Made by a program: the position numbers and the translations under genes. A stretch of DNA of 64,000 nucleotides from Pedinophyceae sp. YPF-701 (lineage: Eukaryota > Chlorophyta > Pedinophyceae): the NCBI GenBank assembly GCA_916048055.1, contig CAJZHL010000028.1, positions 2,108,001 to 2,172,000 of the forward strand, written 5' to 3'. Below are positions 1 through 64,000 of this stretch, in pieces (positions within the stretch are counted from its first letter, which is position 1; every line of letters begins with the position of its first letter). The notes under the pieces are model-generated. The model saw only the letters and a program-made list of their open reading frames with translations. It was not told where the DNA came from and did not search any database.

Positions 1-2
1 CC

Positions 3-685
3 GACGACGACGGCGACATGTTCGCCGACGACTTCGACGCGAAGCCCGCGGCCGCCGCGAACGGCGCGAGCCGCAAGCGCGCGCGCGAGGACGACGACGG
101 CGCTGCGCCGGCGGCCGCGAACGAACAAAACGCAGCCCCCGCGGCGAAGAAGAACAACCCCCCCTCCGAGATTGACACGGCGCAGTTCGAGGGGTGGCCG
201 GTCGCGGAGGTGCGGCGGTTCATCGAGGAGCGCGGGGGGAGCGCGGAGGGGTGCGTGGAGCGCGCGGACCTGGTGCGGAAGGCCGCGGAGCTCGCGGCCG
301 CCGGTCCCGACGGCCAGGACGAGGTGAGCAACAAATATCGTCTTGCAGTTATGCGTTGTGTGTTGATTGATCGGCTTGGTTTTTTTGGCTTGCCGGGGCC
401 GGCGAGCACGGACGCGCAGTAGGCGAGGTTGTGCGGCAGTGTGCGCGCGTAGCACGACCCACGGCGCCAGAGTGCAACAAACAAACAAGCCGATGCCTTG
501 TTCGTGTGGGCTCTTCGCAGGAGGTGGCGCCCGGGGTGCCGGCGGGGTACGTCCTGGACGCGTCGTCGGGGTACTATTGGTCGGCGGAGGCGCAGATGTA
601 CTACGACGCGGCGTCGCAGTCGTTCTTCGACCCCAAGAGTCAGAAGTGGTGTCGGTTCGACGGTCAGTCCATGGTCCCCATGTAA
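3..685 (+). CDS. OCRE-domain protein, 3' part (CD2BP2/splicing-factor-like)
   Basis: Two exons are seen, 3..323 and 521..685, joined in phase 0 over a GTGAGC...GCAG intron. The frame is open to the window edge (DDDGD before the first Met at 18), so the true start probably lies upstream. The N-terminal part is acidic and charged with an NLS-like KRARED stretch. It is followed by a short helical segment (PVAEVRRFIEERGGS...GCVERADLV) resembling a SAP-like or adaptor helix pair. The C-terminus is one OCRE-type aromatic octamer unit (GYVLDASSGYYWSAE, MYYDAASQSFFDP, WCRFDG), ending at the stop. OCRE domains occur in pre-mRNA splicing proteins, including plant CD2BP2-related proteins. A nuclear RNA-processing role is therefore likely but inferred. 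It could also be another OCRE protein of the RBM5/10 type that lacks an RRM in the part visible. Confidence 0.7.
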
Positions 686-871
686 CCCCCCCATGCGCAC
701 ACGTATACCTACCAGGGAAGAGGATTCCTGAGCCGGTTCGACTAGTCAAGCATGTCGTCCTCACACCTCAAAACTTCGAGTTCAAGTTCAAGTTGGCATG
801 ACAAGCCTTCTGTCTTGGGCTCTGCGTTTCTTGCACAACAACACTGACTACTAGCTGCCTCCGAATCGGCA

Positions 872-2831
872 TCATGGGCCGGGCTCTCGCGGCGGCGCGT
901 CGCGCTCCCTGCGCGCGCTCGGCAGCAGCTCTGCCAGGCTGGCACTGTCCGGCTCGTCCACGGGCAGGTCCCGTGCCCGCCCGGAACGCGGCGCGCCCGG
1001 CGGCGGCCGGCGCACAGGCGGCGCGGCTGCGTCGTCCTCCTCGGGCATCGGCGCGGGCGCGGCGACGTCCTTGAACACGGGCGGCGGGAACAACAGCCTG
1101 CGTCCAACTCGACGCACACAACGCTGGTTGGTTGCAACGCAATCGAGAGGATTGCGCATTGCCGGCGAGGCGTATTCCGCGTCAGGGTCGAAGAGGATGC
1201 GCACTGCGCGACCGCTGCTGGGTGTGGGACGCAGCGCAAGAGGCAGAGGGTTGCGGGCGCACCGATCGACGGCGTGAACGACGCCGTTGGATGCCTGGAC
1301 GTCTTGCAGGACGACGGTGCCGCAGGTGACGTCGGCCTCGCACGAACAGCGCCCGCAGGTCCGCTGGCAGTACCCGCCCTGCCACCCCGGGGCAGGTGCA
1401 ACCATGAAGGGGTCCTGGCATTTGCCAAACTCCTTCTGAGAATTGCAGTCGAATCGGTCCGGCGTTGGGAAGTCCACGCAGGCTGCACGCGGGCAAACTC
1501 ACGCGCGAGGAAAGGTCACGCGGATCTTGGGATGCGAGGACTACACGCCGCGAGGGTCTCTCTCCAGTGGCACATGTATGAATGTATCACGCACAGACGA
1601 GGGATTCGAGCGTGGTTTGTGCGTGGCGCGAGCGCGCGCGTACCGTCGTGCAGGAAGAACGGCGCGCGCCCGACGCGCAGCACGCCGAAGAGCTCCGAGA
1701 GCTGCGCGGTGACATACGCCGTGCCATTCCGGAGCGACGTCGAGTTGTAATTGCCCGGCAAGATATGGTACAAGACGATATCCGTCATCTCCGGGCTCTC
1801 GAACAGCGCCTGCCGCGGCAGAGGCCCGGCGAAGCCCCCGAGCGCCTGCAGCGTCTGCTCGAACGCCGCGTCCGTCGGACAAAACACCGTGAACGGCCCG
1901 AGATCGGCGACGCCCTTCGAGGTCGGGCGCTGCGCCGCAGCTGCAGCTTCGCGCCGAGCGCGCTCGAGCACCGGGCTGCGGGACCGTTCGAAACCGAACC
2001 ACCACGGGAAGTTGGGCGTGGCCACGGGGGCGTCGTCCAGCAGAACTGGACCCGCGTAGTCGGGGTCGCTGGGGGCCGCGAGCGCCCCGTCGAGGCCCGT
2101 GAACTCCAGCGCCTCGAGGAAGGTGTTGCAGACGCCCATCTCGCGCATCGTGTCCAGGATGTTCCCGCCGCCCGCGATCTCGCGGAAGCGGCCGTCGGGC
2201 ATCAGGTGGATGGTCGCTCCCTCGCGCACGGAGGCCCACGCGACCTTGCTGACCTCGTTGTTGCCGGCGTCGAAGAGGCGCACGCTGTCCCGGCCCGAGA
2301 TAGAGAACTCAAAGCCGCACGGGTCGCGCGCAGAAGCCGTTGTTAGAGTTGTCGTCGCACCGGACTCCAATATCGCCTGCACGGGGCATCGACGGGACGT
2401 CTTCGAGGACGTTGGAGGCGCGGGAGTGAGCACGACAGCGGCACGGAGCATGGACGAAACAGGAGTGAGGCGACCTGTCGCTCGCAGCCGGGCCGCCCGA
2501 GCTCGTAGGGCTCCCTGACGGGGTTGGAGTCCGACAACTTCCAGCCCGTGAGGTTCGCGACGCGTTCGCCGAGGTTGCGCAGAACGATCTGCGCGGGCTG
2601 GCCGTCCGCGGGCCTCGGAGTGACGCTGCTGACAACAACGAGGTCCGGGCTCTCCGCTTGACGTGCGGGACCGGTCCGCGTCCGATTGCTGCCTAGGAGG
2701 TCGTCGAACGACGTTCCGTCCGGCAAGGTCACGTTCGGGACCTCCTGGGACACCGCACACGTCACTGCAGTGCAAACGAACAGGACGGTCGCCGCGGCGC
2801 GCGCGAGGCCGAGCTTCGAGGGCGCAGGCAT
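872..2831 (-). CDS. secreted lamin-tail + FAS1 protein with an embedded ShKT domain
   Basis: Exons 2831..2475, 2376..1644, 1482..1263 and 1097..872 join in frame to 511 residues. The start at 2831 gives a clear signal peptide (hydrophobic ATVLFVCTAVTCAV, cleavage near 28). A lamin-tail-like beta domain follows at about 63-170 (DLVVVSSV, LTGWKLSDSNP, DSVRLFD). A fasciclin (FAS1) domain starts near 190 with typical FTVFCPTDAAF and VLYHILPGNY blocks. Before the last FAS1 strands comes a cysteine-rich ShKT module at about 364-411 (PTPDRFDC, EFGKC, YCQRTCGRC). The FAS1 fold then closes with VVLQDVQASNGVVHAVD. FAS1 and ShKT domains are typical of extracellular adhesion or matrix proteins, so a surface or secreted role is expected. 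The low-complexity acidic/proline tail is unassigned. Splice sites are GT-AG. It is divergent from the WD40-like gene to the right. Confidence 0.75.
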
Positions 2832-3280
2832 CGCTCCGGGGCTTCCTTGAATAGTGATGCCGCGAGGACCGGTGAGGCGGCGCACTGGATGCGGGATCGC
2901 GCGCTCCGATGGCGACCTGCAGTAACACACACACATGGCGCAGCAGCGGCCGCTCGGTCAAGACCGCGTCCTCTGCGAGCGCTGTGAGGCCAGGCTCTCC
3001 AGCTGCGTGCACGTGCCGGGCGCTTGACCTTTCGAAACTCCACTGCGGCCCCGAACGCGACCCTTTTGTATCTCGGTGTTGTTGTCCTCGTCGCGCGATG
3101 CCCAGACCAGGTCAGTGGCGACACGAACGGTCTACGATCGACAACGGTCGCCCCCTGCCCGACATGCTGCGCGCCGCTGGCGCGATGCAGCCCCGTCGGA
3201 CCACCAAGCAATACCCCTCCCCCTATACCACCTCGCTTTGCCGCGCACCGTCGCGGGACGGCGCCACTCGCGGCTCCCGC
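2832..3280. promoter_or_regulatory. divergent intergenic region
   Basis: About 450 bases separate the start of the FAS1/ShKT gene (leftward) from the possible starts of the WD40-like gene (rightward). No TATA box, repeat or other element could be recognised; any promoter role is inferred only from the head-to-head arrangement. Confidence 0.3.
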
Positions 3281-5555
3281 ATGTTTCTGATCCGCCCCTG
3301 CGCGATGAGCAAATCCGTCGCGCTCAAGCCCACGGCGGCGAGCGAGTGCGGCACCGCGCCCGCTACGAGCCGCCTGCATGGTCCGTTGGTCGCAGAGGAG
3401 CCTTCGTCAGGGCTGGTGGCGTACTCCACGGGCCGCGAGCTCTTCGTCTGCGACCACCACATCCGCCACGCGCGCCAGGTCCTCATTTCCGGCCCGCTCG
3501 CGCCCTCCCCGATGAGCAGTCCCCCGGCCAAACACCAGCACCGCGCCGCGCGCCCCGCTGCCCCGCGCGGCGGCAACGACGCCGCAACGGCGGCCCCGAG
3601 CAAGTCCGACAACGCGAAGGACTCCAACGTCTACGATGCGCTCATGGCGCAGCTGTCGAAGCTCACGACCAGCGTAGCGCAGCCGCGCACCCCGCGAGCG
3701 GCGCCCGAGGAGGCCGCTCCGGCCGCGGACGACGACCGCGTGCAGATCTCTTCGATCTCGTGGGGCAAGGGCCACGGAGGCGCCGCCCTGCTCGCCGCAG
3801 CCACCTCGCTCGGGGTCGCCGTGTGGTCGCACGCGGCGGGGACTGGCACCAAGGCCGCCCTGGTGCCGTGCGCCAGCATGCCGGTGCTGGCGGCCGAGGG
3901 CGAGGAGCCCTGGTCCTGCACGGAGGTACGCGGCCGCCTGCCTCGCGTTCTCTGTTCTCTATTCTCCGCTTTCCCCGCATTCCTTGTCCTGGTATCTGAT
4001 GTTCATTTCCTCCGTCGAACGCCCGCAGTTCCACCCCACGGCGCCCGGGGTCCTCTGCGTCGCGTCCCGCAGAGCGCTGCTGCTCGTCCGCGTCCTCCCG
4101 AACAGCGAACGCAGCGCCGCGCCCGAGCACCGCCGCGGAGTGCAGCACCTCGTGCACGTCACGCCCCCGGACGCCGGTCCGGGCACCTCCCGCGCGTTCC
4201 GGTGCTGCTGGGACCCCTCCGGCGAGACGCTGCTGGCCTCCTGGGGCGGAGAGCTCGAGGTCCTGCGCTGGGGGGGAGTTCCGGCCAGTAGAAGTGGTCC
4301 TGACAGCGGGGGGCACAACTGGGAGCTGAAGAGTCGCAGGTCGCTGCTGCTGGGCATGGGCACGTCCTCGGCCGTGCGCGCGATCGCGAGCGCGTCGGGG
4401 CCCGCGGGGGAGCCGGATCGCTTCGTGATCACGTACGACGCCCCCATGACGCTGCGCGCGGGCGACGCGGGAGCGAGCGAGGCGGCGGCGGCGGGCGTGG
4501 CGGCGGGCGGCGGGGACGCCGACGGGGTGATCGATCTGCGCGGGCAGACGGCGCCGGGCGCGCCGCAGCAGGGGCACGTGATCGTCGAGTCGGGCGCGGC
4601 GGTGCCGTCGATGTTCTTGCTGAGTCAGGGGGGGGGTGCTGGGTCCGCAGCGGCCGTGGCGGCGGGCGGGGCGCCACCGGCGGGGCTGCAGGCTACGGGG
4701 CACGTCTGCCTCGTGGACATCAGCGGCGGGGCGTCCGGGAACGCGGCGGGCGGGGGGCGTGGGAGGCCGCAGCGGCAGCCGTCAGGATCGGTCGTGTCGG
4801 TCGGCGTGGCGACGCCGGACGTGGTTGCGTGCGGCGGGGGGCTGCTGCTGGTCGGCAGCAGCCTGGCGCCGGCGAAGCTGGAGGTGTTTTTGGTCGGGGA
4901 CGCCGCCGAGGGCTTGATGAAGGGGGGGAGTGTTTGGCTGTCGCTCGACGCGGGCGAGACGGACCCGCGCATGCGCCTGCGGTGTCTGTCTGCGTCGCAG
5001 TTCGTGTACAGCGGCGCCGGGGACGCGGGGACAGTCGAGGTTCTTTCGATGAGCGTGAAGAAGAGATCCGGAGACTCCCCGTTCTTTTCCAGCGCCCTTT
5101 CCAAGACGGACGACGGCACGCTGTGCGTCGCGAGGCACGCCGTGCCGCGCGGGGACTTCCTGCCCGCCCGCGACGACCGCCTCGACGTCAGCCTCGACGC
5201 AGAACGCGTTGCGAACCCCCCCCCCGCCCGTCAGCCCGCGGCACCCGACGCGCACTCCCCCGCATCGCCCGCCGCGGTGGGCCCGTCGCCGTCGTCAGCG
5301 CGGCCGCGTGAGGACGCGAGCGCGAGGTTCGCGCTCGACGTTGACGCGCAGGCCGTGCGATCGCGCGCAGCGGACGCTGGGCTTGCAGCGGACCTGCTGC
5401 GGCAGTCGGCGGCGTCGCAGCTGCTAGTGGCAGACGCGCTGCGGGGGCTGTCGAGGGACGTCGAGGCGCGCATGGGCAGGGTCGAGGCCGCGATGGCGGG
5501 CCTCGTGGAGCGCGTAGCCAACATGGAGGCGAAGCTGGCGCGCGCAGGGCTGTGA
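3281..5555 (+). CDS. WD40-like beta-propeller protein with C-terminal coiled coil
   Basis: Two exons, up to 3925 and from 4029, join in phase 0 (GTACGC...CGCAG). Met codons at 3281 and 3305 are both possible starts. The junction reads WSCTE|FHPTAPGVLCVAS, the usual sequence style of a WD40 blade, and further blade-like segments follow (CCWDPSGETLLASW, GHVCLVDISG). A glycine/alanine-rich insertion sits in the middle. The last 80 residues form an amphipathic helix likely to be a coiled coil (DVEARMGRVEAAMAGLVERV). The order propeller plus C-terminal helix recalls EDC4/VARICOSE mRNA-decapping scaffolds, but similarity visible by eye is weak. I treat it as a hypothetical propeller protein. It is convergent with the SAM-domain gene. 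Confidence 0.6.
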
Positions 5556-5823
5556 CGACGCGCCACGCAACCCGCACCGGCTCGCACAAGGGCATGAGGT
5601 GACATGCGTGCGAGGGCTCCGCCGGTGTGGTTGCTCCCGGACGCCCCTGTTCCTGCTCGGTCATGCTTTGACGATTTTGGCTCTGAATGAATTTTCGCTG
5701 ACCCACGGGCATCCCCGACGAGACGCGCGTACGTCATACTGAAAGCCAATTCATTTACAAGGGAAAAGAAAGTACATCCACGGATCTGCTGATGTGCGGT
5801 TTGCATCGCGCCGCCCCGCGCCC

Positions 5824-8800
5824 CTACACCTCCAGCGACAGCCCACACACCTCGACGGCAATCTCCGGGCCTGCGGGAGCCCAGTTCCGCCGCCGGGACC
5901 CCTCCTCCTCGTCCGAGTCCCCGCCCACGTCCACCACGTCGAACCCGCCTGACGTCGGCCGGCACTCCAAGTCGCCCGATGTGGCAGTCTCTGTGCGGTG
6001 CGCCACCTGGCGCTGCGCGCGTCCGCCCGTCCCGGTCGGCGTGACGGGGTGCCCGAGGATGCTGTCGCGGCCGCGGAACGGCCGCTCCCCGCCGACCGTG
6101 TCCGGGCGCGGGCGCTCCTGGCTCGCAGCCGGCGTGAGGATGGGCGGCGTGGACGGCGGATGCTCTGGGGTGCGCGGGCGGTCGGTGCCGCCCTGCAGGG
6201 CCGCGATGCGCGCGGCCACGCTGTCCTCGACGGCTGCGAGGCCCGCCCGGACGGGTTCGACGGCCTTCTGGTTCTTGGTCAGACGCAGGACCTCGAGCGC
6301 GTCTGACAGCGCCGACCAGTCCCCCCCGCCAGGCGCCGTCGCGCCGTGCGCGGCGAGGCCGTCCCGCGCCGCGACCTGCCTCTTGAGGTTCTCCACGCGG
6401 CTCTGGATGTCCGACTCCACCCCGGACATCTCCGAAACGATGTTGTTGTTTTCGTCATTGTTGTTGTTGCCATCTTCGACGTCGCCGGGCGCAAGGCGCA
6501 CCTTCGCAGCTGGGTCCCCAAGCACGGGCCCAGACATCGTCCGCGGGCGCTCCTGCTGCGTCGACGCCGGGCGCACGCTCAGCCGCGTTGGCCCGTTCGC
6601 CGCCGCACCAGCCTGCTGCGACGTCGGCCGCGACGCCGGCTGGCTCCCCGCCTCCTTGGCTCCGTTCCACGGGGACGCGGGAGCGAGCTCGATCATCATG
6701 TTCGGCCGCGTCGGCTCCGTCGGTGCGGCCGCAATCGCCGCGGCGCGGCCCGCGTGCGCGCCCAAGCTGCGCGCGCCGGTGAGCGAGGTTCCGGGCGCGA
6801 CAGCGCGCGCCGCCGGCTCCGGAGCGCCCGGTAGCGGCCCCGCGGATGCGCGCACGTTCATCGACGCGGACGCCGCGGGCCCGGGCGGGCCGTCGGGCGG
6901 AGCGCTGGGCACTAACAGCCGCTGGGAGGGGGGTTCGGGCAGGGACGACAGCGACTTGCGCGTGGACTCGCCGGCCGACAGAGGCACCACGCGCGACTGC
7001 TCCGTGCTGTGTGCGCCGCCCGTCGGCGGCCGCGAGCCGTGCGCTGGGCCTGCGGCGCCGACGGAGCCCGGACGCGACATCGTGGGCTCCGATGCTTGCT
7101 CCTGCGCGCTGCGCGGCGCCATGGCGTCGGGCCTCGCGACGCTTGGAATGTTGGCGGACAGCGGCCGCGGGTCATTCGCGGCGGGGACGTCGCTGCCGGG
7201 CGCGGGGACGGATGTCAGACTGACGCTGTTGCGGTCGTGCGGGGCGCCTGACGTCAGGGCCTGCTCGGGCACGCTCTCGGCGCCCGCCTGGATGACGCTC
7301 GACGCAGGGAGCGCCGCGACGCTCCCGTCGGGGGAGCGCACGCCGCGCAAGGGCAGCGCGGAGGGCTGGGGCGAGGTGGTCACCGACGCCGTCAGCGGGG
7401 AGCCAGGGGGGCGGAGCGGGGGAGTGCCCGGCGACGCCGTTGGTGCCGGCGCGCGGGCCGGCGCCGTGATGTCCATGCTGGGCGCGTGCTCCCCGGGCGG
7501 CGGCGACGGCGGCGCGTCCGGCCGCATCGCGAGACGCCCCCCCGCAGACCCGGGGGGGGTGTTCCCGGTCCCGCCAGCGTAGGGCGCCGCCGCGGTGGAC
7601 GGAAGCGGCGCGGCGAGGTCCTCCTCGACGTCGTGCACCTCGAGGGTGTCTGCGGAAGAAGCAAGCTCGTTGGCGACAATTACTGGCCTGAGTCAGCGCG
7701 TCAGGACGCGTGCGTCGGGCGCGGCGGTACCCACCGCCGAGGCGGCCCCGACAGCGTGCACGGTGTGTGTATCGCGGCGCCGGGGGGGGTGTCGCACCGT
7801 TGTTGAGGGTTGCGCGCGGCCGCTTGCCCGTAGCACGCTCCTGCACGGTGGACAGCGCCGAGCACGCGCGGTGGACCTTCCGCGCCTTCTTCTTCGCGCT
7901 CGAAGCAGCCATGCCCACGAGGTCCGGCATCGACGACTCTGCGCACCACAACGCACCACGCACCATACGTCGCACGCAGCGCCACAAGATGCTCGCACGC
8001 GACGCCATGCGGCGTTGCAGGCGCCGCCGTGGGCGCCGCTGGCCTGCACGTACCTTCCAGGATCCCCGCTCCGTCGCTCGGGCGCGCCGAGCCCGCCACG
8101 TTCCAATCGGAGCTCTGTGCTTCCAACTGTGCAGACTGCACGCGCGCGTGCCCGCGGTTGCCCTTGCGCGCCGCGTCGCCGGGCGCGCCGATCGGGAACG
8201 CCCACTGCTGCGCGGGGTCCGCCGCCGCGGGGCCGAACGCCTGCCGAGGGACGGGCAGCGTGCCGGAGCACGGCACCTCTGCCGGTGCGACGCGCCGAGG
8301 CCCGCCGTAGACGTCGCTGTTTGCCGCGCGGAGCGCCGCGGCGCGCGAGGCCCACTCTGGGTGCTGCGCCCCGGCGGAGAACTCCCCGCCGGCCGGCGCC
8401 ACGCGGGCGGAGGACACGTAGAGAGCGGCCCCGAGGTGGGCCTGCTGCGAGGACACGCGCGCGGGGCCGCCCCCGGGCGCGCTGAGGTCGATGCCCTGGC
8501 CGTTGAAGCCGGAGGGGAGCGAGACGGTGTCGTGCTTGAGCTTCTGGGCCGCGAGGAGGATCTTCTTGCGGTGGCCTGGGGGGATGGTGATGCCGGCAAA
8601 GTTCGCGATTTGGTCCAGGTCGCCGTGGTCGAGGTCCGCGAGCGTGTCCTCGTCCTCGAAGCCTGCAGGGACCGCGGCGCCGGAGGACGCGGGCGCGTCT
8701 CGCACGGGCGTGGCGCGGCAGGGTATGGCCAAGCGGAGAGCGGTGCTCGGACGTCGCGGGACTGCGCGCATCCCGCCCGAAATCGGTCGCGCTTGCGAGC

Positions 8801-9537
8801 TCGCGTCGCGCTGGACGCAGGAAGCCCCGCGTGCGGGGCGGGAGCCCCCCGGGCGCGTCGCGCGTCGGTTCGTGTTCAGGGAACATCAACGTGCCTGAAG
8901 TGAGGAACGCCTGGACGTATTTCGACATTCCGTTGGAGCGCAGCCACTCGACGGCGAAGTACTGCACGTCGTTCTTCGGCTCCAAGGCCCCCGCGGCCTC
9001 GTCGCCGCCCGCCGTGCCACCCTGCCCCCGCGCCTCTCCAGACCGCGCCCCGCGCGGCCCCCCGCCCTGACCGCGCGCCTTCTCCTTCCCGCTCACGCTG
9101 GCGGCGGACCCCGCATCGCTGAGCCGGTCCAGGACCGCCGCGGCGCCGCCGTCATTCTGCCGAGCGTGGCCCATGCTCTCACCGCCACCGATGGGCGCTC
9201 CGCCCGGCAAGTCGTCGAGCGTGACCGCGCCGTCGGTCCCATACTCCCCGTGGTCCCGCGCGCTCTCGAACTCGCTCCCGCCCTGCCGCGTCCCCGTCTG
9301 GCTCGTCTTCGCCCCGTCCCCCGTCCACCGCAGCTCCGCGCCAGTCGGTGTGGGCGCGCCCGGCGCCTGCCCGGCGTTGCCGACGCCGTCCGTGCGCCCC
9401 CCGTCGGCCTGGTTGGCGTACGGCGGCCCGTGCCACGCCTCGTTCATGCGGGCGCCCCCCTGCCCGCGCCCGGGCGCCTCCACGGGCTCATCGACCAGGG
9501 CAATCGCGCCGTTCAGCTTGCTGTTGCGGCACCCCAT
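5824..9537 (-). CDS. SAM-domain protein with N-terminal lipid-anchor motif
   Basis: Exons 9537..8895, 8662..8054 and 7649..5824 join to 1025 residues. The first intron has a GC donor (TCAG|GCACGT); the second is GT-AG. The N-terminus MGCRNSK fits an N-myristoylation signal (Gly2, Ser6) with Cys3 as a possible palmitoylation site. A SAM domain at about 188-255 spans the first splice junction (VEWLRSNGMSKYVQAF|GFEDEDTLADLDHGDLDQIA, IPPGHRKKIL). The rest is long, disordered, rich in Pro/Ala/Ser, with one coiled-coil-like helix near the C-terminus (VESDIQSRVENLKRQVA) next to an Asn-rich spacer. SAM domains mediate protein-protein oligomerisation, so a membrane-tethered scaffold is a reasonable guess. 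No known family was recognised. A 596-residue open frame on the opposite strand of its last exon is a GC artefact. Confidence 0.7.
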
Positions 9538-10094
9538 GTCTTCGCGCCTACAAACGACCGCAGAAACCTGCTCGCTGCCTGCTGGCCGCCGGCGGCGCCC
9601 TCTGCGTGCCGCTGGGCGCTCTGGGCGTGCGGGCTAGAGGTGCCGCGCTGGTGGAGAGGCCCGCGCTCCGTCGTCGCTCGCGGCGCGCAGGACGCTGGTC
9701 GGGGAATGCCGTGGCCGCTCTGCTGCGAGAGCGGCGACCCGATGTGGCGCGGAGGCGGCCGCGGGAGCGCCCATGGCCGGCGCGCGGCGCCCGCGGCAGG
9801 GCCGAAATGGACAGTCCACGGGGGGAGTCCGGACGCGAGACCCCCCCTGGACAGGACGTGGCGCGCCGCGTACAGTGCTGCGTGCCGAGGGAGCAGGCCG
9901 TCGTTCTAGATTAGCTGCTGCACGAAAGCCTGACCACAAATTCGTGCCAATCGCGACCATTGTTGGAGGTCCTCCGTGTCATCGACTTCTCGCCTTCTGC
10001 CTGACGCCGACACGGCAGTCGACGTCTCCGCTCTCCGCGCAACAGCGAGACCCCTCCTAGAAGTATCTCCGGGACGCGTCGTTGCGTCGCAGCA
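9538..10094. other. divergent intergenic region, 557 bases
   Basis: It lies between the leftward SAM-domain gene and the rightward CPBP-protease gene. I see no coding signal with domain content, no repeat and no RNA gene. It presumably carries both promoters and 5' UTRs. Confidence 0.4.
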
Positions 10095-11256
10095 ATGAGC
10101 ACGATGCCGCGCACGCGAGGCTTTGTGTGCGCCGCACGTCTTGCCGCTCCGGCGCGCGTCCCGTGCGCACGTACGCACTCAACCGCGCCGGCGAGAGCGC
10201 TGTGGGCCGTCCAACTATGCCGGCGCACGCCCCTGCCATCGCGGCGCGACCGGTTTACGGGCGGGACTGCGCGGTGTGCTGCGAGCAAGAGGGATGAGCC
10301 GCTGGGGCCATCAAATGTCCCGGAGGTGGCGCCCATGGCGTTCGCGGTCAACAGCGGAATCGTGTATGTCGCGATGACCGCTGGATCGGAGTGGCTGTGC
10401 CGCGCCACAGGCCACGGCCAGGGGCCACTTGCGGCACTGTCACTGCTGCCTCTGGACGCCATGGGGCCCGCGCTGCTGTGGACGGTGAGCCGCCTCGTCA
10501 CCGCACAGTCCAAGCACGCCGCACACAGCGCTCCGGCGCGCGACCGTCGTCTCTGCACTGCCAACCTCGTTTCGCGCACGTGGTCGCTGACACGAGAGCC
10601 CACGCCCCGCCCCTCGCGAGCCGGTGCGTTGCAGCTGCCCTTGCTCGCCAGTCTCGGCCTCGGCATCGCGCTGGAGGACAAGGTCGAGGCGATCAAGAAG
10701 ACGAACGCCATGGTCAAGGTGACCCTGGGGCCCGTGGTGCGCGGGCTGTCGCCGCTGACGCTGCTGGCTGTCGCGGCGACGGTGGGCGTGGGCGAGGAGG
10801 CGCTGTTTCGCGGGTGCGCGCACGTCCCATGCTTGCGCAGCACCTCGATGATGCGAAAGGTCTATTTGCCATTTCCTTGCCCTGTGCTTCCTTTTCCAGC
10901 TCTGCGGCCGGTGTTACGCCTCACCCCTTGCTTGGGTCGGCTCGCACACGTGCAGCTGGGGGCAGAGCTGGATGGCCGACGCGCTCGCGGCGGGCCCGCT
11001 GCCTGCGACGGGCGACCTGGCGGGGGCAGCGCAGCCGGCGTCCGTGGCGATCGTGGGCGTGATCTTCGGGATGCTGCACGCCGTGACGCCGCTGTACTTG
11101 GCGTGGGCGAGCGCTGCGGGCGTCCTGTTCGGCCTGGAGTACCAACAGCACGGGCTGCAGGCTGCGATGATTACGCATGGGCTTTACGACTGGCTGGCGT
11201 TCATGGTGCTGCGGCAGGTGACGCAGAAGGAGCTGGACGACGCGCAGAGTGCGTGA
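10095..11256 (+). CDS. CPBP (CAAX-type) intramembrane metalloprotease, probably plastid
   Basis: Exons 10095..10484, 10635..10813 and 10956..11256 join to 289 residues. The first intron (150 bases, GTGAGC...TGCAG) has no stop, so retention is possible, but removing it restores a smooth membrane segment. The family motifs are visible: EEALFRG (the EExxxR catalytic glutamates and arginine) at the second junction, FGMLHAV, and a late HGLYDW histidine motif, all inside hydrophobic helices. The N-terminal 70 residues are rich in Ala, Arg and Ser with few acidic residues, like a chloroplast transit peptide. The family includes CAAX prenyl proteases and plastid-membrane homologues such as SCO4/BCM-type proteins; the exact substrate is unknown. 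A TGTAA motif, the usual green-algal polyadenylation signal, sits about 35 bases after the stop. Confidence 0.8.
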
Positions 11257-13402
11257 CGGCGGCGCGCGTCGCCGGGCAGGGCGTGACGGACTGTAACTCG
11301 GGAAATGACGATTGAAAAGCACAAGGTGGGGTTTGTTCGAGATTCGTGGCTGGCCAGCGCGCGAGGCGCGCTTGGTGCGTTGCGATGGAGGGTGGGTCGG
11401 TGCAGGAGCCGCGGGGAAGGGCGGCGGGGGCGGGTCTCCCCTCCACCGTCGCATGGCGGCGACAGCGTGGTCCGACTGATCGACGCGCGTGCGCGAGGGT
11501 TGGAAACGCACCGTTCAGACAGGAGTACTGGCGCGGCGGCGGTTGGACTGGGCCGAGGTGGCGACGGGTGTCATGGTGGGGCTTGACCGCTGTGACCCCC
11601 CCCGGGCCTAATGCAGTTGTGCTGAAGTGACGCGCGCCGACCATCGGTGCAGGTCGCCGCAGCGGCGTCGCAGAAGCCGGGCCGCGACGGCGTGGTCGTG
11701 GTCATCGACCAACTGCGTTCACTGCGTGTTGAAGTGACGACGTGCCGGCACTGGGGGTGAAATCAGTGCTCGTGCCAACATGACGCGAGCGTGTGGCACC
11801 GCAAAACTGCGCACGTGGCATGTGTAGATCGAGTGCGTCCTCGAAGGGGCGCATAATAGGCGTGAGAGGCCGCTGTGAGCCAGTCACGCCTCCAGTGGGC
11901 AGCCACGACAACTGCTGTGCCTGTTCCCGTGACGCGTGGAATCTTCTTACGCGTCCGAACGTGGGAGCCGGTATGTTCATGCAGCAAGGAGCCATATCAG
12001 TGCGCGTACGACGTTGTGGAGGCCCTGCGGGCGCCGCACTGGGGACAGCGCCACGAGCAGCAACAGGCGGGCAAGAAGCCACGTCCGCACTGCTGCGCCC
12101 CCCACGACCAGCCGCCGTCGGACAGGCGCCAAGGCCTGCCAAGTCCGGCGGCGCGTGGTCGGTCGGTCCATTGCGGCCTCGGCAGGTGCCGCTTCGAGCA
12201 CACATATGTTGCCCAGCATCAGAGGAGAGGTGCACAACGACGTCGTCGCTGTCCATCCACTGGACGAGATTTGCAGCGTGCTGCGGCGCTGCCGACAGGC
12301 GAGGATGCGTGTGCGGCCGCGAGGACCCCGGCGCCTGCGTGGGACGAAGAGCGTGACGCAAGCAACAGCGTTCTCGAGGCGCGCTCCTGCACGGCGCGGT
12401 CAGTTCGCGGCCGGCCGCGCTCGCGGCCGGCGTCAAGCGACGCGTGGACAGAGCGTCGCGTTCAGTTCGAGCGTGCACCTCAAGTGCACGTGACATGTTG
12501 CGTGGCGTGCAGGCGGCGCGTGCAGGCGGGCTGGCGGCCGCTGCGGCACCGGGGCCCGCGTTCCTGAGACCTGCGAATCGAAGATGTGGTGTAGGGATGG
12601 CGGTCTGGAGGCCGGGGGCCCGGGGTGACCCTCGTCGCGACCAGGGGGGGTCCGCGTGCGCGCTGCCACAGGCGCGGCGATACCGGCACGGAGTCGAGCA
12701 CCTGGCGCAGAACACGCGACCGCTGCACGGACGTATCACAGTGCGACGGGTTCGGCGCACGGAACCGGGCGCAGATCCACCATCCACGGCGTGGGCGCGG
12801 CCTAGCCTGCGCGGCACAAGTGCTCGCTTTTCGGCACATCACGGCGACGTTCCACTTGGAGATTGTCGGACACCGGCTATCCGGCGATCAAGAGGTGAGA
12901 CCGCGCGCCGCGGGTCCTCGGAGCGCCCACCTTTACGTCGCGCTCGCCCGCACCCGTCCACGGAACCCTCTCCCCGCGCGCCGCGTCCCGTGCGCGGTTC
13001 TTTTCGGGGCGTGGATCTCTCGCGCCACGGCACGCAAGCGTACGAGCGAGCGTGTCCGGGCCGCGCGGACGGAGACCCTCCGCGCTTCCGGGACGCGGCC
13101 CAGCGCCCTGCCGGGTGCCGCGCACCGTACAACACAAACGGCCGCCTGACGCCCCGACGTCGCGTCTGGACGTGTGCTGAGCGCCACGATGGCCGCATCA
13201 TGCATGAAGCATCTCGATACGTACACTTTATTCGTATATCATGCGCCCCATATTCGCAACGACGGCCCCGAAGAGCGCGCAACCCGCACAGGAATTCGGC
13301 CCGCCAGCGCCGCCCTCGCAGCGGCCACGTCCGTGCACCACAGCGGGGCACAACAGACCACCAGCTCGTCGCGTCGAATTCGCGGTCCGTGCAGGAGCCG
13401 CT
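11257..13402. other. 2.1-kb region without a supported gene
   Basis: Long open frames cross this stretch on both strands (for example 11702..12817 minus), but they are Arg/Ala/Pro-rich, show no domain and behave like chance frames in very GC-rich DNA. It may include the 5' UTR of the RING gene that starts at 13403. A short perfect palindromic patch (CGGCCGG...CCGGCCG type) lies near 12411-12435. I see no RNA gene. Confidence 0.4.
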
Positions 13403-15038
13403 ATGCCGGACCCTGAAGCCTCTTCATCCACCGACCAGCCGGGCGACGGGCCCAGTGTCAGCGACGGTGCTCAGGGCGGCGCTACCGGGGCCGACGACAC
13501 GCCGGATCGCACAGCCAGGGGCCGTCAGGCTGGTGCGACGACCACGAGCGGCGCAGGAGGACCCGCACCAGGAGCCGAACAGCGCAACCCGTTTTCACTC
13601 TTTGGGCCACCACGGGACGGTGGCGATGCTCAGGGCGGCAGCGCGCCGAGGTTCACGTTTGGGATGCCGTGGCCGCCGTCGTCACAGTCCACGAGGCGGA
13701 CGGGCGCAGGAGGACCCGCACCAGGAGCCGAACAGCGCAACCCGTTTTCACTCTTTGGGCCACCACGGGACGGTGGCGATGCTCAGGGCGGCAGCGCGCC
13801 GAGGTTCACGTTTGGGATGCCGTGGCCGCCGTCGTCACAGTCCACGAGTCGGACGGGCGCGTCCAATGGCACATTTGGCATTGCGTTCGGCACTGGCGTG
13901 CAGGCCGCTGGTGCCGGTTCAGGGACTGACGGAGCGGCGACGGGCGTGGCGTTCGGGGCGGCAACGGGCGTGGCGTTCGGGGCGTCAACAGGCGGGGCGT
14001 TCGGAGCGTCAACGGGGGGCGTTCGGGTCAACGTTCGGGCGGAGCGTCGTCAACGGGCGGGGGGAGCGTCAACGGGCGGGCGTTCGGGGCGTCAACAGGC
14101 GGGGCGTTCGGAGCGTCAACGGCGTCAACAGGCGGGGCGTTCGGAGCGTCAACGGGCGGGGCGTTCGGAGCGTCAACGGGCGGGGCGTTCGGAGCGTCAA
14201 CGGGCGGGGCGTTCGGAGTGCCAACGGGCGGGGCGTCCCGAGCGGGAACAAGTGGGCGCGAGGAGGCTGTGGTGCGCGCGTCTGCGACGAGCCGCCGGCT
14301 GCGGGGAGCGCTCGCCCGAGTGCGGGAACTGGAGGCGCACCTGAGTGCTACAAGGACGCAGCTGCAGAGCGCGGAAGCGCGCGCAGCGGCTGCGGAGGCC
14401 CGCGCCGAGGAGGCGGAGCGCGCCATCGCGGAGCGCGACGAGCAGATCGCGGACCGGAACGCCTTGGTAGCTGCAGCGGATGCCGCGCATGCCGAAGCCG
14501 CCAGCGACGCGGAGATATTGCGCGGGGAGCTTGCGGCGCTGCAGCTCCAGCCGCAGGGAGACTCCGGGGCGGCAGAGGACGCGCGACAGCGGGCGGAGAG
14601 GCGCGCGAGGCAGCTGGAGGGCGAGGCTGATGCGCTGGCGGAGTGCAGCGTGGACGAGCTCGAGCAGCTGATGGAGGTAGTGCACCAGGCAAGGCGACAC
14701 CGGCCCGCAGATTGCATGACGACCGCTCATGCGCCGTCGCGCACGTGTGTATTCGAAATGACACACGCGATCCATTGCGCTTCTGTTTCGCGCTGCAGGC
14801 GGGCTCGCGGATGCGCAGTGCAGTGCGACAGGCGCGGCAGCGCGAGCAGGAGCAGCGCGAACAGCAGCAGCGCGGGCAGGAGGAGGCGCCATCGTGCTGC
14901 GTGTGCTGGTCGGCCCCGCGGACGATTATGCTCAACCCGTGCCGTCACGTCAACATGTGCGAGGGGTGCGCAGGCAGAGTGGACAAGTGCCCAGTGTGCC
15001 GCCAGACCATCAGGAGCCGCGAGCACGTGTACCTGTAG
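13403..15038 (+). CDS. coiled-coil RING-finger protein with FG-like repeats (frame broken by one base)
   Basis: Exon 1 runs 13403..14688 and exon 2 14799..15038. The intron has a GC donor (CACCAG|GCAAGG) and GCTGCAG acceptor. The N-terminus carries two 51-residue repeats (RNPFSLFGPP, RFTFGMPW), then a run of TGGAFGAS units, reminiscent of nucleoporin FG repeats. A helical region follows (ALARVRELEAHLSATRTQLQ onward). Exon 2 ends with a C3HC4 RING: CCVCWSAPR, NPCRHVNMCEGC, CPVCRQTI, close to the BOI/IAP-type RINGs of ubiquitin E3 ligases. The frame changes inside the TGGAFGAS repeat: one 24-base unit near 14072-14094 lacks a G. It is therefore either an assembly error, an unrecognised splice or a real lesion. 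The next gene is a paralogue with the same helix and RING order. Confidence 0.65.
13551..13853 (+). repeat. 153-base tandem duplication in the RING gene
   Basis: Two nearly identical 153-base copies (51 codons each) start at about 13551 and 13704. Each encodes the same segment with FSLFG and FTFG motifs. The period is a multiple of three, so the duplication keeps the frame. Near-identity suggests a recent or homogenised event. Confidence 0.85.
13940..14247 (+). repeat. 24-base coding minisatellite (TGGAFGAS units)
   Basis: About a dozen units of consensus ACGGGCGGGGCGTTCGGAGC plus GTCA encode Thr-Gly-Gly-Ala-Phe-Gly-Ala-Ser. Full-length units flank a central degenerate block at about 14012-14094, where units measure 19, 22, 19 and 23 bases, plus a 9-base remnant further on. 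The 23-base unit shifts the downstream frame. Confidence 0.85.
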
Positions 15039-16097
15039 CGAACCAGGCGGGCTGTGAGTCCGTCGAAGAGTCCTGCCTCAGTCAAACGGTCTGCATTTGC
15101 GACATGCTGTTCTGCGAGAGGACGGCGTTGCGCACCGTGTATCGTTGCGCAGACGACGCCCGCCACCTCGCGCGAGGGCCCTTGCAAGGGCCGTCCGCGA
15201 CGGTCGCGTTGCACCGTCCTGTGCCCCCGTGCATTGGTGTTGATTGCCATGGGTGCCCGAACCGCGCAACCTTGGCTCGACGCAAGCTACTTGCGTCCAA
15301 CGAACCCGCAGCCGATTCGCGGTGGGTCGCGGGAACTGGCCGCAGGCGGGGGGGGAGTCACGCGGTAGGACAACACTCGCCTGGCCACTTTACGTCAGGC
15401 AGACAGCGGTGACGTGGTTGACAGCGTCCGTGGTGAGCTCTTGCGGCTACGCGAGCGCCTTCGTGCGCATAAACGCCCGATTCACCGCCGAGCTGCGCCC
15501 GCATTTCCGTCGCCGTCTGTTCGGTCCCAGAGCGATCAGAGATCGAGGGTGCGCAGAGGCCGCTACGCTCCGCCAGGCGCCACTATCTGGATTATGCGAG
15601 ATGACTGGGACGCGGTGAGGGCTTGTTCTGCTCCGCAAGTACGCTGTGGCGGTCGGCAGCCCCTGTGCAACCCATCCACCTTCTACGTCCAAAATGCGGG
15701 CGACAGCGAAGCACTTCGCCTACTTTTGATTACATTTCGCCACAGTCACTATAGATGCGTGCCATAGTTGACATCAACACGCTCAAAACTCTCAGCTTGC
15801 CCTGAAATTGCAGAGTGCGTCGGGGGAGCAGAATCCCCCCACTGGCGTGTCCTTAGGCCTAGTGGCTCACGAAGTGACATCGAAGTGGACGGTTCATAAC
15901 TCTGGCGACCATAAACCGGTGCTGAGTGCCGATCTACTTGCGAGCAGCGCGCACAAGGTGCGTGTCCCTGTGCTTGGGGTTCGATAGCGGCAGCTTCCGC
16001 CGAGCCCGCCGCACCCGCCCGTATGGTGATGTGCAGTGCGTGCTATACGTAAGCTTCTCGCCCATTGCTCAGAAAGGTGCCCGAACCCCACCTACAG
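15039..16097. other. 1-kb spacer between the two RING genes
   Basis: No domain-bearing frame was found. It probably holds the 3' UTR of the first RING gene and the promoter or a 5' exon of the second: a plausible acceptor (CCTACAG) at 16097 precedes acidic codons in the frame of the second gene, so an upstream exon may lie here. Confidence 0.35.
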
Positions 16098-16238
16098 GTC
16101 GGAGGCACCCCTCAATCACAGCACTGCGTCGCGGACGACAGTGACGGGGAGCTCGAGGTGTTCGACGTCCCGTCGCCGGCGCCGGCGGTGATCGAGAGAC
16201 GATGCGTGACGCGCGGCCGAGCTCGCACCGCGGGGAAG

Positions 16239-17714
16239 ATGCGAGGCTCCTTGAACGCACCACTCCTGCATGACGGTATGCGCACACAGGCTGACGCCGG
16301 CCACGGAGACGAATCATTTCGCACTGTCACGCCTGCCTTCCGCACGTCGACGAGCTCGCTGGAGCGCCGACAGACGGTGCAGCGCCCTCTCCCGGCCGCT
16401 GCAGACTCCAGCGATGACGAGGGCACCACGGACGAGAAACCAGCCAGTAGGACAACCGCACCGCCCGCTCCGGCACGCGACGGCAACACGCCGGCGCAGC
16501 CCGCCACCGTGCACTCCCAGCCGTTCACCGCAATCCCGCGCACGCCCGCACACAACGAACAACCAGCGTCTCCCACAAGACAGACGCAGCCTCACACACC
16601 GCCCGGCGTTGACGCTGGGCAAGCGCAAGCGCACGCGGCCGTGGTCGAGTCCTATGAGAGGCGGCTCGCGGCTGCCGAGGAACAGCTCCAGCAGCTCGAA
16701 CGCGACAAAAACCGCGTTCAAGAGGATCTACGATGGCGACTCACCTGTGCGGAGAAGCAGCGCGAGAACGTAGCCGGGGAGCTCGCGGCGGCGCAGCGCG
16801 AGCGCGACGATGCCCTGGCGCGCGCCGCGGCGGCGGCGCGCGATCTCGATAAGGCAAGCATGCAGCTGGCGCAGGCAGGCGAGCGGGAAGCTGCCGCAGA
16901 GGCCCGCGCTGAGCAGGTCGCTGCGGAGCGAGACGCTGCCGTGACAGGTGCTGCGGCGGCGGCGCGCGATCTCGAGAAGGCAAGCACGCAGCTGGCGCAT
17001 GCAGGCGTGCGGGCAGCTGCCGCAGAGGCCCGCGCTGAGCAAGCTGAGTCCCGCGCGGACGACGCGGAGCGTGCCATCGCGGAGCGCGACAGGCAGCTCG
17101 CGGTGCGGAGCGCCATGGTTGCGGCAGCAGATGCGGCGTACGCGGAGGCTGCCAGCGACGCGGACAACTTGCGCGCCGAGCTTGACTCCGAGCGTGCAGC
17201 GCGCGAGGCGGCCGAGGCGCTCAACGCCCAGCTGCAGCAAGCGCTGGAGGGTGCTGGGGCCGCGGACGCAGCGGCGCGCGCAGGCGCGGAGAGGCGCGCG
17301 AGGCAGCTGGAGGGCGAGGCTGACGCGCTGGCGGAGTGCAGCGTGGACGAACTTCGAGAGCTGATCAGCGTCGTGGAACAGGTGAGGCCACAGGCGCAGA
17401 TGTTCGTTGATTGTATCGCATTTTGCGAAATCGTTTCTTGGTTTCATTTTCCGTAGGAAAACAAACGATGTTGGTATTCCGAATCCATCGTGCTCCCGCT
17501 GCAGGCAGGCTCGCGGATACGCGACGCAATCTGGCGGGCGGAGCGCGAGGGGGAGCTCGAGGCGGCCTCGCGGTGCACCGTGTGCTGGTCTGCGCCGCGC
17601 TCCGTGGCCCTGAACTGCGGCCACGTCATCATGTGCGAGGGATGCGCGGCTCGCGTGTCCACCTGTCCGACGTGCCGCCAGGCCATCACCAGCCGGCAAC
17701 GCGTGTACATGTGA
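16239..17714 (+). CDS. coiled-coil RING-finger protein, tandem paralogue
   Basis: Exon 1 ends at 17381 and exon 2 is 17505..17714 (GTGAGG...GCTGCAG, phase 0). The first in-frame Met is at 16239, giving 450 residues. The frame stays open upstream to an acceptor at 16097 with coding-like DDSDGELEVFDVP, so an earlier exon is likely. A Pro/Thr-rich region is followed by about 230 residues of continuous heptad-like helix (ERRLAAAEEQLQQLERDKNR onward, with two similar ARDL[DE]KAS blocks). The RING at the end reads CTVCWSAPR, LNCGHVIMCEGC, CPTCRQAI. The block ERRARQLEGEADALAECSVD is identical in the RING gene to the left, and the intron sits at the same codon, so the pair arose by tandem duplication. 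The FG-like repeats are absent here. It is probably an E3 ubiquitin ligase; the substrate is unknown. Confidence 0.75.
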
Positions 17715-18001
17715 CCCCGTCGGCTGCCGCCGTGCAGGCCCTGCGTCATCGTCATAGGCCTTGCATGCAGCGCCGACGAAGCCCCCGACCCTGCGCGCAG
17801 GACCTCGGCAGATACACGCAGGGGCGGTGCAGCGTCTCCCGGTGGCGCCCGCGCGCACCGGCGCCCCCTCAATTTCCCCACACCCCCCTGGGGGACTCCT
17901 AGGCTTGCCCCGTCAGGTTTTGCCGGGTGGGCTCGATGGCGCGCCGGGCTCCGCACTCGCGGCAGTGTCTCGCTGAAGCTCAGGGGGTCGCGGAAGGAAG
18001 C

Positions 18002-20415
18002 ATGCCGCCGAAAGGCGATCGCAAGCGCTCGGCAGGGAGTGATGGGCGGAGGGCCTCTGGGGGCTCCGGGGGCGATGCGGGGGAGACGAAGCGACGAAAA
18101 GAGATGGCGGACCTCGCGAAGCGGCGCGCGGCGCACTTCGCGACGTTTGGCGGGGACGGCGAGGACGTGGACGCGGAGGGCGCTGCGGGAGGCAATGTGC
18201 ACACGGGGGGGGACACGGCGCGGAGCCTGGGGCCGTGGTCTTCGGCGCGGGAGCTTGTAGAAGCACGGCAGAGGGCGGCGGAGGAGCGAGGCGAGAGGTG
18301 CGGCCCTGAGCAACGAGAATTTCCGGGTCCTGTATTGTGGCCGCGAAGCCAAAGAAGCGTTTTGAGCATATACCGCCGTTTTGATGAGATGTTGTGCTCG
18401 CTTGCTCGATCGACGTGCATTGAAGGAGACGCTGAGCGCTTCGACTGTACCGCCCGAATGGCACGCGGTGCGCGGCGGGCGTGTTTCCTTGCACGGTAGG
18501 GTGAGCGCTCTGAGCGCACGAAACGGACGCAGCCTCCGACGTTTCGCGCTCCGCAGGATCCTCGAGGAGAAGAGGCGGCTGCGCATGGCCGCTGAGGCCG
18601 GGGACGTGCTCAAGTGGGAGCCCAAGCGGGACCCGAGGACCCCGCGGCAAACAGGCGACATTCGGAGCCTCTTCTCGATGTGCCTCGACATCTGCGCCGG
18701 CTTCCTGGACTGTGTGGAGAGCCTGTACGGCATCCCCGACCCGGTCAAGGTCAAGATCGCTCGCGAGGCGGCGCGGCGGCGCATGCTGTCGCCCAGCTCC
18801 CTGCCCCTGTTCACTGCGGGCGCGCCTGCGGAGGTCGTGCTGCCGAACTGCACGGAGATCGACCCCGGGACGCTGATCGCCGCTCTCCCGGACTGCCTCA
18901 CGCCGCGCCTGCGGAGGCTCGAGCTCGGATTCTGCGGCCGGCCGCTCACCGATAGAGCTGCGTCTGTGTTCCTCTCCGCCGCCGGCCTCGAGGTGCGCGA
19001 CCCGACGCGAGGCTCACTCCGAGCGCACTTTGGCGTGGGCCGGCGGCCAGTGCGCGCTTGCCTCCGCAGCACTCGACCTTCGCGCCCACCATCGTTGCCT
19101 GGTGTTTTTCACATCCCCGCGGATGGGGGCGCTTCCAGTCAAGAAATTGATATTGCTCGATATGTGTGGATGTCGGCCATGCGGTTCGGCTGCGTCGGTG
19201 GTCCTCGCATCCCCAGTCGGTGATCAGAGACCTACATGCAGCTACAAACAACACACCACGACATGAATCACGACACGATCGTTTCCTCTCTGGTCTCCGC
19301 AGGACGAGGACAAGGACGGCAAGGAGGACGAGGCCCGGCGCGCGGCCTGGATGGACAACATCGACGACCAGCCAGCCAAGAAAGACTCGGACGACGACGA
19401 CGACGAGTCAGTAGACCCTGATGAGCAACTGCTGCGAGAACAGGAGGCCGAGCGCCTCGCGGCCCTCCCGCCCCCCGGCACCTTCCCCTCGACCCCTACC
19501 CCGCTCGGCATCGAGGCGATCTGCCTCTCCGGCGCGTACAAGCTCACGGAAACGGGTTTGAAGCGCATCCTCCGCGCGTGTCCGAATTTGGTGGAGCTGC
19601 GCGCGACGGACTGCCCGCGGATCACGGGCGAGATCATGCGCGCGCTCCCGAGCCTCGTGCCGCGGCTGCGCGTGCTCGATGTCGCGGGCGCGGGCGGGAT
19701 CGAGAACGAGGCACTCGTTGAGTGCCTGCGCGGCCTGACGCACCTGAAGCACCTGGGGCTCTCGCGCGTGCCGTCCACGGATGACTCTGCGCTGGCCGCG
19801 CTCGCGGAGGCCGCGCACGGACTGCAGGTGCGCCGCACCCTCGACCTCTCACCCGTGCGCCTGCGTACCTGAAGTTGTTGCCTTGCGCTGACGCCCGCCG
19901 TCCCGTGCGCCGCTCCGCTGCAGTCGCTCGACATCACGCGGTGCTCCGCGGTCACGGACACTGGCATCGCCGCCCTCGCGAAGTCGTGTCCGGGCCTGCG
20001 CGCCCTCACGCTCGACTACGTACACCAGGTGTCGGACGAAGGCCTGGACGCCCTCGCACGCAGCTGCCGCCAGCTCACGAGCCTCTCCCTGGGCCGCTGC
20101 GCGCGCATCACGGAGGTCGCGCTCGTCCGGTTCCTCAGCGAGGGCCCAGCGGGCATCGAGCGCCTGTCGCTGAACCACGTTGGGCCCGCTGCGGGGCACG
20201 CGTGCGCGCAGGCGCTCGTGGCGCGGCACGCGCGGACGCTCAGGGAGCTGGACGTGTCGTGGTGCCGCGGCATGGACGACGCGTGCCTCGGGACGATCGC
20301 GGACGCGTGCGGGAAGCTGGAGCATCTCAGGATGTTTGGATGCCCGCAGGTGACGCCGAGGATGTTGAACGGGCACTCGAACGACGGCCTGCGGATCACG
20401 GGCGTACAGGCTTGA
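18002..20415 (+). CDS. RAD7-like leucine-rich-repeat protein (nucleotide-excision repair type)
   Basis: Exons 18002..18297, 18557..18992, 19303..19827 and 19924..20415 join to 582 residues, all GT-AG. The N-terminus is basic and disordered, then KRRAAHFATFGGDGED, matching the short FA-F motif before the RAD7 LRR region. The segment SLFSMCLDICAGFLDCVESL and VVLPNCTEIDPGTL match the start of RAD7 proteins. A C-terminal half of cysteine-containing LRRs follows (LRALTLDYVHQVSDEGLDAL, LTSLSLGRCARITEVAL, LRELDVSWCRGMDDACL). An acidic DDDDDE linker separates the two. RAD7 works with RAD16 in global-genome repair, and plant homologues are F-box/LRR-like. The repair role is inferred from architecture only. 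An alternative Met at 17936 is possible. TGTAA occurs about 65 bases after the stop. Confidence 0.8.
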
Positions 20416-20801
20416 GGGTGCGCGGTGCTGAGGTCTTGTGTGTTCGGACACTGACGGGGTTTTGATTGTTTCTTCGACATTGTAACGGACTGTCATAACG
20501 CGGCTGCCTGAGGGTCGAACGGCCAGGCCGGGGCTTGTTGATGAGTCGTCGCGCAAAGGCTGTCCGAGCCGACAACGTCAAGCACATCACAGCTCTTATT
20601 GAGTTCGGCATTTTGTTTATGATCGAGCACCGAATCGATGCCTCAACATGTTTTTCACTGCATGGGAGGGCTTTGCTGGTCCGCTCCCTCGCAAGCAACG
20701 TCATGCTTCGCCCCAGCGGCACGCGCGCATTCGTGCACGAACGCGGAGCACGAAGGATTCTGCAGGCCGCCGACGCAGGCCGCGCACAGCATCAGCGCGC
20801 A
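20416..20801. other. convergent spacer, 386 bases
   Basis: It lies between two converging genes and presumably contains both 3' UTRs. It is AT-richer than its surroundings around 20580-20650. No further feature was seen. Confidence 0.4.
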
Positions 20802-23800
20802 TCATGGCGACGCATCCTTCAACGCAGCGACCTGCGCCTTCTCCGCGCCGCCGTGCGCCTCGGCCAGAATCGGGCTCGGCCCGAGCCAGCACAGCAGGCC
20901 AGGCAGCAGGAACAGCCCGCCGTACAGGCCAAACCCGAGGGTGGCGGAGATCAGTTTGAAGAAGGTCAGGAAGATCGTGGACCGCGATGCTGCGAGCGGG
21001 AGGATGCCCAGGAACGTCGAGAGCCCCGCGAGCGCCACGGCGAACCCGATCTCGTTCAGCGTCGCGGCCACGCGCGCCTTGCGGTCCCCGAACGGCTGTT
21101 CCAGGAACTTGTGCGCGATGTGCAGCGTCATGTCGACGCTGAGGCCGAGGCCGAGGATGAGGTTGATGCTCGAGACCGTGTTGAACCGCATGCCGCCCCA
21201 CCAGATCGCGGCCAGCAGCGCACAGTCAATGAGGAAGACAACCGACGTGCACAGCAATGCAGACACCGGGTGGACGAGGAAGAGCAGCGACACGACGAAC
21301 ACGCCGACGAGGCCGAGGCCCATCGTGAGGAGCGTCATGTCCCACAGCACGAGGTCGCTCTCCGTGAAGATGAAGTCCAGCATGAACACGAACGCGCGGT
21401 CGTCGTCGCCAGTGCCGCCCATGACGGCGTTGAGCTTCCGCGAGAGCTCGCGCACGGAGTGGAACAGGTCGATCTCGCGCGACACGTCCTCGCCGACCGG
21501 CGCGAACGTGTAGGACGCCCGCGCCGCCACGACCGGCCCCCCCACAAGCCCGCTGTCGACGATCTCCGGATCAGGGTTGGTCTCCGACGCCCACGCTGCG
21601 CCGTTCGCGAAGCCCGGCGCGAAGACGAGGTCCTCGACGAACCGCTTGCCCGGCCCCGGCGCGTCCGGCGTCCCGATGAACGCGGCAAGCTCACCCTCGA
21701 ACGCCGCCTGCGCTATCACCTCGCGCTGCACGGGCGCGGTGCTCGAGCCCTCGAACGTCCCCTCGGGCAACGCCAGCTCCGTCGCCGCCCCGCGCGCCTT
21801 CGCAAACGTAACGAGCTCCGCGACCCACGGCTTCGCGTTGCCGTTCGCATCCGGGTCCGCCCACTCGTGTTCGAGCGCGCGCTGGAACGTCTCGAGGACG
21901 CCGGCCTGCGCCGCCGGCGCGGAAAAGTCGACGTTGCGCCAGTACAGCTTGGCCGCGCTGCCCACGGTGACGTCGAACGAGCTCTCCTGGACCTCGAAGA
22001 ACCGCCGCGTGGTCGTTCCGGTTCGCGCGAGGTCCTTGAGCGGCAGGCCTTGGTCGAGCTGCGTCGCGCCGTAGATGCCGCACGCGGCGAGCGCCAGGAG
22101 GACGAGCAGGACGGGGATCTGGCCCCACAGCGACGTGACCAGCGGCACGTGGACGCGGCGGATGTAGAACTGCACGGGATGCGCCTCGCGGTCGGCTTCG
22201 GACGACGTGGCGTCGACGCTGGGGCTGCCAGGGAGCCGTGGAGACACCTTGGCGCCGCCGGCGTCGTCCTTGGACGCCCGTGCGTCGGGCGCTGCGAGCA
22301 CCGCCGTGACATTCGCCGTCGCAGCTGCGGGCTGCGAGGACGATGGCGCGGCGCGCTTGACGCAGCACAGGAGGTCGCAGCGGCTGGCGGCGCGGCGCCG
22401 GTCGTCGACGGCCATCATCGCGGTGAACAGCGTGAGCTGCAGCGCCCAGTCGAACGCGATGGCGACGGCGGCGTAGGCGCAGAACCAGCGCACCGCCGGA
22501 ATCACCGTGGCGGTGCCGAGCGCGAACCCGAGGATGTTGGTCAGCGACGTCACCGTGATGCTCGTCCCGAACGTCTCGGCGTTGAGGCGGAAGAGCTCCT
22601 CCGCGGACGCCGAGGGGTGGCGCACGCGGACGACGTCGAGGCCGTTGACGAGCACGAACATGTCGTCCAGGCCGATGCCGACGAGGAGGAAGGGGAGCAT
22701 CGCTTGGAGCGTGCTGAACTTGATTCCTGCGAGTAAACAAAGCGGCACGGCTCCGTGGGACACAACGTTGCAATAGTTTCTACCTGCGCTGCATCAGAAC
22801 GCGGTCGTCGTCTCCCGACAGTGCAGCGTGCACTGGTGGCGGGCGCCGCACCGACCAGGGCGCAGAATCCGTATCCCGCCGCCATGGACACGGCGGTGGT
22901 CACGACGCCCCCCAGCGCGAGGGCGATGCGCGACTTGACGAAGTTCCGGACGTTGGACAGCGACAGCGACGCGAACAGCGTCATCGTGACGAACGACGTG
23001 ATCACCAGCACGATGTCGCCCGAGACGGTCGCCTCGACCTCGTCGTCGATGCTGAACTCGTGGACCCACGTCAGCTTCACCGCGGTCAGGGTGCCGCGGA
23101 CGCGATCCAGCGCAGCATCCGCGGCCTCCATGAACGTCTTCGAGGAGCTGTCCGTCAGAGCCTGCACGCACAAGGTTTAGCGCCACCACATCTGTCGGCC
23201 GTGGCGCTGGCGTGGGAGGAGCTGGGAGGGCGGTCGTCGCGCTACAAGCGCAGCGGATCGAGCGATCGAGGGGGCGCGCCTGTCTCAGCCTGAAGGTCGT
23301 CAGGCCCGTCGCGGCGCCCGTGACACCCCCGGATGCGTCACGGTCGACGGGACTGAGGTACGTCGTCGGCTCGTTCCTCCGGCCCGACGGGAACGTCGCG
23401 GCGTTGATGCGGGCGAGAAGGGCGGCCGTTGGATCGTTCGTGGCCGCGTCGTTCTCGAGCTGCGCCCGGTCGAAGCCCCAGGGTGCTAGCAGGCCGCCGC
23501 GGTCGCACCCTGTCGCGGTGGGCTCGCAGACGTCGGTGAAGGAGCGTCCCTGGGCGTCAACGGCGTCCAGGACCGCGGAGGCGGCGCGGAAGAGGTCGCT
23601 CAGGACAGGCACCTGCGAACGAGAGTGGTGTGGCAGCAGCCTGTTGTGTGTTTGCTCCTGCCGGCCGTTTCCGGGGCGTGACATCCAATGTGACGCGTTC
23701 TCTGTCTGGTTCAGCCATGTATCTGTCCACAGGTACAGTTCAATTATCGGAATTCATCTCACCGTGACGACATTGGAGCCAGATGCAGGCTCCACCTGGA

Positions 23801-24314
23801 GGACCAGCCTCGATCCACCTCCGGAGAAACGTGCCTCGGCGTAGTCCCTGTGCTCCATCGACTTGCTCCCCTGAGGCGTCCACAGCTTCTCCGACTCCGT
23901 GACGATCTCGAGGCGGAGGAATCCCACCGCGAGCACCAGAGCACTGATCAGGCCCGCTGCGATCGTGGTCCACGGGCGGCGGTACGAAAAGGCCGCCACG
24001 GACCCGAGCTTTCGCCCGAAAGCTCGCTGGGCGCCGCCCAATCCATCCGTGTAGGCCTGCAGCTCCGCGGCGGCTTATGTAAGGTCACCTAATGTGCAAT
24101 CGATGGCTGCCCACTGCGCTGTCTGCACCTCCGGCGTTGGTTCGAAGCCGCGTGCTTTCCCTGCTTCCACAACATCGCTCCACGCGCAACGGTGCCGAGC
24201 GGCGATCACGGACCGCGCGCTACGCGCCCCCGACACTGATGCGTTGGAGCGCACGGAGCTGGTCGCCGACGAGCGCACCTGCCACGCAGACCTCCCTTGC
24301 CCTCCTCCCTCCAT
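20802..24314 (-). CDS. Patched/sterol-sensing-domain membrane protein (RND superfamily)
   Basis: Exons 24314..24279 (tentative), 24056..23763, 23612..23280, 23161..22852 and 22726..20802 join to 965 residues. Intron 3 has a GC donor (AGACAG|GCGCGC). The order fits a single-polypeptide RND protein: first helix (TIAAGLISALVLAVGFLR), first lumenal loop, then the SSD block (SGDIVLVITSFVTMTLFA, LPFLLVGIGLDDMF, TSITVTSLTNILGFALG). A second lumenal loop follows, then the second helix bundle (VVFLIDCALLAAI, LILGLGLSVDMTLHIAHKFL, GFAVALAGLSTFLGILPLA). The GxDD-type acidic pair of proton-driven RND transporters is present in both halves. Relatives include Patched, PTCHD and NPC1, which move or sense sterols and lipids; it lacks the NPC1 N-terminal domain. 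The tiny first exon supplies the only clean ATG and is the weakest part. Confidence 0.85.
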
Positions 24315-24837
24315 GATCGCCAGGACACTCTACGCCGCTCGAGGGGGGCGTCGTCCAAACGAACCCCCCCGTTTACCGCACTTTCAGTGCAGCGAAATTC
24401 GAGGGCTTCTAAGCCGCAGAGTGCATGGTCTGCGTGACGTGAGGTCGCTGCGGAGTGAGAAGGGCCCGGCGCGCGCTCGGGACATGACCTCGGCGGCCAG
24501 TGCCGCCTGCAACGAATGACACCACACCACCGATGGTATGAGCATGACGCAGCACGTGCCTCGCGGCCCGGGGGGCGACATGAGCGTCCCATACGATCGG
24601 CTAGCACACAAGCCACCACGTGGGCGCCTAACTGTCGACGCTTCCGTCCGCCTGCCGCTCCAGGCGCGCAGCCAGGGTCGAGGGCTCAAACGCGTCGGAT
24701 CCCGCGGTGTGCGACCCGGGCTGCCGACGAGCACGCGCGCGCCCGGTCGCACGCACGGCGTTCGGTCCGCTGCGGCTGCGTGGGAGGATCGATCCGCGGC
24801 GTGTTCGGCAGGGTCGAGGTCTGGGCTGCTGCACAAA
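24315..24837. promoter_or_regulatory. divergent spacer between Patched-like and carrier genes
   Basis: The two genes point away from each other here. The carrier frame is open back to an ATG at 24538, so part of this stretch may be coding. No recognisable promoter motif was found. Confidence 0.3.
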
Positions 24838-27656
24838 ATGCCGTACGGTGGCTTCGAGACGGGGTGTTCCGCGCCATGTCTGCTGAGCTCGTCCGCTGCG
24901 AGCCAGAGGCATCGCAGCAATGAGCGCACCGGGGCCTGGGAGGCTTCGGTTGCGGCAGGCAGCGCGGAAACCCGGTGTGGTGCCGCGCCAGCGGCCATCC
25001 TGTTCCCCTCGTTCGAGCCGACGACGGGCAAGCGGCGCTTCTCGCACATCCCTCGGTTCGGCCGAGGGGGCGCGGATCCGCCAATAAAGCTCGTCGATGC
25101 CGACCCGAAGCCGACGAACGGAGGTGCGCACCAACCGACATGACCGTCGCGAGCGCTCGCGGCGACGCGTGCGGCCTTTCCTGGCGATTCTCGCGCGTCG
25201 CAGGGCTCTCTGACGCGCGAGAAGGAGACCACATCCGCCTGAATCTCTATCTCTGCTCCCCCGCGCGAGGACAACGCCTCGGCTGCCCCCGTTGCTGCAG
25301 GTTTTCGGCCGTGGCAGTGGTTCCGGCTCCCGGGGCAGCGGAAGAAGGACTTCGAGATCGACCTGTCGGGCCCCGGCGACCCGGCGCAGGGTCTGATGCA
25401 GTGGATGGCGCGGAACGTCCCGTTCATGGTCAACCTGACTCCGCACACGCCCAACAACAAGGCCAAGCTGATGGACGTGCGCCAGTTCTTCCAGTACGTG
25501 GAGAAGGAGACCGTGCGGCTGTTCCAGTCCCTCGACTCGGACGGCGACGGCGAGGTCACCATCGACGACCTCAAGTACGCTGCGTCCCGCAGAGGTGAGG
25601 CGCGGCGCACGTCGTCGGTGATGCAACGCGCGATCCTGGGGCCCGCCGCCACGCGCGGCCGACGCGCACGCGCGGCCGAGGGCCCCGAGGACGACCCGGC
25701 GCTGCTCCGCAAAACCCCCCTCCCCCCCTGACTCACGACGTGGAAAGCATGACGTGTTCAATAAACATTCAATGCAGCTGCTGCGGTCCTCCCGAGGAGC
25801 CTTTGAGGTCCTCAGGCGCCTCGACAGCGCGCTTTTGGTTCTGTCTCGTTCGCAGGTCTGCCGGAGGAGTACGCGCGGATCCTGATGCGTGCGGGGCGCA
25901 AGGGCCAGTGGTGGCGCACGTCGCTGACGTACGAGGACTTCCACGACGTCCTGCGCGAGCGCGAGCAGGCGTGCCTGTGCGCGTACACCGCGCTCGACGT
26001 GGACCAGGAGGGCAAGATCACGGCCGACCGCATCCGCGACATGCTCGAGACGGCGGGCGTGCGCGCCACCGAGGCAAACACGCGTGCCATGCTGCGCGTG
26101 GTCAACCCGGGCGCCGCGGACGCCGGCTCGGACGGGCTCGACGGCGAGGTGTCGTACGGGCGCTTCCGGGACCTGTTCATCTTCATGCCGACGGACGCGC
26201 TGCGCACGACGGAGCCGACGCAGCTGTGGTACGACGCGGCGACGACGGTGCCGCTGGGCCCGCCGGTGGAGGCGGACGACATCGAGAAGGACAAGGGCCC
26301 CGGGCGGACGCAGGGGCGGCTGCTGCTGCGGGCGGCGCTCGCGGGCGGCATCGCGTCGGGGAGCTCCACGCTGCTGATGCACCCGCTCGACACGCTGAAG
26401 ACGCGGCTGCAGGCGACGGCGGGCGCGACGATCGGCGAGGTCGTGCGGTCGGCGCCGAAGATCGGGCCGCAGGGGCTGTACCGCGGGATCATTCCGGCGG
26501 TGACGGGCACGGCGCTCGGGCACGGGATGCGCACCTTCTCGTACGAGGCGGCGCTGGGGGTGCTGCTGAAGTGGACGCACGGGGCGGCGGAGCTGCAGAT
26601 GCAGGGGCTCGCGTCAGGCCTCGGCACGGTGGTCGGGACCGCGATCCGGATCCCGTGCGAGGTCATGAAGCAGCGGCTGCAGGTCGCGCGGCACCAGAAC
26701 GTGGTCGAGGCGGTGCGCGTGGCGCTGCAGACCGAGGGCCCGAGGGGGATGTTCCGCGGCACGCCCGCGCTGCTGGGGCGCGAGGTGCCGTTCTACGCGC
26801 TCGGCATGGTCGTGTACGAGCAGATGAAGGGCTTGTTCAACGGGCGACTGTTTACGGGGAATGCGAGGGAGCTGAAGCCCTGGGAGTGCATCGCGATCGG
26901 GGCGCTGAGCGGCGCGGCGACGAACTTCGTGACCATGCCCATGGACGTCCTCAAGACGCGGCTCATGACGGCGCCCGCGGGCGCCTCGGTGTCCGCGCTC
27001 CCGCTGCTGGTGCGCGCCCACGCCGGCGGAACGCGCGGACGTTGGCGTGAACCCACCCTTTGCGTCCGCAACGTTCGGCCTCGCCGGCCGCGGACGGATC
27101 GTCGCGTTGCATTCGCTCTCGTCATCATCATTCAATCATGACCTATGTTTTTGCTGTTTGTGCGTCGCAGGTGCACATCGTGAAGAACGAGGGCGTTCGC
27201 GCGCTGTGGAAGGGCTCGATCGCGCGTGCGATCTGGATCGCGCCCCAGGGCGCGATGAACTTCTCCGGCTACGAGCTCGCCAAGCGCGCGCTGGACAAGC
27301 GCGCATCGCAGAAGGCGGACGAGCAAGGCGGCGCCGCGGAGACCGCCGGGGAGGGCGCGAAGAGGGAGAAGCCGCGGGAGCGAGGCGCGGGCGCGGCCGA
27401 GGAGGGCGGCGGCGGCGGCGACGCGTTGGAGGGGGTGCGCAACGTTGCACGGTCGCTGGTGGTGGGCCTGAGCCGTCTGCGGAAGAGGCCGGACGAGAGC
27501 GGGGACGCCGTGCCGCAGGAGGGGGAGAAGGGCGGCGCGAAGGGTGCGCCGGGGAGCAAGGAGGAGGCAGCGGGGAAGGGCGACAAAGGTGGCCTGTCGC
27601 GGTCGGCGTCGGATCCGACGGGGCAGAGCTCGGGCGGAGATAAGGGCGGCAAGTGA
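24838..27656 (+). CDS. EF-hand mitochondrial-carrier-family protein (SAMTL-like)
   Basis: Exons 24838..25123, 25301..25594, 25856..27009 and 27171..27656 join to 739 residues. All introns are GT-AG and the frame is kept throughout. An EF-hand region contains a canonical loop (DSDGDGEVTIDD) and a degenerate one (DVDQEGKITADR). The carrier domain has three repeats with signature motifs PLDTLKTRLQ, PCEVMKQRLQ and PMDVLKTRLM, and the sequence WIAPQGAMNFSGYELAK near the end. This EF-hand plus carrier order and local sequence match plant S-adenosylmethionine-transporter-like proteins (Arabidopsis At2g35800 type). Substrate and organelle (mitochondrion or plastid envelope) are not proven. The N-terminus starting MPYGGFETG is Ser/Ala-rich like a targeting peptide, but ATGs at 24538 and 24580 are alternatives. 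The low-complexity Lys/Glu/Gly tail is unusual for the family. Confidence 0.85.
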
Positions 27657-29020
27657 TTCGGTGGGAAGGCGGGGCGGTGCGGGACGCGTGCGGTGGGGAG
27701 TAGGCAGGGGGGTGTGGTGCCGATTGCCCTCGCGCGTGTGTGATGAGTCTCATCGCGCTCGGTGCAGGGAGGCGTCGGCGATGGTCGGTGCAGGTGCCGC
27801 GCACCCGCTTCGCGCTCGACCAAGAACTTGGCTTGTATTGTTGTTGACATGGAAAGCTCGGCCGAAACAGAGACCGGGGCGGCGTCGCTTGCGTCCGGTG
27901 CAAGGCACGCGCAGACGCCAACGATGAGTGCGTGCCTGCGATGCGAGGAAGGACGCAGCCAGGCTGGGTGTCGTCACGGGCGGACGTGTTCCTTGTGTTG
28001 CACACTGCTGAGCTAGGACGATCGAAATCAACTGCGAGGCGACTGTTGCTTCGCAACTGCGCGGCTGTGATGCTCGTGAGCGGGGAGTCCTACTCGTTGG
28101 CGTCGAAGCGCCTGGCGGCAGCCGCGAGGTCGACGACACACGCAGGTGCTACAGTTCTTTAAGTCTCAGGGGGAGCGCTCCCGCAGCCCCAGGCGGTGCG
28201 TCCGCTCCCCCGCATGCAGCCCGAGCACGGATCGATGAGGATCGTGCTGGTAGGCGAGCGTACCGGGCCGAGCCGGGCGTGCGGAGCGCCACACGCCGTC
28301 ATTGCAGGTGATCTGCCGGTCGCAGGTTCGACACTTGTTTTCAGGTTATTTGCAAGTGGTTGCAAAAATCGAACGACGGCGGGCCGGCCGAACCGTGAGA
28401 CCACGCCCGCCGCTGCATCGCTGACCCCACCGAGCACCCCGAGTTCGTCTTATTCGGGCGCTTCAGCGCTCGTGGACGCCGCGGGCGCGACCAGACACTC
28501 CGCGCGCGCGGCGTGCGCGGGCCAGCTCGCCAATGGAACCCAAACTCGACGATGTACGGATCAATGGGCTTGCGCTACGACGACCAGCATGCCAAATGAG
28601 AAATGTCCCGGAACCGATTCACCAAAAAACACGCCCATTCGCTACCTCCTGGTCACGGGTCCCGATCACACCAGCCCCTGCGATGCCATGCTGATGCGGG
28701 ATCCACGCACCGCATCGGCCACATCGCGGCGCCACGCCCCAAGCTGCACCTCCGTCGTTCCCTCGCACGTTGAGCGCCTGCATCACTGCGATGGTACCCA
28801 CCTGACAGAGTCACCGTATTGGACAACGAGTGCCGTCGCGCATGGGTTGCAATCACACGCATTCTCAGCGCTCTAGTCCTACCGCAGGCATCGCTCCGCT
28901 GGCCGCGAGAATGGTCGCCGCGCCGTGCCCAAGGCAGCGTACGCTACGCTCGCGCCGGCCGCGCCAGCCGTGGGCGATGCCGCCCTGGAAACGCTGTCTA
29001 CTCGCACGTCACGCGTGCTC
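27657..29020. other. 1.36-kb convergent region without a supported gene
   Basis: It lies between the carrier and ornithine-aminotransferase stops. Frames here are short and lack domains. A GGTTCGA-like box near 28325 was examined as a possible tRNA B box, but no cloverleaf could be built. I see nothing else. Confidence 0.4.
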
Positions 29021-32000
29021 TCACTTGGCGAGCGACTTGAAGGTCTTCTCGATGATCTCCAGGCAGTCGGACAGCTGGCTGTCGTTGATGATCAGCGGCG
29101 GCGCCAGACTGCGCGGGGGGGGGGTATTGGGCGGCGGAGCGGTGAGGAAAACAGCGAGGGCGGTAGAAACGATCACTATCGCGGGCGATGGTGGTCGCGC
29201 TCGATCTCGATCGCGACCAGCTCGACCTCGCGCACGATGCCCTAACGCATGAGCACAGCATGTTTGCGCTGCGGGTCGTCCCGATGCGCAGGAGCTCCGC
29301 GGAGCCGCCCTCCTTGACGCGCGGCATCTCTGGTAGCTCTTGCGCCTCCTCGATCAGCCGTCACCGTCGTCGCGGTGCGGCGGCGGAGGCGCAAGTGCTG
29401 CAAGAGATGCCCCGCTGCAAGGAGGGCGGCTCCGCGGAGCTCCCGCGCATCGGGAACGACCGCGCGTCCAGTGGCGTCGTTGCTGCTTGCTGAAGAGAGA
29501 AAATGGAGAGTGGGCGGTCATTTTGGCCAGGTTGGCTTGTTGCGCTCACCGGATGATGTTGCCCTGCGTGGGCTTGGCGAGCAGGCCGTTCTCCTTCAGC
29601 CTGACGCAGATGTCCCACGCGGAGACGCCGTCGGCCTCGTCGATGACGATGGCGTTCAGGAGGCCCTTGCCGCGCACCATCTTCACCTTGGGGCTGATCT
29701 TCGACAGCGTGTCGCGCACGACGTGGCCCAGACGCTCGGCGTTCTCGGCCAGGTTCTCCTCGATCAGCACGTCCAGGGCCGCCATCGCCACCTTCGCGCC
29801 GAGCGGGTTGCCACCTGCGCGCACACACACACACCGACAAAGAGCATGAGCTCAGCACGCGCCCTACACGCCGTCGCACGCGCACGTCCAGACAGAACGG
29901 CGCGCACTTCCCGCGCAGGCCAGTTCGCGCGGACGCGGCGGGTGTGCGCACCGTAGGTCGACCCGTGCTGGCCCGGGCGGATGTTGAGCATGACCTCGTC
30001 GTTCGCGAGCGCCGCGCTGACGGGGTACACGCCGCCGGACAGCGCCTTGCCCAGCACGAGGATGTCGGGCTTGACGTTCTCGTGGTCGACGCACAGCATG
30101 CGGCCCGTGCGGCACAGCCCCGTCTGGACCTCGTCCGCGATCCACAGTGCGTTGTACTTCGAACACAGCTCCCGCACGCCGCGCAGGTACCCGTCGTGCG
30201 GCACCACGACGCCCGCCTCGCCCTGGATCGGCTCCACCATGAACGCCGCGACGTTCGGGTCCTGCAGCGCCTTCTCCAGCGCGGCGAGGTCGTCGTACGG
30301 AATGATCTCGAAGCCCGGCATGAACGGGCCGAACCCGCCCCGGGACTCGGGGTCCGTCGACGACGAAATGGCCGACATGGTGCGTCCCCAGAAGTTGCCC
30401 GCGGCGAACAGGATCTTGGCCTGGTTCTCCGGGACGCCCTTGACGTCGTAGGCCCAGCGGCGCGCGAGCTTGCAGGCGGTCTCGCCGCCCTCGACGCCCG
30501 TGTTCATCGCGAGGACCTTGTCGTAGCCGAAGAGCGCGGTGGTCTTCTCCTCGAAGTCGGCGAGCACGTTGTTGTAGAAGGCGCGCGACGTGAGCGTGAG
30601 CGTGCTCGCCTGCTTGTTCAGCGCCTCGATGATGCGCGGGTGGCAGTGGCCCTGCGAGCGTGGGCGGGGAGTCCGGGAAGCTGGGCGTGCGCGCGCAGCC
30701 GAGGGTGATGCCCGTAGAGCGGCGTGCCTTACGGCGGCATCCAAATGCAGTGGCGGTTGTTTGCTTATCACTCCTGGCTGCGGCACGACTGCGGGCTGCG
30801 GCATGGCATCATGACGAGGAGAAGACGGTGTGCGAGAGCGAATGCTCCGTCTTCTCGGCGTCATGATGCAATTGCCCAGCGCGCGGTTGTGCCGTAGCCA
30901 GGATGGGCGAACAACCGCCACTGCATGTGGATTCCATCGTTCAGGAGGTGAAGCAGGCAGGCTCGCCCGGGACGGGGTCCGCGGGCGTCCGGCGGGTCGC
31001 ATGGGCGTGTGGGCAATGAAGACAGGGGGCGCGCGCCGACGTGCCTGGTTGACCGCGGAGTACGCGGAGAGGAAGTCGTAGTACTTCTTGCCCTCGACGT
31101 CCCACATGAAGACGCCCTTGCCGCGCGCCGCCACCATCGGGATCGGCGCGTAGTTGTGGGCACCAGCCTTGAGCTCACGCTCGATGAACTGCAGGGCGAC
31201 AACAACGCCGGGAGACGCACGTTTGAGGACTGTTCCGTTCCAGACATTGCGTCTCGTTGCGGGAGGTGGCCGGAAAAGGGCCGTGCTCGCGGCGGGGCAG
31301 GTGGGCGGTTGACGCAGTGGAGGTGGATGGCCCGCCACGCGTGGAGCGCGCGGGGCCTGGTGTGCCCGGCGGAGGCGCGGACGGGCCGTCGCTGTGCGCG
31401 TTGTGGCCCGTGGCGGTGTCGAGGGGGTCGAGGGCGAATCGAGGGGCGCGTGCGGGGGCAGAAGAGCTGAGTGGGCAAGCCCTGCTGTTGGTCCGAAATG
31501 CAGCGTGGCGGAGGCGGATCGTGGACGACGTTGCGCGGGCCCGACTGTGGCGTGCCGGTGTCGCGCGACCAGCTGATCCGGCTTGCGTGTGTTCCCCGCG
31601 CCGCCGCCGTGCGCGGCGCCTGGGGGGCCAGCGGATCAGTTGCCGGCCCAACCGCGACGCACATGGGCTTTCACGACATCAAAGTGCGCTGAGGATCCCC
31701 TGATCAAGCGGGGTAGTCCTTCTCGAGGCGCGAAAACGCGAATTAGCCACAACGGAGGCCGAAAACGCCCCCGCGGACAGGGATAACTGAAGGCGCAAAA
31801 GACGCCGCCAGAACGAGCAGCAGGGGGGTCTCGTGGGCAAAACAGTGCAGAACGAGCTCGTCTCGCGTACGAGCTACACTCTGACGCCGTCGTCGGCGTC
31901 GCAGCGTCGACGTGCGGCGGATGCTGCGGTATCGGATGGGGAGGCGGAGCGCACCGATCGGGACTCCGTGGGCACCTCCTCGAGGGCCGGCGCGGCGCCG

Positions 32001-32098
32001 AAGCGACGCAGAAGCGCGGAGGAGCCCGCGAGGGCCATGCCCGCGGCCCCCGCGAGCTGCGGGGCCAGCTGCGCGGCCGCAGACGTGGCGGGAAGCAT
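29021..32098 (-). CDS. OAT: ornithine aminotransferase
   Basis: Exons 32098..31976, 31188..31045, 30651..29952, 29814..29550 and 29108..29021 join to 439 residues, the usual length. Intron 2 has a GC donor (AACCAG|GCACGT); the others are GT-AG. It is a class-III PLP aminotransferase making glutamate-5-semialdehyde from ornithine and 2-oxoglutarate. Diagnostic blocks are [71 protein letters not shown], the PLP lysine in [30 protein letters not shown], and the end IIR|LAPPLII. The first exon encodes an Ala/Leu/Arg-rich leader ending SSALLRRFG, which fits a mitochondrial presequence. It lies 790 bases upstream of exon 2, so it is less certain than the rest. Introns 2 and 4 each contain a foldback repeat. 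Confidence 0.93.
29271..29465. repeat. foldback (inverted repeat) in OAT intron 4
   Basis: The left arm is 29271-29350 and the right arm about 29384-29465, roughly 80 bases each at an estimated 85 percent identity, with a loop of about 33 bases. A perfect 20-base core (GAGCTCCGCGGAGCCGCCCT) in the left arm has its reverse complement in the right arm. Confidence 0.85.
30735..30934. repeat. foldback (inverted repeat) in OAT intron 2
   Basis: The left arm is 30735-30829 and the right arm 30844-30934, with a loop of about 14 bases. The outer ends pair almost perfectly (ATGCAGTGGCGGTTGTT against its reverse complement), as does a core around GCATCATGACG and GAGAAGACGG. Mismatches cluster in the middle. 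Confidence 0.85.
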
Positions 32099-32733
32099 CG
32101 CGGATGACTTGCGAACGATCGAGGTTGCGCTGCGGCTGCGTCCTGTGCTTCGACACGTCCGGCCACGCGAGGATGATGCCCCGGGAGGCCCGGCGGGCGA
32201 CGCAACGAGCTGGCGCGGGGGTTGGCCCCGAGTTGTACCACGCGGGGCTGACAGGAGTCAACCCTCGCACCGCGCGCAGCACCGGTGATCAACGCGGCCC
32301 ATGTTGCGCGCGCGGCATGTCCGGTGTGCAGAGTACGCGTTGCAGAGGTAGACGTGCGGCGTCACGCTCGAATTGCGGACTTGTGGTGTCATTAGCAGAC
32401 GCGCAGTGTTGCCAGGCATCGGGGGAGGCGCGTGTGGCGCGGGGCATGCGCCCTGGCTGAGCGGCGCGAGAGCGTTCTGCTGGGGTCGGCTGGGGGCGCC
32501 CTGCATCGGCGTCGAGCGGGCGCGATGCAAGGCGGGGGGGGCTCCACGGGGGTGGCGCGCCCAAGCACGCTCTGGAGCAGGCTGACGAGGTGCGTGTCCG
32601 GCTGGGGTCCGGTGCGAGCAGATTCACACAGAGCTGTACGAGCCGCCGGCGCCCGCATTCGTTCGGCGGGGGAATCAAGCAGGATGTGCGGTGCAACAGA
32701 CCTTGGATCCCTTTCTGCGCGCCTCACGGGCGC
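32099..32733. promoter_or_regulatory. divergent spacer between OAT and amino-acid transporter genes
   Basis: The 635 bases lie between two head-to-head genes that both handle basic amino acids or their metabolites. Shared regulation is an inference from position only; no motif was recognised. Confidence 0.35.
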
Positions 32734-35273
32734 ATGTCTGGCCCAACCTCGCTGTCTGCGCTGGAAGCGTGCAGGAAGAAGACGTTGGCAGACGTCGTGC
32801 ACGAGCACGAGCAGGAGGAGCTCGAAGGCACGGCCCTGGAGAAGAGCCTCTCTGCGGTAGATGTCATCGCGTTCGGCATCGGCAGCACCGTCGGCGCAGG
32901 CCTCTTCGTGATCACGGGCCGTGCAGCGAGCGAGTACGCAGGCAAGCCGCGCCCGCACGCGCCCCCGCTCACCCCGCGCCCCGGCGCGCGTGCGCAACAA
33001 CACACCGCGCCCTCCGCCACCGCCCCCGCAGGCCCGGCGATCACGCTGTCCTTCCTCCTCGCCTCCATCGCGTGCCTCCTCTCCGCGCTGTGCTACGCGG
33101 AGCTCGCCGCCCGCATCCCCGTCGCCGGCAGCGCCTACAGCTACACATATGTGTCCCTCGGAGAAGGGGCTGCGTGGTTCATTGGGTGGAACATCACGCT
33201 CGAGTACGCCGTCGCGGCGTCCGCGGTCGCGCGGGGCTGGGCGGGCTACCTGGCCGCGTTCCTCGACTCGGTCGGCTATCCGCTGCCCTGGTGGCTATAT
33301 TCGATTCCGTTGACGAAGAGTCCTTTTCTGGAGTCTGGCTGCCCGATCGCGGCGCTGCTGGTGCTGGCGTGCACGGGCGTGCTGCTGTGCGGCGTGCGGG
33401 AGAGCTCGCGGATGAACAAGGCCATGACTGCGGTGAACTTGGCCGTGATTATGTTCATCATATTCGTGGGGGTGCAGCACGTCTCGACTGACAACTGGGA
33501 GCCCTTCGCGCCGCGGGGCGTCGACGGCGTCGTCTCGGGCGCCGCGTACGCCTTCTTCTCCTACATCGGCTTCGACGCCGTCTGGTGCGCAGCCCAACCA
33601 CCCCGCAAGTCGCCCCCCACCGACCTTATTCAACATCCCACACCAAGCAGCTTCTCTCGTGATGTCTGCCTTGCAACACCCCCGCCCGCCGTCACGCCCG
33701 CACCCCCGCACGCCCACGATGCAGCACCCTCGGCGAGGAGCTCCGGGACCCGCGCCGCGACCTGCCCGTCGGCATCATCGGCTCCCTAGCAGCGGTTACT
33801 GTTTTATACATTGCAGTGTCGGCGGTGCTCACGGGGATGGTCCCGGTGAGCCAGATCGACGCGGACGCGCCGCTCGCAGCCGCGTTCGTGTCTGCGGGGC
33901 TCCCCTGGGCCGCCCGGCTCGTCGCGTTCGGGTCTGTCACGATCCTGACAGCGACGACGTTCTGCTCGCTGTTCGGGCAGCCGCGCGTCCTGCTGTCGAT
34001 GGCGAGGGACGGCCTGATCCCGCGCGCATTCGGAAACGTCACGCACGGCACGCACGTTCCAGCGTTCGGCACCGTCGTGTCCGGCGTCGCCAGCGCGGTC
34101 ATGGCGCTGTTGTTTGGCATATCGGAACTCACGGACGTGATCTCGATCGGGACGCTGAGTGCGTTCATGGTGGTGTGCTTCTCCGTGCTCGTGCTGCGGT
34201 TCCGCGGCGCGGCCACGAAGGCGGAGCTGCTGGGCCCAGGGGTGGGTTCTGCTGCGGCGAGGAGGGGAGGGTGGTGGCTGCGCGTCAGGGCAGCGGCGGC
34301 ACGGCGTACCGCGCCGTGGATGTGGATCGCGGGGTTCTTCGTCGCGGCCGTGCTCCTAAACGTCGCGGTCAGGACGGACATCGGGTCTGACGACGACTCA
34401 GGTTAGCGCCCCTGGGGGAACGATTGCATCGCCCTGACGCGCGAGATCGAGCCATCGCGCGATGCAACACCTCGTTCCACATGTGTGTATCGTGCCGCAG
34501 GAGAGGGCGTCCGGACGTGGCCTGTGTGGTCCCTGCTGCCGGTGTTGGCCTTGACGTTCCTCCCGCCGCTGGCGCTGTCGTCTCTGTACGAAATGAACAC
34601 GGCCCAGATGGCCGACGACGGCGCGCAAAAGGTACGTGGCTCGCCGCACACCCTATGCCCGTGCGATCCTGGGCGAGCTGCGCGCTCAACAGGGTCGGAA
34701 ACAGCAGACGCACCGCACACCCGCACACAGCTGCACGTGCCCGCCTTCTGCTTGCAGCCGCCCGGTAGATTCGCGTCCGGCGGAGGCGTCCAGCTCGCGC
34801 GGCCGAGCCTCGAGGCAGGCGCCGAGGTCGACGCGCTGCTGCCCGCGCACGGGCCACGATCAAGCGCCGACACGTCCACGGGCCGGAGGACACCAGAACC
34901 GGCGCCCCCGGCGCCGCACGCCGCAGCCGGCGCCGAACAGACGACGCGCGGGTTCTTGTGTCCCTGGGTAAGCAAGCCGCGACGTTCTGGGCAAGCAAGC
35001 ACTCGATTGTCTGCCGTGGTGCCAGGGGGGGTGTCTCCTTCGTGGCAGTGATTGATGAGCACGGATGTCCTGCGGCTGACGAAACGCCCTGGCGCGCGCG
35101 TGCCGCAGGTGCCGTGGATCCCGTGTCTGGGGATCGTCGTGAACGTGCATTTGATAGCGGGTCTGACCGAGGGCGCGATGGTGCGGATGGTCGTTTGGAC
35201 GGCAATGGGGGCGGCGATCTACGCGGCGTACGGTTACAAGTCCTCTGCGCTGGGCGCCCTACGCAGAGCGTGA
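32734..35273 (+). CDS. cationic amino-acid transporter (CAT family, APC superfamily)
   Basis: Exons 32734..32941, 33032..33584, 33725..34401, 34501..34631 and 35109..35273 join to 577 residues. Intron 1 has a GC donor (TACGCAG|GCAAGC). Without removing it the conserved block ASEYAG|PAITLSFLLASIACLLSAL is interrupted by a proline-rich insert, so the GC-AG splice is well supported. Family blocks include DVIAFGIGSTVGAGLFVITG, LCYAELAARIPVAGSAYSYT, SYIGFDAV|CTLGEELRDP, LFGQPRVLLSMARDGLIP and a C-terminal VPWIPCLGIVVN. About 12-14 hydrophobic helices can be counted. CAT proteins import Arg, Lys and ornithine at the plasma membrane or vacuole. The neighbouring ornithine aminotransferase makes that specificity attractive but does not prove it. 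The last intron (477 bases) is long, so a missed exon is possible. Confidence 0.9.
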
Positions 35274-35479
35274 CGGGCGCGCCGCGTCGCTAGGTGCGTC
35301 GCATGCTGGCTATCAATACAGCGGGATCGGATTCACGAAAGATCGAATGCTGTCAAGTGGACGTGGAACGTCGCACAGCGCGGAGAGCAGGGCGCGGAGC
35401 TCGCTGTGATGCTCGAATGCAGCTACGTCGTGCCTGGATTGCCACACGGTGGGCATCCCTCGCACTGCGTTGTTGCGCC

Positions 35480-37399
35480 TCACCCGCGCGGGACCTCCGC
35501 CGTGACGCGCTGGTCCGGCTTGGTCGTGGGCGGCGACTTGTATGCGAGCTGCACGCGCAGCTTCACGAGCGGGATCGTGCCCCCGATCGCGTCCACCTCG
35601 ACCTGGACTGAGTCAGGCATCGCGTGGTCAATGTTGGGATAGTACTCCTCCCGGGACCCGTCGACGACCTCCTTGGGCACCTTGAGCCACTTGCCGCACG
35701 CGCCGCACGCGATCGCGGGGCGGGCGTTGCCGTCGACGTCGCGCATGGCCGCAACGACCACTGCGGGAACCACCGTCATGTGGCGGCAGCGGCAGGCCGC
35801 GCCGATGCAGCGCGTGGCGATCGCGGGGTGGACGACGATGTAGTTCGGGTTCTCGGGGTCCGGCGGAACCGGGGTGGATGCGAGCGCGGCCAGCTCGTCG
35901 TGCTTCCTGCGCGTGCGTATCGGGGTAGGTCGGTGACGAGAGATGGGGGGTGTTGTTGAAGGCGACTTTGAAATGAAGCGGATCTGGTCGGCAGCACCCG
36001 GAAAGGCCATGTGTGGTGCCCAAAAGCGATGGAGTATCGCCTATCTCGAGGGACGCGAGCCAACCACAAGCTGTTGTGCTGCACATGTGCACAGTGCAGT
36101 TTGGGTCAGCACTGTGCACGTGTGAGATGTGCGCACCATATCTCCTTGTCGGGGCTCGCTGCGCGCACATCATCGACGGTGATGTCCGACGGCGCGGCCT
36201 GCGAGGGCAGCATGCCGCAGCGCAGGCACGCCAGCTCCCGCCGCTGCGTGACCACCGTGCGCTGCTTGCCCTGGGGCTTCGCGCCCGCCTCGGGGTCCTC
36301 CTTCATCGCCTTGGCGACGCAGCAGGCCGCGATGCACGGCGAGAACAGACACGCCCCGAGGCACACAACGCACGTGCACGGGCACAGCAGGCAGCCCACC
36401 CACTGGTTGACATTCTTTCGCTTTTCCAGCGTCTTGATGCAGACAGTGGCCGCGGACTCGCACGCCAGCGACACCGAGGCGTACGAGTGCCCGACGACCG
36501 CGCAGACGTCCCCAGCCGCCGCCACACGGTTCACCTTCGCGGCGCCTGCGAACACACGCACGCCCGTTGAGCCGTTCGGGGGACGCTGTGCATCGCGCTG
36601 CGAGGGCCGGGAGTGGATCGTGCGGCGTCGGAGGGCTGAAGCAACGATGTTGCGCCGGGTGCGTGCCTGTGCGAGTAATCGCGACTTTCTCTGCGCTCTT
36701 CACGAGCTGAGAGTCCGGGTGCGGCATCCTGTTGATGACGCGGATGCCCTCCGACACAAAGAAGTCGTGGGCCTCCGGGGCGTCCTCGTGCGGCGCGGTC
36801 AAGCTGACGACGTTGGCCAGACTCGGGAACAGCCGCTCCCTGCATCCCTCGTGCGGACAGTCGATCGCCAGGGCGCCCGGGTCGAGCACGGGGTCCTTCG
36901 GGCCGCCCAGGGCCGCCAGCATGGCGTGCCCGTTCGGGCACAGGAAGTGCGCGATTGGGATGTCTTCCTTGGGGTGGATGCCAGCCGCGGCCGCCCCCCA
37001 CATCCTCCAGACCGCTGTGGGGCCCTGAAGGCCCACCAGTTCGGGCTTGCCCTCCTTGACGAGGCTGCGGGGCGCGCGGACGTACGGTACGATACAGCGG
37101 AATGGGCACCGTACGTGTGCGGCGTCGGAGCGCGCGCGCTGAGCTCAACTGAAAAGTGCACGAGGAGAGAGGCCGCGGGAGACGTTTCTGGCTGTGATGG
37201 AGCGGAAGTTTGCGGCCTGTGCGGACCGTTGGGGTTCGAAATACCTGGGGTGAACTTGAGTGAGGGCGCTGAGCGACATGAGGGCGTCTGCGTTGCTCAT
37301 TCCCTTCTGAAGGAAACGAGTGACGCCCGGTGGGAGGTCGAGCTCCTGCAGCTCCGCCGCCATGTTGTGCTCGGGCGGAGGCCTGTCGGAGACGGGCAT
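35480..37399 (-). CDS. cysteine-rich protein of unknown family
   Basis: Exons 37399..37245, 37064..36667, 36545..36137 and 35906..35480 join to 462 residues. Intron 2 has a GC donor (CGCACAG|GCACGC). I do not recognise a family. Visible features are a zinc-ribbon-like pair (FLCPNGHAM and IDCPHEGCRERLF, about 65 residues into exon 2 coding) and a very Cys-rich hydrophobic run (VGCLLCPCTCVVCLGACLFS) that could be a palmitoylated or membrane-inserted segment. A second Cys pair (LACLRCGM) follows, then a C-terminal part with CIGAACRCRH and CGACGKWLKVP, again like a zinc knuckle. Frame continuity across three introns and the well-formed C-terminal domain argue that it is a real gene. The role is unknown. 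Confidence 0.65.
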
Positions 37400-37927
37400 G
37401 GTGTGTGGGTCTGTTTGTCGCGGTCGCGCTGCGCCAAGGCCTCTGGCCCAGAGGCGGTTGCTCCTCCAACGGGGTCCGTACGTGGATGAGAGTCGGCTTA
37501 CCGCAGGGGAATCGCTTCCTTCTGCACATGTGGCAGCATACGGGTTCCTGCGCCGCCTTCCTAGGCCGCAGCTCGGCGTCCTGGCCGCAGTACAACACAG
37601 CTGCTGACGGTGCTCGAGAGGCCGGGTTTCCTCCCCGCGCGAACGCTCGAATCGCACATTCATGCCAAAAGCGCACTGATGCGGGCATGTTGGCACTTCG
37701 GGGACGCGTTTGACTGGAAATAGTGACCTTCGCGCCGCACGGTGCCCAGCGCAGTGCCAACGTACACGCGTGCCGTCAAGGCCGCGCCGTCGCGATGAAG
37801 AAGCGGCCCGCAACGCGCGGGTACGGCCCACGGCGGTACGCTGGGTCGGAGGACGCAATCACCGCGTCCCGGCAGTCGGGACCTTCGAGTTCACAAGCAA
37901 CCCTTCTTTCTCTATCTGTATTTCGCC
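37400..37927. other. intergenic spacer, 528 bases
   Basis: It lies between the start of the cysteine-rich gene and the stop of the WD40 gene, both leftward. It should hold the promoter of the former and 3' UTR of the latter. No other feature was seen. Confidence 0.35.
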
Positions 37928-40317
37928 TCACAGCTCGAATACCTCCGCGCCGTCCGCCGGCTCGCCGCCCCCGTGCCACATCCACGCCAGCCCCCCGCCC
38001 AGCGTCCCCACGGCCACCTCCCCCGTCCGCGGGTGCACCGCAGCGCACGTCGCTGGCGTCGACACGCGCACCCGCACGGGACCCCACCGGTGGCCCCTCC
38101 CGCGGCCCTGCACGCCGTCCCGATGCTGCCCCTGCATGTCCTGCCCGAGGCCCGCGCCGCCAGGCGCCGTGTCCGCCTCTGGCACCACGGCGTGGGCGCG
38201 CGGGTGGCGGTCGACGTTGACGACGTTGACAGCACGGCCGTCCGCGGAGCCGACGGCGACGACGGGGCCTGCGCCGGGCAGCACGGCGGCCCCGATGCGC
38301 CGGGGGCCTGCGCGCCACCACGCGGGGCACGACGTGCGCGGGTCCTCCCGAACCTGCACCGCGTGAGAGAGAGTCGTGGAGGTGCGAGTTGCAAGACGAG
38401 AACACAATATCTTCGATGATTCGCAGGGTGGTACTGCGAAACGACAGCGAGCGGAGCGTCGCCGCGCGACGCGCAGGGCCGCAGCGCACCACGCCGGTCT
38501 TGAGCTCCGTCGCAGCGTCGGCCTCCGCGTCCACCCGCCACGGAATCGGCGGGCAATGCGCCGCGACGGGCCGCCCGGTGTCGACATCCACCGCAGCCGT
38601 CCAGCCCGTCTCAAGATGGAACAGCAGCACCCCCGGCGCGCACGGATGCACCGCGATGTCGTGGACGGCCGCCTCGTCGATCTGCGCCTGCTCCGCGAGC
38701 CCAGGCACGGCCGCCAGCACCGCAGCGGCGTGTAGCACTTTCAGGGTGTCTGGGCGCCTCGGAGCCGACTGGGCGCCGAACGCGGAACCGGAGGACGTCT
38801 TGCGGAGGTCCCACACCGGCACGCGGCCCGCGAGCGTCCCCGCGGCGAGCGTGTGCCGCGCAGGGTCGACCGCGATGCTTGTGATTGGATCGACGCCCCA
38901 GCCCGCCGCGGAGCCGCGTGCGATCATCGCCGGCCTCGCCGGCGCGCGCACGTCCCACACGAGCACCGCGCCGGCAGCCCCGGCCGCCGCGCAGAGCGGC
39001 GCCGTCGCCGGGGAGGCTATTTTTGATGCTGCGTGCATGTCGAACATGGCGACTGCGGAGAGACCCGACGCCGCGAAGGCGGCGGCGGCGGCGCCCGTGG
39101 ACGGCGGCGCAAGCCGCAGCGTCGGGTCGTGGTCGCAGACTTCGAGGTCGTACAAGTCCACCGCGGAACACGATTTCCCAACTGCCGCGATCATGGCCTG
39201 GTTGGCCGGGTTCCAGCACGCCGCGGCCAGCGGCCGTCCTGCGCGACGCGGGACAGCGGCAGCGGGCTCGAGGCGGGCCGGTCAGCGCAGCCCCCATGCA
39301 ATGTGCACGTCGCGCAACGTCCCGCAGTGTGACGGTGTTCGTTGCGCGAAGGAGAGGTGGCTTGCCTGTCTCGATGTGCACGACGGGGTCGACTTGCACC
39401 ATCGCGCCCGCCGACCGCTCCCGCCACGCCCTGTAGCGCAGCGTCAGCGCGTCATGCACCGCAATGCGCCCCCGGGCCCCGCACGACACGAGCAGCTCCC
39501 CCGCGTCGTCGAACCTCGCGCAGACCACAGGCACCCCCGCGTGGTCCACCGCGAGCCGCCGCCGGCGCGGCGCGTGGCCTGCGCCCGTGCCCCACCCCCC
39601 CCCTGAGTCAGTCTGGAACACATCAGCATGGGGGGTGTTCGGGTAGCACTGCTCCACCGTGGCGGCCTCGCGGAGCCGCCCGAGGCCCGTGCCCCACGCT
39701 GCGCGCTGCATCAGTCCGCGTGCGACCGCCGAAGACGCAGATGCGGCGCCGTGAAGGGATCGCGCGACGCCGCCGACGCTCGCACCGCGAGAGGGCAGCG
39801 CGGAGCCCGTTTGGCGGCCGGAGAGGACCGCGAAGGGCGGCGGGTCCGTCGAGGGGGCCATGACCGCCGCGGCGGCGCGCACGGCGTCGCTTGCTGAAAG
39901 GGGCGGGGGCTCCGAGCGCATTAGGAAATACTCGAGTGTTGGCTTCTCCGTTTCCCTATTCCTCGGTGCAGGGGCCGCGGGGGGCCGCGTCGGCCGCGCC
40001 GGGGGTTCCAGCGCGAGCGTGGTCGTCGCGCCGGCCCGCTTGGCGCCCACGGCGGGACCGCGCGCGGTCAGACACGGCCCCGGAGGGTTCGTAGGGATGT
40101 TTCTGAGCGACGTTGACTCAGGGGGGGGTCTTTTGGCTGCCCGGCGAGCGGTGGAGGCAGCCGTGGCCTGGGGACGCTCGCGCAGGGGCGCTGCGTTCTC
40201 GGGCGCGCCGGCGCCGCGCTGGTCGGCGGCGGCGGGCTTGGCAGCAGCGCGGGCAAAGAGATCCGCCACGGACGCCTGGCGGGGCTTGACCGGCGCCTTG
40301 GACTTGGCTGCCGTCAT
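37928..40317 (-). CDS. WD40-repeat protein with disordered N-terminus
   Basis: Exons 40317..39366, 39238..38490 and 38353..37928 join to 708 residues. Intron 1 has a GC donor (GAGACAG|GCAAGC); its removal creates HIETG|RPLAAACWNPANQAMIAA, a normal WD40 blade. The first 220 residues are Ala/Pro-rich, with a QASVADLF motif near residue 15 that loosely resembles a PCNA-interaction motif. WD40 blades follow (VVCARFDDAGELLVSCG, VLVWDVRAPARPAMIA, HTLAAGTLAGRVPVWDLR, VVAVGSADGRAVNVVNVD, GEVAVGTLGGGLAWMW). The WNPANQ-type blade resembles a plant WD40 family of unknown role. WD40 proteins are interaction platforms; no specific complex can be named. Confidence 0.8.
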
Positions 40318-41216
40318 GGATGCCGTTGATTGAAGGTGTTCCTGCGGCGCAGTCTGCAGTAGAACGAGGCAGCGCCTGGTTGCGAGGGCCGTGGGAGCGC
40401 CCACTCGGAGCGGTGCTTTGGAGCGCGAGTGGGGCGAGAAAGCGATGATTGCGGTCCCCGGACGTCGAGCACAGCTATCGAGGGAGTCGTTGCGGCGGGA
40501 GCGTGCGCTGGAAAACACGCGTCACCGAGAACGGTTCGAAACACGATTGTGGTGCAACTCATGGGGCGATGCGTGCCTCGTGGGCGCCACTTCCGGTCCC
40601 GCGCGAATACAAACAACGCCAGGTCTGGCCGCCAGGCGCGCGCCTCGTCCCGAATGCCGGCGAAACCGCCGAAGCAGGGCCCCAGACGGAATCGCAACAA
40701 GACAGCTGCCCCTCTGAACCCAGCGCCGTGGATACATGGCGTGATTTTCGGCCCAAAAGTGTTTAGAGTGCAAGAACATAGCTATGGCTATCAACAGCGA
40801 TCCAAGCGAGACGCACCAAGCCCACCTCGGCGGCTCCTCACGCGCGCCTCCTCCCAGCGCCCACCTCTCAGGGCGCCACGCACCCTCAGCAGCTCATATA
40901 CCAGAGTTATCACTTCCTCCACACAGCTACGAGACGCGTGGACTCAGTGACATGCTCACGGGCTGCTCGGACGCATCATACGGCTCGGTAGACGGTATAA
41001 TGTTCGCACCGTGCGCGCCGGGCGCGCCGACCCCCCCGCGCTTCCAGCGAGCGCTCAGGGGCTGCGCGCAGCGGGCCGAGCGACCACTCACATGCGTGTT
41101 GTTCGAACACGCCGCGCTCGGGCAGCAGCACTCGGTGACGACTGCACGCGGCGGCGTTGAAGGCCTGTGGTTTGCTTGCGGGCGCGACGCGCGATCGCAC
41201 CTCAAGATAGCCGACC
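40318..41216. promoter_or_regulatory. divergent spacer, 0.9 kb
   Basis: It lies between the leftward WD40 gene and rightward GlnRS gene. Composition is less GC-biased than in exons. No repeat, RNA gene or coding signal was recognised. Confidence 0.35.
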
Positions 41217-42683
41217 ATGAGTCGCGAGGACATCGAGAATGAGGCCGTGCGCGTGTTCCAGGGCATTGGTCTCGCGGAATCGGTCGCAAAGTGCGTCGCC
41301 TCCCCGTGCTGTGCGTTGCCGGGCCTGTGCCGGCGCGCACACGCCGACATATTCCCTGCCTTGCTCGGGCCACACGCACCTTGATGCTAGGCACGCGAAC
41401 GTGCAGCCAGGCACCTGCCTCGAGGGGCCTGTGCGGCGCTGCCCGATGAGAACCTGGGCCAATGCAAGTTCGTGCGCACGGTCGCGGGGGGGCAGCGACT
41501 GACCTGCGCAATGCGTTGCGAGCGGGCACGTATGCTTGCTCGACAGCAGCCGCACGCTCTCACGCCATGCGCGCGCTGCGCGCGACCTGGGCTGGCACTC
41601 ACCACCCGCAAAGCCGCCTTCTGCAGGAATGCCGCGAAGAACAAGCAGTTCCGCGCGGCCCTGATGGAGGTCATCAAGGAGAGCGGCCTTGAGAATGGAT
41701 GCCCGAAGAGCCAGGTGCGCCACGCGGACGCATCGCTGCCCTGCACTCACACCTGCAGCAGCCGCCCGCGTCCGGCGCCCCCCGCCCACGCAACCCTCCA
41801 GATCCACGCCCGACAATACACCATTCAACGACGCATCCCATTCTCCGCAACACCGAGCCCGATCACCCCCCCCCGCCATCGCAAGCCCCGCCCCACTGCT
41901 CACCGGCCCTCGCCCCGCCCGCCCGCGGCCCCGCAGGGCATGATGGTCTACACGATCGCGTCCAAGTTCCCCCCGAGCGTCCTCGTGCACCGCAAGTGGG
42001 TCGTCGACAACTACGTCCTCACCGACAAGATCTGCTCCAACAACCAGCTCGATGCCGCTATGGCGTATCTGAAAAAGGCCGGCGGCGAGGCCAAGATCGA
42101 CGTCCCGGCCTTCGAGGAAGCCTCCGGCGTCGGCGTCGTCGTCACGCCCGAGCAGATCCGCGACGCCGTCGCCGGCGCCCTCCAGGGTGCCAACCTGACG
42201 AAGCTCACCACGGAGCGTTACCTGTGCAACACCAACGTGTTTCTGGGGCCGATCATGGCCAGCGTGAAGTGGGCGGCGCCGCAGGACGTCAAGGACGAGC
42301 TCGCAAAGCAGGTCGCGGCCATCCTGGGCCCGAAGACCGCCGCGGACGAGGCGGCGATCGCCGAGGCCAAGGCGGGGGGTAAGAAGGGGAAGAAGAAGGC
42401 GGTGGCGGCGGCGGCGGGCGCGCAGGACGCGCCGGGCGCGTCGCCGAAGGCGGCGAAGAAGAAGCCCGAGGAGCCCGTGAGCACCGAGGGCCTCGGCGAC
42501 GCGGCGACGGGCGACCAGGACCCGTTTGCGTTCCTGCCGCCGCCGGCGGACAACCACTACGTGCACACTACGGTGAACTTCTCCGACGGGCGGCCGCCGC
42601 TGCGCGTGGCGAACACGCAGCAGGAGCTCGACGCGCACCTGAGGCGCACGGGCGGCAAGTACGTCACGCGGTTCCCCCCGGAA

Positions 42684-42721
<38 letters not shown>

Positions 42722-44899
42722 GTTCATCGACTTCGGCGCCGCGGCGCGGTACGACGGGCACTGCTTCCTGCGCTTCGACGACACCAACCCCGAGGCCGAG
42801 AAGCAGGAGTTCATCGACCACATCCAAGACATCGTGCAGTGGATGGGCTGGAAGCCGTGGAAGGTGACGCACGCGTCGTACTACTTCCAGCAGCTCTACG
42901 AGCTCGCGGTGAAGCTGATCAAGGTCGGCAAGGCGTTCGTGTGCCACCAGACGGCGGAGCAGGTCAAGGAGTACCGCGAGAAGCGGCTGCCGTCGCCGTA
43001 CCGCGAGCGCCCCGTGGAGGAGAACCTGCGGCTCTTCGAGGACATGCGCCGCGGGCTGTTCCCGGAGGGCGGCGCGGTGCTGCGGATGAAGCAGGACGTG
43101 GCCAACGAGAACTACAACATGTTTGACCTGATCGCGTATCGGATCAAGTACGTGGAGCATCCGATCGCGGGCGACGAGTGGTGCATCTACCCGTCGTACG
43201 ACTTCACGCACTGCGTGTGCGACGCCATCGAGGACATCACGCACTCCCTCTGCACCCTCGAGTTCGAACCGCGCCGCGCGTCCTACTACTGGCTGCTCGA
43301 CGTGCGCAACCCCACGCAACCCCGCGTCCGCGCCGCTCGCAACGCGCAGCCGAACGCGTGCTTCCGCCCCTCGCTCCGTGGGACGGGGCCGATCGCGCGA
43401 GGGCGCCCCGTGCGTGCTTCGCAGGCCCTGGACATGTACAAGCCGTGTGTGTGGGAGTATTCGAGGATGAATATCTCGAACACCGTGCTCTCGAAGCGGA
43501 AGCTGCACAAGCTGGTGCATGACAAGCACGTGCGCGGCTGGGACGACCCGCGCCTGTTCACGCTCGCCGGCCTGCGCCGCCGCGGCGCCACCGCTGACGG
43601 CATCAACGCCTTCTGCCGCGACGTCGGCTTCTCCCGGAACGGTGCGTCCCCAGCATCCCACCCCGTCACGGAGCATATGCTTTGGTAGTCGCAAGACCAG
43701 GGCGCATCCGCTTGTGCTTGGCTGACGACGCCCTGCGCGCCAGACTGACTACGATGCCTCCCACGCGCTGCACCGCGCCGTCAACCAGCACGCGAAGGAC
43801 GTCCCCGACCTCCTGCGCGTGCTGTTAGAGTGCGCGGTGCAGCGCGTTGGAGTGCATCGCACTCAGTCTGGTGCGCAGGGCGTCATCAACCAATTCCATA
43901 CCACAGCCCAACAGAACTTGCAAGTGCTATGTGGCAAGCGCCTGTTCACGAAGGCCAGCTGCGAGGCCGACCTGCGCGGCCGCCACGAGCTTTACGCTGA
44001 CCGTTCCGGATGGGGTGGTGGAGCACGACCAGACTTGTCCCTTGCTGTGGGGGTGTGCGCTGCCTGGCGCGGGCACACGGATGTCTCCTGCCGCGCGCGA
44101 GACTCTCCTGCCGCTGCTGTGGCTCCGAGCCGAGCCGTGCAGACGCCAGAAGCAGTTCGCGCGCATCAGGAGTCGATTCCTCACCTCACATCGCGTTGTG
44201 TGTCTGCGTGCAGAGAACACCATCCACCAGCACCGCCTGGACCACTTCCTGCGCAACGACCTGGACCGCATCGCCCCGCGCCGCATGTGCGTCCTCGACC
44301 CCGTCAAGCTCGTCCTCGAGAACTCCCGCGAGCCCCTGCCCTGCGAGTGCCGTTGCTTCCCCCCGGGTCGCACGGGCCCGCACGCGCAGGACACCTACGC
44401 CCTGTCGCTCGGCCGCGAGGTCTGGATCGAGCGGAGCGACTTCAAGGAGGCCGACGTCAAGGGCTATTTCGGGCTGGCGCCCGGCAAGTCCGTCATGCTG
44501 CGCTACGGACACGTGGTCACGTGCACCGGGTTCGACCGCGCTCCGGACGGGAGCGTCGCGGCGATCCGCGCGGAGGTGCACGCGTCGTGGGAGGGCAAGC
44601 CGCCGAAGGGCGTGATCCACTGGGTGCCGTGCGAGGGCGCGGTGCCGCTCGAGGCGCGGTTGTACGACTCGCTGTTCAAGAGCGAGGACCCGAACGAGTG
44701 CGAGGACTGGATCGCGGACCTGAACCCGGAGTCGGAGGTGGTGAAGGTCGGGTGGGCGCCGGCGATGCTGGCGGACGCGCAGGTGGGGGACAAATTCCAG
44801 TTTGAGCGGGTGGGGTACTTTTGCATCGACCCCGACAGCAGCCGGCGGCGCGTCGTTGCGAACCGGACGGTCACGCTCAAGGACTCGTACAAGAAGTAG
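41217..44899 (+). CDS. GLN4/QARS: glutaminyl-tRNA synthetase, eukaryotic cytosolic type
   Basis: Exons 41217..41290, 41627..41714, 41937..43301, 43425..43641 and 44214..44899 join to 809 residues, all GT-AG. The protein attaches glutamine to tRNA-Gln. It carries the non-catalytic N-terminal domain of eukaryotic enzymes (EDIENEAVRVFQGIGLAESV onward), a Lys/Ala-rich linker, and a class-I catalytic core. The core has FPPEPNGYLHIGHAKAM (HIGH motif), FLRFDDTNPEAEKQEFI, FEPRRASYYWLLD|ALDMYK and the KMSKS-equivalent VLSKRK. The beta-barrel anticodon-binding region follows GFSRN|ENTIHQHRLDHFL and ends in VANRTVTLKDSYKK. It lacks an obvious targeting peptide. Intron 4 (570 bases) is the longest in the gene and contains an odd open segment. 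An 830-residue frame on the opposite strand is a shadow. Confidence 0.95.
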
Positions 44900-45980
44900 C
44901 GGGCGCGAGACGGGAGCGCGCGGCGCGGGAACCGCGATGTGATGCCCTCGGAACCAGCTCTGCAGGCGCTGGCAGGCCTGCGCCCTGGAACGCACGAGAG
45001 GCGAGCCTCAGCAGCTAGACCTCGGTTGCGATGGCGGGCCTGGGCAGCGCCGCGGCCGAAATACTTCGGCGCAGGAGTGCGTGCGTGCTTTCTTGTATTC
45101 ATGGTGAGTTTGCACGCCTGCCCCCCCACCAACGCGTGCGCGTTCTCCAGGCCTCCGCGGTGGACGACGTCCTTGGACGTATCGCGGTCCTCAAGCCTCG
45201 CGTCGTGTGCCCGCACGCCTTCGGTGTCTTTGCGCGGGGGACGCGACACCGCCAAGGGCTTATCGGGTCTTGAAAGGACGGTGATCTCCCGTTTTCCTTC
45301 CATCGGGACGCCGAGAAGTACACGATCTTTGTTGTGCCGCCTCTCGGCGTCCCGATGGAGGGCAAGCAGGAGATCACCGTCCTCTCGACACCCGACAAGC
45401 CCTTGGCGGTGACACGGCCCCCGCGCGAGGGTGCCGAGGGTGCGCGGGTCCACGATGCGAGATGGGAAGACTGCGACACGTCCAAGGATGACGTAGACCG
45501 CGGAGGCCTGGAGGACGCGCACGCTTTGGTGGCTGCCGCTGCCGTGAAGACGCTGACAGCGGACCTCCCTTGGTATGCTGATTTGATGTCTCGGATCCCT
45601 GTGCGATTTCTGGATGCCACCACCGTCGGGCCTGGGCAGCGCCGCGGCCGAAATACTTCGGCGCAGGCGTGCAAACTCACCATTAACACAAGAAAACACG
45701 CGTGACAACTTGCAATTGAAAGACGGAGGTTCCAGCCCAGCGTCCTCGTCTTGACGCGCGGCCGGCGAAGCGCGTCGCGCTTGCCATTTTTCTCGCTCCC
45801 GCCCGGGCCCCGCTCGCCGGTCGATGAGGCCCCTGCTCGACGGCTGTGTTGCTTCTTGAATCAACCTCACTCGAGACGATTGCTCGATGATAGCAACTTA
45901 CAGATCATGCGTACACGCGAAGGACGCGCGCCCCCCACAGGCCGCTACCGTCGCCCCTGCGAAACACCCCCCCGCGGCGC
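44900..45980. other. convergent spacer holding a long foldback
   Basis: It lies between the stops of the GlnRS and TPR genes. Most of it is occupied by the inverted repeat annotated at 45035-45705. No conventional gene was identified. Confidence 0.6.
45035..45705. repeat. long foldback: 190-base arms, 20-base loop, extra outer elements
   Basis: The inner left arm is about 45128-45318 and the inner right arm about 45340-45532. They are reverse complements at an estimated 80 percent identity, with a loop of about 20 bases. Outside this, a 40-base block containing GCCGAAATACTTCGGCGCAG occurs in the same orientation at about 45035-45075 and 45628-45667. A second block (ATGGTGAGTTTGCACG at about 45102-45117 and its reverse complement at about 45668-45683) is inverted. 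About 95 unpaired bases (45533-45627) interrupt the right side. A transcript from either strand would fold into a near-continuous hairpin. Confidence 0.85.
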
Positions 45981-47939
45981 CTACGCGCCGGCGATGAGCG
46001 CGGCCGCGAGGCCGAGCGGCAGCGCGATGACAGCGATGGCCGCGGTCACGCCAAGCACGTCGAACTCCTCCTCCTCGGGCGCCACGGCCACGTAGCTCAC
46101 GTCCCGCGACGCAAACCGCTGGAAATACCCCTCCCAGTCCTTACTGCTCGCCGCGTAAGATATGCTGCGCGCCTTGAGGTGGTCCATCGCCTTGTACCCG
46201 AACAGCATCCGCGACGCCTGCCGCGCGACCTCCGCGACGGGGTGCCCCTTGAGCGACTGGTACAGCTGCTGCGCCTGCTCCTCGCGCCCCATCGAGTCCA
46301 GGCAGATGGCCTGCTGCAGCGTCGCGCGCCCGCCGACCTCCGTGCGCTTCGGAATCAGCGCCGCCGCGGCCTCGAACTTCTCCGCCGCCTCGGTCAGGTT
46401 CCCGTCCCTGCGCGAGCGTGCCACGCAACTGTGTCGCCATGCGCACACGTGGCTGTCGGCGTGGTGGCGGCGTGGCGCGGCGCGTGTGCGTACCTGAAGA
46501 TGTCCATGCCCTCGTTGAACAGCGCCCACGCCTTGGTCTCGTCCGCGGGGTCGTACACGAGCCCCGACGCCACTCGGTAATTCTGCATGAGCTGCCGGGT
46601 GCGCTCGAGGCGCTTCTTCGCGGCATCCTCGTCCTCGTACTCGCCGGGCTTGATCACGCGCCCGCCGCCGTACGCCTCGCTGATGTTGCGCGGCCGCGGA
46701 AACACCCCCCAGGTAGTCACCGTGGGGTTGTATTCCTTGCTGGCTGACACCACCTCGACGCGCGTCGTCTCGGCCTGCCACCGCGCGTACGCCTCGTTGT
46801 ACTCCTCCGCCCGCAGCGCCTTCACGTCGATGTCCTCCCGCTCGCACCACTCCTTCCAGCTGACCACACCGGCCTCAGACACCCCCCCCCCGCGCAGCGC
46901 AGGGCCCGCACCGTCCCCCGCGGCCGCGCCCGCGCCGGCCTCGTCCCCGCGCAGCCGCGCCATCTGCTTGTCGATGCGCTCCTGGCGCGTGCCGCGGCGG
47001 GAGGGGTCTCTGACGCCCAGGTCTGACTCGTCGATGCCCGACACCTGGTTCCCCATCACGTCGAACGAGCCCGTGCCGGACACGACCTGCTCGCGGCGCT
47101 TGCTGTACTCCGCGGCGGTCGCGACCCCGCCCAGGCGCGTCCCGGGCGGCTTCGGAGTCCCGGGCGAGGCGGGCGCAGCGGGCGCAGGTGCTGCCTCCCG
47201 GGCCTTCGTCTGCTCGGCCTTCGCGGAGAGGAACGCGTCCTCCTCGGGCTTCGCAGCCAGAGAGACCTGCGGGGCGTGCGGGGGCGGGGAGCTGAGCGCG
47301 GGGGCGCTGGCCGTGAGCCTGCGCACGGCTGCTTGCGCTTTGGCGGGGGGCAGTCGACGTCGCACGAACCTGCTCCATGAACTTCCGCTCGATGTCGCTC
47401 TTGTCGGAGCTGTCGGGCCTCGCGGGCGCGCCGCCCTGGGCGGTCGCGGGGGCTCCGGGGGCCGGTGTCGCGGCGCCTGCGGTGCTCCCGGACGCTCGAT
47501 CGCCGCCCTGGTCGTCCGCGCCGATCGAGGGCCGCGCCTTGCCGCTAGCCACCTGGCTCTTGTACTTCAGGGCGGCGGCCAGACGTGCTTTGGCGTCTGT
47601 GGGCGCGTCCGTCGACGCATCCCTGTTTTTTGGGGCATCGTCCGCGGACGCACTCCCCGCGCTCTCCTGTCGCGTCCCCTCCTCACCCCCAAACAAGCTA
47701 TCCTCTACGCTCTGCATCAGGCTGTTCGCGCGCGGCTGCCCGTCCGCAGGCGGCTCCTCGACGCCGTTGGATGCATTGCTCCCGTCCCCTCGCGTCGCGG
47801 CGACGACGACGGCCCCGCGCCTGCGAAAGCGGCGCAACGGCTCCCTCGCGCCTGCCGCTTCCGGGACGTGCCGGCCGCGACGGACCGGGGCTGCGCAGGC
47901 CCTGGGGCACCCCAGCCCTGCCGGGAGTGCAACCCCCAT
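45981..47939 (-). CDS. TPR-like protein, probably plastid, with C-terminal membrane helix
   Basis: Exons 47939..47370, 47266..46494 and 46407..45981 join to 589 residues, all GT-AG. The first 55 residues (MGVALPAGLGCPRACAAPVR onward, ending RRGAVVVAATRG) resemble a chloroplast transit peptide. A disordered middle part is followed by MGNQVSGIDESDLGV and a conserved-looking block with WKEWCEREDIDVKAL. TPR-type helices come next (AAEKFEAAAALIPKRTEVGG, GREEQAQQLYQSLKGHPVAE). The C-terminus has one hydrophobic helix (VTAAIAVIALPLGLAAALIAG) just before the stop, consistent with a tail anchor in a thylakoid or envelope membrane. The TPR plus tail-helix layout resembles uncharacterised plant plastid TPR proteins. 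The function is unknown. Confidence 0.75.
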
Positions 47940-48654
47940 GCCGGGCCGCGTCAACGGGTTGCTCCGAAAGAACGGCGAGACGGTAGAATGAGAGTGGGCG
48001 ACGTCCTCGGGTGCGGCTGCTGCGCAATGTGGCCGTTGGTGTGCCCGCGCGCGCCCTTGCAGCCCCAACTGCCCTCCTGTTCGGTAGAAGCGACGATGAG
48101 TCGGCGTTCCATATGTGGCGATGAGCCCCCGCCGTGGTCTGTCACCGGCGAGCGGCGTGCGGCAGGTCCGACCTGGTCGCATCCCGAGCCGGCTTCTTTG
48201 GGCGAGGACCGGCTGCAGCCGTCACCACTCTCTTCGTGCGGCCGTGCTCGGTGCTTCTACAGCGCACACGGACCGGCTGCGAGCCACTCTGTAGTTGCAC
48301 CTCCTCTCCCCTCGCGGCCTGCCTCAGCACTGCGCACGCCCTCGCTGCATCGCGCCAGACATGGACGGAGACATTCTGGGCTCCGTTGGCACTACACCTT
48401 CGCGCGGCAGCGGCGGCGGGCAGTGGTTTGGCTCCTGGGCCGTGTCCGGTGCGTGACAAGTGCCCGAAACCTCCCTCCCACGCTGTTCCCGCGCTCCCTC
48501 GGGCCCCGCGAGCAACGCTTCTATCCCTTGCGGCCAGGAAGCGCCGAGAACTGCGTGTGAGGGCGTCCCTCGCGCACGTCGCGGGGGAGACATCTTTGAA
48601 CCGCCGGCAGTCAGCTGCGTGGCACGGACGGCGCAAGCTCGTCCAGGCCAAGAG
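47940..48654. other. divergent spacer, 715 bases
   Basis: It lies between the leftward TPR gene and rightward coiled-coil gene. Frames here have no domain content. It may include 5' UTRs. Nothing else was seen. Confidence 0.35.
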
Positions 48655-50815
48655 ATGCCCTTCCAACGGCTGCGCTCTCTCGGCTGGAGTGCAGAGACTG
48701 CAGGAGAGAAGGAGGGCGGCGTGGCGTTCGCGATGTCACCGCTCGCGGCCGCGGGGCCACCGCAGCCGCTGGCAGAGCTCTCCGCGAACGACGCGGGGGC
48801 CGTGGCGCGCGCGGGGGCGGCGGCAGCAGCCAAGACGAGCGGCCAGGGCCTCAGGTCGCGCATCCCTGCGCCCGCTCCCGCCCAGGAGCGCGCGGGCGCG
48901 GGGGAACAGGGCGCAGCGTCGTTGGCGCGGCCGAGCGCGAGCATGACCGCCGCGTGCGACCCGTCACAAGGCTCGAACGGATCCTTCTCGTTCCCCTCCG
49001 CGCCGGCGCCCAGCGCGGCAGCGGCGTCGAGCGGCGCGCCGGTGCCGGCGCCACCACGCGCGTCATCTACGACATCCGAACAACGGGGCGCCCGCTCCTC
49101 CGGCGTGCCGTCCCAGCACGCGCCAGACGTCTCTCCGACCACGCAGCTGCTCCGGGCCGCGGCCGCCTCGCCCGACGACGCCGGCGCGGCGGAGGCCGGG
49201 GCCAAGGCAGCGTTTGCGACGCACGCAGCCGCCACGGGCGTGGACGGCCCCGCGGTCGTCCTGGGGCACACCTCTCTGACGCCGCTGTTGCAGGAGGCCG
49301 GCGTGGACGGCGCTGCGCTGCCGACGCCCGCGCGCGGCTGCCTCGGGCGCTTGTTTGAAGCCGCTGGCGACGGCGCTCGTGCGCAGGGCGCGCTGGTCGA
49401 CGTGCGCGAGGCCGCGGCGCAGCTCGCGGCGAAGGAGAGCGAGGAGACTGCGGCGCGCGTGCAGGCGCTGGCGTCGCGCGTGCAGGCGCTCCGCAGCGAG
49501 AACGAACAGCTGCGCGCTGACGTGGCGGGTCTGACGGCCGAGGGGGGAGTCGCTGCCCCGGGGGGGGTCGCTGCCGCGGAGGGAGCGGCCGGTGCGACGC
49601 CGGAGCGCGAGGGCCTCCGGGCGAAGCTCAGGCAGATGGAGGAGATGTATCAGTCGGCGATCAAAGGTGCGCGGTGGTTGTTGTTGTTGCGTTGTTTGTG
49701 CCATTGCAGCCGCTCCTGCCCTCGGCTCGAATCGAGAGAGCCACGTCGGGCGTTGAGTCCATGCGAGGGGTGCCGCCGGCGCTGCCGGGCAGCGACGGCG
49801 CGCCGCACGAGCTCCTGGTTCGCGTGATACAGTGAGCGGCATGTTTCGACATATGGTTTTCCCATCTGCCACTCCTCGCCGCTCGCTGCTGCTTCAAATC
49901 CGTGTCCGTTGCCCCCGTGCGGTGTGCCCGCAGACGGCCTGGACATGCAGGGCGAGATCGACGCCCTGCGCGAGCGCCTCGAGGCCGTCGCCACGCCGGG
50001 GAAGCACCGCGGCTCCCCCGCGCCCGCCTGCCCCGTCGCCCTGCCCTGCGACCTAGCGGCCGAACTGCGGGACCTCCGCGCGGCCATGGACCGCCGCAGC
50101 GCGGCGCTGGACGCGGCGCTCGAGGACCTCGCGGGCGCGCGCAGGTCCGCCGCGGCCGACGGGGCCGGCGCGGCCGCGCAGCAGCTCGGCAGCCGCGCTA
50201 TCGCGTCAATGCAGGTGAGGCACCCCCGGGGCGTGTCGCTCTCCGCTTTGCCTCTTGCCGCTCCGCTGCGCGCCCTCGGCGATCGATCGCGGCCACGACG
50301 GCACCGCGCTGACGTGCCTTGCGTGCCGCGGCGCGTCGCAGGCGATCTGCGAGGGTCTGCATGACGCGGGGCGCCGCGTGGGCCTCCTGCGCGCGTCCGC
50401 CGCGGCGCAGACGCCGTCGCCGCACGCGCAGGCCGCCGCCGCGCCCGCGCACCGCAGAGCGCCAGCGCACGCGGGCTCCTCCGACGACGAGAGCGACGCA
50501 GGCGGTGACGCTGCGCTTGCGATGGGGTGTTCAGAGCCGGCGACGCCGTGCGGGGTGCGTGGCGCGCGTAGCGGGCGGCGAGGGGACCGTGCGAGTCCCT
50601 GGGGGGCAGGTGCGCGGGGCGCGGCGGCCGGACACGACGGTGATGCGGTCAGCGAGGCGTCGTGCGACACGGAGAGCTCTTTCGAGGGCGCTCCCGTGGC
50701 GTGGCGGGCGAGGGCGTCGCGGGGCCGCGCGGGCGACGCGGAGCTGCTGCGCAAGGCGCGCGCGCTCAACATCAACATCCTGCCGTACTTGAGACCGTAC
50801 ATGCGGCGGAGGTGA
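48655..50815 (+). CDS. coiled-coil protein of unknown function
   Basis: Exons 48655..49666, 49934..50214 and 50342..50815 join to 588 residues, all GT-AG. The first 200 residues are disordered (Ala/Pro/Ser). A stretch with LGHTSLTPLLQEAGVDGAAL and GCLGRLFEAAG follows, then a coiled coil (ETAARVQALASRVQALRSEN onward, LRAKLRQMEEMYQSAIK). It continues in exon 2 (GEIDALRERLEAV, AELRDLRAAMDRRS). The C-terminus is acidic/Ser-rich and ends with LLRKARALNINILPYLRPYM and a basic RRR, a compact motif that may be a conserved tail. No family was recognised. Phase agreement over both introns supports the model. The ATG at 48655 was chosen because no earlier in-frame ATG occurs in that reading frame. Confidence 0.65.
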
Positions 50816-51978
50816 CTGCGCGTGGCGGCGCGCAACGCTGAGGATGGGTGTCGGCCCGGCGCGCGGGGGCGCGTCGCGAGGGGCTGCTGCGATGCGCCTC
50901 TGGCGCCGGAGGGCTCGCGGCCGGTCGGAATGGTGGTTGTGAGGTGTGTGAGGGCGCGGGCGAGCGAGGATCCGAACACAGCCTCACGTGACGCCTCTCG
51001 TGCGGCGGGGTCGAGCTTCTGCCATGCTGAGCAGAAACCGGCGTATGAATGTTGGATATGTCGTGCGGAGCGCGCAAATCGGGCGGCCTTCCGCGTTCCG
51101 GGAGTAAAGCGATGGTTCTCCGCCGAATCTTCCGCGCCGCTGTTCGCACGGGTCTTGGCACGCGAGCGGCAGCGGCAACAAAGCACAAGGTCAATTGAAG
51201 GAAGGAAGGAACGCCGCCCGCCTCGTCGCTTGCGCTGCGCGTGCCGAGCGCCTGACGAGCTGCTAGACGCCTCCGTGCGGGCACTGGTGGCCTCGAGCTG
51301 CTCGTTGCTGCGCGCCCGGCGCCGCGCACGCCATCTCGGCTCTCAAACGTCATTCGTACGACATGTTCCGCGTTGCTGCGTAAATTATCGCGCATGCAGT
51401 ACGTTCGCCTGTAGAGGCTGAGCGCCCAATGGCCTCATCACCGCAGTCCACAGCCCGGGAGGCGGGCGGGCCCCTCAGAGTTGCATTGCCACTGCATCTG
51501 GTGCGTCGCACGCCCTTTCTGTCGCTATTCGTCCACCAGAGCAGTCCTGCGAGCGCGTGCTCTTCCCCCTGGGTCTTCTCGAACTCGCTGCGCCGCCCCG
51601 GCGCCCCCCCCGCGTGACGCGTCGCGGCCTTCCTGGTCCCCGTACGTCCGTGGACCCCGCGGCGCAGCGTCGCCGCGTCAGCAGGCCCGTGTGCGCGCGG
51701 CCCGGCCCCTCACGCAACGGGGCCACGCGACTCTCCCGGCGCTTTGGAGCGCTCGTTCCGCACGCCCGCGGCCGCCCCGGCTTCGCATGCCCGCCTGGCC
51801 GCGAACCGCGCGGTTCGCCGCTCACGAGCCGCGCCCGTCGTCGCTGTGCCGCAGGCTGCCTCTGCTACGGCCCACTTTTGCACGCGCGAGGCCAGCTGCC
51901 GCGTGCTCGGCACCGTTCTCGGCGCCCCAGGCGTGGACTGGTTCCTCACGCAGGGAGCCCACGAGGCAAAACACAACG
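50816..51978. other. 1.16-kb spacer without a supported gene
   Basis: It lies between two rightward genes. Frames on both strands are long but Arg/Ala/Pro-rich and lack domains. The region should contain the 3' UTR of the coiled-coil gene and the promoter of the SWT1-like gene, and possibly a missed 5' exon of the latter. Confidence 0.35.
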
Positions 51979-54900
51979 ATGGCGTCGCCAAGCGCGACGG
52001 TGAGCTGCCCCCCTCCAACCACCCGACCCCCGCCCCCTCGCAGCGCAAGCAGCCCACGGCGAGGACTCCCCGCGACCCGCCGTATTCCACCTGCGCCTGT
52101 CCGCGGAAGCCGCGTGCTCGCCTCACGCACGCCACGCGGCGCGCAGGCATTGCACGCCAAGCCCACTCGGCACCTCGCGCCGCTCCCGCGTCGCCCCGCG
52201 CGCCGCAGACCGCGCCCGACCGCCACCTTCCGCCCCCCTTCGGCGCAAGCGACCGCCCCGTCCGCACCACGCGGCCGCTTCCGCCCCCCCCCCGCGGCCC
52301 TATGCACCCAGCCCGGCCCCCAGTGCCACACCGCGCAAGTTCCGACCCTCGCGTGCAGCGTCCGGCGAACCGGACAAGCGGCTCCTCATCGAGCTCACCG
52401 GCGACGACGTCCCGCGCGCGCTGCGGAGCGTCGTCTTCGAGAACGAGCTCCCGAACCGTTGGCAGTACCTGGACCCGCAGGGCAGCGTGCAGGGGCCGTT
52501 CGACATGGACAGGTGCGCGCGCTCCCGCCCGACCACGGCCCCTCTATGCCCAGCGCGCACTCTCCCGCGCGGCACCGGTGCCCCGGGGTGCCCCGGCGGC
52601 GCGCCGCCACCGCGTGTGGCCCACGTGTGCGAGTCCCGGAGGTGGTGCGCAGGTTGATCCGGTGGCGCGAGCGGTCCTTCTTCGGGCCCGAGCTCGCGGT
52701 CTGCTCGGAGAAGCACGGCGTGTGGATGCCGCTGCACCTCGCGGAGGCCATCGCGAAGCCCGCGTCGGGCGCGGTTTCGCAATGCGCGCCCAGCAAGGCG
52801 TCGAGCGGCGACGCGCAGACCGCGCACGTGCACCCGGAGTCCAGCGACGTCGAGATGACCGAAGTCGAGCTCGGCGTCCTCGAGGAGCTCGCGCAGGCCC
52901 GCAGCAGCGGCGAGCTCAGCGCGGACGCGCTCGCCGCGGCGCAGTGCGAGCTGCAGCTCCCGGTGCCCATGGAGATCGACACCGCGCCCCGGCGGCTGCT
53001 CTTCGTCGTGGACACGAACGTCCTGCTCTCGAACCTCTCGCTCGTCACGACCATCGCGAGCGGCCGCCCCGCGGAGGAGAACCTCAGCGACGCCCCCGCG
53101 GTGTCGGTGATCGTCCCGTGGACGGCGCTGCAGGAGCTCGACCGCCTGAAGACCGAGTCCGGCGTCGGCGGGTCGTGCGACACGCGGAAGCGCGAGGTCT
53201 CGGCGCTGGCGCGCGCCGCGATCCGCACGCTGAGCGATTCGATGACGCACGGCGCAGGCCACGCGAGCAACGGCGCGAGCGGCATCTTCGGGCAGTCGAT
53301 GGCCGACTACGCCGCGGCGGAGCGCATCGTCGGTGGCAGCGTGGCGCGCGCCACCACGAACGACGACCGCATCCTGCAGTGCGCCGTCTACATGCGGCTG
53401 CGGGGCGCGCGCGCCGCCCTCGAGGCGCAACTCATGGTGCGCCGCGCAACGCGCCCCGCCGCGCCGCCTGCGTGCACGCACGGGCTGCCGAGAGCGATCC
53501 CGCGTCTGCCAGTCTCAACCAAACACCCCCCCCCCCCCCTGCTTCTTGGGTTTGTGCAGGGCGGCCATGCGCACCAGGTGGCGGTGCTGCTGGTGACGAA
53601 CGACCGCGCGCTGTCGCTCAAGTGCACGGTGAACAACGTGGCGTCTGCGCCGGCGTCGGTCCTCCAGCAAGCCGTGGACACGATGCCGTGGAGCCAGACG
53701 ATGGAGACGCTCTTCCGCGCTGCCGTGGCCACCAGCTCCGCCAACTCGTCGGTCTCGGGCAAGTCGAGCGACGTGACCGGCACGTGCGACACCTCGGTGT
53801 GGGCCGCGGGCGCCCCCGCCGCGCACAACGCCCTCGGCGGCGCCGGCGCGGTGGGGAACATGGCGCAGGACGTCATGGGCATGTTCGGCGCGCTGCCGAC
53901 GTCCGCGGGCCTCGGCGGGGCCGGAGGTGCTCAGCAGCAGCTGTCCGCAGACTTCGCGGGCCACCTCGGCGGCGCGCAGGCCGCGATGTTCGGCGTGGGC
54001 GGCGGCGGGAACGGTCACGGCGCCGCGGGGGTGCCGCACGGCATGCAGCACGCGGGCGGCCAGCAGGGTTTCGGGTTCGACGCCTTCGCGCTGCCGCAGG
54101 CGCAGGCCGGGGCGCAGGCGCCCGAGATGAGTCCGGCGGGCGCGGGCCCCGGCACGGAAGCCGCGCACAAGTACCTCATGAGTCTGCTGACTCAGGGGGT
54201 GGACTCCGGCCTCCTCGCAAGCCTCGACGCGCAGCAGCAGCAGGCGATCGTCGCGGCGCTGTCCGCGGCGGGCATGTCGCAGCCCGCGCGCCAGCAGCAG
54301 CGCGCTGCCGCGCCTGCGGGGTCGCAGTGGATGGCGTCGGCCGCCCCGGGCGCGTCGCTCCCGCCCACGTCCGCCGCGGGCGCACTCGGCATGTCGGGCC
54401 TCGGCCTCGGCGCCGGCGGCGACGCGCAGGTCCAGATCGAACAGCACCGCCAGCAGCTCCAGGCCATGGCTCGGCAGGCGGCGCTCTCGGTGCCGCACAC
54501 CGCGCAGGCGCCCGTGGGCGCCGCGGACCTGATGCAGCAGTGCATGTACGTCCTCGGGCGCGCCCTCGCGCCCGTGATCAAGCACGCCTCGGCCCGGCTC
54601 GTCAGCCCCGAGTGGAAGGACCTCCTGATCGCGAAGAACCCGGGGCGCTGGGACGGCCCGAAGGCGATCAACGTGATGAACAAGCAGTGGATGCCGGTGT
54701 TCCGCGACCTGCTGCCGCGGCACGGCGAGATGCTGCTGCGGTCGCTGCAGGACCGCGCGCACTCGCTGCGGCGCGGGAACCGGACGTACCTGAGCAAGGC
54801 GCACGTGCACCAGACGGTGAGCGAGGCGATCGAGCTGGTGAGCATGCTGCAGCCCGTGCTGCAGGGCGTGCCGTCGCCGGACGCGTCGCCCGAGCACGTG

Positions 54901-54990
54901 GCCATCGTGCAGGACCTGCGCCTGGCCGAGGCGATGGGCAACGCCGTCGCGGAGCTGCGCGTGCTCCTCGCGCAGTGCGCAGAGAATTGA
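51979..54990 (+). CDS. SWT1-like GYF + PIN-domain RNA endonuclease
   Basis: Secure exons are 52359..52512, 52653..53436 and 53560..54990. Tentative 5' exons 51979..51999 and 52044..52113 keep the frame, giving 819 residues, but the 44-base first intron is unusually short. A GYF-like module is split by an intron (WQYLDPQGSVQGPFDMD|RLIRWRERSFFGPELAVC). A PIN nuclease domain then begins LLFVVDTNVLLSNLSLV and contains further acidic sites in ATTNDDRILQCA and LLVTNDRALSLKC. The Gly/Gln-rich middle resembles a disordered linker. The C-terminal helical region (LMQQCMYVLGRALAPVIKHA, WMPVFRDLLPRHGEML) is like the SWT1 C-terminus. SWT1 endonucleases clear unexported transcripts at nuclear pores in yeast. 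That role is inferred. A run of about 13 C forms the polypyrimidine tract before the last exon. Confidence 0.75.
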   Translation: MASPSATVSCPPPTTRPPPPRSASSPRRGLPATRRIPPAPVRGSRVLASRTPRGAQALHAKPTRHLAPLPRRPARRRPRPTATFRPPSAQATAPSAPRGRFRPPPAALCTQPGPQCHTAQVPTLACSVRRTGQAAPHRAHRRRRPARAAERRLRERAPEPLAVPGPAGQRAGAVRHGQVRALPPDHGPSMPSAHSPARHRCPGVPRRRAATACGPRVRVPEVVRRLIRWRERSFFGPELAVCSEKHGVWMPLHLAEAIAKPASGAVSQCAPSKASSGDAQTAHVHPESSDVEMTEVELGVLEELAQARSSGELSADALAAAQCELQLPVPMEIDTAPRRLLFVVDTNVLLSNLSLVTTIASGRPAEENLSDAPAVSVIVPWTALQELDRLKTESGVGGSCDTRKREVSALARAAIRTLSDSMTHGAGHASNGASGIFGQSMADYAAAERIVGGSVARATTNDDRILQCAVYMRLRGARAALEAQLMVRRATRPAAPPACTHGLPRAIPRLPVSTKHPPPPLLLGFVQGGHAHQVAVLLVTNDRALSLKCTVNNVASAPASVLQQAVDTMPWSQTMETLFRAAVATSSANSSVSGKSSDVTGTCDTSVWAAGAPAAHNALGGAGAVGNMAQDVMGMFGALPTSAGLGGAGGAQQQLSADFAGHLGGAQAAMFGVGGGGNGHGAAGVPHGMQHAGGQQGFGFDAFALPQAQAGAQAPEMSPAGAGPGTEAAHKYLMSLLTQGVDSGLLASLDAQQQQAIVAALSAAGMSQPARQQQRAAAPAGSQWMASAAPGASLPPTSAAGALGMSGLGLGAGGDAQVQIEQHRQQLQAMARQAALSVPHTAQAPVGAADLMQQCMYVLGRALAPVIKHASARLVSPEWKDLLIAKNPGRWDGPKAINVMNKQWMPVFRDLLPRHGEMLLRSLQDRAHSLRRGNRTYLSKAHVHQTVSEAIELVSMLQPVLQGVPSPDASPEHVAIVQDLRLAEAMGNAVAELRVLLAQCAEN

Positions 54991-56961
54991 ACGCGGCGCA
55001 GGCAACGCCGTAGTCAGCAACGGCTGGCTGTTGACTGAACCAATCAACCAACACAACAGCAGCCAACCAACCAACACAACACACCTCCCCCCTTCAACCC
55101 CGCCCCCTCGCCCCTTTGGCCCCCCCCCAACGCGAGCGGACGTACACCGCAACGTCTGTGGCCGCGCGCTGCAGGAGCATCAGTCCCACGCGCGTGCCAC
55201 GTAGCCATCGTTTCCGGACCGACCCCCCCGGCCCTTCGCGGGGGGGGTCGCCAGCAACCCTCCGCCCATCACGGCACCCTGTCGACCGAAGCCTCACTCC
55301 CGGCTCCCGCCCCACGTAGTGACCCGACCCCCTCCCCCGACCCCCCCTCCTCGACCCTGACCCTTCTCGTTCCCTGCGAACCCCCCCCCCCTGGGGGCCT
55401 CCTTCCCTCCGACCGATCCTCATCCGCTCGGCACTCTTCAGTCTCGTGCGGCTCGAGGAATGCCCTCTTCAGCAACCACACCTCAACGACGACCCCCCCC
55501 CCATAGAACTGCCCTGTACCAGGTACCCCCCCCGCCTCCCTTTTCGACCCGACCTCCTGGGACCCCTCGGTCCCAGGTGCCCGCCCGCCCAGGCTCACGA
55601 AATGTCATGAATGGTCACGTCAAGACCGTTCGTGACATTGGGACATGTATGTCGCGCACAGCGCAGGATATGAACCAGCTAACCCCCCCCCCCTCCCCTC
55701 TTCATTCATATCCGCCGCCCTTCCTTCGACCCGCCACCCGCCCTTCTCGTAGGATCCCCGCCCTCCCCTTCGTTCCCGTCCTTCGCTCCCGTTTCCTGAC
55801 GAATTTTCGACCCAAGCGAACGACTCGCGCGCTGCGTGTGCTCCCATCTGGCACGCACTCGCGATTCGTTCGGCGGTTGGACGCGCCTGGCTGAAGAACC
55901 AACCCGGCAGGAACTCTCTCACTCCCTCTCTCGGAACGGGCGCTCTGCCAGCTCTCGCGTGCCGCCAATCACGACACTCCTCCGGCCGCCGCCGGAGGAT
56001 CACGCCAGCTGACACCCCGGGAGGCCATGTCTCACGATTCCAGCTCCAAGCTTGCGTAGTTCACCCCGTGCCCACCCGCCGCATCCGTACCCGCGGCTCC
56101 ACCGACCCCGCCCCCCCCCACACGGACCGGACGGAACATGTTCCCCTCTTGTTCTGGAGCTCGAGCCGCCAGGTGCCGCGGCTCGATCATCCGTCAACTT
56201 GACCGACAGAATGACGCTCATCCAGACACCTTCGTGGTGGGATGATGCGGCATGAGAGGAAGCCGCTCCCCCTCCGGCCGTCGTTCCGGGATCCGCCTTT
56301 CGATGTATCCAGGCTTCTGTCTTTGTGCCGAACCATCCAATCAGCGCAAGCGATCTGAACCACCATGAAGCAGTCCCCCGTGCGCCGCCTCGTGCCCCCG
56401 AGCCCGCAAAGCGCAGCTCCTGTAGCGGCTCGGAGAAGCGCACCACAGTGCGGCGCGGCGACTGGTTAGAAGCTCGAATGGATCCCCTCGCCATGTGACA
56501 CGCCCTCTCGAGCGACGCACCGTCCCAGTCAAACACGAGGAGCCTAGCTGCGCCCTTACCTGCGGAGATCGTCCTCGGCCAGGGAGGTTTGCGTCTTGTT
56601 TTTGTCTGTCAAGTCGCTCTGTCATTTGGGGTGCGAAAAGGTTGGGAATCGCCCCAGCATTTCGTCTGCTCTTCGGCGGCGGTCCAGGGAGTGTTGCCGG
56701 CGCAAAGCTGCGGCCGTGGGCTCCTCTGGCCCCGGCCATGACGCAGTCTGACTGGACGGGTGCCGTCCTGACAACGCGGGCGGGACTGCTCCTCCTCACA
56801 AGGGCAGCGCGGCTCGCTTGCTCGGTCCCGTTTGGTGTCGCTGGGCAGCAGAATCGCGCTCCTCCCACGGGGCAGAACACGTGGTGCGCTGCAGTGATGA
56901 CGCCGCTTTTAGGCATGCAGCTAAGGGTGGGGTCGGTGAGGCGGTCCTCTGGGATTGCTGG
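54991..56961. other. gene-free region, C-rich on the + strand
   Basis: It begins with the SWT1-like 3' UTR, including a CAACCAACC simple-sequence patch near 55045-55080. No open frame with domain content was found on either strand. The composition is described as a separate entry. Confidence 0.5.
55085..56130. repeat. strand-asymmetric C-run region (G-run on the - strand)
   Basis: Many runs of 7-11 C occur on the + strand, for example near 55123, 55225, 55381, 55493, 55525, 55683 and 56109, with few matching G runs. The minus strand could form G-quadruplexes and the plus strand i-motifs. Confidence 0.7.
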
Positions 56962-59116
56962 ATGTCAAGACGGCGATTTCGACGTGGCGTTGAAGACGCC
57001 GGGTGCTCACGTGCGTCGCCTGCGCTCTTCTGCACGTGGTGTTGCTTGTTGCGTAGCTGCACGTTGGCCTGGCCGGTCCACGTGCGGCGGCCGAGACGTT
57101 GCGATCTTGTGATCCCCGTGAAATACTTCGTTCAGGAATACGGGCCAACTTTCAACTCCGAGGACGATCGCAAGACGCCGGTGTGGGCGCGAAACAATGG
57201 CAGCAGTGAGGAGAGCGCTCCGCGCAAGCGGGCCCGCTTCGGGAGCCTGACGAACGGCAACGGCCCGGACCCGATATTGCGGGACTGCTGCATACTTCCG
57301 TCGCGCGTGCGCCGCGAGCACTCGGCAGACTGCGGGGCTGCAGTAGCTCTGACTGGCAACTGCACGACAACCGACCGGCAGGTGGAGATTTTCGAGCACC
57401 AGGTGCAGTCAATCCCCGATCACACTCTCCAGGGCCGTATGTTTCTGTGCGGTCGCCACCTGGTTCAATGTGTCGGTGCAGTGCCGTGGCTCCTGCCTGC
57501 TTGTTTTCGCCCCCGCGGGGCTTCTTCGAACGTCGCTCCTTGCGTCCCGTGCCCCACCACGCAAGCACCAAAGGCAGTGCGCCTGCTCGACCCCTACATC
57601 GTTCTCTCTGGCCCGCTGCGGGCGCGGAAACAGGCACGCTCACAACGTGCACATCCGCTCCGTGACCGCAGGCACAGATCATCAGGCTCGCAGGCAGTGA
57701 CGCGTCACGCCTTCTCCTCGGCAAGGTTCTCGGGCGGGGAACGTTCGGGAAGGTGTACGGCGGGGTCCTGTGCGCGGGCGACACGCAGGACGCCGTAGCT
57801 GTCAAGGTGCAGCGCCGCGCTCTGGACGCTCGCGACTACGACGCGGTGCAGACCGGCGACCTCCGCGTACTGCACGACTGCACGACCGACCTGGAGCCGC
57901 TCGCTGACTGGGTTCCGTACGACCCCCTCCTGGGAGAGTACACGTTGATGGTTCACGCGGGGAGCAGCGGGGCCCTCGACGCGATCGCCGCGCCGATCTG
58001 CGCCGGAATCATCAGAATGAACGATCAGCTGCAGAGCTGCATGGTCATGCAGCGCGTCGGGCCGTCCCTCGATGACGCTTTCCCGAGAGGCATTGCAGAC
58101 TGGAGCGAGTGGAGGGACCTCGCGCTCGCCTCGCTCCGGGCGCTGCGAAGGTACGCCCGACCCTTTGCCATATTTGATGCACCTCTTGCGCGGTCTTGCG
58201 TTCCCGACCGCGGCAGTGCGCGCCCGGAACGCAGGCTACACGAGTGCTCGGTGTTCCACGGCGACATCAAGCCCGCGAACATCTGCCTCGCGGCGCCCGG
58301 GAGCAGGGAAATCAAGCTGATCGACTTCGGGTTCGCCGGGACCGTCGACGAGGACCCCGACAGCGGCAGCATGACCTTCTTTGGGACGCCCGCCTTCAGT
58401 GCCATCGACTACCTGCTCGGAGGGGCGCCGTACAGGCTGCTTTACGACGTCGAGTCGCTCGCGTACGCTCTCTTGGACGTCCAACAGAGCCGCGGGCTTC
58501 CCTGGGACATGGACGACATGCTGCGCAGCTTCGACAGGAGGGGCTGCCCTTGGACGATCGACGACCTCGCGCAGGTGACGGCGACAGCTGGAAAACTCAC
58601 CAGATATTCGAAGATGCCCGGGCTGCACCTGCAAGGCCGTCACACCCTTTTCCTGCGCCGCGTTGCGTCCCTGAAAGCTTCTGCGTGGCACACTCACACG
58701 CCGTCGCCCCGCGAGCCGGTGCGACGCAGGCGGCGGACGCAAAGCAGGAGGTGCTCGACGACCCGTGTTCGCGTGCGGAGCTCCCGGCGTGGTTCATTGC
58801 CTTTACTGACATGGTGCGGGCGGCAGCCTGCCTCCAGGGGAAGAAGCCGCTCACCAGGACGCAGATCAACGCGCTCTACGCGAACCTGGCGGACATAGTG
58901 TCGGACAACAGGCTCAATACAACGTGAGTGCCCGCTGCGACGGCACTGCGGGCTGGACGCAGGCATCATGTGTGCGCGCTGCGATGACGGCGCCGCACAC
59001 CCCTCATCGGGCTTGCATGCAGGTTCTACAACGTGTCTCCGTGGGCGAAGGACGCCGCGAACCGGGGGGTGAGGGCGATGTTTGGCGTGGGCGAGCAGGT
59101 GGGGTGGTCCGCCTGA
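56962..59116 (+). CDS. divergent VRK/CK1-like protein kinase
   Basis: Secure exons are 57672..58150, 58235..58574, 58730..58923 and 59023..59116; all junctions are GT-AG. The upstream part (a frame from Met 56962 to a CAG|GT donor at 57381 or 57402, with APRKRARFGS as a possible NLS) fits in phase but is uncertain. Kinase features are the glycine loop LGRGTFGKVYGG, the catalytic lysine in VAVKV, the catalytic loop FHGDIKPANI (HGD, as in VRK kinases, instead of HRD) and IDFGFAG (DFG). FGTPAFSAIDYLLGGAPYRL and YDVESLAYALLDV resemble the CK1/VRK activation-segment region. The last short exon (FYNVSPWAKDAANRGVRAMF) follows a perfect GTGAGT donor; ignoring it would end the protein early at 58927. 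The substrate is unknown. Confidence 0.75.
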
Positions 59117-59439
59117 CGCCACGAGTCCACAGCCGCAGAGACCGGGCGAAGATGTCTTACGCGCGGTGTAGAATCATCCAGCGGCGGTGCGAGGAGCGGC
59201 AAATCAAGAGAGCGCACCACGAGCGCATGCCTTGAACGAAGCAAACAGAGCAGCAAGAAGAAGATGCGCACACTGCACCCGTGATCCATTCCTGCACGTG
59301 TGACGCACCGCCCCGCCACGGTCCCGCGTCGTCCTGCGCCGTTACACTCCTGCGCTCGCCTGCCGCATGTGCGCGGTCAGGGCGTCAACTCCGGAGACAA
59401 AAGCAAAGCAAAGCGAGCCAGCTGGCAGCCGTGGGCGCG
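59117..59439. other. convergent spacer, 323 bases
   Basis: It lies between the kinase and SOUL-gene stops. It is A/G-richer near 59220-59270. No gene or structured element was recognised. Confidence 0.35.
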
Positions 59440-60887
59440 TCAGGCCGCGAACTGGATGTCGCAGCTGAACACGGACGGCGGCAGCTTCTTCGCCATGTCC
59501 GGCGGGTAGCACGCCGACGGCACGGCCTTGGCCTCGCACCACGCGCAGCCCGCCTGCTCGCACGCAGCCTTGTCCGACCAGGGCTTGCACTCCCCGTCCT
59601 GCGCGCGGTTCAGGTACCGCTCGAAGGAGCCCTCCCACTTCACGAGCACCTCGTTGTGGCGGTGCCGGAGCTGGAACGGGGGGTTGAATCCGAGACTCTG
59701 GAACTCGTCCATCTCGGCCTCGATGCCCTGGGACATGAGGAGAGCGTACAGCGACCGCGCCTGCTCGTACGTCTTGCCCTTCCACGCCCAGCCGCCGAAG
59801 CCCACGACGCTCGCCACGAAGCCGTCGCGCCGGTCGATGTACAGGTCGTCGTTCAGGGGCGCGGGGGGGTTGTCCTGGAACTCCGCCGGGAGGACAAAGG
59901 CCATCGTGTACGGGCCGTCGCGCGTGCCCTCGAAGCCGTCCTTCGCAGGGATCGTCACCGACACCGGGGCCGTCATCTCGATCTTCGTCCCCATCTCGTT
60001 CTCCCCTGCAAGCAGTCGCGCCCACGTCAGTCAGTCTGGAGTTCCAACAACCCCCTTGCGACGTGGCCCGCGAGATCGGTGACCCCGCGGGCCGCATTCG
60101 CGATTGCCTGCGCGGCCTCCAGCAGCTGCGTCACGAACCACGCTACCCGCGCGGGCGATACAAGGCCAGGGGTGCTCACCTCCGATGTATTTGTACAGGC
60201 GCCTGAAGCCACGCGCCTGGGCGTTGTAGTAGCCCGTGTCGATCTGCGTCGCGACCCACACCGTCGGCGGGTACTCCCGCACCTCCACGCCATCCTCACT
60301 CTTGTTCAACAGCCTGCGAGGCCGGACCGCAATCACCGCCGTCAAGGCGCGTCATCCTTGACCGCTCGGTCCCAGTATCAGTGGCTGAGGCATCGGCGCC
60401 GCTGGACGGGCTGCGTCGACGGAGCGCCGCGGGGGGCAAGCCCGGAGGTTGTTCGCCGAGCGCAGAGGCAGTGGGTGCTCACTTGTACGGTGCGCACTCG
60501 AGGTTTGGCGGGCAGTAGTCGTTCTCGTCTCCGCGGATCGTCGGGATCGGGCGTGGGTGGGCACGCAGGGAGCCAGAGAGAGTGCCGGACCCTGGTCTGC
60601 CCAAGCTGGCCGGGTGGATGCCCTGCGGCGCGTGAAGGGGTCGGGCTCGCGGTCGCGTGAGTACAAGGTGTCGCGGCAGTCGGGTCGCGCGGTGGCGAGA
60701 TAGTGAGCCCGGTCTGTGAGGAGCAACGCGAGCTGGCTGGTTGCACGCGGCCTCCTGCCCGCACGGCCGTCGTGGCGGCGACTTGACAGCATGGAGGCGG
60801 TCGAAGCGTGGAACGGACCATGGAGACTCCGCACAGCGTAGAGAAGACGGCGGCGAGAGCCAGAAGGCGCACGACCGGGCCCATCAT
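59440..60887 (-). CDS. SOUL/HBP heme-binding family protein with signal peptide
   Basis: Exons 60887..60835 (tentative), 60596..60483, 60313..60180 and 60005..59440 join to 288 residues in phase. The first exon encodes MMGPVVRLLALAAVFSTL, a typical signal peptide. The SOUL domain starts with YCPPNLECAPYK|LLNKSE and DGVEVREYPPTVWVATQ, continues FRRLYKYIGG|ENEMGTKIEMTAPV (the conserved SOUL block), GPYTMAFVLPAEF, and VASVVGFGGWAWKGKTYEQA. A Cys-rich insert follows near the C-terminus (ECKPWSDKAACEQAGCAWCE), before a final FSCDIQF. SOUL proteins bind heme or tetrapyrroles. Signal peptide and paired cysteines suggest a secretory-pathway or secreted form with disulfides; that is inferred. Confidence 0.85.
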
Positions 60888-61210
60888 CGTGGCGCGTCCA
60901 CGAGCCCGGAGAATGCGTGGCACGGCGATCAAGCGAGGCGAACTTGCGAGCCCCGAGATTGACAGCTGCTCTGCCACCGTGGTGCGCGATCGCACGACCA
61001 GAACCCCGCAGGCAAGGGCCTGTGTGCGAGAGGTCCCGCGCTGACCAAGGCTGCCCGTTTCGGCCGATCCTTTTGTGGTTCGGAGACAAACGGCACTTCA
61101 GGGCACGGATATCTCACACGAGACCTGAGATAACACGGAATATCGGAACATCCGAGGCTGCTCTGTGGCGCGCTTTCTTTTGCACCAACCATCATCCACT
61201 TGCGCGCTCC
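60888..61210. other. intergenic spacer, 323 bases
   Basis: It lies upstream of the SOUL gene and downstream of the hydrolase gene, both leftward. It is somewhat AT-richer around 61090-61160. No distinct element was seen. Confidence 0.35.
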
Positions 61211-62467
61211 TCATTCGCTCTTGTACACGATCCTCACCTCCGGCAGCCCGTCGATCTTCCCGCACACGCTATCGCCCGGCAGGACCGGCCCTACGCCCTC
61301 CGGCGTCCCTGCAAGCATGCACTCTTACTACCAACTCTGACTACCAACCAAGCATGAGTCAGTCAGTAAGCACCTGCACGCCGCGCGCTCCGCGGCCGGT
61401 CGGTCGGCCCCCCTCTCGCGCACCGGTCATGATGAGGTCCCCGGGCCGGAGCTCGGTGAGTTCACTCAGGTAGTGGATGATGTCGGGCACGCGCCAGACC
61501 ATCTCGCCCAGAACCCCCTCCTGCCTGTGCTCGCCGTTGACGTCGCACGTGACTCGCAGCCCCGCCATCGCCGCGACCGGGTCGATGTCCCAGTCGTCCC
61601 GCGGCCACTCCGAGGCCGGCACGACCTCCGAGCATGGCGCTGCGTACGGAAACGATTTCGACATGTCCCACGGCCCGCCCGTGCGCCGAGCTTCGTTCTG
61701 GATGTCTCTGCGGGTCATGTCGAGGCCCGTGCACCAGCCGCCGACGTATGCCATGGCCTCGGAGCGCGGGATGGGTCCCGAACCTGCACGGGGAATGATC
61801 ATATGAATTATTGATACGAATGTCACTTGGAATCGAGTCACTGGGGGTCTGGCGGGGGCTGAGCAAGGCGCGGGAGCGGCTGCTGATCCAGGGCGACGGA
61901 CTGCGCGAGGATGGAGCGCTGAGACGAAGCTGCGACGGACAGGCAGCTTTGACGCGCCGTGCGTGGAGGTCGCTCACCAGCCGGCTGTTCGCGGCCGATG
62001 ATCGCGCAGAGCTCGACTTCGTGGTGCAGTACTTCCGTCGACAGCGGGAAGGGGACGGACTCTCTCGCACCGCGCGCGTGGAAGACGTCCTCGGCCTGCG
62101 CAGGCATGAACAAGACAAGGGGGCGGACGGAACGTTCGTCGCCGGGAAGTGCGAATGTTTCATCTCAAGCGCACATTTGTGGCAGGAAGTCTGCATCGAA
62201 ACCACGGGAACCCGAGATGAAGCCCCAGGCTCGCGTCGCCCGGGGCGTTGAAGCAGCGTGCTCCCCTACCCACCGGGGCGTCACCTGCTTGCAGAAGAAG
62301 ACTGGAGGCTCCTTGTCTGGATCGCAGCCGAGCTCACGAGCGTGCTTGGCGTAGTTCTTTCCGACGCAGAAGCACCGGCGGATGTACACGCGCTGGTCCC
62401 CCTTGCCGCGCACTGGCAGCGACGGCCTCACGCCGTCAGTGGACAACGCGCCCGCGAGATTCGCCAT
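61211..62467 (-). CDS. fumarylacetoacetate-hydrolase family protein (FAHD1-like)
   Basis: Exons 62467..62285, 62095..61978, 61783..61424 and 61308..61211 join to 252 residues, all GT-AG, close to the 220-250 usual for FAHD1. Blocks in order are CFCVGKNYAKHARELG, EPPVFFCKQ, LHHEVELCAIIGRE (metal-binding ExE), YVGGWCTGLDMTRRDIQ, PWDMSKSF, RVPDIIHYLSELTELRPGDL, and IMTG|TPEGVGPVLPGDSV. The family includes acylpyruvate hydrolases and oxaloacetate decarboxylase. The domain is compact, without the long N-terminal domain of true FAH. The N-terminus lacks a clear presequence, so location is open. The small last exon (31 codons) carries the conserved TGTPEGVGP end. Confidence 0.9.
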
Positions 62468-62705
62468 CCTGCGTCCCCGTCCTGCGTACACTCGCGCAGC
62501 GCACGCCACCAACAACGCCCTCCTCCGCCACTCACCCCGCTGTCACACCCCCCTTCCACAACACCCCCGCGCACAAGCCAAGACACCGAGCCGCCCACGC
62601 GCCCCTGAGAGCCCCCTCGGCGCCGGACCGCGACTCACCCGCCGCGCCAGTCGGCACACTATTCCTGCCGATCACACATAGAGAGCACGCATCGCACATC
62701 GTGCG

Positions 62706-64000
62706 TCACCCCGTCTCGAAGCTCCGCTCCTTCCGGATGAAGTGGATGTCCGTCTCGATCCAGTACGAGTCCGTGCACGCCGCCACGGGGTCCGTCTTCG
62801 CGATGTCCCGGTGCTTGTCGCACAGCTCCTCGCGCTTGCCCTCCTTGCACATGTCCGCGAACGGGAACGCGTCCTCGTCCGACTCGTAGCAGCACACCGC
62901 GTCCGGCATCCCGTCCTTGATCGCCCCGACCGACATGCGGAACCCGCGCGACTCCATGTACCGCACCATGTCGGAGCAGCTCTTTTGGCCCTCATAGAAA
63001 AAGGGGCCCTGGTCGCGGATGACCTCGGCCGTGACCGTGCGGACGCGGTCGAGGTGCTCGCCCGCGCTCATGATGACCTCGAGGTCCAGCCCCTGCGCGT
63101 CCACCTGCGGCCAGTCGGGCCACGCAACGCAAACGCTTGTTTGCAAGAGCGTGGGAGGGAGGGCAACCCTACTGCGCGCACAACGCTGCGTCAGAGTGGT
63201 GCCGGGTGGTCTGGCGTGGACTAGCACAGCCTCGCGGCCTGAGTAGCGTGCCTTCCCGGCGCACGCTGCGATGCTAGATGAAATAATGGATCAACATTCG
63301 AAACAATCGAGAAATTCCCTACCTTGAGGTTGTCGATGGGAAGGTCGAACCAGCTCATGATGGTGTGCAGCGGCAGCGTCGGGACGGTCCGGTGCTGCTT
63401 GACCTCTTCGCACCCGGACCACCCCAGCGCCGACATGCCCTCGGCATCGGGCTTGGCGAGACTGCTGCACCCGTCGACCTGCGACACGGTGAAGTCCGCG
63501 GACGACCCGAACCCCTGGCCCTGCTGCGCCTCGGGCGGCCCGGGCTGCGCCGCTACCGGCAGAATCACGGCCCGCGGGTGCATGAAACCCAGAGGAGCGA
63601 AAATGTCGTGGTGGACGCCGATCCGATTGAGCAGGTGCGCGTACCTGCGCGGATTAGACGGAGACGGGCGGTTGCGGCAGCGAGCGCAGAGCGCACCGTC
63701 GCGGGCGGCGATAGCCCGCATGATGCGGACTTTGTAGTCGTGCGTCAGGCGCAAGAGCGACCATGCCGTGCTGTGGCCCGGCGTGGGTGGCGCACGCCCT
63801 GCTTCCGACGTCCGGGGGTGCACTGTGCAGGCGCTGGGCGGGAGCCGCGGCGTGAGGCCCGCTCGCACTGCGGCCGCTCCGCCGGCGCGAAACGCGGCAC
63901 CAGTTGTGTGGCAGAGGTGTGTTGACGCTGCTGCGCGGTGAGTGCGGGGGCGGCCGGGCCGCGTACTTGTCCATGAGAGGCTCGAGGATGATTGCGAACG
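62706..64000 (-). CDS. FkbM-type methyltransferase, C-terminal part (gene continues beyond the window)
   Basis: Visible exons are >64000..63967, 63644..63323 and 63104..62706, GT-AG, phases 2 and 0. The first ends FAIILEPLMDK|YAHLLNRIG, the next ends SWFDLPIDNLK|VDAQGLDLEVIMSAG, a pattern typical of FkbM/methyltransferase-21 domains (the K-D-x-[EQ]-G-x-[ED]-x-E-V region). VRTVTAEVIRDQGPFFYEGQ and MVRYMESRGF also match the usual domain end. The C-terminal tail is Cys- and Asp-rich (CCYESDEDAFPFADMCKEG) and contains SYWIETDIHFIRKE. FkbM proteins are SAM-dependent O-methyltransferases, in algae often acting on glycans. The acceptor substrate is unknown. The N-terminal SAM-binding part lies outside the window. 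Confidence 0.75.

Follow-up and report, generated by a model that had tools for sequence, protein, structure and literature searches.

Two inverted arms that face each other near 45 kb of the window (the whole 64,000-nt stretch of DNA analysed here) differ from one another in the manner of coding sequences, and no parent for them was found in the genome. Judged from where their differences fall, both arms were coding, or coding-derived, during their divergence; this coding-type divergence without a found parent is the most unexpected fact about the locus and an anomaly for simple duplication and drift. On the overall reading that we favour, to which we give roughly an even chance, the locus arose as an in-place inverted duplication of coding sequence, and read-through RNA across it would be a substrate for Dicer. 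The arms would then be a single-copy, head-to-head pair of pieces from one protein-coding sequence.

Structure and genomic setting of the hairpin

The earlier note had described facing arms of about 190 bases, at about 80% identity, around a loop of about 20 bases, and measurement bears this out. The inner arms span 191 nt each and are 82% complementary across a 25-nt loop (45317-45341): the left arm (45126-45316) is coding-like on the minus strand (LGVPMEGKREITVLS...AHALV; ATG at 45303), and the right arm (45342-45532) is coding-like on the plus strand (LGVPMEGKQEITVLS...AHALV; ATG at 45355). The hairpin is real, but its description as near-perfect was generous: the inner arms differ at 35 of 191 positions, 16 of which form G:U pairs on the plus strand.

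The paired and direct-repeat blocks reported outside the main arms were likewise found. Two outer arms of 42 nt, at 45083-45124 (minus strand) and 45660-45701 (plus strand), are partners at 90% complementarity. Beyond them, a 46-nt direct repeat is present on the plus strand at 45035-45080 and 45627-45672, with 98% identity between the copies; the first copy contains the small palindrome GCCGAAATACTTCGGC, and the last 13 nt of the second double as the start of the right outer arm. Between inner and outer arms, a plus-strand stretch of 127 nt (45533-45659) occurs on the right side only, against 1 nt on the left. In BLAST, the locus matches its own inverse with 361 bits. One dinucleotide-shuffled version of the 254 kb sampled here (the window plus 19 stretches, each of 10 kb) yields no self-hit better than 59.9 bits.

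Folding of the region, which had been proposed as a check, was carried out computationally and gave a minimum free energy of -487.4 kcal/mol for the predicted RNA, against -298.1 +/- 7.1 kcal/mol for 20 shuffles (z = -26.5). The predicted inner stem comprises 180 pairs on the plus strand and 168 on the minus strand, with a longest uninterrupted stack of 28 on the plus strand. The long, well-paired stem expected of a small-RNA hairpin locus is therefore present in the predicted fold of a single transcript.

The hairpin starts 135 nt beyond the stop codon of a plus-strand glutaminyl-tRNA synthetase (GlnRS) gene (41472-44899), which carries tRNA-synt_1c and anticodon-binding domains. This gene consists of a long open frame (41472-43688), an intron near 43642-44212 (exon joins judged by eye) and a last exon (44214-44899; stop codon at 44897-44899). 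Since a minus-strand open frame without a Pfam match (45981-46850) ends at 45981 on the right, the hairpin lies between probable convergent genes, and GlnRS is a plausible source of a read-through transcript over it. TGTAA occurs five times on each strand, one occurrence standing behind the minus-strand neighbour (45898), and these counts do not settle where the GlnRS transcript ends. Searches of the window with Rfam at the gathering threshold and for tRNAs gave no match.

Elsewhere in the window, positions 13550-14244 hold tandem repeats, first of a 153-nt unit at 99% identity and then of 24-nt units, which appear to encode FG-rich repeats and look nucleoporin-like by eye. As a separate observation on the genome, three RbcS copies with equal scores lie within 17 kb on contig C19 (C19:889071-905715), and a fourth, weaker match to RbcS lies on C2. 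The nearest PDB entries to the C19 match are what we take to be Chlamydomonas-type chains, followed by what are presumably plant chains, and on this ranking the genome looks like that of a green alga.

Coding-type divergence of the inverted arms

Two of the six reading frames are open in both inner arms, one on each strand. The peptide that the earlier note had read in both arms (GVPMEGK[QR]EITVLS, DKPLAV) is present, and its frame continues into the outer arms, where the common reading is QACKLT[IM]NTRKHA; the 126-nt difference in length between the two sides is an exact multiple of three (42 codons). In the plus-strand frame, 21 of the 35 inner-arm differences fall at third codon positions, with dN of 0.11 and dS of 0.65 between the arms (dN/dS about 0.17); the corresponding values for the minus-strand frame are 0.14 and 0.43. 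Amino-acid changes between the inner arms number 13, compared with means of 20.7-22.5 when the observed changes were re-placed at random among like bases with composition matched. This deficit held at P <= 0.0006 in all four versions of the placement (either arm as ancestor, next base held or not; 5000 draws each). The pattern is that of purifying selection on one common frame, as expected of a protein-coding pair.

It had been suggested that a gene fragment was copied in inverted orientation. The inverted coding copies are indeed there, but because most differences between the arms are at third codon positions, a dead fragment that was then left to drift is not supported. On this pattern of differences, constraint acted on both copies once the inversion had taken place, or else two copies that had diverged earlier came to lie together. 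The favoured history follows the first course, in which both copies would have kept their frame and amino-acid constraint while most of the differences accumulated; a later joining of two already diverged copies is a possible alternative.

The same pattern would be produced by two small, divergently oriented, lineage-specific protein genes that are still translated, from the ATGs at 45303 (minus) and 45355 (plus), with the hairpin as a side effect. This is consistent with the dN/dS of about 0.17, the openness of both arms and the indel of exactly 42 codons, as well as with GC content by codon position, which is 0.75/0.48/0.83 and 0.73/0.46/0.78 in the inner arms and follows the same order as in the GlnRS exon (0.67/0.44/0.96). 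The third position is nevertheless lower in the inner arms (0.78-0.83) than in three host coding stretches (0.91-0.97), only 51 nt separate the two ATGs, leaving small space for a two-way promoter, and the left frame continues as antisense of GlnRS. The open frame that spans the right arms (45355-45705, plus strand, ATG to TGA, 117 codons including the stop) has no homologue that could be found, either in Pfam or in a protein set searched through shared five-residue words, and an AlphaFold model, built from two sequences only, reached a mean pLDDT of 40.3. We consider such a gene pair unlikely.

An artefact of assembly, in which a long read that folded back on itself was joined into the contig, would also create facing arms. 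Fold-back reads are a known fault of long-read sequencing. They would yield near-identical arms, however, and the arms here are 18% diverged with a codon-position pattern, so that a chimera of this kind has next to no probability.

Copy number, sister hairpins and origin

A parent gene or further copies were sought across the whole genome (27.9 Mb, 32 contigs). Only matches internal to the locus were returned, four by DNA and three by protein. Searches with the outer pieces and terminal patterns revealed no further copy in the genome beyond two chance-like matches to the 20-nt core of the direct repeat, one on C1 and one on C4, at 2 and 3 mismatches; these were set aside, a reversed control pattern having given one match. 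In the 5.8-billion protein set, no parent or homologue sharing the five-residue words on which that search relies was found. Pfam gave no match to the arm frames, with only a sub-threshold DUF7158 hit to the long minus-strand frame (E 0.047), and PDB held no homologue of the arm protein. The DNA and protein searches of the genome, whose reach is to matches longer than 21-nt targets, also gave no recognisable target or founder gene. The whole-genome tool scores only the best candidates and passes over very common words, and the protein search requires shared five-residue words; the case for absence of a parent is accordingly strong and falls short of proof.

The locus was set against hairpins found by self-comparison of the 254 kb. 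Seven hairpins of at least 124 bits were detected, the 45-kb locus included, four of them in the window; the single shuffled set gave no self-hit above 59.9 bits. Among 14 stretches picked by position alone (L026-L039, 140 kb), one, L038, contained hairpins, two in number, and the other hairpin-bearing stretch, L021, had been chosen for covering the Dicer-like gene; the density is accordingly no more than approximate. Left out of the seven are two shorter or weaker self-complementary segments (L033:1565-1624 and L035:8955-9002), three segments that score 56.7-59.9 bits and do not exceed the shuffled maximum (L023:1995-2092, L030:3182-3290 and window 7304-7522), and weaker two-arm matches, of which the real DNA has more than the 29 rows of the shuffled set.

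The three sister hairpins in the window are intronic, with exon joins judged from conserved protein sequence. The second hairpin (43718-43893; arms of about 87 nt, 85% identity) lies inside the GlnRS intron. The third (30736-30935; arms of about 90 nt, 80%) and the fourth (29274-29461; arms of about 77 nt, 90%) lie in a gene that we take, by its conserved residues, to be ornithine aminotransferase, the former between SAVNQ and GHCHP, the latter in the last intron. In the intron at 30652-31045 of this gene, a GC donor seems to be needed for the SAVNQ-GHCHP join, whose conservation we presume. A further hairpin, L021:9194-9367 (G000 C4:212194-212367; 174 nt, arms of 77 nt, 81%), separates the two halves of the first RNase III domain in the Dicer-like gene. 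From its position it probably sits in an intron of that gene, although it may instead be an in-frame coding insert, as the frame is open through it.

L038 carries two hairpins about 300 bp apart (L038:1450-1867 and 2164-2567), both apparently intergenic. The first (L038:1450-1848) has arms at 97.5% identity over a 160-column alignment, with one substitution and a 3-nt gap, and carries an additional 20-nt copy on the outside; a genome search with it gave three matches, all within itself. From this near-identity it looks young and resembles an inverted-duplication event caught early. Its arms derive from an open frame ending in ...FLRADTIPS, for which no homologue was found in the protein set.

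Across the hairpins, arm identities run from 97.5% down to about 79%. Compared mutually, the seven do not match each other; three of them have matches of 24-35 nt in other stretches of the sample, four in all (E 0.0006-0.008). Differences by codon phase in the six other hairpins number 6/4/2, 4/2/1, 10/3/2, 6/5/4 and 16/12/7, the sixth having a single difference; a clear skew is seen only for 10/3/2, in an ornithine aminotransferase intron. Since only the Dicer-gene hairpin has an ungapped main-arm alignment among the six, and its frames give dN of 0.21-0.27 against dS of 0.14-0.34, coding-type divergence is shown for the 45-kb locus alone.

These comparisons bear on the possibility, raised in the earlier note, of a foldback element, and equally on other elements with long inverted repeats, of the MITE type or introners. 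The inverted and direct repeats at the ends and the intronic position of sister hairpins are features that such elements would share. A mobile family should nevertheless have left other copies: DNA, protein and terminal-pattern searches recovered no further copy of the arms or ends, genome searches with two of the six sisters gave none either, and the seven are unmatched among themselves. On these copy searches the foldback reading is not supported, and we give it only a very slight chance. A by-eye glance at the flanks of the locus, which has no sharply defined ends, showed no clear target-site duplication. Very unlikely, too, is that the hairpins are captured foreign gene pieces, from a virus or selfish element, that are kept as inverted repeats within introns and downstream of genes and are diced into a heritable RNA memory. 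Such a capture would explain both why the arms resemble two strains of a constrained gene and why no parent was found in the host; two scans of IMG/VR viral contigs, which mainly reach close relatives, found no relative.

In-place inverted duplication through template switching during replication or repair, rather than transposition, is the origin that we favour. It is suggested by the lack of second copies or common ends, by the young in-place example in L038 and by the extra outer copies (20 nt there, 46 nt here). As the parent was not found, duplication from one gene is read from the geometry. The outer arm begins with the motif that closes the direct repeat, GCAGG[A/C]GTGC, and the outer arm is inverted on the left and direct on the right. 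Because this arrangement is what such an event would leave, we propose a second, later switch at the 10-nt microhomology GCAGG[A/C]GTGC, from which the direct repeat and the inversion of the outer arm would have resulted.

Small-RNA machinery and comparison with known systems

The host genome appears equipped to process such a stem. An Argonaute with Piwi and PAZ domains is encoded on C4; it matched 50 PDB sequences, with Argonautes at the top. About 7 kb away on the same contig lie two of the genome's four RNase III matches, domains spaced about 1 kb from each other. These domain matches indicate a host with Dicer and Argonaute; the sole PAZ match adjoins the Piwi domain, and none was seen at the RNase III gene. 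The Argonaute and tandem RNase III genes occupy opposite strands within about 11 kb (L021-L022, C4:211267-221808). A transcript reading through the locus would form a stem of about 180 pairs, or about 260 with the outer arms, which the Dicer-like enzyme of this genome could cut, yielding small RNAs and lowering the transcript that carries it, as in Chlamydomonas introns and 3' UTRs. Origin by template switching, transcription, dicing and effect are all steps that we infer. We give dicing, whether or not it has consequences, about an even chance.

Mismatch types lend no support to selection on RNA pairing, as they lack an excess of G:U. On the plus strand, the ratio of G:U to A:C mismatches is 16:8 for the inner arms (two-sided P 0.15) and 0:2 for the outer ones. 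For the four hairpins of intronic or probably intronic position, read in the sense direction, it is 4:13 (P 0.049), opposite to the direction expected of RNA-stem selection. This agrees with a neutral by-product, in which inverted duplications are frequent and decay, and the hairpin is unprocessed or has no effect. The seven hairpins in 254 kb without mutual matches and the spread of arm identities from 97.5% to about 79% fit the same picture. It leaves the synonymous bias of the 45-kb locus unexplained, however, unless the constraint is older than the hairpin, and with an Argonaute and an adjacent RNase III gene present, a transcribed stem of 180 pairs would hardly be ignored. We regard the neutral explanation as somewhat doubtful and retain the duplication whose transcript is diced as our preferred reading.

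For the 45-kb hairpin the small-RNA reading is plausible. The earlier proposal of a hairpin-RNA or miRNA-type locus is to that extent upheld, resting on the inverted coding copies, a genome with Argonaute and RNase III, and an architecture like that described for Chlamydomonas (PMC4817775). According to that source, 61.1% of high-confidence Chlamydomonas miRNAs come from introns (nine) or UTRs (two), splicing is unneeded for the intronic miRNA tested, and, among 13 mRNAs that carry a miRNA in the UTR, 8 are more abundant in dcl3 mutants. The DCL3-dependent intron and UTR hairpins of Chlamydomonas reinhardtii described there are, like those here, stem-loops in ordinary genes of a host with Argonaute and Dicer-like genes (PMC4817775). 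The present locus, known from genomic DNA alone, differs in the coding-type divergence of its arms and in that its parent was not found.

In plant MIR genes, the founder usually persists as a target and the arms drift. Here, by contrast, the founder was not found and the arms were under amino-acid constraint. What the two have in common is that inverted copies form a hairpin, plant MIR genes being described as born by inverted duplication (PMC5511227). The Drosophila hpRNA loci Nmy and Tmy are also long hairpins, recent and species-limited, and are thought to have been duplicated from their target gene, whereas here a target was not found in the genome (PMC10292708).

Where new small-RNA genes are born is an open question: Chlamydomonas precursors often lie in introns or UTRs (PMC4817775), and its miRNAs are reported not to be conserved, many of the condition-prevalent ones arising from fairly long hairpins (PMC5511227). 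A compact algal genome that combines hairpins from 97.5% down to about 79% arm identity with Dicer-like and Argonaute genes could make the birth, dicing and decay of such loci observable.

The hairpin in the probable intron of the Dicer-like gene has its own parallels, MIR838 in intron 14 of Arabidopsis DCL1 and miR1047 in intron 7 of Physcomitrella DCL1 (PMC4429486). Hairpins are not rare in this genome, and its placement may be coincidence. As the Arabidopsis and Physcomitrella hairpins are unrelated in that account, L021:9194-9367 could be a third independent case of self-control by Dicer.
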